Shown here in pieces: positions 1-51,547 of a stretch of DNA of 51,547 bases. The DNA is from Synergistaceae bacterium (lineage in GTDB: Bacteria; Synergistota; Synergistia; Synergistales; Aminobacteriaceae): contig JAFSJJ010000018.1 of NCBI GenBank assembly GCA_017439345.1, forward strand, positions 1-51,547, given 5' to 3'. A program made the translations under genes and the position numbers. Within the stretch, counting starts at the first letter, position 1, and every line of letters starts with the position of its first letter. Under the pieces are notes generated by a model that saw nothing but the letters and a program-made list of their open reading frames with translations, did not search any database and had not been told where the DNA came from.

Positions 1-10
1 TGTGTGTGTG
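1..10. repeat. (TG)5 dinucleotide run at the window edge
   Basis: Five TG units open the window and would encode alternating His/Thr in the minus-strand CCA-adding gene. The sequence around it is less family-like than the rest of the gene. It may simply be the end of a contig. Confidence 0.4.
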
Positions 11-693
11 TAGTAATTAAAATTACTTATTCGACTCATACTATTAATAACATCAAAGAATCTTGAAGGTTCACGAGATTTAAGCAGGGTCAAGGCAAGC
101 TCATTCATGACACGTTCACAGGGAAGCAAATTAACTTTCACACGTGAAGCAAGTTTTATAGTATCATCATCAACATTGAACTCAAGGACAGAAGCAAATC
201 TTGCAGCACGAAAGACTCTTAATACATCAAGCTCGAAAGTTCTCGTACTAACAGCGCGTATAACATGATTAGCAATGTCATCAAGTCCCCCGAAATAGTC
301 AAGAATTTCACCGGTCAACACGTCCTGCATTAAAGCATTAATCGTGAAGTCCCGCCGTAATGCTGCTTTATATGCTCCTCCGTTAATGTCTTCAGGCAGT
401 GAAATATCAAGCTCATAGTGTTTAAGATTCAAAATTTCAAAGCTGGCTCCCATCGTCTGGACTTGGCCGAGAGACTCAAGAATCTTCATGACTTCAGGAA
501 GTTCAAGGCCGTGTATTTCAATATCAATATCTTTAGCCTTTGGTGGTGGTGGCGGAAATAGGGGGGACAGCCAATTTTGCCATGAAGAAATTACAGAGTC
601 CCGAACGTAACCCCCGACGTAATAGACCCTGCCCCCTGAGTGAGCAACAAGCTCTGCAATATCGTGCGCCATTCGTAAATTTTTATCGTTCAT
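1..693 (-). CDS. cca: CCA tRNA nucleotidyltransferase / poly(A) polymerase family, partial (3' end off window)
   Basis: Reads from ATG at 693 down to base 1 without a stop, 231 codons, so the C-terminal RNA-binding part lies outside the window. Visible class II nucleotidyltransferase head: the nucleotide-binding signature YYVGGYVRD near residue 27-35, the metal-binding DIDIE pair near residue 56, and the RRDFTINAL motif followed by DYFGGLDDI, then the helical part that starts LRVFRAARFAS. Such enzymes add or repair the 3' CCA of tRNAs in the cytoplasm. Odd point: about 15 extra residues including a run of five prolines sit between GGYVRD and DIDIE, where the family normally has a short turn. 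It starts two bases after the stop of the upstream methyltransferase gene, so it is probably co-transcribed with the restriction-like pair. CCA-adding and poly(A)-adding members cannot be separated from this part alone. Confidence 0.85.
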   Translation of the reverse strand, partial: MNDKNLRMAHDIAELVAHSGGRVYYVGGYVRDSVISSWQNWLSPLFPPPPPKAKDIDIEIHGLELPEVMKILESLGQVQTMGASFEILNLKHYELDISLPEDINGGAYKAALRRDFTINALMQDVLTGEILDYFGGLDDIANHVIRAVSTRTFELDVLRVFRAARFASVLEFNVDDDTIKLASRVKVNLLPCERVMNELALTLLKSREPSRFFDVINSMSRISNFNYYTHT

Positions 694-695
694 GA

Positions 696-3600
696 TTATG
701 ATTCGATTAACGCAATTTCTGAGTCACTCAGTCCGTAAAGTTCGTAAATCATTCTGTCAAGACGTGAGTCAATCTCCTGCGAGTCCTCTGTCATGTTATG
801 AGATTTTGACTCTATGAGCTGATTCACCAGTGAGATTATCTGCTCTTGATTGACGCGCTTTTTTCTGAGGTCGATTATAGGGAGTGCCTTTGCATCGTCA
901 GGGTAAAAATCAATGCCGTCACTAATGAACGTCATGAAGTACCAGCTAATTAATTTCGAGTTCAAGATTGCGAGTAAAAATTTCATGTCATACTGTGATA
1001 TAAAATCGAAATTCTTGCATAACTTGTAAATTTTCTTTGCTGTAGGGTGAGAAACTTTTTGCAGCTTGTCAATTCTCACGCAATTTATAACGGTGTGGCT
1101 GTTGTAGAGTCCTTTGTCATCATGTGAAGATCGTAAACGTTCACTAACAACACGAATGAATATAATCTTCTCGTTCTCGAATAACTCCGGAAACATTGAA
1201 TTATAATGCTCATCAGGTGAATACTTTAGCCAGCCGCTTTGTTCATGGTGATAGCGTTGAATGTTCTTGCCTTCAATAAACGGCTTGAGTCCTTCTTCAT
1301 ACTTGCTGTGAATATAATATTTTTTCGTGCGTGATTTATCGTGCTTGCTGTTGAGTCTTGCACCGTACGAACATAAACAAATTTCGCCGAACTTCACCGA
1401 CTCCGAGTCAATTTTCCCCTTGAGCGTTATTGCGTTCCTGAAGTCATTAACCCTGAACCTTGACGCGTTGAACTGTTTGAACTCCTCTTGATTAACCGTG
1501 AACTCGTGAAAATTCCCTGCCTCGAAGTCCTCTCGAGTCTCTGCCGTCCTGATTCGTGTTGAGCCTTGATTATGACTCTTGCTGACCCTGAGAATTATAT
1601 TTTTCACAACTGCCCTCTTGAAGACAAAATAATTACTCGTGTCAACTATCTCATCAATAGAGTAATCGTTAATCAGCATTTCTCTTGATAACTGTGCGTA
1701 GTTCTGGTTCGTGTAAGAATATGGAATAATGAACGATAGAATCCCTTCATTTGCTAACAGTGAGCAGCCCTTCTCTATGAACGCGATATATAAATCAGTT
1801 CGCATTACACAAGTTTTGAATGTCTCGTATATTGTCTTACGGTCTGAGATCTTCTCGACGTTGATATAAGGAGGGTTGCCGATGACAATATCAAAGCCGT
1901 TATTATCCCTGAAGACTCGCGGAAATGTCATCTGCCAGAGTAAAAACGGTTTAGAGTCCTCATTCTTGACCATGTTGTAAGAGTCTATGATGTTCTGAGT
2001 CTCCGTGTTCTGTATCAAGTGAATCTGACGCGTTATTATTGCATCGTAAATTTCTTGAATTCTCGTGCGCAAAGATTCTTTCTTGTGTATATCGCTTTCA
2101 TCGTAGAGTTCATTTTGAAGGCGCGTTAATTCATTCATCATGTCCCTGTCGTCTTGGTTATCGCCGAATATTAAGCCCTGATTTCGAGTCTCTGAAGTGA
2201 GCTTGATTCCCATGAAGGACTCCAGCAACGAGTCAGCGCAGATTATATTACAGTCAAGATTTGGGAGCGGTCTTGGAGTCGAGTCGCTGTTGTCGATTAC
2301 CAGAGAGAGCCACAGCCTTAACTTTGCGATGTCGACAGCGGCGGGTTCAATATCACATGCGAAGATTGAGTCCCTGATAGTGTCGCGCTTGAGTGAGTAA
2401 GAGTCCCTATTGTTATTATTCATGAAGAGTGAAATTATTTCCCGTGAGTGCGTTATCTCGTTGAGCATTCCCAGTAAAAACGCTCCTGAGCCTGCAGCGG
2501 GGTCAACGACTTTTATATTTGCCAGGAGTGAGTCTATCTCGCCGAGTCTTTCAAGAATGTTAGAGTCAATCTCATCACGCGCCAGAATATCTCCGAACGT
2601 TATAAATTTGCGAATCTCTTGAGAGTCAATTTTTGTTCGTGAAGTCAGGTAATCAATCAGGCATTCACGGCACATGTAGTGAACTATCTCGCGCGGTGTG
2701 TAGAAGGCTCCTATCTTCTTTCGTTCGGGGCGGTCTAAAAGGTTCTCGAATACTTTACCTAACATTTCGGGATCAATAGCAATCTCGCTTTCAAACGGTT
2801 CATCTTCTGAAATCGTGAAGTTGTAGCGGTCGAATATGTCAAGCAGTCCGTCAGCGTCCCGGCCAAGTGAGTCGATATTAGAGAAGAATTCGTTATCTAT
2901 CGTGAAAGATTTTGCGTGCCAGTCGTAATTTGCCTCGAAGAGTCCGCCGTTCAAGAAGGGTATTCGGCAGTCGAGCTCAGGGAAATATGAGTCATTGCCT
3001 CTGTCGTTGTTGAGGGCGTTGTAGAATAGCGGCTCTAAGTAGTCGTTAAAGAAGTTTGCTTCATTGTTCGCGCACTGTGTGAATATCTGCCTCATGAAGT
3101 CGCGTCTGCCTGTTCCCCAGTCTTGAGAGTGAGGGACTCCAAGCCAGCCTTTCTTTTGCAGGAAGTAGAGAAATGCTATTTGTCCGAGTAACTTTTTTGC
3201 GAAGTGTTCAGAGTTGAGCGTAAACTTTGAGTCAGAGTCAAGAGATTCTTTCAGGTCAAAATATTTGCTCTCGTAAAGTCTGTAGAATTCTTCAGTAACA
3301 GGTTCGACGCTGAAGGCTTCTTCTAACTCGTCAAGTGATGGTCTGCTCCCTGAGCCGCTGAATATGGGAAATAATCTCTTCTGCGCAGTGTGAGAGGGTT
3401 CACCGAGTCCGACAAGATAAGAATATCTCTTTGCGGGAGTAATTGTTATGTTGTATTTACCCATTGAGAACGAGTAATCAAGCCTCACGAAAGATAACCG
3501 CCACTTTTCGGGATTGTCCTTAGTGTAGAAAGCTGCTAATGCTCCGTTAATATTGCTGTTCTCTAAGAGTTTGCGTATAAAGTTTCTCTGAATGTTTCGT

Positions 3601-3842
3601 GCTTCAAGGGTCGTATTGATGCACACACTGAATAACGCGATTGTCTCATCGTTCGAGTCCGTGTAAGTTCCAATGTCGTTATAAAATTCGATGCCCGGAA
3701 AATTTTCGTCTGCATTAATATTTATGTCCGGTGATTTGATTTCAACGCCGTTAATTAACTCTATAATGAATCGCAAAAATCTTTTAGAGTCGTATTCGTT
3801 TTCGAGTGTATCACAAAAAATTTTGAGTCTGGCTTCGTCCAT
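696..3842 (-). CDS. Eco57I-like N6-adenine DNA methyltransferase with TaqI-like specificity domain
   Basis: About 1048 aa. Amino-methyltransferase motif I DPAAGSGAFLLG lies near residue 440 and the catalytic NPPY motif near residue 650 (IGNPPYINVEKI). The C-terminal quarter resembles the TaqI-like target-recognition domain and ends in the usual EIDSRLDRMIYELYGLSDSE helix. The N-terminal region (GTYTDSND..., QRNFIRKLL, WRLSFVRLDY) matches the part that in related fused restriction-modification proteins carries a PD-(D/E)XK nuclease, but here the expected acidic/Lys positions look degenerate. I chose ATG 3842 over an in-frame TTG at 3872 because AAAGGA precedes it at good spacing and it follows the helicase stop by five bases. 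It lies directly downstream of a PLD-SNF2 helicase gene. It probably methylates host DNA at one asymmetric site, protecting it from the partner complex. The role is inferred from domains. Confidence 0.85.
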   Translation of the reverse strand: MDEARLKIFCDTLENEYDSKRFLRFIIELINGVEIKSPDININADENFPGIEFYNDIGTYTDSNDETIALFSVCINTTLEARNIQRNFIRKLLENSNINGALAAFYTKDNPEKWRLSFVRLDYSFSMGKYNITITPAKRYSYLVGLGEPSHTAQKRLFPIFSGSGSRPSLDELEEAFSVEPVTEEFYRLYESKYFDLKESLDSDSKFTLNSEHFAKKLLGQIAFLYFLQKKGWLGVPHSQDWGTGRRDFMRQIFTQCANNEANFFNDYLEPLFYNALNNDRGNDSYFPELDCRIPFLNGGLFEANYDWHAKSFTIDNEFFSNIDSLGRDADGLLDIFDRYNFTISEDEPFESEIAIDPEMLGKVFENLLDRPERKKIGAFYTPREIVHYMCRECLIDYLTSRTKIDSQEIRKFITFGDILARDEIDSNILERLGEIDSLLANIKVVDPAAGSGAFLLGMLNEITHSREIISLFMNNNNRDSYSLKRDTIRDSIFACDIEPAAVDIAKLRLWLSLVIDNSDSTPRPLPNLDCNIICADSLLESFMGIKLTSETRNQGLIFGDNQDDRDMMNELTRLQNELYDESDIHKKESLRTRIQEIYDAIITRQIHLIQNTETQNIIDSYNMVKNEDSKPFLLWQMTFPRVFRDNNGFDIVIGNPPYINVEKISDRKTIYETFKTCVMRTDLYIAFIEKGCSLLANEGILSFIIPYSYTNQNYAQLSREMLINDYSIDEIVDTSNYFVFKRAVVKNIILRVSKSHNQGSTRIRTAETREDFEAGNFHEFTVNQEEFKQFNASRFRVNDFRNAITLKGKIDSESVKFGEICLCSYGARLNSKHDKSRTKKYYIHSKYEEGLKPFIEGKNIQRYHHEQSGWLKYSPDEHYNSMFPELFENEKIIFIRVVSERLRSSHDDKGLYNSHTVINCVRIDKLQKVSHPTAKKIYKLCKNFDFISQYDMKFLLAILNSKLISWYFMTFISDGIDFYPDDAKALPIIDLRKKRVNQEQIISLVNQLIESKSHNMTEDSQEIDSRLDRMIYELYGLSDSEIALIES

Positions 3843-3847
3843 GAGTG

Positions 3848-6800
3848 TTAAAATCCTTTCTTGATGTAGCAAGATAATATCACACGTTTAGAGCCTTCCT
3901 GATTAGCGGCGCGTTCTTTAGCAGTGAGCAGATATTTATCAGGGACGTTAAGAGCAATAATAGAGAATGCTTCGAGAGCGTCTTTTGCTGTCTTAATCTT
4001 GCGCAATGAGTCTTTAATAATTCTCGCCGGAATGTTTCCCAGTCTGCACGCATTTAATAACCGTGAAATAGTATCAAGCTGTTCATGTGTGAAAGTTTTG
4101 TCGCTGCGTAAAGCCTTCATGAGGTTAATAAAATCTTTGTCGCTCTTTGTGAGGGGGCTGCTGTCGAGCCTTATACTTCCCTCTTGTTTGAGTGACTCAT
4201 CGAATGCCGAGTTATTATCTTTGTATTGAGTGAAGTAGCTTGACTCTACACCAACTGCGCGTTCGGAGGGTTCGCACTCTAAGAGCTTGATTGCCTCGCT
4301 GAAGGGTACTTGCCGAGCATTCAGGTAAAATTCTTTCAAGGCACCTTTTCTAATGAATGTCAGAGTCGAATCTGAGTCAATACTTGCTGAGAGCTTGCCG
4401 GTCTTGGACATTGCAGGGAGGTTTATTATTCGCTCGTAGAGTCTTGGGTCATTGTCTCGGACGCTTCTAATGACTTCAAGATATTTAAGCTCGCCTTCTG
4501 AGTCCTCGTTATCTGAGTCAATCTTGGCCGTGAGTTCGTCAAAAAGTTTCTTGGGACTAACTACTTCTTTATCGGACAAGTATTTTATATCGTCGCCTAG
4601 AGTTTGATTAAATAATTGCAGCTTCTCGAGTATTCGTTGTTCAAGCGGCATGTGCTTTGCTGATTGGGCAGTAGGGAAAAAATTAAACACGTAAATATTT
4701 TCGTGCTGAGTTCCGACTCTGTTAATTCGTCCGACTCGTTGCATAATTCGTGTAGGGTTCCAGGGCAGGTCGTAATTAATGATGATGTTAGAGCGGTGAA
4801 GGTTGACTCCTTCTGAGAGAATATCTGTAGTAATTAGAACGTCAAATGAGTCCGAGTCCTCGCTGTAAAGTTTCGGGTTGAAGCTGCATTCTATTTGAGT
4901 CTTGAGAGATTTGCTGCTCTTGCCTGAGAATGAGACTACACGGGAGTCATAAATTCTGCGCAGGTTTGTCTCTAAGTATTCAGCTGTCTCTGTTGACTCT
5001 GTGAAAATAATCTTCTTGACCGGTGAAAGTTTCGCGTTTAATTGAAGCTCTTCTATGAACTTCTCAAGTTTTGGATCAGATTTAACGGTGTCCCATAAAG
5101 TTTTGAGTCTCTCTAACGTGAATAAATCATTAGTCAGGTCAATAATAAATTTCGTGTCGAACTCCTGAGCCTCGAATACATATCCGCCGTTATCTTCTAT
5201 TAGAGAGCTAATCTCGTCATCGGTGAGTCCTGCTTCAAAAATTGCGTCAAAGTCAATGTTCCTGCATATAATAATTTTGCCGGTGTTATACATGTCAATA
5301 AATCTCTTGTATGAAGCTATAAATCGCGTTAGAGTCTGCCTGAATGCGTGAAAGCTGCTCTCGAGTCTCTTAACGAGTAAAGACTTCATGAAGCCGCCCA
5401 TATTGTTTTGTGAGGTGAGTAAACTTGCGAATCGTGAAGTGTCCTTGAGATAAGTTAAAGGCTTGTAGCGGGAGTACTTGAAATCTTTTATAGCCTTGAG
5501 TGTCTCTTGAAAGATTGCGTTAATTCTGTCATCGAACGTGTAAATAATTTTCTCAGGTTCACCGATCTCCGGGAAAGTGAGTCCCTGTTTAGTCATGTCG
5601 TCATGATAATACTTTGCTATTTCGCTTCGGGTCCTGCGAATCATTATGTGCCTAAGAATTTTGCTGCGTATCTGGCGCGAGTTCTCGTTGAGCTGGGTTA
5701 AATATTCTTTGCCTTCGAGGTCCTTGACTCCGTCGTTGAGTCTCTTAAAGAACGCCTCAAGATTTCTGACTCCGGGAATACTGCTCATGTGTCGAGGCTG
5801 GAACAGGTAAATTTGATTCTCTATGTCGCTTGAGTAATTATTAATCGGTGTCGCTGAGATTAATATAACTTTTTTCCCGTAACAAATCTCGTGAAGTTTC
5901 GCGTAGCCTGCTGTGTCTGAGTTCCTGAACCTGTGAGCCTCGTCAATGAAAACATATTCGTAATCATCTTTGCCGTTAAGAATGTTATCAAGTTTGCCGA
6001 GAGACTCGACTCTTGCAGCAACGTCAAAATCTCTCATGACTTCCCGCCAATAGTCAACAAGGACAGGAGGACAGATTATTAACTTCTTGCCCTTGACCAG
6101 AAAAATTTTAGCCAGCATAGCACATATATACGTCTTGCCGAGTCCTACGACATCAGAGATAAAGACTCCCCCGTAAGTTTCGAGCATCCTGTGAGCCTGA
6201 ATAACTGCGTCAATCTGATATTGAAGCCTCATGAAGTCATCGGGAAAATAATTTTGTGTGAATGACTCGTTATCGTCCTTGAGTTCCTGGTAAAAAAATT
6301 CGTAAAGAGTCTTCAAGTAAATCTCATAGGGTGTGATGTCGCTCCGAAGCCATGTACGCTGTTCAATTGTTGTGATATATATTTGAGATATGTCAATGCT
6401 TTCACGCCAGAGGGACTCGAATTTATCAAGAGCGAATCTTACGTCAGACTCGTCTTTGAGTTCAACGTTGAATTCAAGATTGTTGATGAGTCCAGCTTCA
6501 GAGAAGTTGCTTGAGCCGGTGATGACGCTTGACTCTGACTCATTCTCTCGCCTGATGATATAGACTTTAGCATGTAATCTTTCATTCGGGTACATTCTCA
6601 TTTGCAGCTTTCCTGACTTGAGCCACTCTATGAATTTTTTTGCGCCCTCTTCGACCTGATACTCAACCGGTGAATTCTCGAACTCTTGAATAACTTTATT
6701 TGCGAACTCGTTTTTAGCCTGGTCGTAAGTTATAAGTTCGTGAGTTATCTTGTCAACGTTGAGGCCTACAAGAATCCTTATGCTTTGAACGTCATCGAGA

Positions 6801-6952
6801 GCGTGATAGAGTCTGAAGAAGCCGCTTGACCTGAAGTAGCCTACAAGGACATCAAAAAATTTTGTGCCGTTAGTTAATATATTTGCGAATCGAGTATATA
6901 AATCGCGTTCGGGTTCGTTAGTGAAAAACTTTGAGTCAGAGTGTATAATCAT
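3848..6952 (-). CDS. PLD-nuclease domain fused to SNF2-family helicase/translocase
   Basis: 1034 aa. Residues ~1-200 form a phospholipase-D-like nuclease module: LHAKVYIIRR with H127/K129, then GSSNFSEAGL at 146-155 and NNLEFNV. The Asp of the classic HKD is absent, as is common in helicase-linked PLD domains. The SNF2 motor follows: Walker A GLGKT near 271, DEAH (FIDEAHRF) near 336, ISATPINN, then the second RecA lobe with FTESTETA near 650 and TTDILSEGVNL through IMQRVGRINRVG at ~707-747. The C-terminal 250 residues are unassigned. It is first in a minus-strand operon with the adenine methyltransferase, and divergent from purD. Together they look like a restriction or defence pair in which this protein translocates on and cuts unmodified DNA; that role is inferred. 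It is not Mokosh (SF1 helicase), and no DISARM partners (drmA/drmB) are present. Confidence 0.85.
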   Translation of the reverse strand: MIIHSDSKFFTNEPERDLYTRFANILTNGTKFFDVLVGYFRSSGFFRLYHALDDVQSIRILVGLNVDKITHELITYDQAKNEFANKVIQEFENSPVEYQVEEGAKKFIEWLKSGKLQMRMYPNERLHAKVYIIRRENESESSVITGSSNFSEAGLINNLEFNVELKDESDVRFALDKFESLWRESIDISQIYITTIEQRTWLRSDITPYEIYLKTLYEFFYQELKDDNESFTQNYFPDDFMRLQYQIDAVIQAHRMLETYGGVFISDVVGLGKTYICAMLAKIFLVKGKKLIICPPVLVDYWREVMRDFDVAARVESLGKLDNILNGKDDYEYVFIDEAHRFRNSDTAGYAKLHEICYGKKVILISATPINNYSSDIENQIYLFQPRHMSSIPGVRNLEAFFKRLNDGVKDLEGKEYLTQLNENSRQIRSKILRHIMIRRTRSEIAKYYHDDMTKQGLTFPEIGEPEKIIYTFDDRINAIFQETLKAIKDFKYSRYKPLTYLKDTSRFASLLTSQNNMGGFMKSLLVKRLESSFHAFRQTLTRFIASYKRFIDMYNTGKIIICRNIDFDAIFEAGLTDDEISSLIEDNGGYVFEAQEFDTKFIIDLTNDLFTLERLKTLWDTVKSDPKLEKFIEELQLNAKLSPVKKIIFTESTETAEYLETNLRRIYDSRVVSFSGKSSKSLKTQIECSFNPKLYSEDSDSFDVLITTDILSEGVNLHRSNIIINYDLPWNPTRIMQRVGRINRVGTQHENIYVFNFFPTAQSAKHMPLEQRILEKLQLFNQTLGDDIKYLSDKEVVSPKKLFDELTAKIDSDNEDSEGELKYLEVIRSVRDNDPRLYERIINLPAMSKTGKLSASIDSDSTLTFIRKGALKEFYLNARQVPFSEAIKLLECEPSERAVGVESSYFTQYKDNNSAFDESLKQEGSIRLDSSPLTKSDKDFINLMKALRSDKTFTHEQLDTISRLLNACRLGNIPARIIKDSLRKIKTAKDALEAFSIIALNVPDKYLLTAKERAANQEGSKRVILSCYIKKGF

Positions 6953-6989
6953 ATCGTAAATTAATTCCTTTCATTGAGTCACAAATCAA

Positions 6990-6995
6990 ATTATA
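6990..6995 (-). promoter_or_regulatory. candidate -10 box for the helicase/methyltransferase operon
   Basis: The minus strand reads TATAAT here, about 40 bases upstream of the helicase start codon. I see no convincing -35 at 16-18 bases, so this is a weak call. Confidence 0.3.
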
Positions 6996-6997
6996 GA

Positions 6998-7021
6998 TTA
7001 CTAATACAATTACTAATACAA
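6998..7021. repeat. two tandem copies of a 12-bp repeat
   Basis: TTACTAATACAA occurs twice head to tail, perfectly, at 6998-7009 and 7010-7021. It lies just upstream of the candidate -10 box of the helicase operon in the divergent intergenic region, where a regulator could bind. Confidence 0.6.
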
Positions 7022-7046
7022 CTTCACGCTATAAACTTTCTTGTTG

Positions 7047-7090
7047 ACGAGTCCGAGTCCCTGTGATTGATTCACTAACGAGTCCGAGTC
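7047..7090. repeat. 13-bp direct repeat with 31-bp period
   Basis: ACGAGTCCGAGTC occurs at 7047-7059 and again at 7078-7090, about three helical turns apart, between the divergent helicase and purD genes. Each copy itself holds GAGTC twice. It is either an operator pair for the purD-purL promoter or a consequence of the window-wide GAGTC enrichment. Confidence 0.5.
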
Positions 7091-7112
7091 AAAATATTTC
7101 TCAGTCTGATAA

Positions 7113-7118
7113 TATAAT
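7113..7118 (+). promoter_or_regulatory. candidate -10 box for purD-purL
   Basis: A perfect TATAAT lies about 54 bases upstream of the purD start, downstream of the 13-bp direct repeats. No good -35 is visible. Downstream of it, ATCACTA is repeated twice (7138-7151) just before the AAAGGAG ribosome-binding site. Confidence 0.4.
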
Positions 7119-7171
7119 CTTGTGCAATAAAATTTTTATCACTAATCACTAATAAAGGAGTCTGATACTCA

Positions 7172-8428
7172 ATGAACGTAATGATAATCGGCGGAGGAGG
7201 ACGCGAACACGTCATAGCAAAATATATCGCCGGTAATCCCAAAATAGAGAAGCTCTATGCTTTACCCGGCAACGGAGGAATTTCACAGCTTGCGGAGTGC
7301 GTTAAAATCTCGGCGGAAGACATTGACGGAATAACGGACTTTGCAAAGAGTCACCAAATTGATTTTGCCATCGTAGCTCCTGATGACCCCCTGGCACTCG
7401 GAGCAGTTGACAAGCTCGAAGCTATAGGCGTTAAGTGTTTCGGTCCTGAACAGAAGGCGGCAGTTATCGAGAGCAGTAAAATTTTCGCAAAAGAGTTAAT
7501 GACCCGCTACAACATTCCTACGGCGAAATATAAAATTTTCACTGATATTGACTCGGCATTATCACACGCTGCGTTATCTGACTGTCCGATAGTGATTAAA
7601 GCAGACGGTCTCGCAAAGGGTAAAGGCGTTACAGTCGCAGAGAATTTCAAGCAGGCTAGAGACGCAATAATTTCATGCATGAAAGATAAAGCATTTGGTT
7701 CAAGCGGTGAGAGAATATTAATCGAAAAGTGCTTGACAGGCCCTGAAGTTACTGTTTTAGCATTCACTGACGGAAAAGTTATAGTGCCTATGATCTCATC
7801 AATGGATCACAAGAGAGCTTATGACAACAACAAAGGCCCTAACACCGGCGGAATGGGAGTAGCTGCTCCGAATAAATATTACACGAGAGAGATTGCAGAC
7901 GAATGCATGACAAAAATTTTTCTCCCGACTATCAACGCAATGAAGTCAGAAGGGCGAACTTTCAAAGGGTGCTTGTATTTCGGGTTAATGCTCACGAAAG
8001 AAGGCCCGAAAGTTATCGAGTATAACTGCAGGTTCGGAGATCCTGAAGCTGAAGCTGTACTGCCGTTATTGGACAGTGATTTATTTGATATTATGCTTGC
8101 TGTTCGTAATGAGAGACTCTCAGATATTGACGTAAAATTCAAGAACGGTGCTTCATGCTGTGTAATTCTTGCTTCCGGAGGCTATCCCGGTTCGTATTTG
8201 ACAGGCTATGAAATTAATTTTGGGAACGTGAGCGAGCTTGAAGGCGTTGAAGTCTTTCACTCAGGGACAAGGCGCGAGGGAGATAAATATTTCACGTCAG
8301 GAGGCAGGGTGTTAGCTGTCAATGCAGTTGCTAAGACTTTCACAGAGGCAAGAGAAAAAGTTTACGAGGCCGTCAAGTGCATTAACTTCGAGACCATGCG
8401 CTATAGGACAGATATAGGAGCGAATTAA
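7172..8428 (+). CDS. purD: phosphoribosylamine-glycine ligase (GAR synthetase)
   Basis: 418 aa, usual family length. It catalyses ATP-dependent ligation of glycine to 5-phosphoribosylamine, step two of de novo purine synthesis, in the cytoplasm. The N-terminal GGGGREHVIAKYI phosphate-binding stretch lies at residues ~7-19; the ATP-grasp core includes VIKADGLAKGKGV (~141-153) and NTGGMGVAAP; EYNCRFGDPEAEAVLPLL lies near residue 285. The start is supported by AAAGGAG eleven bases upstream. It is followed after five bases by purL, so the two form a purine operon. Other pur genes are not in the window. Confidence 0.97.
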   Translation: MNVMIIGGGGREHVIAKYIAGNPKIEKLYALPGNGGISQLAECVKISAEDIDGITDFAKSHQIDFAIVAPDDPLALGAVDKLEAIGVKCFGPEQKAAVIESSKIFAKELMTRYNIPTAKYKIFTDIDSALSHAALSDCPIVIKADGLAKGKGVTVAENFKQARDAIISCMKDKAFGSSGERILIEKCLTGPEVTVLAFTDGKVIVPMISSMDHKRAYDNNKGPNTGGMGVAAPNKYYTREIADECMTKIFLPTINAMKSEGRTFKGCLYFGLMLTKEGPKVIEYNCRFGDPEAEAVLPLLDSDLFDIMLAVRNERLSDIDVKFKNGASCCVILASGGYPGSYLTGYEINFGNVSELEGVEVFHSGTRREGDKYFTSGGRVLAVNAVAKTFTEAREKVYEAVKCINFETMRYRTDIGAN

Positions 8429-8433
8429 CTTTC

Positions 8434-11400
8434 ATGGTTCACAGATTATATACAGAACGCAAGGACAAAAATAAATTCGAGGCTCTATCACTCTTGGGCG
8501 AACTTAAAAATATTTCCGGCAATGAGAATCTTTCACGCTTGAGAATTCTGAATCGCTATGACATTCAAGGACTCGATGATAAAGATTTAGACTCGTGCAA
8601 GTATTTAATTTTCGCAGAGAGCATGACTGATGACGTTATATATTCTCTTCCTGATGATAACTGCAAGATCTTAGCTGTAGAGTATTTACCCGGACAATAT
8701 GACTCAAGGGCAGACTCTGCGGAGACTTGCGCAAGTTTGTTACTCGGATTCAGACCCATTATAAAGACTGCGAGAATATATTTGCTCTACGGTGAAGTTA
8801 ATAATCTTGAGTCAATAAAAAAATTTCTGATTAACCCCGTCGAGTCCCGAGAAGCCCAGCTCACAGAATATGACTCTCTTGACATGAATTATTCGAGACC
8901 TGATGACGTTAAAAGCATTGATGATTATGACTCTCTCAAGAATTTAGCTATGAGTCATGAAGATCTTGAATGCTGCAAAAGATATTTTGACTCAGAAGGC
9001 AGAACACCTACTCAGACGGAAATTAAAGTTTTAGACACTTACTGGTCAGACCATTGCAGACATACTACTTTCTTGACCCGGATTAACAACGCAGAAATTC
9101 ACGACTCAGAAGTTCTTGACGCGTATAAAAAGTATTTAGAGATTCGCAAAGAGCTTAATTATGCAGACGACAAGCCAATAACTTTAATGGACATCGCAAC
9201 AATCGGGGCAAAGTACCTCAAGTCAAAAAATTTGCTTCATGACATAGTAGACTCAGAAGAGAATAACGCCTGCACAGTAAGAATTAACGTTAATAATGAG
9301 TCATGGTTATTACTCTTCAAGAACGAGACTCACAATCACCCCACAGAAATCGAGCCTTTTGGAGGAGCTGCAACATGTATCGGCGGTGCAATTAGAGATC
9401 CTTTATCAGGCCGGGCGTATGTCTATCAGGCAATGAGGGTAACGGGTGCTGCAGATCCTTTCACGCAAACTTTACCCGGAAAACTTTCACAACGCGCGAT
9501 AATCACAAAGGCTGCTGCTGGTTACAGCTCTTACGGAAATCAAATAGGACTCCCGACAGGACTCGTTACAGAAATTTATCACGAGGGCTACAGGGCAAAG
9601 CGTCTCGAGGTCGGAGCGGTTATAGCTGCTGTTCGTGAAGATAATGTTATTCGTGAAAGACCTTCAGACGGCGATTATGTATTATTGCTCGGCGGTCGGA
9701 CCGGACGTGACGGAATCGGAGGAGCAACAGGTTCGAGCGTCTCACACAGTTCAAGCTCATTAGAGACATGCGGGGCAGAAGTTCAGAAGGGTAACGCGCC
9801 AGAAGAGAGAAAATTGCAAAGATTATTCAGGAACTCGGAATTTACGAGATTAATCAAGAAATGCAACGATTTCGGAGCAGGCGGAGTAAGTGTAGCAGTC
9901 GGTGAACTTGCAGACGGTCTTGATATAGATTTGGACTCAGTGCCTTTGAAGTACGCAGGACTTGACGGGACAGAAATAGCAGTAAGCGAATCTCAGGAAC
10001 GAATGGCAGTAGTTATAGCTCCTGAAAATCTCGAACGCGTTAAATCTCTTGCACTAAGTGAGGACGTTCAAGCAACGGTTATAGCGCGAGTGAATGACTC
10101 AGGACGTATGCGAATGACCTGGCGGAATCGTGAAATAGTGAATCTTTCCCGCGACTTCATCAACAGCAACGGAGCTTCACGACACACTGACATAAAGATT
10201 AATGCTCCCGAAAAAGTTTGCGTTAATTCACATGATAAGGACTTCAGGACTAAATTATTTGACTCGCTAAGAGACTTGAATATATGTTCTCAAAGAGGCT
10301 TGTCAGAGAGATTTGACTCAACTGTCGGAGCTCACAGCGTGTTAATGCCTTTCGGAGGTAAATATCAGAAGACTCCTGCTCAATCAATGGCAGCAAAGAT
10401 TCCTGTTTATAACGGCGAGACTGACTCATGTTCGATAATGGCATACGGCTTTGACCCCTATAATTTCGAGTCATCAACTTTTGACGGAGCTTATATCTCA
10501 GTTCTTGAGTCTCTCTGCAAAGTCATAGCTTCAGGAGGCGACTTGACTCACTGCTGGCTTACGTTGCAAGAATATTTTGGGAAGCCCGGCTCAGACCCTG
10601 AACGGTGGGGCTTAGTGTTCGGGGCGTTATTAGGTGCATTGAAGGCGCAAATTGATTTTAACGTTGCTGCAATCGGCGGCAAAGACTCAATGAGCGGGTC
10701 ATTCATGACTCAGGACGGCAGAAATTTGGACGTACCTCCGACTTTGATAGCTTTTGCAGTGTCAGTTAGTAACGTGAATAAAATTATCTCGCCTGAATTC
10801 AAGCGTGCAGGTTCAAGGGTAATTATTATCGAGCCTGAATATAACTCGCGCGGAGTTCCTGAAGCTGACTCGCTCAAGAAAATATTTGCGTTAATTGACG
10901 AACTTAATTCGCGTAAAGAAATTCTATCGTGTTACGTACCTGTTCACGGCGGAGTCTTACCTGCTGTATTCAAAATGTGCATAGGCAATAATTTAGGCTT
11001 TGAGTTCGCAGACTCTATAAATCTTGACGATGATAGACGCTGTAAATTCATAATCGAGCTTGCAAATGATTCTCTTGATGACCATACAACACTTGGCCGC
11101 GTTATAGGGATTCCCGAAATAATTTACTTAGGTGAAAGAGTTAATTTACACGAAGCCGAGAAAGTTTATAACTCAGTGCTTGATAATATTTTCCCGACTG
11201 AAATTAACGAAGCTGCGAATATTCCTGCTCATGAAGTCAGAATACCTGAACGAGTCTTTTACTCACGAGGGGCGAAATCATCACCGAAATTCTTAATCCC
11301 TGTCTTTGCGGGAACTAACTGCGAGTACGAGACAGCAGAAGCAATTAACGAGTCAGGCGGAGAGGCAAAAATATTTGTCGTGAAGACTCTTACACCTGAA

Positions 11401-12084
11401 CTTATGAAAGAGTCAGCGGGGGATTTTGCGCGTTCACTCAATGAGTCTCAAGCTCTAGTTATTCCGGGGGGCTTCTCAAACGGCGACGAACCCGATGGAT
11501 CAGGAAAATTTATAGCGATATTCTTACGAAGTCCCGAAGTCCGCGAGTCACTCGAAAATTTAATTAATAACCGTGAAGGTCTTGTGTGTGGAATATGCAA
11601 CGGCTTTCAAGCTCTGGTCAAGACAGGGTTATTACCTTTTGGGAAGTTCACGAATCCTGAAGACTTAACGGCGACATTGACATTCAACAAGATCGGCAGA
11701 CATCAATCACGAATAATACGCTCTAAGATAATTGCGAATAGTTCCCCGTGGCTGAGAAAAACTCGAATTAACGATGTGTACTCGATCCCAATTTCACACG
11801 GCGAGGGCAGATTCATTTGCAGTGATGAGTTATTCAGCTCGTTAATGCAATCCGGACAAATTGCAGCCCAGTATGTTGACATGAATAATAATGCTTCAAT
11901 GGAAACTCAATATAACCCTTCAGGTTCATGCTTTGCTGTTGAGTGCGTAACTTCACCGGACGGCAGGATATTAGGACGAATGGGACATGTTGAACGAGTC
12001 GGGAATAATTTATATAAGAACGTCCCCGGAAATTATGATATGAAATTTTTTGAGTCTGCGTGTGAATACTTCAGGAAGTTATGA
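8434..12084 (+). CDS. purL: phosphoribosylformylglycinamidine synthase, single-chain form with glutaminase domain
   Basis: 1216 aa. It converts FGAR plus glutamine and ATP to FGAM (fourth step of purine synthesis). The synthetase half carries YWSDHCRHTTF near residue 202 and the ATP-site segment KNETHNHPTEIEPFGGAA near 295; a second synthase-like half follows (AIGGKDSMSGSF). From ~950 to the end is a class I glutamine amidotransferase domain: VFAGTNCEYETA, GGFSNGDEP, the Cys nucleophile in VCGICNGFQAL (~1051), and the catalytic His in SHGEGRF (~1121). This organisation, at about 1.2 kb of codons, matches the clostridial-type large PurL, which needs no separate PurQ or PurS. It shares an operon with purD. 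Its 3' end is overlapped on the other strand by a remnant reading frame of the neighbouring glycosyltransferase. Confidence 0.96.
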   Translation: MVHRLYTERKDKNKFEALSLLGELKNISGNENLSRLRILNRYDIQGLDDKDLDSCKYLIFAESMTDDVIYSLPDDNCKILAVEYLPGQYDSRADSAETCASLLLGFRPIIKTARIYLLYGEVNNLESIKKFLINPVESREAQLTEYDSLDMNYSRPDDVKSIDDYDSLKNLAMSHEDLECCKRYFDSEGRTPTQTEIKVLDTYWSDHCRHTTFLTRINNAEIHDSEVLDAYKKYLEIRKELNYADDKPITLMDIATIGAKYLKSKNLLHDIVDSEENNACTVRINVNNESWLLLFKNETHNHPTEIEPFGGAATCIGGAIRDPLSGRAYVYQAMRVTGAADPFTQTLPGKLSQRAIITKAAAGYSSYGNQIGLPTGLVTEIYHEGYRAKRLEVGAVIAAVREDNVIRERPSDGDYVLLLGGRTGRDGIGGATGSSVSHSSSSLETCGAEVQKGNAPEERKLQRLFRNSEFTRLIKKCNDFGAGGVSVAVGELADGLDIDLDSVPLKYAGLDGTEIAVSESQERMAVVIAPENLERVKSLALSEDVQATVIARVNDSGRMRMTWRNREIVNLSRDFINSNGASRHTDIKINAPEKVCVNSHDKDFRTKLFDSLRDLNICSQRGLSERFDSTVGAHSVLMPFGGKYQKTPAQSMAAKIPVYNGETDSCSIMAYGFDPYNFESSTFDGAYISVLESLCKVIASGGDLTHCWLTLQEYFGKPGSDPERWGLVFGALLGALKAQIDFNVAAIGGKDSMSGSFMTQDGRNLDVPPTLIAFAVSVSNVNKIISPEFKRAGSRVIIIEPEYNSRGVPEADSLKKIFALIDELNSRKEILSCYVPVHGGVLPAVFKMCIGNNLGFEFADSINLDDDRRCKFIIELANDSLDDHTTLGRVIGIPEIIYLGERVNLHEAEKVYNSVLDNIFPTEINEAANIPAHEVRIPERVFYSRGAKSSPKFLIPVFAGTNCEYETAEAINESGGEAKIFVVKTLTPELMKESAGDFARSLNESQALVIPGGFSNGDEPDGSGKFIAIFLRSPEVRESLENLINNREGLVCGICNGFQALVKTGLLPFGKFTNPEDLTATLTFNKIGRHQSRIIRSKIIANSSPWLRKTRINDVYSIPISHGEGRFICSDELFSSLMQSGQIAAQYVDMNNNASMETQYNPSGSCFAVECVTSPDGRILGRMGHVERVGNNLYKNVPGNYDMKFFESACEYFRKL

Positions 12085-12229
12085 ATTCTGCTCATGATAG
12101 ATGTAATATTTCTGAGCATAAATAGTTTCACTGCCTGCTTAATCATTGAAGCTATGCTGTCAGCTCTTCTTATTCTGTGCAGAAATATGCAGGGCGGGTA
12201 CTTGTCCTCGATGTGAGGGTCTTGAATTT
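12033..12229 (-). pseudogene. out-of-frame C-terminal remnant of the glycosyltransferase
   Basis: An open frame of about 65 codons without its own start continues from the glycosyltransferase stop, offset by one base. It contains YPPCIFLHRIRRA, similar to the Tyr-Pro/His-Arg endings seen in this kind of glycosyltransferase, and runs 52 bases into the 3' end of purL on the opposite strand. Similarity was judged from memory of the family, not by alignment. Confidence 0.45.
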
Positions 12230-12931
12230 TTATTGCTCCTGCCCATTTATGCGGTTGGGCGGGAGTAATTTTTTCCCAAGAAATTTTTTTATTGCATTGA
12301 CTCTTTTCGCTCCTAATAAATCCTTTATTAATTCTCTGAACGAATGATAACTTGGTGCTATATAAGGCTCTTTGTGAGGCTTAACTCCCCGTAACTTTGA
12401 AACTATGCTCAATAGTGATTGATCTTCCCTGTGTTCTATGCATTCACCGTAATCTTCGTCTGGTCTTAGAGGCGTGATAAGCTCCGGACGCTGTACAAGT
12501 TCAAGCCATTCGCGAATAAAATTTATTGACTCTTGAGATTTCCTGACGAACACAAAACCGCCCTGTACCTGCCTTGAGTTCTTTATATCTTCGCGGCTGC
12601 TAATTCCGAGCAGTTCAAAAACTTTCGGCTTAGTCCATTGTCTATTTATAAAAGCAATATCAGTTACCCATATATCACTCTTGCTTTCATTGATACTTTT
12701 AAGGAAATGACTAACGCTCCTGAAGAAAAAAGCTCCTGAGTCGCAGTAAAAAATATAGTCGCCGTTGTTGACTTGTTCGAGTGTCTTGTAAATTATATAC
12801 GGTTTCCAGAGCCAAAGACCATTGCCGCGCGTTACGTCAAGAATCTCTGCATGTGCTGCCCTGAATTCCGAGTCAATACTCTCCTGGCCGTACTCGATGA
12901 CTTTATCGAATCTGCCGAAGATTTTTCCCAT
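12230..12931 (-). CDS. glycosyltransferase-like protein, apparently damaged at both ends
   Basis: The uninterrupted ATG-to-stop part is 233 aa. It resembles bacterial glycosyltransferases of the type with RGNGLWLWKPYIIYKTL and a DxD-like YCDSGA (~residue 61-66) and HREDQSLLSIVSK near 175. These act in surface-polysaccharide assembly; donor and acceptor are unknown. Family-like sequence continues in frame upstream of the ATG (YIILINYANEQYKCQQKFAS, to about 12995) but no ATG, GTG or TTG lies there, and no ribosome-binding site precedes ATG 12931. Downstream of the stop, a -1 frame reads DPHIEDKYPPCIFLHRIRRA to a stop at 12033, which looks like the missing C-terminus; a one-base change in the T5 run at 12227-12231 would join them. 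As read here the gene is probably off or decaying. Confidence 0.6.
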   Translation of the reverse strand: MGKIFGRFDKVIEYGQESIDSEFRAAHAEILDVTRGNGLWLWKPYIIYKTLEQVNNGDYIFYCDSGAFFFRSVSHFLKSINESKSDIWVTDIAFINRQWTKPKVFELLGISSREDIKNSRQVQGGFVFVRKSQESINFIREWLELVQRPELITPLRPDEDYGECIEHREDQSLLSIVSKLRGVKPHKEPYIAPSYHSFRELIKDLLGAKRVNAIKKFLGKKLLPPNRINGQEQ

Positions 12932-12996
12932 CCATGAAGCAAATTTCTGCTGACATTTATATTGTTCGTTAGCGTAATTTATAAGGATAATATAAG

Positions 12997-13026
12997 GCTT
13001 GGTGCTTGGTGCTTGGTGCTTGGTGC
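12997..13026. repeat. heptanucleotide tandem repeat, (GCTTGGT)4 plus two bases
   Basis: Four perfect GCTTGGT copies at 12997-13003, 13004-13010, 13011-13017 and 13018-13024, followed by GC. On the minus strand this reads ACCAAGC and starts directly after the -10 box of the glycosyltransferase promoter. Because 7 is not a multiple of 3, a change in copy number would shift the frame of anything translated through it. Confidence 0.9.
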
Positions 13027-13055
13027 AGTGTAGCGGTCTTATTTGTATTTGTCAA
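13027..13055 (-). promoter_or_regulatory. sigma-70-type promoter upstream of the glycosyltransferase
   Basis: On the minus strand TTGACA (13055-13050), a 17-base spacer, and TACACT (13032-13027). The -35 is a perfect match and the -10 matches four of six. The predicted transcription start falls inside the heptamer repeats. Confidence 0.6.
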
Positions 13056-13127
13056 GAGTCATTATACTCGCTTTCACGTAAAATTTTTCGTGAATTATAT
13101 CACACCGTCAGCCTTATATATTTTATA

Positions 13128-13877
13128 TTATGCTTTCACCCAGAGATCATCGAGCCATAATCTTGCTTTGATTTTATATCCGTGATCTAGCATGAAGCGT
13201 ATTATTCTGCGTTCGCGTTCCGGGCCTTTGTTATTCTCAATCGTGAAGCATGTAATATCGACTTTGTTAAAATCTATTCCGTTGAGGACTCCGAGTTCTG
13301 CGCCTTCGACATCAAGAGAGACGAAATCAACGTGAGTAATTCCGCGTTCTTCGAGAATATCAGCAAGTCTTCTCACTTGAACCGTGTAGCGTGTCTTGAC
13401 TTTGCCTTTATAATCTACTTCAGTTGAGAAACCTGACATATAATGATCTTCGTACTCGCAAAATTCTATTTCACCGTTTGAGCTTCCCAGAGCACACTGA
13501 AGGCATTCTATATTGCGTTCGGACTTCCATTTGTCATTTTGAGTCTTCATTGGTTCAAACGCTAAGCCTGACCAGCCTCGAGTCTTCTCGAAAAAATAAG
13601 TGTTGTTGATCTTCACAGGGTCATTGCCTCCGATGTCGAGGAAGAAGCCCCCTTGTTTACGCTTGAATACGTACTTGTCGATAAAATAGTCTTGAAGTGC
13701 CTGGCTGTAATACTGTTCGCCGTCCAAGAATCTTCCGAGTTCGATCTGTTCCTGCCAGCTGCCCAGAACTAAGAAACTTGGGATGAATCTGCGAAGTTGT
13801 GAAATAACGTAATCGTCTTTGCGTTTCTTGAGATAGTTCCATAAGAATGACGGGATTACTTTCTTGATTAAGCGCAT
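13128..13877 (-). CDS. FkbM-family SAM-dependent methyltransferase
   Basis: 249 aa. The FkbM pattern is clear: YSQALQDYFIDKYVF, the SAM-binding GGFFLDIGGNDP at residues ~76-87, AFEPMKTQNDKW, the middle strand IECLQCALGSSNGEIEF, and DFVSLDVEGAELGVL near 185. Enzymes of this family O-methylate sugars or polyketides; next to a glycosyltransferase it most likely methylates a surface glycan, but the substrate cannot be read from sequence. The start has a good AGGAGG site ten bases upstream. Its own leader carries a promoter and an intrinsic terminator, which suggests attenuation. Confidence 0.88.
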   Translation of the reverse strand: MRLIKKVIPSFLWNYLKKRKDDYVISQLRRFIPSFLVLGSWQEQIELGRFLDGEQYYSQALQDYFIDKYVFKRKQGGFFLDIGGNDPVKINNTYFFEKTRGWSGLAFEPMKTQNDKWKSERNIECLQCALGSSNGEIEFCEYEDHYMSGFSTEVDYKGKVKTRYTVQVRRLADILEERGITHVDFVSLDVEGAELGVLNGIDFNKVDITCFTIENNKGPERERRIIRFMLDHGYKIKARLWLDDLWVKA

Positions 13878-13915
13878 GTTAAATTGAGCCTCCTGATGAG
13901 ATTATCTGTGCAACG

Positions 13916-13960
13916 AAAAAAGCTCCCTGCCAAATATAAATAAATAAAATGACAAGGAGC
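13916..13960 (-). terminator. intrinsic terminator in the leader of the FkbM gene
   Basis: The minus strand forms an 11-bp stem, GCTCCTTGTCA with TGGCAGGGAGC (two G-U pairs), around a 17-base AT-rich loop, followed directly by TTTTTT. The plus-strand version has two C-A mismatches, so the signal works on the minus strand. It lies between promoter 14094-14065 and the FkbM ribosome-binding site. Confidence 0.75.
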
Positions 13961-14058
13961 AGTATTATTCGCTGTGTGAAATAAAATTAAATTTTGATTG
14001 TTATGATTTTTTCTGTTATGATGAAAGGTTGAGAGAACATAATTTAGCTGTGAGCTGT
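13916..14058 (-). ncRNA. candidate ~140-nt terminated leader RNA or small RNA
   Basis: A consensus promoter would start transcription near 14058 and the intrinsic terminator would end it near 13916, giving a discrete RNA upstream of the FkbM gene. It starts in heptamer repeats. It holds a possible 17-codon peptide (ATG at 14040, stop at 13987) with no visible ribosome-binding site. It could be an attenuated 5' leader or an independent small RNA; sequence alone does not decide. Confidence 0.4.
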
Positions 14059-14064
14059 GAGCTG
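14046..14064. repeat. heptanucleotide tandem repeat, 2.7 copies of AGCTGTG
   Basis: AGCTGTG at 14046-14052 and 14053-14059, then AGCTG. On the minus strand the repeat follows the -10 box immediately, the same position as the GCTTGGT repeats at the glycosyltransferase promoter. Confidence 0.7.
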
Positions 14065-14094
14065 ATTATACACAGATTTAGTAATCATTGTCAA
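14065..14094 (-). promoter_or_regulatory. consensus promoter upstream of the FkbM leader
   Basis: On the minus strand TTGACA (14094-14089), an 18-base spacer, and TATAAT (14070-14065): both hexamers are perfect. It lies downstream of the permease gene and drives the terminated leader and FkbM. Confidence 0.75.
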
Positions 14095-14145
14095 TGTATA
14101 TTTATGTCCCTTTCATAGAAAATAGAAAAATTTTTCGCAATTATA

Positions 14146-15066
14146 TCACAGTCCCAGAAGCTCAACACATAAACCGTTCAATAACGAATACGCAATGATA
14201 AAGACTATATACGCTATGAATTTTCCTGCTCCCAGAACTATCTTTAACGCTCCCAGATTCGTAATCTTCGTAGCAGGCCCGGTTATCATGAATGCACTTG
14301 CACTAGCCATGCTCATACCGTCCGCGAGCCATTGAATTAATAACGGGATCGTACCTCCTCCGCAGGCATAAAGGGGAACTCCTATAGTAGCTGCCATTAG
14401 GACACCGAAGCCGTTCTTGCGTCCGAATAATCTTGCGAATGAATCAGCAGGAACGTAACGCATGAATAAAGCCGTTAAGAATATCCCGAGTAAGAAATAT
14501 AAGCCCGTTGCTTTAATGTTTCTATAAAAATTTTTGATATAACGCATAAATAAATTCGGATCTGTATCTCTATTTGAAGACTCATAGAGTCCAGTGAAGT
14601 TAAAGAAGTTCTTACCCGTTAATCTGTTATATAAATTCACAGCGAGTCCAGCACACACTCCGCACATGAAGCAAGAGATGACTCGAACAAGTAAAGCAGT
14701 CCGGCCAAGTGCAGTGCTGTAAATTATGAGCTGTGGATTAAGCAGGATCGAAGCCGTCATGAATGAAGCAAGCCAGTCCTCACGCATTCCCTTCTCTGAG
14801 AACGAAGCAGTTACAGGAATAGTCCCGTACATGCAAAGAGGTGAAGCAATACCCAGAATGCACGCAGGAACTATCCCGAACAGACTTAATTTTTTAGAGC
14901 TGAGAGAAGCAAATATCTCATGAATTTTTTTCTTGCCGAAGACTGATATAAACGAGCCTATTGCAAGTCCCGCCAGCCAGTAAAAATAAATCTGCTCAAG
15001 CTGTAACGTGAAGTAATACCATAGATATATAAACTCTCTGTTAAGAATCTTAATAATATTAGTCAA
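14146..15066 (-). CDS. YraQ/UPF0718-type permease
   Basis: 306 aa, hydrophobic throughout, with about eight membrane segments. It shows the two-halved architecture of the COG0701 predicted permeases, with a Cys-containing turn in each half: SPLCMYGTIPV around residue 76-85 and PLYACGGGTIPLL around 230. Relatives include metal or metalloid efflux permeases such as ArsP, but no arsenic or copper regulator is nearby, so the substrate is unknown. Its start overlaps the end of the upstream DUF362 gene by eight bases, indicating co-translation. Confidence 0.75.
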   Translation of the reverse strand: MTNIIKILNREFIYLWYYFTLQLEQIYFYWLAGLAIGSFISVFGKKKIHEIFASLSSKKLSLFGIVPACILGIASPLCMYGTIPVTASFSEKGMREDWLASFMTASILLNPQLIIYSTALGRTALLVRVISCFMCGVCAGLAVNLYNRLTGKNFFNFTGLYESSNRDTDPNLFMRYIKNFYRNIKATGLYFLLGIFLTALFMRYVPADSFARLFGRKNGFGVLMAATIGVPLYACGGGTIPLLIQWLADGMSMASASAFMITGPATKITNLGALKIVLGAGKFIAYIVFIIAYSLLNGLCVELLGL

Positions 15067-15988
15067 TGCTCACAAGTTTATATTCGCGTGAACCGAGTCC
15101 GATTTCCGCAGCGTGTTCAACCGTGTGAATTCCGTGACGTGATTCCATGCGGTTAATTAATGACTTGCCGTCGGGAGCTTTGTAGACCAAATCAACACAG
15201 GCTTGATCAAGTGCTACAGGGTCAAGAGATCCGAGAATGCCTATATCGTGCATGTCAGGTGCAGCCGGGTTGCCGTCGCAGTCGCAGTCAACGCTAAGAT
15301 GATTCATGACGCTGATGTACATAATTTTTTTGCCGTTGTCGAGTGAGTCAGAAACAGCCTTTGCAGCCTCAGCCATTGACTCAAGAAAATCATCCTGCTT
15401 GTCGTACCATATTGAGCCGGTTTCTCTAGTTCCTGCCGTGTGAATTATGACTTTGCCCCTTGATGACGCTATGCCGATTGAAATATTCTTTAACGCTCCA
15501 CCGAAGCCTCCCATTGCGTGGCCTTTGAAGTGAGTCAGAACTAACACGAAATCATAATCTTTGAAGTGTGAGCCTACTGCGTCAAACTTTAAGTGCTTCC
15601 CGTTCGTAACAGGCAGCTCGATATCGCCTTCAGAGTCCATGATGTCGACCTTAGCAATTTTCGTGAAGCCGTGATCTTCTGCGACCTGCATATGCATAGC
15701 CGTTGCTGATCTTGAACCGCCGTAAGCTGTGTTGCATTCGACTATAGTTCCGTTGACTTTCTGAACGAGTTCCTTAATTAAGTCCGGTGATAAATAGTGA
15801 GTGTTGCCTGCCTCGCCTGTACTGAGCTTGACTGCTACTTTGCCCGTTGCCTCGCGTCCGAGAGCGTTGTAAATCGCCATGATTCCTGCCGGTGAAATAT
15901 CTTTCGTGAAGAAGACCTGAGACTCAGCAGCACATGAAGCACTTGCAATAAGAGTTACGAGTAATATAGATAGTAAGAATTGTTTCAT
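15059..15988 (-). CDS. exported DUF362-domain protein
   Basis: 309 aa with a Sec signal peptide (hydrophobic residues 4-18, cleavage near ASCA/AES; the Cys does not fit a clean lipobox). The rest matches DUF362: HFKGHAMGGFGGALKNISIG in the middle and GILGSLDPVALDQACVDLV near the end. Many DUF362 proteins carry a ferredoxin domain; this one has none and is periplasmic, so it is not an obvious electron carrier. A CDCDGNP stretch (~residue 240) could bind metal. An AAGGAGG ribosome-binding site precedes the start. The family has no settled function; pairing with a Cys-containing permease hints at a metal- or redox-related role, which is inference. Confidence 0.8.
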   Translation of the reverse strand: MKQFLLSILLVTLIASASCAAESQVFFTKDISPAGIMAIYNALGREATGKVAVKLSTGEAGNTHYLSPDLIKELVQKVNGTIVECNTAYGGSRSATAMHMQVAEDHGFTKIAKVDIMDSEGDIELPVTNGKHLKFDAVGSHFKDYDFVLVLTHFKGHAMGGFGGALKNISIGIASSRGKVIIHTAGTRETGSIWYDKQDDFLESMAEAAKAVSDSLDNGKKIMYISVMNHLSVDCDCDGNPAAPDMHDIGILGSLDPVALDQACVDLVYKAPDGKSLINRMESRHGIHTVEHAAEIGLGSREYKLVSID

Positions 15989-16059
15989 GTAAAGAATTCC
16001 TCCTTAATAAATATTGCGTTAGAGAATAAAACATGAAGCGCGCTTTAATAAAACTGCGT

Positions 16060-16073
16060 AAATTACGTAATTT
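16060..16073. promoter_or_regulatory. 14-bp perfect palindrome between divergent genes
   Basis: AAATTACGTAATTT is fully self-complementary and sits between the divergent DUF362 and Sel1 genes. It has the form of a dimeric repressor site, though AT-rich palindromes also arise by chance. Confidence 0.3.
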
Positions 16074-16170
16074 GAGTTTTGAAGAAAAATTTATATTTAT
16101 CTGTGATAAAGAATTATAGAGATACATGAATTACAAAAAAATTTTATTTATACATGGAGGCTTTCTTATT

Positions 16171-16815
16171 ATGAAGAAGTTAATCGTTGCGTTTTTATTA
16201 GTCGTCCTTACAGCTGGTGCAGCTTTTGCAGGTGAGGGTTTTTACTGCTTACGTGAAAAGGCTATGTACGGAGATACTGCTTCCCAGTTCAAACTCGGTT
16301 ACATGTACGAGCACGGACTCGGAGTAGAGAGAGATGATGCAGAGGCTTTCAAGTGGTACTCAAAGGCAGCAAACTGCGGTCACCCCTGCGCACAGTATTT
16401 CATCGGCGTTATGTACAACGAGGGCAGAGGCGTTGAGAAAGATGATTTCATGGCAGCAAGATGGCTCAGACGCTCAGCAGTACGCGGAAACAAGAATGCT
16501 CAGTACTTATTCGGCAGAAAAGTTTTCTACGGAGAAGGAGTTATGCAGAACGAGACAGCAGGCTTAAAGTGGCTCAGAGCAGCAGCTTGCAAGGGACATT
16601 CTGAAGCTAAGAAATTCCTTGATGCCTATTACGCAGCCGAGCGGGCAAGAGAGAAAGAGATGCAGTTCATTTCTTCCGCTTGTGATCCTAAACCGGCACC
16701 CAGATTAGTGAAGGCTCGCAAGAGAGCAGGAACTAAGGCAGCAAGATTCCACAAAGCCAGAAAGGTCAGAAGAGTCAGAAGAGCAGCAAGACCTGCAGGC
16801 CCCTATTGCTGGTAA
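16171..16815 (+). CDS. exported Sel1-repeat protein with basic tail
   Basis: 214 aa from ATG 16171, chosen over an earlier in-frame ATG (16126) because TGGAGG stands ten bases upstream and the protein then opens with a clean signal peptide (MKKLIVAFLLVV... cleaved at AFA/GEG). The mature part has about three and a half Sel1/TPR-like helical repeats, e.g. AQYFIGVMYNEGRGVEKDD and SQFKLGYMYEHGLGVERDD, which usually mediate protein contacts. The last ~35 residues are very rich in Arg, Lys and Ala (KARKRAGTKAARFHKARKVR), unusual for this family, then end GPYCW. It could bind the anionic envelope. A strong terminator follows, so it is a single-gene unit. Confidence 0.85.
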   Translation: MKKLIVAFLLVVLTAGAAFAGEGFYCLREKAMYGDTASQFKLGYMYEHGLGVERDDAEAFKWYSKAANCGHPCAQYFIGVMYNEGRGVEKDDFMAARWLRRSAVRGNKNAQYLFGRKVFYGEGVMQNETAGLKWLRAAACKGHSEAKKFLDAYYAAERAREKEMQFISSACDPKPAPRLVKARKRAGTKAARFHKARKVRRVRRAARPAGPYCW

Positions 16816-16874
16816 GTCAAGTCATTTAATAACGAAATCACAAATTTAATCTTAATATTAATCAGGAAATTAAC

Positions 16875-16916
16875 GCCTCCCCGTGTGAGTTAGCTGCGAG
16901 GAGGCATTTTTTTTTT
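16875..16916 (+). terminator. intrinsic terminator after the Sel1 gene
   Basis: GCCTCCCCG and GCGAGGAGGC form a stem of about nine pairs with an 11-base loop, followed by ATTTTTTTTTT. The T run overlaps the stop codon of the convergent oxidoreductase gene. Confidence 0.85.
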
Positions 16917-18501
16917 ACGCTAAATACTTCTTCAACACAGTCCTTACAGCTCCTGGACCTGCGCTGAGTTCATGATAGAACTTCTCTACTTTGTCAGCTA
17001 ATCCTGCCTCATAAAGATTTACTCCGAAAATATTTGCGTTGCTAAGAATAGTCTTGAGTCCGTCTAACTGCTTTAACTCTGCCTGCAAGTTCTCAAGCAT
17101 AGGATCTGAACTCACTGCCATAGCCTCGCCCTTGTCGTCGACTCCTGATAGATAACGAAGCCACCCGGCCAAAGCAAGCGGTATTGCAACGAGTGATTTA
17201 ATATCAAGATTCTTGTCAGCTGCGTAACTCTTGAGCGTCTCACCGAATCTAACTGGAATCTTTTGCGATGTATCAGTTGCGATTCTCTGAGGAGTGTCAG
17301 GCAAAAATGCGTTCGGTAATCTCTCGCCGACAACTTCGTCAATGAATTTCTTAGGGTCAAGAATTTTGGGATCAGTTACAACCGGTAAGCCCTCTTTGTA
17401 GCCTATGAGTTCGACAAGTTTCTTGAGTTCAGGGTCGCCCATCTCGTCAGCAATTTTTGTGTAGCCCAGCATACAGCCGTAAACAGCAAGTGCAGTATGT
17501 AAAGGATTCAAGCAGGTTGTAACTTTCATGCGTTCTGTCTTATTAACAGTTTCTCTATCTGTCATGTAGACTCCGGCTTTCTCAAGGGCAGGCCTTCCGT
17601 TCGGGAAATTGTCTTCTATAACGAGATACTGAGGGGCTTCGGCATTCACAAACGGTGCAATATAAGTGTTGCGGTTCGTGATTACGGGACTCATGTTCTC
17701 GACTCCTAATGACTTGAGCTGCTCTTCGACTATCTCCGCAGGTCTGGGGGTTATCTTGTCTATCATGCTCCAAGGGAAGCTGACTTGAGACTCATCACTG
17801 AGCCATGAATAGAACTCTTTATCAACGAAGCCGTTATCAACCCATGCTTTTGCGACTTCAAGCACTGAATTTCTTAATTTCTCGCCGTTATGAGAACAGT
17901 TATCCATGCTGACGACTGCAATAGGCTTTGCTCCTGCCCTGAATCTTTCGAGTAATAACGAAGCTGTAACGCTCATTGCGTGTTTAGGTTTATCCGGGCC
18001 TGCCTTCATATCCTGAACTACAACAGGCATTAATTCGCCCTTCATGTCCCTGAGTGCATAGCCTTTCTCCGTAATCGTGTAGCTTATCATCTGAAGTGAA
18101 GGCTTTACGAAGATAGCGCGCAGTTTCTCCCATTCCTCAGAGTCAGAACTGTCTGCCCTGATTCCTTGAGCTATTGACGCAATAATATTTTTCTCAAGAT
18201 CACCTGATGCCCTGAGAGTTACCATGAGAGTCAAGTTATCGAACGGTTCATAAATCTTCTTGATTATCTCATAGTCAAAAGTTTCTGCCGCGATGATCCC
18301 CGTCTCAGCGAGTCCCTTGTCGAGTAAATCCTGCTGCAACGCTGCAATGAATCCACGAAAGATATTACCTGCTCCGAAGTGTACCCATGTAGGATTCTTT
18401 GCGGTTAAGTCCCTCATCTTGAGCTGGTCGTTCTTAGGGAGTCTTATTCCTGCCTTCTGCCACGCCTGGACATCAGCAAGACCTTTCAAGTTTAGCTGCA
18501 T
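16915..18501 (-). CDS. mannitol dehydrogenase-family oxidoreductase (fructuronate reductase-like)
   Basis: 528 aa. It has the polyol-dehydrogenase Rossmann start WVHFGAGNIFRGFIAAL around residue 36, SMDNCSHNGEKL near 200, and the conserved substrate-side segment KVTTCLNPLHTALAVYGCML with the catalytic-type Lys/Asn/His pattern. Family members reduce or oxidise fructuronate, tagaturonate, mannitol or related sugars with NAD(P). The length and GNIFRGF opening suit the UxuB-like group, but with no uronate genes around it the substrate is uncertain. A GGAGG site precedes the ATG. It is convergent with the Sel1 gene. Confidence 0.85.
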   Translation of the reverse strand: MQLNLKGLADVQAWQKAGIRLPKNDQLKMRDLTAKNPTWVHFGAGNIFRGFIAALQQDLLDKGLAETGIIAAETFDYEIIKKIYEPFDNLTLMVTLRASGDLEKNIIASIAQGIRADSSDSEEWEKLRAIFVKPSLQMISYTITEKGYALRDMKGELMPVVVQDMKAGPDKPKHAMSVTASLLLERFRAGAKPIAVVSMDNCSHNGEKLRNSVLEVAKAWVDNGFVDKEFYSWLSDESQVSFPWSMIDKITPRPAEIVEEQLKSLGVENMSPVITNRNTYIAPFVNAEAPQYLVIEDNFPNGRPALEKAGVYMTDRETVNKTERMKVTTCLNPLHTALAVYGCMLGYTKIADEMGDPELKKLVELIGYKEGLPVVTDPKILDPKKFIDEVVGERLPNAFLPDTPQRIATDTSQKIPVRFGETLKSYAADKNLDIKSLVAIPLALAGWLRYLSGVDDKGEAMAVSSDPMLENLQAELKQLDGLKTILSNANIFGVNLYEAGLADKVEKFYHELSAGPGAVRTVLKKYLA

Positions 18502-18587
18502 ATATAATTACCTCCTTGTGAAATGTGAAAGTGTAAAATATTCTATCAATAAATCGCGATTTATAAACATGAGGTGTTAATTCAATC

Positions 18588-19487
18588 TTGAATGAAATAT
18601 ATATATTCAACATTGCAAAGCTCGCAGTGAAGTCAATCATAAATACAGCGTCAATATATCCCAAGCCCGGATTAATCACGCCTCTTGATAACAATGCTCT
18701 TGACGGAGTTGATTATAACTGCCTGATAGATTCTGCGATGTCGTTATTCCAGTGCTTCATCAATCTTGCTTCAGCCGGTGCGGACACTGAGTCATTAAAG
18801 CCTATGGACGCATTCACTATTATGAAATCACCTGCTCAAATCGGAGTTAATGACGTATTAAGAGCTTCACGGGGCAAATTATCTCTCAAGGGTCATATAT
18901 TGCTTCTTGGCCTGTTGAGTGCTGCAGCTGGTCGTTTATTATCTCAAAAGCGAATCTTGACTCACGGAGCATTGACTCTTACTGCGTCATCGTTTGCTTC
19001 TGGATTAATTGAGCGCGAGTTATGGCCTCTTGAAGATCAACGTGGGACAAAAATTTTTTCTGACAGTGAAAGAGTCTATTTATCATATGGAATCGAAGGC
19101 TGCAGGGGTGAAGCTGAACACGGCTTCAAGATGACTCTCAAGGCAATAGAGTCACTACGAAGACTCAAAGCTACTCAAGGACAGTTAAATTTTCGCGAAC
19201 GATGTACCCAGACTCTAATAGATATAATCGCAGAGAATCAGGACTCGAGCCTCGCAGCTCACGGAGGCATTACGGAATTAATCAGAGTCCAGGACGAAGC
19301 AAAAAATATTATCGAGTCAGGAGGCATGTTATCACCTGAAGGAGTCGAGGCAATATTTAATATGGACAAGAGTCTGCGTTCTAGAGGCTCTTCACCGAGC
19401 GGGAGTGCTGTTATACTTTCAGGAGCGTTGTTTATTATGAGTCTTGCAGAATTGAAATTAACGCGTTCGGGCTATAATGAGAAGTAA
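18588..19487 (+). CDS. citG: CitG/MdcB-family triphosphoribosyl-dephospho-CoA synthase-like protein
   Basis: 299 aa from a TTG start supported by GAGGTG eleven bases upstream; the nearby ATG at 18592 is out of frame. Family motifs: YPKPGLITPLDNNALDGVDY at residues ~24-43, GEAEHGF near 165, and GSSPSGSAVILSGALF near the end. Enzymes of this family make 2'-(5''-triphosphoribosyl)-3'-dephospho-CoA, the precursor of the prosthetic group of citrate lyase or malonate decarboxylase. No lyase or decarboxylase subunit is present in this window, so the acceptor is unknown. It is followed by the PARG gene after 28 bases. Confidence 0.82.
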   Translation: MNEIYIFNIAKLAVKSIINTASIYPKPGLITPLDNNALDGVDYNCLIDSAMSLFQCFINLASAGADTESLKPMDAFTIMKSPAQIGVNDVLRASRGKLSLKGHILLLGLLSAAAGRLLSQKRILTHGALTLTASSFASGLIERELWPLEDQRGTKIFSDSERVYLSYGIEGCRGEAEHGFKMTLKAIESLRRLKATQGQLNFRERCTQTLIDIIAENQDSSLAAHGGITELIRVQDEAKNIIESGGMLSPEGVEAIFNMDKSLRSRGSSPSGSAVILSGALFIMSLAELKLTRSGYNEK

Positions 19488-19515
19488 ATTAACATGAAGG
19501 GAGCATCTTATTATT

Positions 19516-20352
19516 ATGAAGCCAAGTAAATATGAATTAAGCCAAGCATTTGAAGATACACGAAATTTTTTCAGTGAAGATAAATTCTTGAGCGAGTCAA
19601 TTAAATACAGCGTAGAACACACAAGATTTTACGAGTCAAATTTTTCACCGGAGAACGAGGCCGACTCAGAGTCAAATAAAGAAGGCTTAATCGATGTCGT
19701 CAAAGCTAGGACTCTGAAGACAGCTTTAGACTTAGGCAAAAGATTCCCTGACAAGAAAATTTGCGTCCTGAATTTCGCAGCTCCTACGAAACCAGGCGGA
19801 GGAGTCTGGGGAGGCAGTGCAGCTCAAGAAGAGAGTCTCTGCAGGTCTTCTACTTTGTATCCGACTCTTAATAATGACTCAATGAAAGAAGCATATTACT
19901 CCCCGAATAAAGCGCACTATCATTTTCACGGCTGGGACTCGTGCATATATTCTCCTGATGTAGTAATCTGCAAAGATGACGATGATTATATCCCTGCAAG
20001 ATTATCACCTGAAGAATTCTTAAAGATTGACGTTGTAACCTGTGCTGCTCCTCATATTCATATTAGGCGCGGAGAAAGTATAGAAGATGACAAGTTATTT
20101 AATATTCACGTCAAGCGCGCAAGAAATATTTTGAGAATAGCTGCATATAATCACGTTGATATTTTTATTTCAGGAGCATTTGGCTGCGGAGCTTTTCATA
20201 ATGATCCTGAAATAGTCGCCCGTGCATGGCATGAAGTCCTGAACACGTACCGCAGAAAATTTTATCTCACTGTATTTGCTGTCATGAGTTATAAATCTTC
20301 ACCTAATAACTTTGATATATTTAATCATGAATTCATGAACGAAAAGTTATAA
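19516..20352 (+). CDS. bacterial-type poly(ADP-ribose) glycohydrolase (TIGR02452 macrodomain)
   Basis: 278 aa. The PARG signature is complete: PTKPGGGVWGGSAAQEESL (residues ~91-109) supplies the glycine-rich loop and catalytic Glu pair, followed by CRSSTLYPTL; FISGAFGCGAFHNDP near 220 and a final VFAVMSYKS complete the macrodomain. Such enzymes remove ADP-ribose from proteins or hydrolyse ADP-ribose polymers. No ADP-ribosyltransferase lies in the window, so the target is unknown. A GGGAG site precedes the start. It probably forms one transcript with the CitG-like gene upstream and thrC downstream. Confidence 0.88.
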   Translation: MKPSKYELSQAFEDTRNFFSEDKFLSESIKYSVEHTRFYESNFSPENEADSESNKEGLIDVVKARTLKTALDLGKRFPDKKICVLNFAAPTKPGGGVWGGSAAQEESLCRSSTLYPTLNNDSMKEAYYSPNKAHYHFHGWDSCIYSPDVVICKDDDDYIPARLSPEEFLKIDVVTCAAPHIHIRRGESIEDDKLFNIHVKRARNILRIAAYNHVDIFISGAFGCGAFHNDPEIVARAWHEVLNTYRRKFYLTVFAVMSYKSSPNNFDIFNHEFMNEKL

Positions 20353-20396
20353 TGTTACGAGTTAATTAATACTAAATCAGGAGGCAGAAATTTATC

Positions 20397-21440
20397 ATGG
20401 GAGTATTAAAGCATTACCGTGAACTCTTACCCGTTACGGACTCGACTCCTAACGTCAATCTTGAAGAAGGAATGACTCCGTTAATATATTTACCAAGAGT
20501 CAGCGAAAGATTAGGAATTAAATTATATGGCAAGTTCGAGGGCTGCAACCCTTCAGGTTCGTTCAAGGATCGCGGCATGGTCTTAGCTGTAGCAAAGGCT
20601 CTTGAGGAAGGCAAACGCGCTGTAATCTGTGCTTCAACGGGCAACACTTCGGCATCGGCTGCTGCATATGCTGCTTCACAGGGTATACCTTGCTTTGTGT
20701 TGTTACCGGCAGGCAAAGTAGCTCTCGGAAAACTTGCTCAAGCATTAATGTACGGTGCAAAAGTTATCGCGGTCAAAGGCAATTTTGATCGTGCATTGGA
20801 ACTCGCTCGCGAGGGTGCAGAGAAAACCGGCTGTGCAATGGTCAACTCGGTGAATCCATATAGATTAATCGGTCAGCGTTCGGGGGCATGGGAAATTTGC
20901 GACGTGTTAGGCAAGGCTCCGGACTGGCACGCTATACCGGTAGGCAACGCAGGAAATATTTCAGCATACTGGGCAGGTTATAACGAGTATCACAAGCTCG
21001 GCAAGATTAATTCTCTCCCGAGAATGATGGGCTTTCAGGCAGAAGGAGCAGCTCCCCTCGTGAATAATAAGCCTTGTCCGAACCCTGAGACCATAGCAAC
21101 GGCAATAAGAATCGGAAATCCTGTAAGTGCTCATTTGGCTCGTGCTGCAGTAAGTGAGTCTAACGGCGAATTTAACTCAGTCAGTGATGAGGAAATATTA
21201 CACGCTCAGAGAATATTAGCTTCAGAAGGAGGAGTCTTCGCTGAACCTGCATCATGTGCTCCGTTAGCTGGATTGATTAAGCTCAAGGGACTCGGTAAGC
21301 TCCCGGAGAATATAACAGTAACGATGATTTTGACCGGTAACGGACTCAAAGATCCCGATACAGCTATGAGTCAAGTAGGCAGTCCGATAGAAATTAATGA
21401 TAATCTCGAAGACTTAATGAGAGTGTTAGAATGCCGTTAG
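20397..21440 (+). CDS. thrC: threonine synthase
   Basis: 347 aa, a short class of threonine synthase. It converts O-phosphohomoserine to threonine with PLP. The cofactor Lys is K57 in [24 protein letters not shown] (~80-93) binds the substrate phosphate and [14 protein letters not shown] binds PLP. AGGAGG precedes the start. It overlaps thrB by ten bases, so the last two steps of threonine synthesis are translationally coupled. Confidence 0.96.
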
Positions 21441-22348
21441 TAAGTCTTAAAGTTCCCGCTACGACTGCAAATTTAGGCTCAGGCTTTGACACTATGGGAA
21501 TGGCCTTAAGTCTCTATAATATTTTCACGGTTAAAGAATTATTACCAGAAGGCGAATACACCTGCGAGATCTCAGGCGAAGGAGTCGATGAACTCAAGGA
21601 AGCGAGAAAAAATATGCTCGTAACAAGTTATATACGTGCCTGCAAAGAATGGAATTTACCGGTTAAAGGCTTTGCTTTCGAGTCGTGTAATGCTGTGCCT
21701 TTAAATCGAGGCTTGGGCAGTTCGTCAACAGCAGTAGTTGCAGGAGTAGTTCTTGCTGATTATCTATCAGGTTCAAATTTTCCTGAGTCTGAATTATTAC
21801 GGGTCATGACTTTCATAGAAGGACACCCTGATAACGTCGTGCCGTGCTATACAGGAGGGATGACTGTCTCATGCTGGGACGGAGAGTCTTTGCGATATGT
21901 CAAGCTGCCTGCGTTACCTGATGACTTGAATGTTATTGCCGCTGTTCCTGACTTTGAAGTTCACACTGAAGATGCCCGAAAGATTTTACCTGAAAGCGTG
22001 CCGTTCAAAGATGCAGTGTTTAACGTGTCTCATGCGAGTATATTATGTGCTGCGTGGGCAATGGGACGCTGGGATTTGCTTCACGTAGGCATGGAGGACA
22101 GACTCCATCAGGCTCACAGGGCGAAATTATTTCCAGGTTCAACAGGAGAAAAATTTTTGAACGAGATAGCTTCTCACCCGGATTGCGTTGCTACGGCTAT
22201 ATCAGGTTCAGGGCCTACGATGATTGCAATAGTTCACGGTAAAGCGGGCAAGTTGTCTCAAGCAATGTGCAAAATTTTCACTGACGGAGGAGCAGCTTCA
22301 CATTTCTTTGTATTAAACTGCTCGTCATCTGGAGTCGTAATCGAGTAA
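21431..22348 (+). CDS. thrB: homoserine kinase
   Basis: 305 aa GHMP kinase. It phosphorylates homoserine to give the substrate of ThrC. Motif 1 [15 protein letters not shown] is at the N-terminus, the ATP-binding [14 protein letters not shown] at residues 92-105, and motif 3 [12 protein letters not shown] near 255. It starts ten bases inside thrC. An inverted repeat acting as a terminator follows its stop. Confidence 0.96.
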
Positions 22349-22377
22349 AAATAAAGTCCCTGAGTTAATCGGGGACT
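22347..22377. terminator. bidirectional terminator between thrB and a convergent gene
   Basis: AGTCCC and GGGACT (22355-22360, 22372-22377) can pair. On the minus strand the stem is followed by TTATTTTTA, a good terminator for the exported protein gene at 22393. On the plus strand the tail is CTTGTTAATT, which is weaker. Confidence 0.6.
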
Positions 22378-22392
22378 CTTGTTAATTGTTAA

Positions 22393-22932
22393 TTATTTAT
22401 CCCATTTGTCAGACTTGTATATAATCTGAATGAATCTTTGGCTTAGTGAAGTACCGGGAAACTTTTTAGACGCGTCAGGGTTGTAAGTCAGCGTTATAGT
22501 CGTATATCTGTCAGGAGTCCAGACGTTCTGCATGATTAATTTTTTGTTATTCCGTCTGTTGAGAGTCGGTGTCTCGTGTCCTGAGCCGAAAGCCTTATTA
22601 AAGCTCTTCTGAAGGTTGACATAAAATTTTGCGTCCTTCTCAGAGTCACCCATGCTTTGAAGATATGCTGCTTTAGTCTTGAGAATTTTATTCTTGTAAA
22701 AGCCAAATACGAACGTTGCAGGATAGCCTTCAAACATTCCTTCCATAGTTAGAGACTCTTTGCGGGGTGTGATGACTCTTGCGCCGCTGTTAGTCATTCG
22801 CTTTTGAGTCCGTGCGTAGTTATGTCCAAACGGTAAAGACATAAAGGCATCAGAACTGTTAGAGACTGCAAAGGCTTCACGTGAAGAAGTTAATGTTAAT
22901 GCGAATAATAATGCGAACAAAAATTTTTTCAT
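22393..22932 (-). CDS. exported protein of unknown function
   Basis: 179 aa. I do not recognise a family. It has a clear signal peptide (KKFLFALLFALTLTSSREAFA, cleaved near AFA/VSN). The mature protein looks like a small alpha/beta fold with alternating strands (ATFVFGFYKNKILKTKAAYL, TTITLTYNPD, RFIQIIYKSDKWDK) and no Cys. It is last in an operon with HicAB and another exported unknown, starting two bases after the HicB stop. Confidence 0.75.
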   Translation of the reverse strand: MKKFLFALLFALTLTSSREAFAVSNSSDAFMSLPFGHNYARTQKRMTNSGARVITPRKESLTMEGMFEGYPATFVFGFYKNKILKTKAAYLQSMGDSEKDAKFYVNLQKSFNKAFGSGHETPTLNRRNNKKLIMQNVWTPDRYTTITLTYNPDASKKFPGTSLSQRFIQIIYKSDKWDK

Positions 22933-22934
22933 GA

Positions 22935-23144
22935 TTATGCGTTCACCAGCTTCCCTGAAGGTTCAGGAATTTCACGGCCAAGAAGTTTAGCTGTCTCGAT
23001 CCACTCTGAGATTATAACGCCTGAATTTCTGAGTGCCTCTTCCGGAGTGCTGCCGTCAGCCATACAGCCTGCAAGCTCTGGAACTTCTGCGATGAATTTA
23101 TTGTCTTCGTCTGACCAGTATATAATTCTCTCGTATTTATCCAT
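22935..23144 (-). CDS. hicB: HicB-family antitoxin
   Basis: 69 aa. It matches the partial RNase-H-like HicB fold: a YERIIYWSDEDNKFIAEVPE strand pair, then LAGCMADGSTPEEALRN and an amphipathic helix ISEWIETAKLLG. There is no C-terminal DNA-binding domain, so autoregulation would need another factor. It follows hicA after 19 bases, the canonical hicA-hicB order. It neutralises the HicA ribonuclease by binding it. An AGGAGCG site precedes the start. Confidence 0.85.
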   Translation of the reverse strand: MDKYERIIYWSDEDNKFIAEVPELAGCMADGSTPEEALRNSGVIISEWIETAKLLGREIPEPSGKLVNA

Positions 23145-23163
23145 AATAATTAACGCTCCTGTC

Positions 23164-23412
23164 TTAAATGCTCAAGTTATATTTAGTGATAATCTTTCTC
23201 ACCTGTTTAACTTGATATGATTTTGCCTTGCTGTTATCTTCCTGAATGTTGATAATTTCTTCAATGCCTTCACGCCAATAAATATAATGACTGCCGTTTA
23301 TGCGATATTGAAAGCCGAGAGACTCAAGAAGTTTTCTCAAGTCAGTAAACGCTATATTGTTGTCCCTCAAGCCGTTTAACACTGCATAGAAAATTTTTAT
23401 TGCAGAAGTCAT
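23164..23412 (-). CDS. hicA: HicA-family mRNA interferase toxin
   Basis: 82 aa. It matches the HicA double-stranded-RNA-binding-like fold: FTDLRKLLESLGFQYRINGS, then the catalytic His in GSHYIYWREG (~residue 42), then NIQEDNSKAKSYQVKQVRKI. HicA toxins cleave mRNA when released from HicB. The start codon directly abuts the stop of the upstream exported-protein gene with no gap, so its translation is coupled to that gene and it lacks its own promoter here. Confidence 0.85.
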   Translation of the reverse strand: MTSAIKIFYAVLNGLRDNNIAFTDLRKLLESLGFQYRINGSHYIYWREGIEEIINIQEDNSKAKSYQVKQVRKIITKYNLSI

Positions 23413-23763
23413 TTAGAACTCCCACTCAAGATAACTTGCTGCCCTTGCCTCGTTGCCGCTGCCTTCAGTGAAGAACGCCTTATATCTCCGTGATGAGTGC
23501 CGCTTGATTTTGCCCTTCATGAGTTCTGCTCTGGCTACGACTCTGTGATGTCTGTCAAGAAATAACATGCTGCCCCCGAAAGTTATATTATATTTTGTCC
23601 TGTTGCTGATTGTCAGGGTAACGCTGTCGAAAGTATATTTTACGTTCGAGAATGAGAGTCCCTTCTTGCCCCTGACTGCTCCTTCTCTGATAAAAGCATG
23701 ACTCACACCTGCAAGAGCTAATATAACTGCAAGAATAATAATGAATCTAAATGCCCGTTTCAT
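23413..23763 (-). CDS. small exported or membrane-anchored protein of unknown function
   Basis: 116 aa, family not recognised. The N-terminal hydrophobic stretch (FRFIIILAVILALAGVSHAF) is a signal peptide or anchor. The rest is basic and predicted beta-rich (VTLTISNRTKYNITFGGSML), similar in feel to small immunoglobulin-like periplasmic domains. It is first in the operon that continues into hicA without any intergenic base. It is divergent from the precorrin-2 dehydrogenase-like gene. Confidence 0.7.
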   Translation of the reverse strand: MKRAFRFIIILAVILALAGVSHAFIREGAVRGKKGLSFSNVKYTFDSVTLTISNRTKYNITFGGSMLFLDRHHRVVARAELMKGKIKRHSSRRYKAFFTEGSGNEARAASYLEWEF

Positions 23764-23824
23764 ATTTGAATCACTCCCTGTGAAAATTTTATTAATGATA
23801 GCATTCTAATTTAAATTAAAGAAA

Positions 23825-24310
23825 GTGTGTGAAAATTTGCGTTATCCGTATTTCCCGTTAATGATAAATCTTGAGTCACGTCAAGTCTTAATCATCGGTG
23901 GCGGTCATGTTGCTTCAAGACGTGCTGAGACTTTAATCAGGTGCGGTGCAGTCGTTAAAGCAGTGAGTCCGGAGTTCATTGCTTCGTTTCCCGTTGAGGC
24001 TCAAAAAGTTTGCAGGGAGTTCAAGGAGTCTGACGTAAATAATGATTTCGCGTTGATATTAGCTGCAAGTGATAAGCGTGAAGTGAATCATGAAGTCTAT
24101 GAACTTGCCAGGAGTCTTAATATTCCCGTTAATGTCTGTGACTCTCAGAGCGAGTGCGATTTTTTCTTTCCGTCATTGATTAATTACGGCTGCATATCTG
24201 CAAGTGTCAGCAGTGCGGGGACATCAAGCAAATTGACTCATAAGTTATCTAATCGGCTGCGTGAGGTCTGGTCTTTATGGGTAAACGAATTTTTTACGCT
24301 GAATGACTGA
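23825..24310 (+). CDS. precorrin-2 dehydrogenase-like (siroheme synthase N-terminal) protein
   Basis: 161 aa from GTG 23825; a TTG at 23837 is equally possible, and both keep the conserved RYPYFPLMINLESRQVLIIG opening. The NAD-binding GGGHVASRRAETL loop (~residue 25) and the NVCDSQSECDFFFPSLI segment identify the CysG_N/Met8 family, which oxidises precorrin-2 to sirohydrochlorin for siroheme or cobalamin. It is shorter than full-length family members (usually about 200 aa or more): the C-terminal helical part is cut after KLTHKLSNRLREVWSLW, so full dehydrogenase activity is not certain. No other tetrapyrrole gene is in the window. Confidence 0.8.
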   Translation: MCENLRYPYFPLMINLESRQVLIIGGGHVASRRAETLIRCGAVVKAVSPEFIASFPVEAQKVCREFKESDVNNDFALILAASDKREVNHEVYELARSLNIPVNVCDSQSECDFFFPSLINYGCISASVSSAGTSSKLTHKLSNRLREVWSLWVNEFFTLND

Positions 24311-24322
24311 TTAACGCTGTGT

Positions 24323-24328
24323 TATAAT
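24323..24328 (+). promoter_or_regulatory. extended -10 candidate (upstream copy)
   Basis: TGTTATAAT: an extended -10 element just after the precorrin-2 dehydrogenase-like gene, possibly serving the M23 peptidase-pyrG operon. The -35 region is poor. Confidence 0.35.
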
Positions 24329-24385
24329 AGCCGCATTTATAATATTAACAGTGAATTAAGTATTTTGGGCGATAAAGGCTTATGC

Positions 24386-24391
24386 TATAAT
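24386..24391 (+). promoter_or_regulatory. extended -10 candidate (downstream copy)
   Basis: TGCTATAAT: a second extended -10 element about 116 bases upstream of the TTG start of the peptidase gene. No strong -35 is visible. It is the likelier promoter of the two because of proximity. Confidence 0.45.
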
Positions 24392-24501
24392 GCTTACCAT
24401 TCACATATTAAATTAAAAATTTAGAATGCATCTTAAAATTTAACGTGTCGCACTCATTGGCTTTAATATATATTTGCGCGGCAGGTCGGGAGGAATATTT
24501 T

Positions 24502-27832
<3,331 letters not shown>

Positions 27833-27862
27833 TATAAGACTAAGGAGGTTTATATTATTCTC

Positions 27863-29041
27863 ATGAAAGCTGTAAAAGTTTTCTCGTTATTCCTGTTAGT
27901 GTTTGTATTGATTATATCTGCGAATTGTGTTTATGCTGCCGAAGCTGTTGATGATCCTGATAATAATGCAGGTTCGTCGAGGCAGATGATGGGCGAAATA
28001 GAAAAGATAATTTACGGCTATGTCTCTCAGGGCGGCTTGATAGAGAGGCTCAACAAAGTAGAAGAAGACTTGTTCGGGCGCGGACTTCCCGGAACTATAG
28101 CAGAAAGACATGCAGCAATATTAAACTTTCTCGATGTAGGCACAGATTCACAGCCTTCAATGTTATTCAAATTAGGAGTCGCTGAATGGGTAGTAGACAA
28201 GAAAATTAATGCTTCTGTGTCAGTAGTAAAGCGTCTTGAGAATCTCGAGACTAATTTAACAGGAGCAACCCGCACAGGAAATCCGATAGTAATGCGCGTT
28301 GAAAGTCTATTAGCTACGTTAATCATGGATCCGGTTATGGCAGCTCCAGTTACAGTGCCTGCTAATACTGTGTTGAAATTCAGGTTTCTTGATGAGCTGA
28401 GTCCCGGAAAGTCAAAGGCCGGCGATGTCGTAAGAATCGAACTTACAAGCGACTTGATAGTTAATCAGCATCTTGTAGCTCCTGCAGGTTCGTTATTATT
28501 AAGCGATGTAAGAGAAGTTAAGCGTCCCAAAAGATTTGGAATCCCAGGAGAAGTCAGACTATCATTTTTCGGGTTAAAGCCTCTCGGTCCTCAGAAGATT
28601 CAAGTTTCAGTGGGTAAAGAAGCAGAAGAAGCCATCAAAGAGGCCCGCAAAGTCGGTGACAGAGGCGAAGGAGCTATAGTCAGTGCAGGTGCTGCTACGG
28701 TTGCAGGAGCTGCGTTGTTAGGCCCTGTAGGACTCGTTTCAGGTATATTTATTCGCGGAAATTCGTTAAAGATTGCCGAAGGTTCAGTAACGTACATGCA
28801 GACTGCTGAAGCGTCGACAGTTGCAGCGTATCCCATTCCCGAAGCATTGCAGGTCAGCGATCACAGCATAAGCGCGCCGGAGCCTCAGAGTTCTAATACT
28901 CCGGTAAATTATGACCCTAATAGAGATACGATAATCAAAGGCGATGTCTTCAACAGAAATAGTTACGGAATGCCTACGAACTCAGGAACAATAAACAGGG
29001 GTGGAGAATTTGAACTTCCTCCGGAACAGCAGATTAATTAG
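27863..29041 (+). CDS. exported protein of unknown function, first of the Lpt-linked set
   Basis: 392 aa, family not recognised. A signal peptide (VFSLFLLVFVLIISANCVYA/AEA) leads to a helical region (IEKIIYGYVSQGGLIERLNK, VVDKKINASVSVVKRLENLE) and then a beta-rich part with VPANTVLKFRFLDELSPGKS, reminiscent of SAF/FlgA-like sandwich domains. A Gly/Ala-rich hydrophobic stretch (AGAATVAGAALLGPVGLVSG, ~residue 275-294) could insert in a membrane, and the C-terminus is Pro/Asn-rich. AAGGAGG precedes the start. Position between pyrG and the Lpt genes suggests an outer-envelope role; that is inference. Confidence 0.75.
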   Translation: MKAVKVFSLFLLVFVLIISANCVYAAEAVDDPDNNAGSSRQMMGEIEKIIYGYVSQGGLIERLNKVEEDLFGRGLPGTIAERHAAILNFLDVGTDSQPSMLFKLGVAEWVVDKKINASVSVVKRLENLETNLTGATRTGNPIVMRVESLLATLIMDPVMAAPVTVPANTVLKFRFLDELSPGKSKAGDVVRIELTSDLIVNQHLVAPAGSLLLSDVREVKRPKRFGIPGEVRLSFFGLKPLGPQKIQVSVGKEAEEAIKEARKVGDRGEGAIVSAGAATVAGAALLGPVGLVSGIFIRGNSLKIAEGSVTYMQTAEASTVAAYPIPEALQVSDHSISAPEPQSSNTPVNYDPNRDTIIKGDVFNRNSYGMPTNSGTINRGGEFELPPEQQIN

Positions 29042-30200
29042 CAGAATAAATTTTTTACTCGCGGTTATTCTGACTGCGGGTAATTTTTTTTACTCATGCA
29101 AAGCTGCATTAAGTCTTGAGTCAGATCCTTTCAATGAGACAATAAGAATTCTCGAACGCTGGACGGCCGCCCACTGGGGGCAGGACTGTTTCGTGTGGGT
29201 CGTTCACTATCCTGAAGAGTTAATTGCTCCATGGGTCGAATCCGAAGCACTTAGAGCTAACATGACTGACTCACAGCGCGAAAATTTCAGGAAAAATTTT
29301 ATTAGTGAATTAAAACTTGATACATCCGAAACTTTTTTAGTCAGCGTATATTCGTTCGGGGCAAGACCTGTTAATTTATCACCGGTCAAGGATAATATAA
29401 CTCTACTTGCAGCATCAGGAGAAAGAATTAATCCTGTGAAATTTGACTCAAGGCTCGAGACTCCTTCAAGCGGAGTCGTTCAAGGTCTCGTATTCTTTCC
29501 CAAACAGAGCAATAAAAATTACGTTATTTCACTCAAAGGCATGGGACGAGATGAGCGCATATTTTCATTTGCACCGCCTGAAACACTGCCTGCCCCCGAG
29601 CCTGTAAATAAGCCTGAACCTGAAGTAGTAGTTGTGAATCTTCCCAAGAAACAGCCTCGACGTGAACCTGAAAAGAGAGAAGATTTGACTCCTCCTCCGC
29701 CTCCGATGATTCCGCCTAGACCAATAACGCCTATATTTCAGGAGACTTCAAGCGACATGGCAGACTTTGTTAGATCAGTTCGTGAACGCAGCAATAATAA
29801 CACTCCTGCAAGTTCTAATAATTCACCGGCTTCACCATCTTCGCCTTCACCGAGACAGAACTTAACGACAGCAAGACCGTCTAATATAGATAATGCTTAT
29901 TCGAGTCGTGAAAGCGTCCTGCGGAGATTCTTGACTCTATGGTCAACGAATTCTGCAAATGAAATGTATGATATGTTATCGGACGGATCAAGAAAACTTA
30001 TATCGCGTGAAAATTTTGCCAGAGAAATAGCGAAGTCTTCAGACATGCGCGAGGGACTCAAGGGCGATTATAGAATTAACTGGGTAGGCGAGGAGCGTGC
30101 AAAGGTGATTACGACTCACAAGACATTAATATTTAAATCCGTAAGTACTCGAACTCTTGGAGTTACAAGAGAAGGCTCTTCATGGAAAATAGTCTGGTAG
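29010..30200 (+). CDS. exported protein of unknown function with proline-rich linker
   Basis: About 396 aa. TTG 29010 has AGGGG eight bases upstream; an earlier in-frame GTG (29001) is the alternative. Either start lies inside the preceding gene, overlapping it by 32-41 bases. A signal peptide (INFLLAVILTAGNFFYSCKA) is followed by a beta-rich domain with a VWVVHYPEELIAPWVESEAL stretch, a Pro/Glu linker (ending PPPPPMIPPRPITPIF), a Ser/Asn-rich region, and a C-terminal ~100-residue domain (FLTLWSTNSANEMYDMLSDG) similar in pattern to NTF2/DUF4440-like folds. No catalytic motif seen. The overlap implies tight co-expression with its neighbour. Confidence 0.72.
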   Translation: MNFLRNSRLISRINFLLAVILTAGNFFYSCKAALSLESDPFNETIRILERWTAAHWGQDCFVWVVHYPEELIAPWVESEALRANMTDSQRENFRKNFISELKLDTSETFLVSVYSFGARPVNLSPVKDNITLLAASGERINPVKFDSRLETPSSGVVQGLVFFPKQSNKNYVISLKGMGRDERIFSFAPPETLPAPEPVNKPEPEVVVVNLPKKQPRREPEKREDLTPPPPPMIPPRPITPIFQETSSDMADFVRSVRERSNNNTPASSNNSPASPSSPSPRQNLTTARPSNIDNAYSSRESVLRRFLTLWSTNSANEMYDMLSDGSRKLISRENFAREIAKSSDMREGLKGDYRINWVGEERAKVITTHKTLIFKSVSTRTLGVTREGSSWKIVW

Positions 30201-30217
30201 AGGGCGTTATATAAATC

Positions 30218-30766
30218 ATGAAGAAAATCATAATGTGTACGATATTTATAGGTCTCGTAGTTCTTGTGCGTTATGCGTTGAGAGACATGCAGCTTGATGT
30301 AGACCTGCTCAGAGACAGCTTAATGAACATGCCCGGACTCGTCATGGAAAATATTCAAATGAGCCGTGAAATTTCCGGAGATTTATGGCGAGTCAGAATC
30401 CCATATTTAGACCGTGAAGGTGATACTATTAAAATGAGGTCTTTAGACATACGCCGTGAAATTAAAGACACTAAACGCGAATGGTATTTTTTCGGGCGCG
30501 AGGGTACTTATCTTCACGAAAAGAAGACAGCAAGCCTTGAAGGGTTATTAGGGACTCTCGAAACTGAAGACAGGGTTTGGAATCTCGAAAGCAAAATACT
30601 TACATGGCAGGAAAAAAATAATGCTTTGACTTTTCCTGAAGGATTTATTATTTATGACGAAGAATTTTTGTTGCGGACTCCACTGGCAAGCATGGATGAA
30701 AGCGGCGTGATAATATTAGAACAGGGAGGCGTAATCCAATGGCTAAAGCCCTTAGAAGGATTCTGA
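30218..30766 (+). CDS. LptC-like lipopolysaccharide-export protein
   Basis: 182 aa. One N-terminal membrane helix (KIIMCTIFIGLVVLVRYAL) precedes a periplasmic beta-jellyroll pattern typical of LptC/OstA: alternating strands such as DLWRVRIPYLDREGDTIKMR, WYFFGREGTYLHEKKTASLE and NLESKILTWQEKNN, where the W-x-F-x-G-x-x-G-x-Y motif of LptC is evident. LptC bridges the inner-membrane LptBFG transporter and LptA. It overlaps the following LptA/LptD-like gene by 28 bases, which strongly supports the assignment. Sequence similarity to LptC is weak, as is normal for this family. Confidence 0.7.
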   Translation: MKKIIMCTIFIGLVVLVRYALRDMQLDVDLLRDSLMNMPGLVMENIQMSREISGDLWRVRIPYLDREGDTIKMRSLDIRREIKDTKREWYFFGREGTYLHEKKTASLEGLLGTLETEDRVWNLESKILTWQEKNNALTFPEGFIIYDEEFLLRTPLASMDESGVIILEQGGVIQWLKPLEGF

Positions 30767-32490
30767 CAATAATAATAGTTTTATATTTAATTCTCGTTTC
30801 GTTCTCTGTAGTTTATGCTGCTAATTTTCAGAATTATTCAGTTAGAGAGACTCAGGAAAATTTAGCTCCTGAACCTGCTAATAACACACCTGTGAATCCT
30901 GAGCAGGTTACATTGAATGCAGATCGCGTATCATTCAATGACGAGACCGGCAATGCATTGGCAGAAGGAGGAGCAGTTCTGACTTACAACGACACTACGA
31001 TAATGGCCGAACGCATAGAATATAACGCAGATACTCAGAAAGTCCGCGCTATGCCTTTACCAGGAGAACAGATTTTATTGAAGCATGGGAACAGGACTCT
31101 CAAAGGCGACCAGATCGAATATGATTTAAACACTAAAGAAGGCATCTTAAATGGTGCGATAACACAGCTCAGCGTAGGCGACAACGGCGGAGTTCTCTAT
31201 GTCTACGGCAGCGAAATTGACGTAATGCCCTGGGAACTTGCTCAGGAAAAGGGACTCGTCAAAGGCAGTGCAGAAGATTATTTAATTCAATGGAACAACG
31301 TAGTCTTGACAACATGCGCACTTGAACACCCTCATTACAGGCTCGAGTCAAAGACAATTTCATTTATACCGGGCAAAAAAGTTATAGCGAAGAGACCTAG
31401 AGTATATCTAGGCAATACGTATTTATTTACTTCACCGCTTGATTATGTCGTCCAGTTAAAGCGCAGGGCAGTTACTTATTCATTCTTACCGTATTTCCAG
31501 AAGAGAAATTCCAAAGGCGCAGGCGGAGGCATAACAGGCACTATAGGCTGGGATACTGGCTCTGTATCGCTGGGTACTGCATGGTTCAATAAATCGGGCT
31601 GGGAGTTCATGTTTGAGCTTGAACAGGATCTAGGCAGACACTTTTCACTCAGAGCAGGAGTCGAACATACATGGGACGAAGTTTGGAACGAAAGAGTCTG
31701 GCGACCCTACGCATCGTTATATTATCAAGAGAAGCCATACGGATGGGAAGCTGTTTTGCGATGGGCTCATAATGAATATATCGATGACCAGAAGGACTCT
31801 AAGAGCGAGTTCAAAGGCAGATTAGACAGACAGCCTGAATTCATAGTTTACGCCCCGTGGTTCAAGAGTTCTCTTTATTCCTGGATGAGATTATATGCCT
31901 CGTACGGAAGCTTCAAAGAGACAGTATACGGAGCCTCTGAAGGTGATGTAACTGCGCGTTATGGAATCGGACTCAGAAGCTATTTCGAGAAGGCACTAGA
32001 CGACTTAGGCAGCGTAGAATTATTCTCGAATACAACCGGTGAAGCATGGTTCTATGACCGTGATAATGCTGATCATGAAGTCATTCACAGTTTTACGGGA
32101 CTGCGTTACAGACTCGGCGTGCTTCAAATGGGTACAGCTTACGAGAATCAAAGGGTCTGGGGAGAAAGCGCAATGCACTGGGATCAATACAAGAAGCGCA
32201 AGAGAGTCCACCAGAAAATAAGAATACCTTTAGGGCGTGAAGTTGCTACGGTGTTCAGGGGAAGCTATGATTTGGACGAGTCCATGATTGACGAGATGAA
32301 TTACAGTTTACGCTGGGAGACTGACTGCATGATTTGGGACTTGCATTATAAAGACGACAGGACTTCCGGCGGTGATGACAAAATAGGACTCACAATTTCA
32401 CTGAATGCATTTCCAAGCTCTAAAGCCTCATTCGGTCAAAAAATTGACATAGATCCGTTCTTGAAACCTGAGGACGTTCCTAATAAATAA
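30739..32490 (+). CDS. LptA/LptD-like outer-membrane lipopolysaccharide-assembly protein
   Basis: 583 aa. Signal peptide (ILTIIIVLYLILVSFSVVYA), then an OstA/LptA-type repeat region: VTLNADRVSFNDETGNALAE, YNDTTIMAERIEYNADTQKV and HGNRTLKGDQIEYDLNTKEG, the alternating pattern of the LPS-carrying jellyroll. The C-terminal ~380 residues are rich in alternating aromatic strands (GWEFMFELEQDLGRHFSLRA, YASLYYQEKPYGWEAVLRWA), consistent with a beta-barrel. It is shorter than the usual LptD (about 700-800 aa). In a diderm it would insert lipopolysaccharide in the outer leaflet. Operon with the LptC-like gene. Confidence 0.78.
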   Translation: MAKALRRILTIIIVLYLILVSFSVVYAANFQNYSVRETQENLAPEPANNTPVNPEQVTLNADRVSFNDETGNALAEGGAVLTYNDTTIMAERIEYNADTQKVRAMPLPGEQILLKHGNRTLKGDQIEYDLNTKEGILNGAITQLSVGDNGGVLYVYGSEIDVMPWELAQEKGLVKGSAEDYLIQWNNVVLTTCALEHPHYRLESKTISFIPGKKVIAKRPRVYLGNTYLFTSPLDYVVQLKRRAVTYSFLPYFQKRNSKGAGGGITGTIGWDTGSVSLGTAWFNKSGWEFMFELEQDLGRHFSLRAGVEHTWDEVWNERVWRPYASLYYQEKPYGWEAVLRWAHNEYIDDQKDSKSEFKGRLDRQPEFIVYAPWFKSSLYSWMRLYASYGSFKETVYGASEGDVTARYGIGLRSYFEKALDDLGSVELFSNTTGEAWFYDRDNADHEVIHSFTGLRYRLGVLQMGTAYENQRVWGESAMHWDQYKKRKRVHQKIRIPLGREVATVFRGSYDLDESMIDEMNYSLRWETDCMIWDLHYKDDRTSGGDDKIGLTISLNAFPSSKASFGQKIDIDPFLKPEDVPNK

Positions 32491-32530
32491 ATTATTTTTA
32501 CATTTTTATAGAAAGCAGTGATAAAACTTG

Positions 32531-33361
32531 ATGTTACTATGTTACGTTGACGGCAAATTTGTCAAACCTGAAGAGGCCGTCCTGCCCATTTCAGATTTAA
32601 TTATTCAGCGCGGAGTCGGAGTCTTTGAGGCTCTCGTCTCGATTAACCAGAAGCCTTTAATGCTTACTCCTCATATGGAAAGATTCATTAACAGTGCTAA
32701 AAGACTCAAGTTCGCAAATATCCCTGATGTCGAGTTCATGAAGGGCATAGTCCGTGAAGGTATTGCTAAGCTCGGCAGTGATGTCAGAGTCAGGACGTTC
32801 TTAACCGGCGGGGACGAGTTCGACAACATTAAAGGCTGTTTCCCTGCACCGAGATTCTTTGCGTTGTTCGATGAACCTGAATTCTTGACTCAAGAAGATT
32901 TCGAGAAGGGCAAAATTTTAGAACCTGTCAGATACAGACGGGAAGCTCCAGAAGTCAAGAGCACTAATTACAGCGTTACATTTGATCTGCCTTCAGAAGC
33001 GTTTGATGTATTATACTGCCCTGACGGTGAAATCACTGAAGCAGGACACAGCAACTTTTTCTTAATTATGGACGACGATAGAATTATCACTGCTCCGTTA
33101 TCAAGAGTCCTTAAGGGTACGACTAGAGGCGCAATTCTTGAGTTAGCTCATCAGGAAGGCTACAATGTCGAGGAACGCTGCCCCCTGTGGTCTGAACTCG
33201 CGAGTCAGCACGCAAGAGAAGCATTCGTTACAGGAAGTATCAAGATGGTCATTCCAGTCGTAAGAGTCGGCGGCATCACTTTAGGAACAGGACATCCCGG
33301 CCCGGTTACAAGGAGGCTTTCACAGCTCTATAGAGAAAATATAGACAAGTGGCTTGAGTAA
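32531..33361 (+). CDS. class IV PLP aminotransferase
   Basis: 276 aa from ATG 32531. Fold-type IV features: CYVDGKFVKPEEAVLPISD at the start, IQRGVGVFEALVS near 26, the PLP Lys in EVKSTNYSVTF (~residue 154), and EITEAGHSNFFLIMDD near 180. The family includes branched-chain and D-amino-acid aminotransferases and 4-amino-4-deoxychorismate lyase. Given the neighbouring phosphate acyltransferase and TRAP system, an amino-acid catabolic transaminase is plausible; the substrate is not determined. Only weak ribosome-binding sequence is visible. A good terminator follows. Confidence 0.85.
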   Translation: MLLCYVDGKFVKPEEAVLPISDLIIQRGVGVFEALVSINQKPLMLTPHMERFINSAKRLKFANIPDVEFMKGIVREGIAKLGSDVRVRTFLTGGDEFDNIKGCFPAPRFFALFDEPEFLTQEDFEKGKILEPVRYRREAPEVKSTNYSVTFDLPSEAFDVLYCPDGEITEAGHSNFFLIMDDDRIITAPLSRVLKGTTRGAILELAHQEGYNVEERCPLWSELASQHAREAFVTGSIKMVIPVVRVGGITLGTGHPGPVTRRLSQLYRENIDKWLE

Positions 33362-33395
33362 TTCATAACAATTTTTTCTTTCGATAGTACATAAT

Positions 33396-33434
33396 CTCCG
33401 GGAAATTCATATATAATATACCCGGAGTTTTTTT
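33396..33434 (+). terminator. intrinsic terminator after the aminotransferase
   Basis: CTCCGGG and CCCGGAG pair perfectly around an 18-base AT-rich loop, followed by seven T. It separates the Lpt/aminotransferase unit from the phosphate acyltransferase unit. Confidence 0.9.
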
Positions 33435-33468
33435 ATACATACAAATCGGCGTTTCAAATTTTTCAAGT

Positions 33469-33477
33469 TGTTATAAA
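33469..33477 (+). promoter_or_regulatory. extended -10 candidate for the phosphate acyltransferase
   Basis: TGTTATAAA, about 40 bases upstream of the start codon and just past the terminator. No convincing -35. Confidence 0.35.
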
Positions 33478-33517
33478 ATTTATATTAATTAATTATTCAG
33501 GAGGTCATATTTTCATT

Positions 33518-34450
33518 ATGGAACAAGTTCGTTCGTTGTCGCAGTTAATCGAAGAGGCTACAAAGTTATGTGCAGAGAAAGGACGCAAGCGCATATCAGT
33601 AGCAATGGCAGAGGACGCAGGTTTAATCGCAGCTATCGAGGAAGCCCGCAAACTGGGACTCGTTGATGCAACACTCGTAGGCAATCCCGACAAAGTTAAA
33701 GCATGTATCAACGAAGCCGGAGCAGATGAGGCAAATTATCACATTATCCCCGAAACTAACGAGGCAGCATGTGGTGTAGTCGCAGTAACTGAAGTGTCAT
33801 CAAAGCGTGCTGATATTTACATGAAGGGTCAGCTCCACACAGATAATTTCTTAAGGGGAATGCTGAATAAAGAAGTCGGACTCAGAGTCGGCAAGAAAGC
33901 TATTTCACATTGCTACTTCCATTCAATTCCAGGTTATGACAGAGTAATATTTATCGCTGACGGTGCTTTTAACATGTACCCGGATTTAAAGATGAAGGCT
34001 GATATAGTTCAGAATACCGTAAACTTTGCACGCTCGCTCGGTGTTGAGTGTCCCAAAGTCGCATGTTTAGCCGCCGTCGAAATGGTAAATCCCGATATGC
34101 CCTGCACACTTGACGCTACAGCACTCGTCCAGATGAACGCAAGAGGCCAGCTCAAGAATTGCGTAGTTGACGGACCTTTGGCACTCGATAACGCAATCGA
34201 TGAGGAAGCCGCGAAAATCAAGCACATCAAATCACCTGTAGCAGGACACGCAGATATTTTATTTGTGCCTCAAATTGAAGTCGGAAACGCATTAGCCAAA
34301 TCGATCAGCTTCTTTGCTAAGGGCAGCGAAACAGCAGGATTAATCATCGGTGCAGCAGCTCCGGTAGTTCTCACAAGCCGTGCAGACTCACCCAGAGCAA
34401 AATTATTATCAATCGCAGGAGCAGTAATGTTAGCTCATCATCAGGGCTAA
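33518..34450 (+). CDS. phosphate acyltransferase (phosphate butyryltransferase-like)
   Basis: 310 aa of the phosphate acetyl/butyryl transferase family: AMAEDAGLIAAIEEARKLGL, ADIYMKGQLHTDNFLRGML, ISHCYFHSIPGYDRVIFIAD and a C-terminal AAAPVVLTSRADSPRAKLLS typical of the family. It swaps CoA and phosphate on a short acyl group; paired with an acyl kinase (not in the window) it yields ATP by substrate-level phosphorylation. The length and KGQLHTD motif favour the Ptb branch over acetate-specific Pta, but chain-length preference cannot be read here. AGGAGG precedes the start. Confidence 0.85.
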   Translation: MEQVRSLSQLIEEATKLCAEKGRKRISVAMAEDAGLIAAIEEARKLGLVDATLVGNPDKVKACINEAGADEANYHIIPETNEAACGVVAVTEVSSKRADIYMKGQLHTDNFLRGMLNKEVGLRVGKKAISHCYFHSIPGYDRVIFIADGAFNMYPDLKMKADIVQNTVNFARSLGVECPKVACLAAVEMVNPDMPCTLDATALVQMNARGQLKNCVVDGPLALDNAIDEEAAKIKHIKSPVAGHADILFVPQIEVGNALAKSISFFAKGSETAGLIIGAAAPVVLTSRADSPRAKLLSIAGAVMLAHHQG

Positions 34451-34483
34451 TTTTATTTATATTTCTTAGGAGGTAATATTTTC

Positions 34484-35458
34484 ATGAAAAAAGTTTTAGC
34501 AGCACTCGTTTTATCGTTCGTTTTCGCAGGTTCAGCGTTCGCAGCAGTAACTCTCACTTATGCCGAAGTCAACCCGTTAGACTCGATAGTAGGACAGACA
34601 GCAACAGCATTCAAGCAGAAGGTTGAAGAGCTTTCAAATGGTGAAGTCATTATCGACATTCAGGCCGGCGGAGTTTTAGGCTCAGAAGCTCAGGTTCTCG
34701 ACAATATTCTTGGCGGCGGAGACACTATCGACATGTCAAGAATCTCGGCATTTGCATTGACAAGCTACGGCTGCCAGAAAGCTATGTTATTATCAATTCC
34801 CTACACTTTCGTAAGCCGCGAGCATTTCTGGAAGTTCGCAAATAGTGAACTCGCTGCCCAGTTCTTGGCCGAACCTCATGAAATCGGACTCCCGTTAAGA
34901 GGCATTTGCTACGGTGAAGAGGGCTTCAGACATTTCTTCTTCAAGGACAAAGTTGCGGGACTCGCAGACCTCAAGGGCAAGAAGATCCGCGTATCAGACG
35001 ACCCCGTTATGACCGGCATGGTCAGAGACTTGGGAGCAAATCCGACAGTCGTAAGCTACACCGAACTTTACAGCGCACTTCAGACCGGAGTTACCGACGC
35101 AGCCGAGCAGCCTATCGCAAATTACAGGTCAAACAGATTCTCAGAAGTCGCCCCGAACTTATTACTTGACGGCCACACCCTGGGAGCTATTCAGATTATC
35201 ATCGCCGACACAGGCTGGAACAAGCTCAATGACCAGCAGAGAGCATGGATCATGGAAGCAGGCAAATACGTTCAGGACTTCAACGCAAAGTTATCAGCAG
35301 GCGAAGAAGCAAAAGTCCTTGAGTTACTCAGAAAAGACGGCGTTAATGTTGTTGACGTTCCCGACAAGTCAGAATGGGTCAAAGCGTGCCAGCCCACTAT
35401 TCAGGCTAACACTTCAAGCCAGGCCGAGCTTTACAAGCAACTCGTAGATATGCAATAA
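34484..35458 (+). CDS. dctP: TRAP transporter solute-binding protein (DctP family)
   Basis: 324 aa with a signal peptide (KKVLAALVLSFVFAGSAFA/AVT). DctP features: LTYAEVNPLDSIVGQTATAF, GVLGSEAQVLDNILGGGDTI, LKGKKIRVSDDPVMTGMVRDLGA split across the conserved hinge, and AEQPIANYRSNRFSEVAPN. The Arg that pairs with the carboxylate of substrates in most family members lies in KIRVSDDP. It captures an organic or amino acid anion in the periplasm for the DctQ/DctM membrane parts downstream. AGGAGG precedes the start, and a hairpin terminator follows, likely giving more binding protein than permease. Confidence 0.92.
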   Translation: MKKVLAALVLSFVFAGSAFAAVTLTYAEVNPLDSIVGQTATAFKQKVEELSNGEVIIDIQAGGVLGSEAQVLDNILGGGDTIDMSRISAFALTSYGCQKAMLLSIPYTFVSREHFWKFANSELAAQFLAEPHEIGLPLRGICYGEEGFRHFFFKDKVAGLADLKGKKIRVSDDPVMTGMVRDLGANPTVVSYTELYSALQTGVTDAAEQPIANYRSNRFSEVAPNLLLDGHTLGAIQIIIADTGWNKLNDQQRAWIMEAGKYVQDFNAKLSAGEEAKVLELLRKDGVNVVDVPDKSEWVKACQPTIQANTSSQAELYKQLVDMQ

Positions 35459-35481
35459 GAGTTTTACAGCGTGAATTTTTT

Positions 35482-35521
35482 GCGGGAGGAGTTACTTAAT
35501 TCGAGATTTCTCCCGCTTTTT
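35482..35521 (+). terminator. intrinsic (partial) terminator between dctP and the membrane genes
   Basis: GCGGGAG and CTCCCGC pair around a 21-base loop and are followed by five T. Located inside the TRAP operon, it would lower expression of the genes after dctP. Confidence 0.8.
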
Positions 35522-35545
35522 ATTATCAGGAGGTAAATATTTTTC

Positions 35546-35956
35546 ATGAACATAGCCGCAGGAATCTTTGCATTATTAGGCGCACTCCTCACAATTTTTC
35601 AGGGTGTTCACTTGAATAATATGCCCGGCTTCAGTCTTTATGAATTATTGAGAATGATGATGTCAGGAAATTATAACCCTGCTTTAATGCGAATGCCCAC
35701 CGGTATAGGCTTAGCAATTGTTATTCTCGTTGCTGCTGCGTCTCTTGCTGCGTTAGGTGCTTTCATGTCATTCACGGGCTATAAGGCTTCAGGCTGCTTT
35801 GTAATCAGCATTCTATTATGTTTCGGGGCGTTTGCTTCGATGAATTCAGCTTATTCAGGTTCGTTGATCTTTCGTGAGGCTGCACTGTGGGGAACGTTCT
35901 ATATTATCGCGGCTATATGTTCGACTATATACAAACCTACAAAGGAGGAGAATTAA
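35546..35956 (+). CDS. small membrane protein of unknown function within the TRAP operon
   Basis: 136 aa. I recognise no family. It has about four hydrophobic segments: an N-terminal one (IAAGIFALLGALLTIFQGVH), GIGLAIVILVAAASLAALGA, ASGCFVISILLCFGAFASMN and WGTFYIIAAICSTIY. It has an AGGAGG site and sits between dctP and dctQ, ending three bases before dctQ, so it may be an accessory of this TRAP system. Typical TRAP operons have no such gene. Confidence 0.7.
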   Translation: MNIAAGIFALLGALLTIFQGVHLNNMPGFSLYELLRMMMSGNYNPALMRMPTGIGLAIVILVAAASLAALGAFMSFTGYKASGCFVISILLCFGAFASMNSAYSGSLIFREAALWGTFYIIAAICSTIYKPTKEEN

Positions 35957-35959
35957 TTA

Positions 35960-36484
35960 ATGCGCGTTTTTTTCAAAGCAATATCAATGATTAAGCCACT
36001 TTATGATATTACGGATAAAGTCGTTATGTTAATCTGCAAGCTGTTATTAATCGCAGACATCGTTATAACTTCTATGTCAGTCGCAGGACGTTATATCTCA
36101 TGGATTCCTGACCCTGCATGGAGTGAGCAAATGGTATTAACTTTCATGGTTTATATGGCCGTCCTCAGTGCTACACTCGCAATCAGAAGGCGCGCTCATA
36201 TCAGAATGACAGCTTTTGACCAGTATCTGCCCGAAGGTCTCGTTAGATTCCTTGATTTATTATCTGACGTAGCAGTCTTTGCACTCGGAATAGTAATGCT
36301 CGTATATGGTATTAAAGTATGCCAGTCTCCGTTAGCAAGATTCGGCAAATATGAAAGTATCCCTACTTTGAGCCGTGTCTGGATGTATTTACCCATTCCT
36401 ATAGCGGGCGGAAGTATGGCTATATTTGAGCTTGAGCAGATTTTCATGAGACTTGAGGAAATTTTCGTACCTAAAGAAAAATAG
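35960..36484 (+). CDS. dctQ: TRAP transporter small permease (DctQ family)
   Basis: 174 aa, four membrane segments. Family features: VICKLLLIADIVITSMSVAGR, PDPAWSEQMVLTFMVYMAVL with the conserved W-S-E-x, and RRRAHIRMTAFDQYLPE. It forms the membrane domain with DctM. An AAAGGAGGAG site overlaps the end of the previous gene. Its final codons lie in a run of 8-bp repeats (GAAAAATA, 36476-36499). Confidence 0.9.
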   Translation: MRVFFKAISMIKPLYDITDKVVMLICKLLLIADIVITSMSVAGRYISWIPDPAWSEQMVLTFMVYMAVLSATLAIRRRAHIRMTAFDQYLPEGLVRFLDLLSDVAVFALGIVMLVYGIKVCQSPLARFGKYESIPTLSRVWMYLPIPIAGGSMAIFELEQIFMRLEEIFVPKEK

Positions 36485-36499
36485 AAAAATAGAAAAATA
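36476..36499. repeat. three tandem copies of GAAAAATA at the end of dctQ
   Basis: The 8-bp unit repeats at 36476-36483, 36484-36491 and 36492-36499 and contains the dctQ stop codon TAG. Slippage would change only the last residues. Confidence 0.7.
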
Positions 36500-36517
36500 A
36501 AATTTTGAGTTAAGTAA

Positions 36518-37210
36518 ATGAAATCTCTTCACATTGCGTTAATTGCTTTGATATTTATAGCTCCTGAAGTTTTCGGGAACACTGATAATGATTCATTATT
36601 TAATTTGTGCCAGAGTCCTGACGCTTCACCTGAAATGATTCAAGTTATCTTGAGTTCAAGTGCCGATGTCAACGCAAGAGACTCATCTTTCTTTGGTCAG
36701 ACCCCTTTGATGTTCGCAGTTTCGAACGTCAAACGCCCTGAGTTCATTAACGCCCTTATCAAAGCCGGAGCAGACATTAACGCCCGCGATGATAAACTCA
36801 TGACACCTTTAATGCACGCCGCGTTCAATAATCAGAATCCCGAAATAGTGAAAGCACTCTTAACCGCCGGAGCCTTAGTCAATGACAAAGACGAAACGGG
36901 AAGGACTGCGCTGACATTCAGCGTTATGGGTACGGGACTTCTTGAACCTGATATTTTGACAGCGTTAATCAATGCAAGTGCTGACGTAAATATTTCTGAC
37001 GACTTCGGAACGACTATCTTAATGGAAGCCGCCAGGACGATGACAGTTTACGAGTCATATGACGAGAGAATAATAAATCCTGAAATCTTCAAAATATTAC
37101 TAAAAGCAGGTGCTAATATCGACTCTAAGACTCGAACGGGGCTTACGGTGTTTGACTTCGCGGACAACGACAATGTCAGGAAAGCTCTTTATGACGCAAT
37201 GTTTCAGTAA
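36518..37210 (+). CDS. exported ankyrin-repeat protein (larger copy)
   Basis: 230 aa. Signal peptide (LHIALIALIFIAPEVFG/NTD), then about five ankyrin repeats, e.g. QTPLMFAVSNVKRPEFINAL, ALIKAGADINARDDKLMTPL, ALLTAGALVNDKDETGRTAL and KILLKAGANIDSKTRTGLTV. Ankyrin repeats make protein-binding surfaces; a periplasmic location is predicted. It lies between dctQ and dctM with a weak ribosome-binding region. The partner is unknown. Confidence 0.88.
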   Translation: MKSLHIALIALIFIAPEVFGNTDNDSLFNLCQSPDASPEMIQVILSSSADVNARDSSFFGQTPLMFAVSNVKRPEFINALIKAGADINARDDKLMTPLMHAAFNNQNPEIVKALLTAGALVNDKDETGRTALTFSVMGTGLLEPDILTALINASADVNISDDFGTTILMEAARTMTVYESYDERIINPEIFKILLKAGANIDSKTRTGLTVFDFADNDNVRKALYDAMFQ

Positions 37211-37243
37211 AAAATATTTTTTACAAGGAGGATTTTATTACTC

Positions 37244-37699
37244 ATGAAAAAGTTTTATATCTCGTTATTTATTATTCTTGTTACAGCTTCATGTGCGTTT
37301 GCAAGTCCTACAAGCGATTTATTCAAAGCAGTTAAAGATGAGAATTCAACGCCTGAGAACGTCATAACACCTATAAGGCAGGGAGCAGAACTCAATCACA
37401 GGGATAACAACGGCTGGACTCCGCTGGACTGGGCAGCAATGAATCCCAATCCCGATATTATTTATACGTTTCTCAAAGAAGGCGACGAGGAAGTAAGAAT
37501 TAACATGCGCGATGAGTTCGGCAATACGGCTCTCATGAAGGCTGCTTACTATAATTACACGAATCCTGAAGTTACTAGAATATTAATCGACTTCGGGGCG
37601 CGGACTGACATTAAGAACGACAAGGGACAAACAGCTCTTGACTTCGCCAGGACTGAAGAGATCGCGGAGATTATCAGGGCTGCAATGGAAAATAATTAA
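37244..37699 (+). CDS. exported ankyrin-repeat protein (smaller copy)
   Basis: 151 aa. Signal peptide (KKFYISLFIILVTASCAFA/SPT), then about three ankyrin repeats: VITPIRQGAELNHRDNNGWT, MRDEFGNTALMKAAYYNYTN and LIDFGARTDIKNDKGQTALD. It is a relative of the preceding gene, probably by duplication followed by divergence. AAGGAGG precedes the start. It ends 45 bases before dctM, so both ankyrin genes are inside the TRAP transcription unit. Confidence 0.88.
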   Translation: MKKFYISLFIILVTASCAFASPTSDLFKAVKDENSTPENVITPIRQGAELNHRDNNGWTPLDWAAMNPNPDIIYTFLKEGDEEVRINMRDEFGNTALMKAAYYNYTNPEVTRILIDFGARTDIKNDKGQTALDFARTEEIAEIIRAAMENN

Positions 37700-37744
37700 T
37701 TACAATTTTTAATCTTAATCAAGAAAGACAAGGTGAAACAATTT

Positions 37745-39046
37745 ATGAGTCCTGAAGATATTGCAACACTAGTTTTACTCGGTTCATTTTTCGCAATGAT
37801 TTTATTACGCTTCCCTATTGCCTACGCCGTAGGACTCTCGACTGTATTTTGCTTAATCTCTCAGGGGCAGGCACTCGTTACGTTCCCCCAGCAGATGGTT
37901 AAAGGCATTTGGTCATTCTCGTTGATGGCAGTTCCGTTCTTTATCACGATGGGCGTATTAATGGGTACAGGAGGTATTTCTGACAAACTAATTGCTTTGG
38001 CTAACTCCCTAGTCGGCTGGATGAGGGGAGGACTTGCAATGGTCAATATAGTTGCTTCGTATTTCTTCGGAGGCATTTCCGGTTCAGCTTCGGCGGATAC
38101 GGCTTCTCTAGGCTCTATATTAATTCCCATGATGGTAGATCAGGGCTATGATGCGGACTTCTCGACGGCTGTAACTATAACTTCATCATGTGAAGGCTTG
38201 CTCGTTCCTCCGAGTCATAACATGGTAATTTACGCAACTACAGCAAGCGGAATTTCAGTCGGAGCTTTATTCATGGCAGGTTACATTCCCGGAGCACTCC
38301 TTGCTATTTCGTTAATGGTAGGTTCTTATATTATCTCAGTGAAGAGAAATTATCCAAAGGGAGCACCGTTCAGCTTATCGTTCTTCCTGAAGGAATTAGC
38401 TAAATCATTCTGGGCATTGGCAGCTGTCTTAATAGTCGTTGTCGGAGTCGTCGGCGGTGTGTTCACTGCAACAGAGTCAGCGGCTATAGCGGTCGTTTAC
38501 TCGTTGTTTGTCTCAGTGTTCATTTATCGCGGCTTGAACTGGAAGGGTGTATGGAAGGCTCTTGATACGTGTATAGAGACTCTTGCTATCGTGTTGATAT
38601 TAATTGCTACGTCTGCTGCGTTCGGTTACTGCTTGACGACTTTGCATGTTCCCCTTAAGGCTGCAAATTTGATTAAGAGCGTCTCGGACAATCCGATTAT
38701 TATTGCCTTAATGCTGAATCTTATATTATTAGTTTTAGGCTGCATTATGGATATGGCACCGATTATCTTGATAGCCACGCCGATATTATTACCCGTTGCC
38801 CAGTCAATAGGAATCAGCGCGATTCAGTTCGGAGTTATGGTAATTCTTAACTGCGGAATAGGACTCTTAACGCCTCCTGTAGGTTCAGTTTTGTTTATAG
38901 GGTCTGCTGTTGCGAAATTACCGATGGAGAAGGTTGTTAAAGCTACACTGCCGTTCTATCTTTGCATGTTGATAACGCTTTTATTATTGACGTTCATACC
39001 GGCAATTAGCTTATGGCTTCCGATGTACTTCGGGTACAGCGTATAA
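37745..39046 (+). CDS. dctM: TRAP transporter large permease (DctM family)
   Basis: 433 aa from ATG 37745, preferred to GTG 37733 because AAGGTG then serves as the ribosome-binding site. About 12 membrane helices. DctM hallmarks: LLRFPIAYAVGLSTVFCLIS, AVPFFITMGVLMGTGGISDK, FFGGISGSASADTASLGSIL, SSCEGLLVPPSHNMVIYA and a final NCGIGLLTPPVGSVLFIGSA. It carries sodium-driven uptake of the solute delivered by DctP. A strong terminator follows. Confidence 0.93.
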   Translation: MSPEDIATLVLLGSFFAMILLRFPIAYAVGLSTVFCLISQGQALVTFPQQMVKGIWSFSLMAVPFFITMGVLMGTGGISDKLIALANSLVGWMRGGLAMVNIVASYFFGGISGSASADTASLGSILIPMMVDQGYDADFSTAVTITSSCEGLLVPPSHNMVIYATTASGISVGALFMAGYIPGALLAISLMVGSYIISVKRNYPKGAPFSLSFFLKELAKSFWALAAVLIVVVGVVGGVFTATESAAIAVVYSLFVSVFIYRGLNWKGVWKALDTCIETLAIVLILIATSAAFGYCLTTLHVPLKAANLIKSVSDNPIIIALMLNLILLVLGCIMDMAPIILIATPILLPVAQSIGISAIQFGVMVILNCGIGLLTPPVGSVLFIGSAVAKLPMEKVVKATLPFYLCMLITLLLLTFIPAISLWLPMYFGYSV

Positions 39047-39060
39047 AGAAAATATTTTCG

Positions 39061-39101
39061 TCCCTCTTGAGTGAGTCATTGCTCAGGAGGGAATTTTTTT
39101 T
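39061..39101 (+). terminator. intrinsic terminator after dctM
   Basis: TCCCTCTTGAG and CTCAGGAGGGA form a long stem with one G-U pair, followed by eight T. Confidence 0.88.
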
Positions 39102-39168
39102 GTGTAATTACTCTGCACCGTCTGAGCTTCTGAGTCAAAATTTGCTTCGTTCAAAATGATTTTACCCA

Positions 39169-39203
39169 TAAAAAAGAGAGACCCTGAAGAGTCAGAATCT
39201 CTC
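39169..39203 (-). terminator. intrinsic terminator after the chemoreceptor gene
   Basis: On the minus strand GAGAGATTCTGA pairs with TCAGGGTCTCTC (two G-U pairs) around a CTCT loop, followed by TTTTTT. It sits 27 bases past the chemoreceptor stop. Confidence 0.85.
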
Positions 39204-39229
39204 AATGAATTTACGTGTTTAACGCGTGA

Positions 39230-41389
39230 TTATTTCTTCTTTGCAGGGAGTGCCTTGCGTGCCTGTCCTGATGATTTCTTTGCAGGTGCTCCCTGATCCT
39301 CGATCTTGAACTGTGAAAGCGATTCCGTGATGCTCTCAACGAGTCCGGTCTGGTCAACTGCGCCCTGAGCTGCTCTCTCTGCGATTAATGCGGTCTCGTC
39401 CATGTCGTTCTTGATGCTCTCTAAGTGTTCAAGAATTTCTGTAGTAGCTTTAGTTACGTTGTCAATACCTGCTGCTATCTCACGGCTTGAGGCTGCCTGC
39501 TCCTGAGCGACTGCTGCGATGTTCTGGATTCTGTCGTTAGCCTTGTCGATCTGGCCGATTGCTTCTCCGAGCGAGTCCTGAGCGTGGTTAGCTTTCTCCG
39601 TTGTCTCATCGAGTAAGACTGCTGTCTCATCGCTTGATGTCTTTGTCTCGCGTACACTTATCTGAAGTGACTCGATTAAGCCTCTGACGTTCTCTGCTGC
39701 TCTGCTTGAGTCTTCTGCAAGTTTACGGACTGATTCTGCGACGACTGCAAAGCCTCTGCCTGCCTCACCTGCTCTTGCGGCCTCGATTGCTGCGTTGAGT
39801 GCTAATAAGTTCGTCTGGTCAGCGATTGATGTAATTTCACCGATGAATTCGCTTATCTTGTTAGAGTTCTCGACGAGTTCCTGAAGTTTGATTCCGCTCT
39901 CTTTCGTCTTCTTCTGGAGGATTACGATATTTGCAATTGCTTCTTTAACCGTATCTACTGCATTTCCGGTTACTGTCGTCATGTTAGAAATGAACTCTGC
40001 GCAGTCGGTTGCTGCCTGTGCCGATGTCATTGAAGCTGCTGACATTTCCTCTGTGCCTGCGTTGCTTTCCTGTAATGATGATGAGTTGCTCTCCATGAGC
40101 TTGACGACGTTAGAGACGCTTGATCTTACGTTGTTGGCGTAGTCTAAGTTCTTGCCTGCATCTTCCTTCATGCTGCCTGCTTTGTCGTGGCTCTCGATTG
40201 CAAGTCCGCGAATATCACCGATTGCCGTACTCAGTGAGCCGAACATTTCTGATAAAGCATCGCCCAGGTTGCCGAGTTCGTCCCTGCCCTCATAATTGAA
40301 GTCGTTTCTGGTGATTGACATATCGCCGTCACGTGCATTGCCGCAAAGTTCTACGACGCGTCCAAGAGGTTTGGAGATTGATTTTGCGATGTATAACGCT
40401 ATACCTATGCCGATTACGATAGCCGCAGCTGCCAGGCCGATTAAAAGAGTCATAGTGCTGCCGAGTGACTCATATGCATTCTTTGACAAATCTACGATCC
40501 TCTGTGTTCCTGCGTCAGTTATCTTGTTTGCGATATTTACGAGATTGAGACCGTCTGCAAGTAATGCTGCGAACGCCGGTTCAGTCTGGGTGAACGAGTT
40601 CAACACGTCATTAAATCCGTTCTTGAGGGTCGTGAATGTGCCTCTGCCTGCTGTCATGAGGTCGCGGATCTCTTTGAAGCGTGAACCCTCATAGAATCTG
40701 TTATACATGTTTTCGCCGTTGACGAGCTGCTGAACTATATCATTCATCATCTTTGCGTCTCTGTCATTGAGAGCGATTGCATAATTTCTCGCTGTAACAG
40801 CAAATGCAGTTGTGAGGGACTCGGCAAGCCTGATTCTGTTAATATCCGTCTCGAAATCGTTGCCTTCAAGATTTTTCTTGAGATTGTCAAGTGTAATCTG
40901 GTACTGCATATCTACGACGCTGGTTAAAAGCTCTATCATCTTGTCGATTTCTTTATTAAGAGTCGCTGAAACGGTGCGCTTTGTCCTTATCATCTGGAAG
41001 GCTTTATTCATCGTTGACTCTGTGTTGCGGATAATATTTTCCATCTCGGCAAGATTTGAAAGGCTCGTAAGTGAAGGATCCTGAGCGTACATTTGTTTGC
41101 CTCTCTCAAGTATCGAACGCAGTGACGTGAAATAACCGAGTAATTTGTCAATGTCCTCATCGCTCTCTGAGAATTTGAGATCTCTTACTCCTGCCCTGAT
41201 AAAACTTATCTGGTTAGTGAGTTCTACAGCAAGTTTAACTGTAGTATCAACGACTTTCTGCAAATACTGAACATCAGATTGAACCGCTGAGATGCTTGTC
41301 CATGAGAAGAAGACTGCGACTCCGAAAAGTGCAAGGACTATACCGAAGCCTATTGTTAATTTTCCCGTAATCTTGAAATTGTTTAACAT
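39230..41389 (-). CDS. methyl-accepting chemotaxis protein
   Basis: 719 aa. TM1 at residues ~11-32 ([20 protein letters not shown]), a ~280-residue helical periplasmic sensor of the four-helix type, TM2 ([20 protein letters not shown]), a HAMP domain ([20 protein letters not shown]), then the signalling rod with the hairpin tip [20 protein letters not shown] and [16 protein letters not shown]. The tail ends [18 protein letters not shown] with no CheR/CheB-tethering pentapeptide. It would tune CheA activity to a ligand; no other chemotaxis or flagellar gene is in the window. AGGAGAG precedes the start. Confidence 0.95.
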
Positions 41390-41462
41390 GTTAATAAAAT
41401 CTCTCCTGTTTTAATAAAAATTTTGTGAAATACCAGAACGCTACAACGATGCTTTTACAGCT

Positions 41463-42065
41463 TTAAACTTCAGGAGCAATCCCCTCCTTCGCCATAAGCC
41501 ACGAAAGAGCCGCAAAAGTCTTCGAGTCCCGTATTTTGCCTTCACGAATCATGGCCGGTATATCTTTATAAGCAATCTCGACAACCGAAACATTTTCATC
41601 GTCATCTTGAGGCAGTGCTGATTCTTCGAGATCCCATGCAGCAAATAAAGTGAATAACTCCGTGCAGAATCCCGGCGAGGCGTAAAATTCTCCGATTCTG
41701 TGAAGAGTCTTTGCTTTGACGTTCAACTCTTCCTGCATTTCGCGTTCTGCTGACTGTGAAGGATCTTCGCCCTGTTCGATTAAGCCCGCACAAATTTCAA
41801 GTGTAGCTTCATGGACTGCATAACGATATTGACGTACGAGCAATACACTTTTTCTGTTTGTGAGTGCAAGCATTCCTACGGCGGGTTTGTGTTCGACTAC
41901 TTCACGTGCTGCAATATGTCCTGAAGGTGTCCTGACTTTGTCGCAGCGCAGATTGAGAATTTTCCCGTCAAAGATTTTATTTTCTTCAACGCAGACTTCT
42001 TCGATTCGTTTAATTTCTTCAGTGCTAAAAATATTTGATTGTGATGAATTTAATTCTTCCGGCAT
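41463..42065 (-). CDS. Nudix hydrolase, ADP-ribose pyrophosphatase-like
   Basis: 200 aa. The Nudix box is intact: GLIEQGEDPSQSAEREMQEE, followed by FYASPGFCTELFTLF, the Pro-Gly-region pattern of ADP-ribose pyrophosphatases. The N-terminal strand pattern (FDGKILNLRCDKVRTPSGHI, REVVEHKPAVGMLAL) also fits that subgroup. It hydrolyses ADP-ribose to AMP and ribose-5-phosphate. A role downstream of the PARG in this window is possible but the genes are 20 kb apart. Confidence 0.88.
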   Translation of the reverse strand: MPEELNSSQSNIFSTEEIKRIEEVCVEENKIFDGKILNLRCDKVRTPSGHIAAREVVEHKPAVGMLALTNRKSVLLVRQYRYAVHEATLEICAGLIEQGEDPSQSAEREMQEELNVKAKTLHRIGEFYASPGFCTELFTLFAAWDLEESALPQDDDENVSVVEIAYKDIPAMIREGKIRDSKTFAALSWLMAKEGIAPEV

Positions 42066-42107
42066 GAAAGCACCTGCCTATAAATATAATTTATTTGAAT
42101 TTCGCTA

Positions 42108-42113
42108 ATTATA
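42108..42113 (-). promoter_or_regulatory. candidate -10 box for the Nudix gene
   Basis: The minus strand reads GTTATAAT about 43 bases upstream of the Nudix start, in the gap after fmt. The -35 is weak. Confidence 0.3.
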
Positions 42114-42148
42114 ACGCATAACTTTAAACTTTACATAATTTGAAGGCA

Positions 42149-43066
42149 TTATAAAATATCACCCTGTTTGAGTCTCATTCCCCTTGACCATTCAAGCCCT
42201 GAAGTTCTCTTTTTGCCCTCGCTTTGGACTTCGATTAACTCAATCGCGAAATCACAGCATGATATAACAGGATTATTGACAAGCTCTAATACTTTACCGG
42301 ACTCGTCATCGTGCAGATCATTTCTCAAGGCGACTCGCCATAACTTGACCCGCTTATTATTTATTAACACGTAAGCACCTCCGGACATGTCAAGAGCTCT
42401 CACTGTGTTAAAGATTTTCTCTGCGCTCATATCATGAAACGACAACGCAAATTCTTCTTTCGAGAGCTTATCCGCGAACGTTGCAAGTGAGTCATCTTGA
42501 GGCTTAAATCTTAACGGTAAAGAATTAAGACTCTTTGCAGCGATCTCACAGCCAAAATCAGATAAAATATTATATAAGTCAGAAGCATTGTGTTCACTCG
42601 CAATATTTATCTCACTCTGAGCTAATATATCTCCTGAGTCCATTGATTTCGCGAGCCTGAAAACTGTAACTCCTGTTTTATCTTTCCCGTCAAGTAACGC
42701 GCGCTGAATCGGAGCTGCTCCCCTGTATTGAGGCAATAGCGAAGGGTGAATGTTCAGGCACATGCAATCAAGAAACGGAGTCTTTATAATCTGCCCGAAG
42801 TCAATCACGAATATAATTTCAGGCGGATTAGCCTCAAGTTCATTGATGAGTTCATGATTCTCCGTGAGCTTCCCTGTTCGTGTAATATTTAGTCCCAGTT
42901 CTGAAGCCTTGAGTTCAACATGAGAAGGGTTATCCTTGTTATTGCGTCCTGAGCGGGTGGGCAGACCTGTTATTATTTTGCTGAACGTTACATCACGCTT
43001 AATTAAACCCTCAAGACAGAGTGCCGCAAATTGTCCCGTTCCCATGAACCAGAAGTTTTTATTCAC
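42149..43066 (-). CDS. fmt: methionyl-tRNA formyltransferase
   Basis: 305 aa. It formylates Met-tRNAi for translation start. FWFMGTGQFAALCLEGLI is the N-terminal strand-loop; the catalytic region LNIHPSLLPQYRGAAPIQRA holds the Asn/His pair with the Asp in FRLAKSMDSGDIL. The C-terminal OB-like domain is present (AFDMSGGAYVL-like segment, VKLWRVALR). It starts two bases after the def stop, the common def-fmt pair. Confidence 0.95.
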   Translation of the reverse strand: MNKNFWFMGTGQFAALCLEGLIKRDVTFSKIITGLPTRSGRNNKDNPSHVELKASELGLNITRTGKLTENHELINELEANPPEIIFVIDFGQIIKTPFLDCMCLNIHPSLLPQYRGAAPIQRALLDGKDKTGVTVFRLAKSMDSGDILAQSEINIASEHNASDLYNILSDFGCEIAAKSLNSLPLRFKPQDDSLATFADKLSKEEFALSFHDMSAEKIFNTVRALDMSGGAYVLINNKRVKLWRVALRNDLHDDESGKVLELVNNPVISCCDFAIELIEVQSEGKKRTSGLEWSRGMRLKQGDIL

Positions 43067-43068
43067 GT

Positions 43069-43602
43069 TTAGAAGTGTCCTCCTGTATGTTTGGCAGCTT
43101 TTTTCCTGATAGCGTTTCTCTTGAGATTAGAGAGATAATCAATAAAGAGTTTGCCTTCAAGGTGATCCATCTCATGCAAGAATGCCCGCGCAGTGTAGCC
43201 TTCGCCCTCGATTGTGTGAGTGTCGCCGTGTTCGTCTTGAGTCTCTATTTTGACCCATTCAGGCCGAGTTACGTTAGCATATATTCCCGGAAAACTTAAG
43301 CAGCCCTCTTCGCCCTCTTGAATGCCCCGCTTCTCGATTATCTTTGGATTGATTAACACGTAGCTCTTGTTATCGTATTCGACTACAGCAATTTTCTTGA
43401 GTACACCTACTTGAGGTGCAGCGAGTCCGACTCCGTCATGAGCCCTCATAGCGGAGTAAAGATCTTGTATGAACTTTGCGAGTTCGTCATCGAATTTGTC
43501 TACTGGTTCAGATTTTTTCTTTAAGACCGGAGCAGGATAATGCAATATTTCGAGTCCTGAGTCAATTAATGTTTTGTTGTCTTGATTATTATTATCAGTC
43601 AA
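43069..43602 (-). CDS. def: peptide deformylase
   Basis: 177 aa. All three metal/catalytic motifs are present: GVGLAAPQVG (~residue 57), EEGCLSFPGIY (~97; Cys ligand) and HEMDHLEGKLFIDYL (~139; two His ligands and the catalytic Glu). It removes the N-formyl group from nascent proteins. An AGGGAGAG site precedes the start. It heads the def-fmt operon. Confidence 0.96.
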   Translation of the reverse strand: MTDNNNQDNKTLIDSGLEILHYPAPVLKKKSEPVDKFDDELAKFIQDLYSAMRAHDGVGLAAPQVGVLKKIAVVEYDNKSYVLINPKIIEKRGIQEGEEGCLSFPGIYANVTRPEWVKIETQDEHGDTHTIEGEGYTARAFLHEMDHLEGKLFIDYLSNLKRNAIRKKAAKHTGGHF

Positions 43603-43844
43603 AATTATTCACTCTCCCTGAAAATATTTATCACGAATGAATATTATTTTGTTGTGATAGAACTTAAGGCGTAAATCGAAGTGAGCATTATAGAGTCAAC
43701 GTTCACAAAATAGATTACACATTGCAGTAAACTCTCTCATTTCATACATCATTACAAAACTTAATGCAAGGCTATAGAGTCATGATTCAACGTTCAGGCA
43801 GATATATAAATTCGTAACGAATAGTCAAATAGTCAAAATTTCTG

Positions 43845-43861
43845 ATTGATTATACTTGACC
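43845..43861. promoter_or_regulatory. CtsR operator
   Basis: ATTGATT-ATA-CTTGACC, i.e. on the minus strand GGTCAAG-TAT-AATCAAT, fits the CtsR box (two RGTCAAA heptamers with a three-base spacer) with a few mismatches. It covers the -35 hexamer and part of the spacer of the ctsR promoter, where binding would block RNA polymerase. A second pair of AGTCAAA heptamers stands just upstream (43823-43837) but with a one-base spacer. Confidence 0.7.
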
Positions 43862-43874
43862 TAGTAAATATAAT
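43846..43874 (+). promoter_or_regulatory. promoter of ctsR-clpC-azlCD
   Basis: TTGATT (43846-43851), a 17-base spacer, and a perfect TATAAT (43869-43874), giving a leader of about 60 bases. Confidence 0.75.
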
Positions 43875-43942
43875 TCTCTCTTGTTCGGGAAAATTACACT
43901 TGCAATATTTATAAACTTTATATAAGGGAGACCGATTATCTT

Positions 43943-44434
43943 ATGCAGAATTTATCACATGATATAGAAATGCACATACTCGAACTAATGGGAGCAGATG
44001 ACGAGGCTTTCATTGAACTTCGACGCAAGGAACTAGCAGAAGCATTCGGGTGCGTGCCAAGTCAGATTAATTACGTGTTACGCAGCAGATTTTCACCGGA
44101 ACACGGCTACTTAATCGAAAGCAGAAGGGGAGGCAAAGGCTATATAAGAATAATAAGAATTAATTACGAGACTCCCGAAGAGAAAATTGATCACATTGAA
44201 GATATAATAGGCAACTCAATTTCGATTCGAGAAGCTCAAAGGGTACTCGAAATGCTGCAGTCTAAAGAGTTAATCACAGCGCGCGAAAGATTATTAATCG
44301 AGATTGCTTTGCGTGAAGTCAATGATAAGGGCAGCAAAACTTTTGAACTGAATAAAGAAGCTCAAGGGAAAATGCAGGCTGACATGATGAAAAGATTACT
44401 AAGCGGCCTGATGCGTGCAGGAGAAACACGATAA
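43943..44434 (+). CDS. ctsR: CtsR heat-shock repressor
   Basis: 163 aa, usual length. The winged helix-turn-helix is clear: RRKELAEAFGCVPSQINYVL, then the wing GYLIESRRGGKGYIRIIRIN (residues ~55-74), and the C-terminal dimer and McsB-interaction helices (SIREAQRVLEMLQSKELITA). It represses its own operon and other Clp genes, and is released by heat. Odd point: the wing loop is RRGGKGY rather than the usual all-glycine RGGGGY. No mcsA or mcsB follows, although they normally lie between ctsR and clpC. AAGGGAG precedes the start. Confidence 0.93.
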   Translation: MQNLSHDIEMHILELMGADDEAFIELRRKELAEAFGCVPSQINYVLRSRFSPEHGYLIESRRGGKGYIRIIRINYETPEEKIDHIEDIIGNSISIREAQRVLEMLQSKELITARERLLIEIALREVNDKGSKTFELNKEAQGKMQADMMKRLLSGLMRAGETR

Positions 44435-44467
44435 TAATAGAAATCACGAAGGAGAGAAAAATTTTTT

Positions 44468-46939
44468 ATGTGGCAATTCTTCACAGAACGAGGGAAAAGG
44501 GTAATTCAATTAGCACATCACGAAGCGTTAAATATGGGTCATTCAATGGTCGAACCTGAGCACTTATTATTAGGCTTATTGCAGGAGGGCGGCGGAGTCG
44601 CATGTCAGGCTCTCAAGGAACTGGGAGTCAATCCTGAGAATTTGGCTGCTCATATTAGAGAACTAATCGGCGGAAATGTTCAAGATGTCTTGACTAAGCC
44701 CGTTGATCTTCCCGTCAGTCAGAGAATGAACAAGGCTTTAGATCTGGCAATGCATGAGGCTCGCAAGATGGGAGTTAATTACGTTGATACAGAGCATATT
44801 TTATTAGGGATTCTCGCAGATGATTCAGGACTCGTTGTCCAGCAGTTCAAGACGATGGGACTCACTCCAAGCGCAGTGTTAAAGCAGGTAAATGAAATTC
44901 TCTCAGGCAAACCCTCAACTGCTAATATCCCTGCGATGTCAGGCAGTGACTCAAAGCGTAAAGTCAGAGTCAAGACTCCTACACTTGATAATTTAGGCAC
45001 GGACTTAACAGAGAGAGCAAGAAACGGCGAACTTGATCCGGTAATAGGGCGCGAGAAGGAAATTAAACGAGTTATGCAGGTTCTTTGCAGGCGCACTAAG
45101 TCTAATCCCGTCTTAATCGGTGAACCCGGAGTAGGTAAAACTGCTGTCGTTGAAGGTCTTGCACGTCAAATAGCTTCAGGAACAGCCCCGGATCCTTTGC
45201 AGGATAAAAGAATCGTCCAGCTTAACATGGGTACTCTTGTTGCAGGCACGAAATACAGAGGCGAATTTGAAGAGAGATTAAGGCGCATAGTAAAAGAACT
45301 CACGGACAGTAAAGGAGACGTTATATTATTCGTTGATGAAGTTCATACTATCATCGGGGCAGGCAATGCAGAAGGAGCAACTGACGCAGCAAATATTCTC
45401 AAGCCTGAACTCTCACGCGGAGCATTCCAGCTTATAGGAGCAACGACTCAGGACGAATATAGAAAATATGTTGAACGCGATGCAGCTCTTGAAAGAAGAT
45501 TCCAGCCGATTCAAGTCGATGAACCGGACGTTAATGACGCTGTATTAATTCTTAAGGGACTCAAGGACAGATACGAATCACATCATAATGTTATATTTAC
45601 TGAAGAGGCAATTGACGCTGCTGCAAAGTTGTCATCAAGATATATTCAAGATAGATTTTTACCTGACAAAGGCATTGACTTAATCGATGAAGCCGGAGCC
45701 CGCACGAGACTCTTATCACTTGAGCCTCCGGAATATATTCACGATATAGAAAAGAGGCTCGAGGAAGTCAGACACAAGAAAGAAGAAGCTGTCTTGTCAG
45801 AGAAATATGAACTCGCTACGGAATTAAGAGACTCAGAGCATAAAATTTCTGATGAGTTAGACAACGCAATGAAACAATGGAAGGACTCACGCAAGAACGA
45901 AATTCACGAGATCACAGCAGAAGACATCGCAACAGTAGTAGCTGAGCAGACAGGAGTCCCAGTCAAGCAATTAACTGAAGCGGAGACTTCAAGACTCTTA
46001 AAGATGGAAGAGGAAATCTCGAAACGCTTAATCGGCCAAGATGAAGCAGTCAGCGCAGTTGCAAGGGCTATCAGGAGAGCTAGAACAGGGCTCAGAGATC
46101 CAAGACGACCAATAGGCAGCTTCTTATTTATGGGACCTACAGGAGTCGGCAAGACTGAATTAGCAAGATGTCTAGCAAAATTCTTGTTCGGCAAAGAAGA
46201 CTCTATGATTCGAATAGACATGAGCGAATTCATGGAACGTCACGAAGTCTCTAAATTAGTCGGAGCTCCTCCCGGTTATGTAGGTCATGAGAGCGGCGGC
46301 AAATTAACTGAAATGGTCAGACGCAAGCCTTACAGTGTCATATTATTTGACGAAATAGAGAAGGCTCACCCTGAAATATTTAATATTCTGCTGCAAATTC
46401 TCGATGACGGCAGATTAACGGACGGTCAGGGACGCAAGGTAGATTTTCGCAACACTGTAATAATCATGACCAGCAATGTCGGTGCAAAAGAAGCTCAGCA
46501 GGGAAATTCATTAGGTTTCGGAATGAGCGCGGAGACTCAGACTCAAAGGGACTGGGAACGCACGAAAAATATTATTCTCGAGGAAGCTAATAAGACATTC
46601 AGGCCGGAATTCTTGAATCGTATTGACGAAATGGCAGTGTTCAAGCCTCTCTCACGCGATAACTTGCTAAAGATCGTAGACACCATGCTTGATGACTTAT
46701 CAGGAAGACTCGATACTAAAGGAGTCAAGATTAACGTTGCTGATGACGTGAAAGCAAAGATTCTCGATAAAGGCTTCAAACCGAAATACGGCGCAAGACC
46801 CCTAAGGCGTGCAATACAATCAATGTTAGAAGATAGACTCGCTGATTTCATGTTGTCGGGCAAAGTTCCTGAAGGTGAGTCAGTGATTAAAGTCGACCTT
46901 GACGGCGAAGAACTCAAATGCGAACTTCAGGAGTCATAA
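44468..46939 (+). CDS. clpC: ClpC AAA+ unfoldase
   Basis: 823 aa. N-terminal Clp_N double repeat (residues ~1-145), first AAA+ module with [13 protein letters not shown] near 218, a coiled M-domain with a UVR-like segment ([20 protein letters not shown], ~425-445), second AAA+ module with [14 protein letters not shown] near 556, and a ClpB-type C-terminal domain. It unfolds proteins for the ClpP peptidase; the short M-domain separates it from the disaggregase ClpB. AAGGAGAG precedes the start. It overlaps azlC by 22 bases. Confidence 0.96.
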
Positions 46940-47595
46940 AGCGGGCATTCAGAGATACTTTACCGGTTATGACAGGCTATATAGTGCTGGGACTTGGATT
47001 CGGAATCCTTCTCAGCACTAAGGGCTATAATGCTCTATGGGCTTTGTTTATGTGTCTGGTAATTTATTCGGGAACTATGCAGTTCGTAGCGATAGATTTA
47101 TTCACGTCAGGAGCTTCACTTACTGAATCAGGCCTCACTTCTTTAATGGTCAGCGCACGTCATTTATTTTATGGACTCTCAATGATTGAACGTTATAAAA
47201 ATATTTCCCTGATAAAAAAATTTTACATGATATTTGCCCTAACTGATGAAACGTATTCTCTTGTATGCGAATCAGATGATGAGAATTACTGCTTCTGGGT
47301 ATCGCTGCTCGATCATTCTTACTGGACTTTCGGGAGCGTCTCAGGTGCAGTGCTTGGCCAAGTGTTGCCGTTTGACTCTAGGGGAATTGACTTCTCATTG
47401 ACTGCGTTATTTGTCAGTATCTGCGTTGAACAGTGGCTGAATAATAATAATCACTATTCGAGTTTAACAGGTTTTGCAGCAAGTATCTTATGCTTAATTA
47501 TATTCGGTTCTGAAAATTTTTTAATCCCATCAATGATATTAATCACACTTACACTATTTATCATGCGTGAAAGGATTGAAGCGACTCATGAATAA
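46918..47595 (+). CDS. azlC: AzlC-family branched-chain amino acid exporter subunit
   Basis: 225 aa, about six to eight membrane segments. AzlC hallmarks: GYIVLGLGFGILLSTKGYNA, FMCLVIYSGTMQFVAIDLF and SARHLFYGLSMIERYK. With AzlD it exports branched-chain amino acids or their analogues. It begins inside the end of clpC and its stop overlaps azlD by eight bases, so it depends on read-through from the heat-shock promoter. Confidence 0.9.
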   Translation: MRTSGVIKRAFRDTLPVMTGYIVLGLGFGILLSTKGYNALWALFMCLVIYSGTMQFVAIDLFTSGASLTESGLTSLMVSARHLFYGLSMIERYKNISLIKKFYMIFALTDETYSLVCESDDENYCFWVSLLDHSYWTFGSVSGAVLGQVLPFDSRGIDFSLTALFVSICVEQWLNNNNHYSSLTGFAASILCLIIFGSENFLIPSMILITLTLFIMRERIEATHE

Positions 47596-47911
47596 CTTTC
47601 GCGAGCTTTGTATAGCTTTAATTGCCGGGGGAGTTACTGCCCTGTTAAGATTTCTGCCGTTCATAGCTTTTAGAACCCGCTGTCCTGATTTTATTTTATA
47701 TCTTGGCCGGGTCCTGCCCTATGCTGTGATGTCTATGCTTGTGATTTACTGCTTGAAGGGTGTAAATATTTTTGCCGGCTCTCATGGTCTGCCGGAGTTC
47801 ATTGCGTGCCTCGTTGTTGCTGCCCTGCATGTTTGGAAGAGAAATACTTTATTGAGCATTACATTAGGGACTGTGATTTACATGTTCTTGATTCAAGTTG
47901 TCTTTGCATAA
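47588..47911 (+). CDS. azlD: AzlD-family transporter subunit
   Basis: 107 aa from ATG 47588. Small, with about four membrane segments: LCIALIAGGVTALLRFLPFI, VLPYAVMSMLVIYCLKGVNI and a final ITLGTVIYMFLIQVVFA. The ALLRFLPF and PYAVMSMLVIYCL motifs are typical of AzlD, the partner of AzlC. Its start lies inside azlC. Confidence 0.88.
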   Translation: MNNFRELCIALIAGGVTALLRFLPFIAFRTRCPDFILYLGRVLPYAVMSMLVIYCLKGVNIFAGSHGLPEFIACLVVAALHVWKRNTLLSITLGTVIYMFLIQVVFA

Positions 47912-48142
47912 TAATCAGCAAAATTACAGGTGCAAAACTTGCGAGAATAAATTAAATTTCGCAGTGAAAATAGTAATTAGAGTTAATGAATAATATACTT
48001 CACTTCATTATCCTGCCTCGTTATCATTTAACTTTAGCTTTTAACGTCAGCTTTAATTTTTTAATTTGTAATTTAATTTAATTCGTGTTTATTTATGATG
48101 TAAGCAAAAAATTTTATCGTTAAAAAAGGAGACTTTTATTTA

Positions 48143-48208
48143 TGAAGCGATTTATGTTGTTTTTGCTTCTTGTTGCGCTATTCACATTATGCCCCTCCCA
48201 TACCTAAG
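48143..48208 (+). CDS. signal-peptide reading frame, out of frame with the surface protein
   Basis: A well-placed AAAAGGAG and ATG start a 21-codon frame (KRFMLFLLLVALFTLC...) that stops at TAA 48206. Its hydrophobic core is a textbook signal peptide. The mature surface protein continues in another frame: adding one C to the CCCC run at 48192-48195 would read through into PYLSAFA/ELTEN with a proper cleavage site. As written, translation from this start ends early. Confidence 0.75.
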
Positions 48209-51200
48209 TGCTTTTGCTGAGTTAACTGAAAACGATAAGGCAACAATTAGCGATCAATCCGATAACAGCACACAATACACAGTTTACAAAGTATCAGACG
48301 GCTTTTATCAAGACGGCACAACTTACACAGCATCAACGAATTTCTATATCATAAACGAAGCAGGGCTAAAATATTTTCAAAAACTAGTAAGTGCTAGTGA
48401 CGCAATTAACGGCGGTGGCACTGTTGCGGATTATTATCATAGAGTCATTGAAAATAACGGTAATGCAAATGATGAAACTGTTAAGAGTTGGTATACAAAC
48501 AATGTTTTTAAAGAAAAGACCGTTCACCTTTTTGCAGATATTGACCTTAATAATCAAGACTGGACACCTATAGGATATGTAAACACAGCCTACAATAATA
48601 GTAGCTCTAAGACACAGTTTTACGGCCATTTCGATGGACACAATCACACAATCTCAAATCTGAAAATTGCTGCAAATCCCAAAAATGATAATTATAAAAG
48701 TAATGAACATTATGGTGAATATGGTCTGTTTGGAACAATTGGAAGTCAAGCAGGTCAAACATTCAGCAATCTTACAATTAATAACGTTACAGGAGTTGTC
48801 GGTGATACAGAAACAAATCTCGGATATGTAGGCATATTGATTGGTAACGCCGGAAGCAATGGTATCAACATCGAAAACTGCCACGTAACAGGAACGATTA
48901 ATCTTAATGGACTGTATGAAGTAGGCGGATTTTTCGGCATTGGAAAAGTAAGTGTAAAAAATTGTTCTATTAATGCTGATTCAGGCAGCAAGATTTCATC
49001 TACTTATTATGCTGGAGCTCTAGCAGGCTGCACAAGATCGGTAAGTAGCATTACAGACAGTACAGTAAGCGGAGTTACTATTACTGCACCTTATTCTGGA
49101 GGTATGGTAGGACTTGGAAGCGGCACTTTAAGTATCAACAAAGGAAGTGTCAGCAACGCTAAAATTACAGGAACTGAAGTAGCAGGAAGTGTTATTGCAT
49201 GGGGGTCTAACACAACAATTTCAGACGTTTCAATAGCCGATAACTTAGAAGTTATTGAAAGTGATAAACCTACAACAAAGAAGAACGGATATTCAGTAGC
49301 TGCAATAAACGGTACAGAGTATAGTAGCCTTCAATCCGCTTTCACCGCTGCCACTGACGGCGACACAATTACACTTCTTGCAGATATAACGCTCTCTTCA
49401 ACAGCCCGCCTTGACAAAGCAATTACATGCACCCTTGACGGTGACGGAAAAATTATCTCAAGGGCTGATGATGCAAATTTCACTTCCGACGGTGCCGTAT
49501 GCTTCGGAAGTGTAGGCGATCATAAAGATGACATCGGGAAAAAAGTTTTTACAGTTAAGAACGTTACATTCAGCAAATTCAAAGAGGAAATCATACGATC
49601 TGAAAATTGTACTTTGACTTTTGACGGATGTACTTTCACTGATAATAATATTACTGCAAACAGCGGACGGGGTAGGCATTTAATTCTCTTTACTCAGGTA
49701 ATCGGAACAGTGAAAAATTCTGTGTTCACTAATAATTCTGCTGATATGTGTATTAACTTTAACAGTCAGCTTCAAGACGCAGGTGCACTGAACGTCTCTC
49801 ATAATGACTTCAGCGAGAACAACATAACAGGCACAGGAGTGATTTTCACTAACGGTTCTCCAGGAGAAGATGCCATTCAATATAACGACTTCGAGAATAA
49901 CAAGATAAATGCATCTTCCGGAGCAGTTATATATTGCAGCGGAATAGTAGAGTCCCTGACAAATAATTTATTCTCAGGCAATATAATAACTACGACCAGT
50001 GCAACCGGCAAAAATGGAGTTATAGCTCTCGGAAGCAAATCAACAAATACAGTTATTAACAAGAATGCATTTGTTAATAATACTTCAACAAGCGCAGAAA
50101 AATTCGGGACAATCTACGTAGGAAACTCTAAGACCGATGTAAGCAGCAATTACTGGGATGACGGCCAGGCACCTGAGACAGGCGAGAATAAAGACATCTA
50201 CAACTCAGACAACGGAGAAATAATTAATAATGATTATGCAGTCAGCTATACACGTGCAGAAAACTGCGGAGTCAATGTTACTCTTCCGTCATTTGTTCTG
50301 ACACCTCCGGCAGCAATTGAAGGACTCGTATATAACGGTTCGGCTCAAAAATTAATCACAGCAGGAACATCATCAGGAGGAACGTTATATTATGCTCTTG
50401 GAACAAGTTCAACAACTGTACCGGCTGAAGACTGGAGCGAAAATATTCCGGAAGGCACTGACTCTAAAGAATATTACGTCTGGTATAAAGTAACAGGCAG
50501 TGAGGGATACGCTGACACTGAACCAGTCTGCATTATAGTAAAAATATCTGAAGCCCTCCCGAAAATTTCTGACGCTAGCATAACAGTTACTCAAGGACAG
50601 ACTAAGACTCTTGAGATAAGCGACTCTACAGGTTCAGGGACTCGAACATGGACTCTTAATTCAGACGCTCCGGACTGGGTGAAGCTCGCAGAGGACTCTG
50701 ACAGCAAAGCGACTCTAACAGTGAGTCCAAGCTCAAGCATCAATGCAGGCTCTTATTCGTGCAATGTTACTGTAACGAACGCTGACAGCAAGACTTCAAC
50801 CGCAAAGATAAGCATTACAGTAGAGAAGGACACTTCGGGCGGCTCTGACGAGAATAATGACTCGAACGGTGGCAGCGGCTCTGAAGATAACAACGACTCT
50901 AACTCCGACTCATCTAATGAAGACACTTCACAAACTCTTGATGATTATCTTGACAGCTTCGGTTCTGAAGAGAAGGCTACTATGACGGAACTCAAATTAA
51001 CTCAGGAACAGAAAAGCTCATTAACGGACTCTCAGCTATCGACTATATTAACTGAATTCACAGCACTTGAGACTCTTGACTTGAGCGGAAGCACTCAAAT
51101 AACGAAACTTGACGCTCAGGGCAGCGAGACTCTAAGCTCAATCAACCTCGAAGGCTGCGAAAATCTCTCTAACGTTGACTTGGGCGGATGTTCGTCTCTC

Positions 51201-51547
51201 AGTGAAATAAAAGGTCTCAGCGGAAATACAACTCTGAAAACTTTAGACACAAGCGGATGTTCTGCACTTGAGTCACTCGATGTAAGCAACTGCACGGGCC
51301 TCACTTCTCTTGACTGTTCGGGAAGCTCATTAGGGAGTCTTACTGTCGGGGGCTGTACTTCTCTTGTGAGTCTTAACTGCAGAAATAATAAACTTGAATC
51401 ACTCACTGCTGACGACTGCGAGTCACTTGAGACTCTTGAATGCGGTTCTAACGGAATGAGTAAATTGAGTCTCAAAGGCTGCTTGAACCTGCAAAAATTA
51501 TACTGTTACAGCAACAATCTTGAAAGTCTTGAAGTTCCGAGTCAAAA
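48189..51547 (+). CDS. large surface protein: GLUG, beta-helix, Ig-like and LRR regions; partial (3' end off window)
   Basis: Open from ATG 48189 to the window end, about 1119 codons. Order: a GLUG-like region at ~100-350 (DIDLNNQDWTPIG, FYGHFDGHNHTISNLKI, repeats such as SGGMVGLGSG), a right-handed beta-helix at ~375-680 beginning YSSLQSAFTAATDGDTITLL, an Ig-like stretch (~684-787), a second Ig-like domain starting ITVTQGQTKTLEI (~790-878), a Gly/Ser/Asp/Asn-rich linker, then leucine-rich repeats from ~932 (LETLDLSGS, LKTLDTSGC, LESLDVSNC). This is adhesin-like architecture. ATG 48189 has no ribosome-binding site; the real start is probably 48143, one base out of frame, so the protein is exported only if the frame is restored. 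Confidence 0.85.
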   Translation, partial: MPLPYLSAFAELTENDKATISDQSDNSTQYTVYKVSDGFYQDGTTYTASTNFYIINEAGLKYFQKLVSASDAINGGGTVADYYHRVIENNGNANDETVKSWYTNNVFKEKTVHLFADIDLNNQDWTPIGYVNTAYNNSSSKTQFYGHFDGHNHTISNLKIAANPKNDNYKSNEHYGEYGLFGTIGSQAGQTFSNLTINNVTGVVGDTETNLGYVGILIGNAGSNGINIENCHVTGTINLNGLYEVGGFFGIGKVSVKNCSINADSGSKISSTYYAGALAGCTRSVSSITDSTVSGVTITAPYSGGMVGLGSGTLSINKGSVSNAKITGTEVAGSVIAWGSNTTISDVSIADNLEVIESDKPTTKKNGYSVAAINGTEYSSLQSAFTAATDGDTITLLADITLSSTARLDKAITCTLDGDGKIISRADDANFTSDGAVCFGSVGDHKDDIGKKVFTVKNVTFSKFKEEIIRSENCTLTFDGCTFTDNNITANSGRGRHLILFTQVIGTVKNSVFTNNSADMCINFNSQLQDAGALNVSHNDFSENNITGTGVIFTNGSPGEDAIQYNDFENNKINASSGAVIYCSGIVESLTNNLFSGNIITTTSATGKNGVIALGSKSTNTVINKNAFVNNTSTSAEKFGTIYVGNSKTDVSSNYWDDGQAPETGENKDIYNSDNGEIINNDYAVSYTRAENCGVNVTLPSFVLTPPAAIEGLVYNGSAQKLITAGTSSGGTLYYALGTSSTTVPAEDWSENIPEGTDSKEYYVWYKVTGSEGYADTEPVCIIVKISEALPKISDASITVTQGQTKTLEISDSTGSGTRTWTLNSDAPDWVKLAEDSDSKATLTVSPSSSINAGSYSCNVTVTNADSKTSTAKISITVEKDTSGGSDENNDSNGGSGSEDNNDSNSDSSNEDTSQTLDDYLDSFGSEEKATMTELKLTQEQKSSLTDSQLSTILTEFTALETLDLSGSTQITKLDAQGSETLSSINLEGCENLSNVDLGGCSSLSEIKGLSGNTTLKTLDTSGCSALESLDVSNCTGLTSLDCSGSSLGSLTVGGCTSLVSLNCRNNKLESLTADDCESLETLECGSNGMSKLSLKGCLNLQKLYCYSNNLESLEVPSQ

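Follow-up and report, generated by a model that had tools for sequence, protein, structure and literature searches.

Phase variation at homopolymeric tracts is usually attributed to chance slippage within a run of identical bases that has no partner sequence. The signal-peptide region of Neisseria gonorrhoeae pilC contains a homo-guanine tract, and changes in the length of this tract break the reading frame and so switch a surface-associated protein on and off (PMC5354566). Many poly-G/C tracts per genome make up the "phasomes" of Neisseria (PMC5953494) and of Campylobacter (PMC8355987). In Listeria monocytogenes, a frameshift in a 5′ poly(A) tract of inlA truncates a leucine-rich-repeat (LRR) surface protein after a few codons (PMC2831843). 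The open-access literature yielded no paper on Synergistota phase variation, which is weak evidence of absence.

The window analyzed here is a stretch of 51,547 nt from a Synergistaceae bacterium whose assembly is a MAG consensus of 46 contigs and 2.54 Mb; the nearest homologues of its AzlC are in ruminant Synergistaceae MAGs. A surface-protein locus lies at the right end of the window, with azlC, azlD, clpC and ctsR as its upstream neighbors (clpC was named by eye from the sequence), and all features of this locus are on the + strand. A Shine-Dalgarno sequence, AAGGAG (48126-48131), lies 10 nt ahead of an ATG at 48142-48144, which opens a signal-peptide frame (48142-48207) that reads MKRFMLFLLLVALFTLCPSHT and ends after 21 codons at a TAA stop (48205-48207). 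The first-pass annotation had recognized the ribosome-binding site, the signal peptide and the stop after 21 codons, but its coordinate for the ATG, 48143, is off by one base. A second frame, one position apart from the first, is open for 1119 codons from the ATG at 48189 to the contig end at 51547 and encodes the mature surface protein, with leucine-rich repeats and a Rib-like domain (an LRR_4 and a weak RibLong match in Pfam). The contig ends inside the leucine-rich repeats, and the C-terminus of the protein is missing. This frame has an open upstream extension (48099-48188), and no ATG, GTG or TTG occurs in it upstream of 48189 back to its limit at 48099. Both the open second frame and the one-base separation of the frames had been described as we find them.

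The two frames meet at CCCCTCCC (48192-48199), an eight-base stretch of composition C4-T-C3. The CCCC to which attention had been drawn is indeed at 48192-48195, but it is only part of this longer stretch. Over both strands of the 51.5-kb window, no other C/G stretch of at least eight bases with a single interruption occurs; the window has no uninterrupted C/G run of at least seven. As in contingency loci, the tract is positioned where its length determines the reading frame of the surface-protein gene, but such loci have an uninterrupted hypermutable tract of about eight or more bases, and C4-T-C3 falls short of this. The layout resembles that of pilC in having a homopolymeric C/G tract within the signal-peptide region, although the two proteins are unrelated and the window has a short tract with an interruption. 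It is like inlA in that a frameshift within a homopolymer at the 5′ end breaks an LRR surface protein; however, the inlA tract is poly(A) and not C/G, and it lies outside any genus-wide set of motif-flanked tracts.

The same genome carries a paralogue on contig C17 that shares 58, 64 and 49% amino acid identity with the window protein in three C-terminal stretches and whose C-terminus is a cysteine followed by a hydrophobic tail. Its start region is built like that of the window, with a similar signal peptide and an identical spacing of 10 nt between GGAG and ATG. In C17, an uninterrupted C12 follows a TTATG shared with the window, and its frames are mismatched too; the window's C4-T-C3 occupies the exact place of this long homopolymer and, to judge from the paralogues, was presumably derived from a longer C run. 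Comparison of the window gene with C17 gives dN/dS values of 0.25 and 0.19, with dS saturated and the divergence older than the frame break. When the N-terminal region was searched against 40 relatives, three genomes gave matches, all of them weak domain matches, and searches of relatives and genome contigs found no orthologue of the window gene in another species and no sister strain. The starts of contigs C33, C37, C17 and C44, like the window end at 51547, fall within related surface genes with leucine-rich repeats, and this gene family is therefore a place where the assembly breaks.

A pattern search of the assembly located 53 C/G tracts of 8-15 bases in the 2.54-Mb genome, 37 of them at least 10 bases long (tract lengths rest on the assembled sequence). 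They lie in signal peptides, in glycosyltransferase-type genes (recognized by eye from translations) and in promoter regions; C17, C5:116678, C12:98236, C36:87444 and C8:74481 are signal-peptide tracts of large surface proteins. Tracts within genes and promoters, in surface-protein and glycosyltransferase-type genes, are likewise reported for Neisseria (PMC5953494) and Campylobacter (PMC8355987). Among the 34 tracts judged intragenic, 8 are in frame and 26 shifted, near the 1:2 expected from random phase, as is normal when a phasome is seen in a single consensus. A few intergenic tracts sit between TTGACA and TATAAT-like boxes. One of these is a G15 tract (L222:2991-3005, contig C41:131589) with surface-protein-like genes diverging on both sides, and its position between the promoter boxes means that its length would set promoter spacing. 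A genus-wide search for an ATG-to-C8 pattern was excluded as an enrichment test, since overlapping matches to one tract confound it.

One gene with such a tract deserves separate mention. On contig C45 (L076:1478-3787, minus strand), a predicted surface protein has a signal-peptide-like start followed by a ubiquitin domain very near eukaryotic ubiquitin (Pfam ubiquitin, 2.6e-30), and continues with List-Bact repeats, leucine-rich repeats and a GGC-plus-hydrophobic tail; its gene has a G9 tract and the genus motif described below at the 5′ end. The nine ubiquitin repeats suggested by phmmer are an artefact of poly-ubiquitin targets, as Pfam finds one domain. The sole NCBIfam match obtained in the analysis, to an LRR model, fell far short of the cutoff and was disregarded.

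When all tracts are oriented to read C, the sequence GTANAATTACKKA starts 5-9 nt 3′ of the C run at most of them, and TA or TG stands directly ahead of the run at most of them. This motif has a log-likelihood of 182, whereas shuffled flanks reach 59 ± 3 and the opposite flank reaches 57. Its discovery and its first scoring both used the same 53 tracts, and independent support comes from a genus-wide pattern search. In that search, C7-D-N{2,12}-WWTTACKNA had 174 matches in 43 genomes of the genus and the reversed control pattern had 7, compared with 14 for each in 140 other Synergistales genomes (sums were made by hand from the table). The motif is absent from the tracts of other genera (G138, G119, G071 and G063); G042, another species of the genus, has it in a looser but recognizable form. 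The pairing of tract and motif is thus found, within the searched genomes, only in this genus. Motif carriers comprise 5/5 of the coding tracts that read C in the sense strand, 22/29 of those that read G and 13/19 of the intergenic tracts, and each of the three reading phases is represented among the motifs (10, 5 and 7 cases). Because it is equally strong in both gene directions and between genes, and in every phase, it is a feature of the DNA and not of the protein or the direction of transcription. For the same reason, its strength being equal inside genes in both directions, a promoter −10 element alone is an insufficient account of it and was rejected. It could be a recognized target, an inserted cassette or the product of an unusual mutational bias. 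Two intergenic tracts, L230:3027 and L089:560, which lie ahead of related surface-protein genes, have the motif at offset 0 after the C run instead of the usual 5-9 nt. We know of no report of a motif beside the Neisseria tracts. The Synergistaceae genus differs from Campylobacter and Neisseria in adding a motif at fixed distance and on a fixed strand regardless of gene direction, and it belongs to a different phylum. Our search of the open-access literature found no paper on a motif beside such tracts, itself weak evidence of absence.

The window tract may be a worn member of this class. It is preceded by TG, and at offset 8 it is followed by GTGCTTTTGCTGA (48208-48220), a weak match to the motif (5.4 bits, where the median of the tracts is about 10) that is equalled at 1.9% of random positions within offsets 5-10 (p about 0.02). 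This flank resembles GTGCATTTTACTGA, the flank of tract C25:76501, and a 17-nt distance to CTGAG is common to both. A second interrupted tract, C6-T-C3, is present in a paralogue gene at C20:11066 beside a strong motif match (11.7 bits), and the sister genes of C20 (C5:116678 and C12:98236) have uninterrupted nine-base tracts at the same place. C20 is likewise out of frame, and another break of its frame lies downstream, which is what a copy unable to switch back would be expected to show. In the window gene all 1119 codons remain open, and its break is therefore either recent or was reversible until lately.

Taken together, it seems likely that the window locus is an on/off switch of the slipped-strand type, at present OFF, and that a C-to-T change has worn its tract to the point where switching is now rare. 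Judging from the frames, translation from the ATG at 48142 would produce half a signal peptide and stop at 48205-48207, and no surface protein would be exported in the OFF phase. Across the genome, the length of the poly-C or poly-G tracts would set the reading frame or, in some cases, promoter spacing. We infer switching itself from the tract lengths, flanking motif and paralogue observed in one MAG consensus, which cannot display both phases. The T interruption in C4-T-C3 should cut slippage by orders of magnitude, and because the tract is both too short and interrupted, the window gene has probably been left in the OFF state, as a worn or almost locked member of the repertoire. The slipped-strand layout proposed in the first-pass annotation gains strong support from the C12 of the paralogue, the 53 tracts of the genome and the genus-specific motif beside them, but a tract as short and interrupted as C4-T-C3 could not reach the switching rates of contingency loci.

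An assembly error of one base, with a real gene that is in frame and constitutively expressed, had been offered as an alternative and appears unlikely. The sequence is a MAG consensus from one genome, and the remaining frame is intact across 1119 codons; however, 40 intact neighboring genes contain 81 C/G runs of at least four bases with no visible break, and the window's break coincides exactly with the position of the C12 in C17 and adjoins the weak match to the genus motif. Slightly less likely again is a plain pseudogene, in which a random frameshift struck the signal peptide of a gene with no switch in its ancestry. C4 is not a hypermutable run, and the second frame break in the interrupted paralogue C20 indicates that worn copies do decay, but the position, the preceding TG, the eight-base C-rich stretch and the motif spacing all fit the tract class. 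Before the p value of the motif is considered, an interrupted tract would occur by chance in the sense stretch of 66 bases with a probability of about 0.002. This figure is based on 23 interrupted tracts counted in about 383 kb of retrieved loci, some of which overlap, and the rate is inflated by the choice of loci around tracts.

Programmed −1 ribosomal frameshifting at C-CCC, which would give a fixed share of exported protein, had also been suggested. A proline tRNA could re-pair after slipping one base backward on CCCC, but inspection finds no canonical X-XXY-YYZ slippery heptamer (frame 0 is TTA TGC CCC TCC CAT) and the downstream RNA fold is no more structured than shuffled sequences (z −0.51). 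To our knowledge there is no precedent for a −1 site 17 codons into a signal peptide, and we consider this explanation very improbable. Least credible is initiation at ATG 48189 to make a cytoplasmic protein; it is the sole usual start codon in the surface-protein frame, but it is not preceded by a ribosome-binding site, and the protein, although it has surface-protein domains, would lack a full signal peptide; its paralogue moreover has the cysteine and hydrophobic tail noted above.

A worn slipped-strand switch thus remains our preferred reading of the locus. It is possible, although we hold the idea only tentatively, that the tracts are more than products of chance slippage and are targets of a sequence-guided system, in which a factor reads GTANAATTACKKA on one side of the C strand and makes the tract, extends it or builds it anew; the window would then be a decaying site whose tract is already lost. 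Switch sites would in that case be actively made or kept in genes, for example by a nickase, a polymerase or a terminal-transferase-like activity. Two near-complete genomes of the same genus, G020 and G015, have zero or one tract of at least 10 bases, as against 58 in G048 (G044 and G017 are also rich in tracts), and they are a natural contrast in which to seek a tract-making gene.

The window gene is only a worn member of its set, and as such an example of how switches of this kind die. With its tracts, an uncultured, ruminant-associated genus of Synergistaceae would join the bacteria that have large phasomes, and the asymmetric motif present at most tracts of the genus would make it testable whether such tracts are created or maintained by dedicated machinery.
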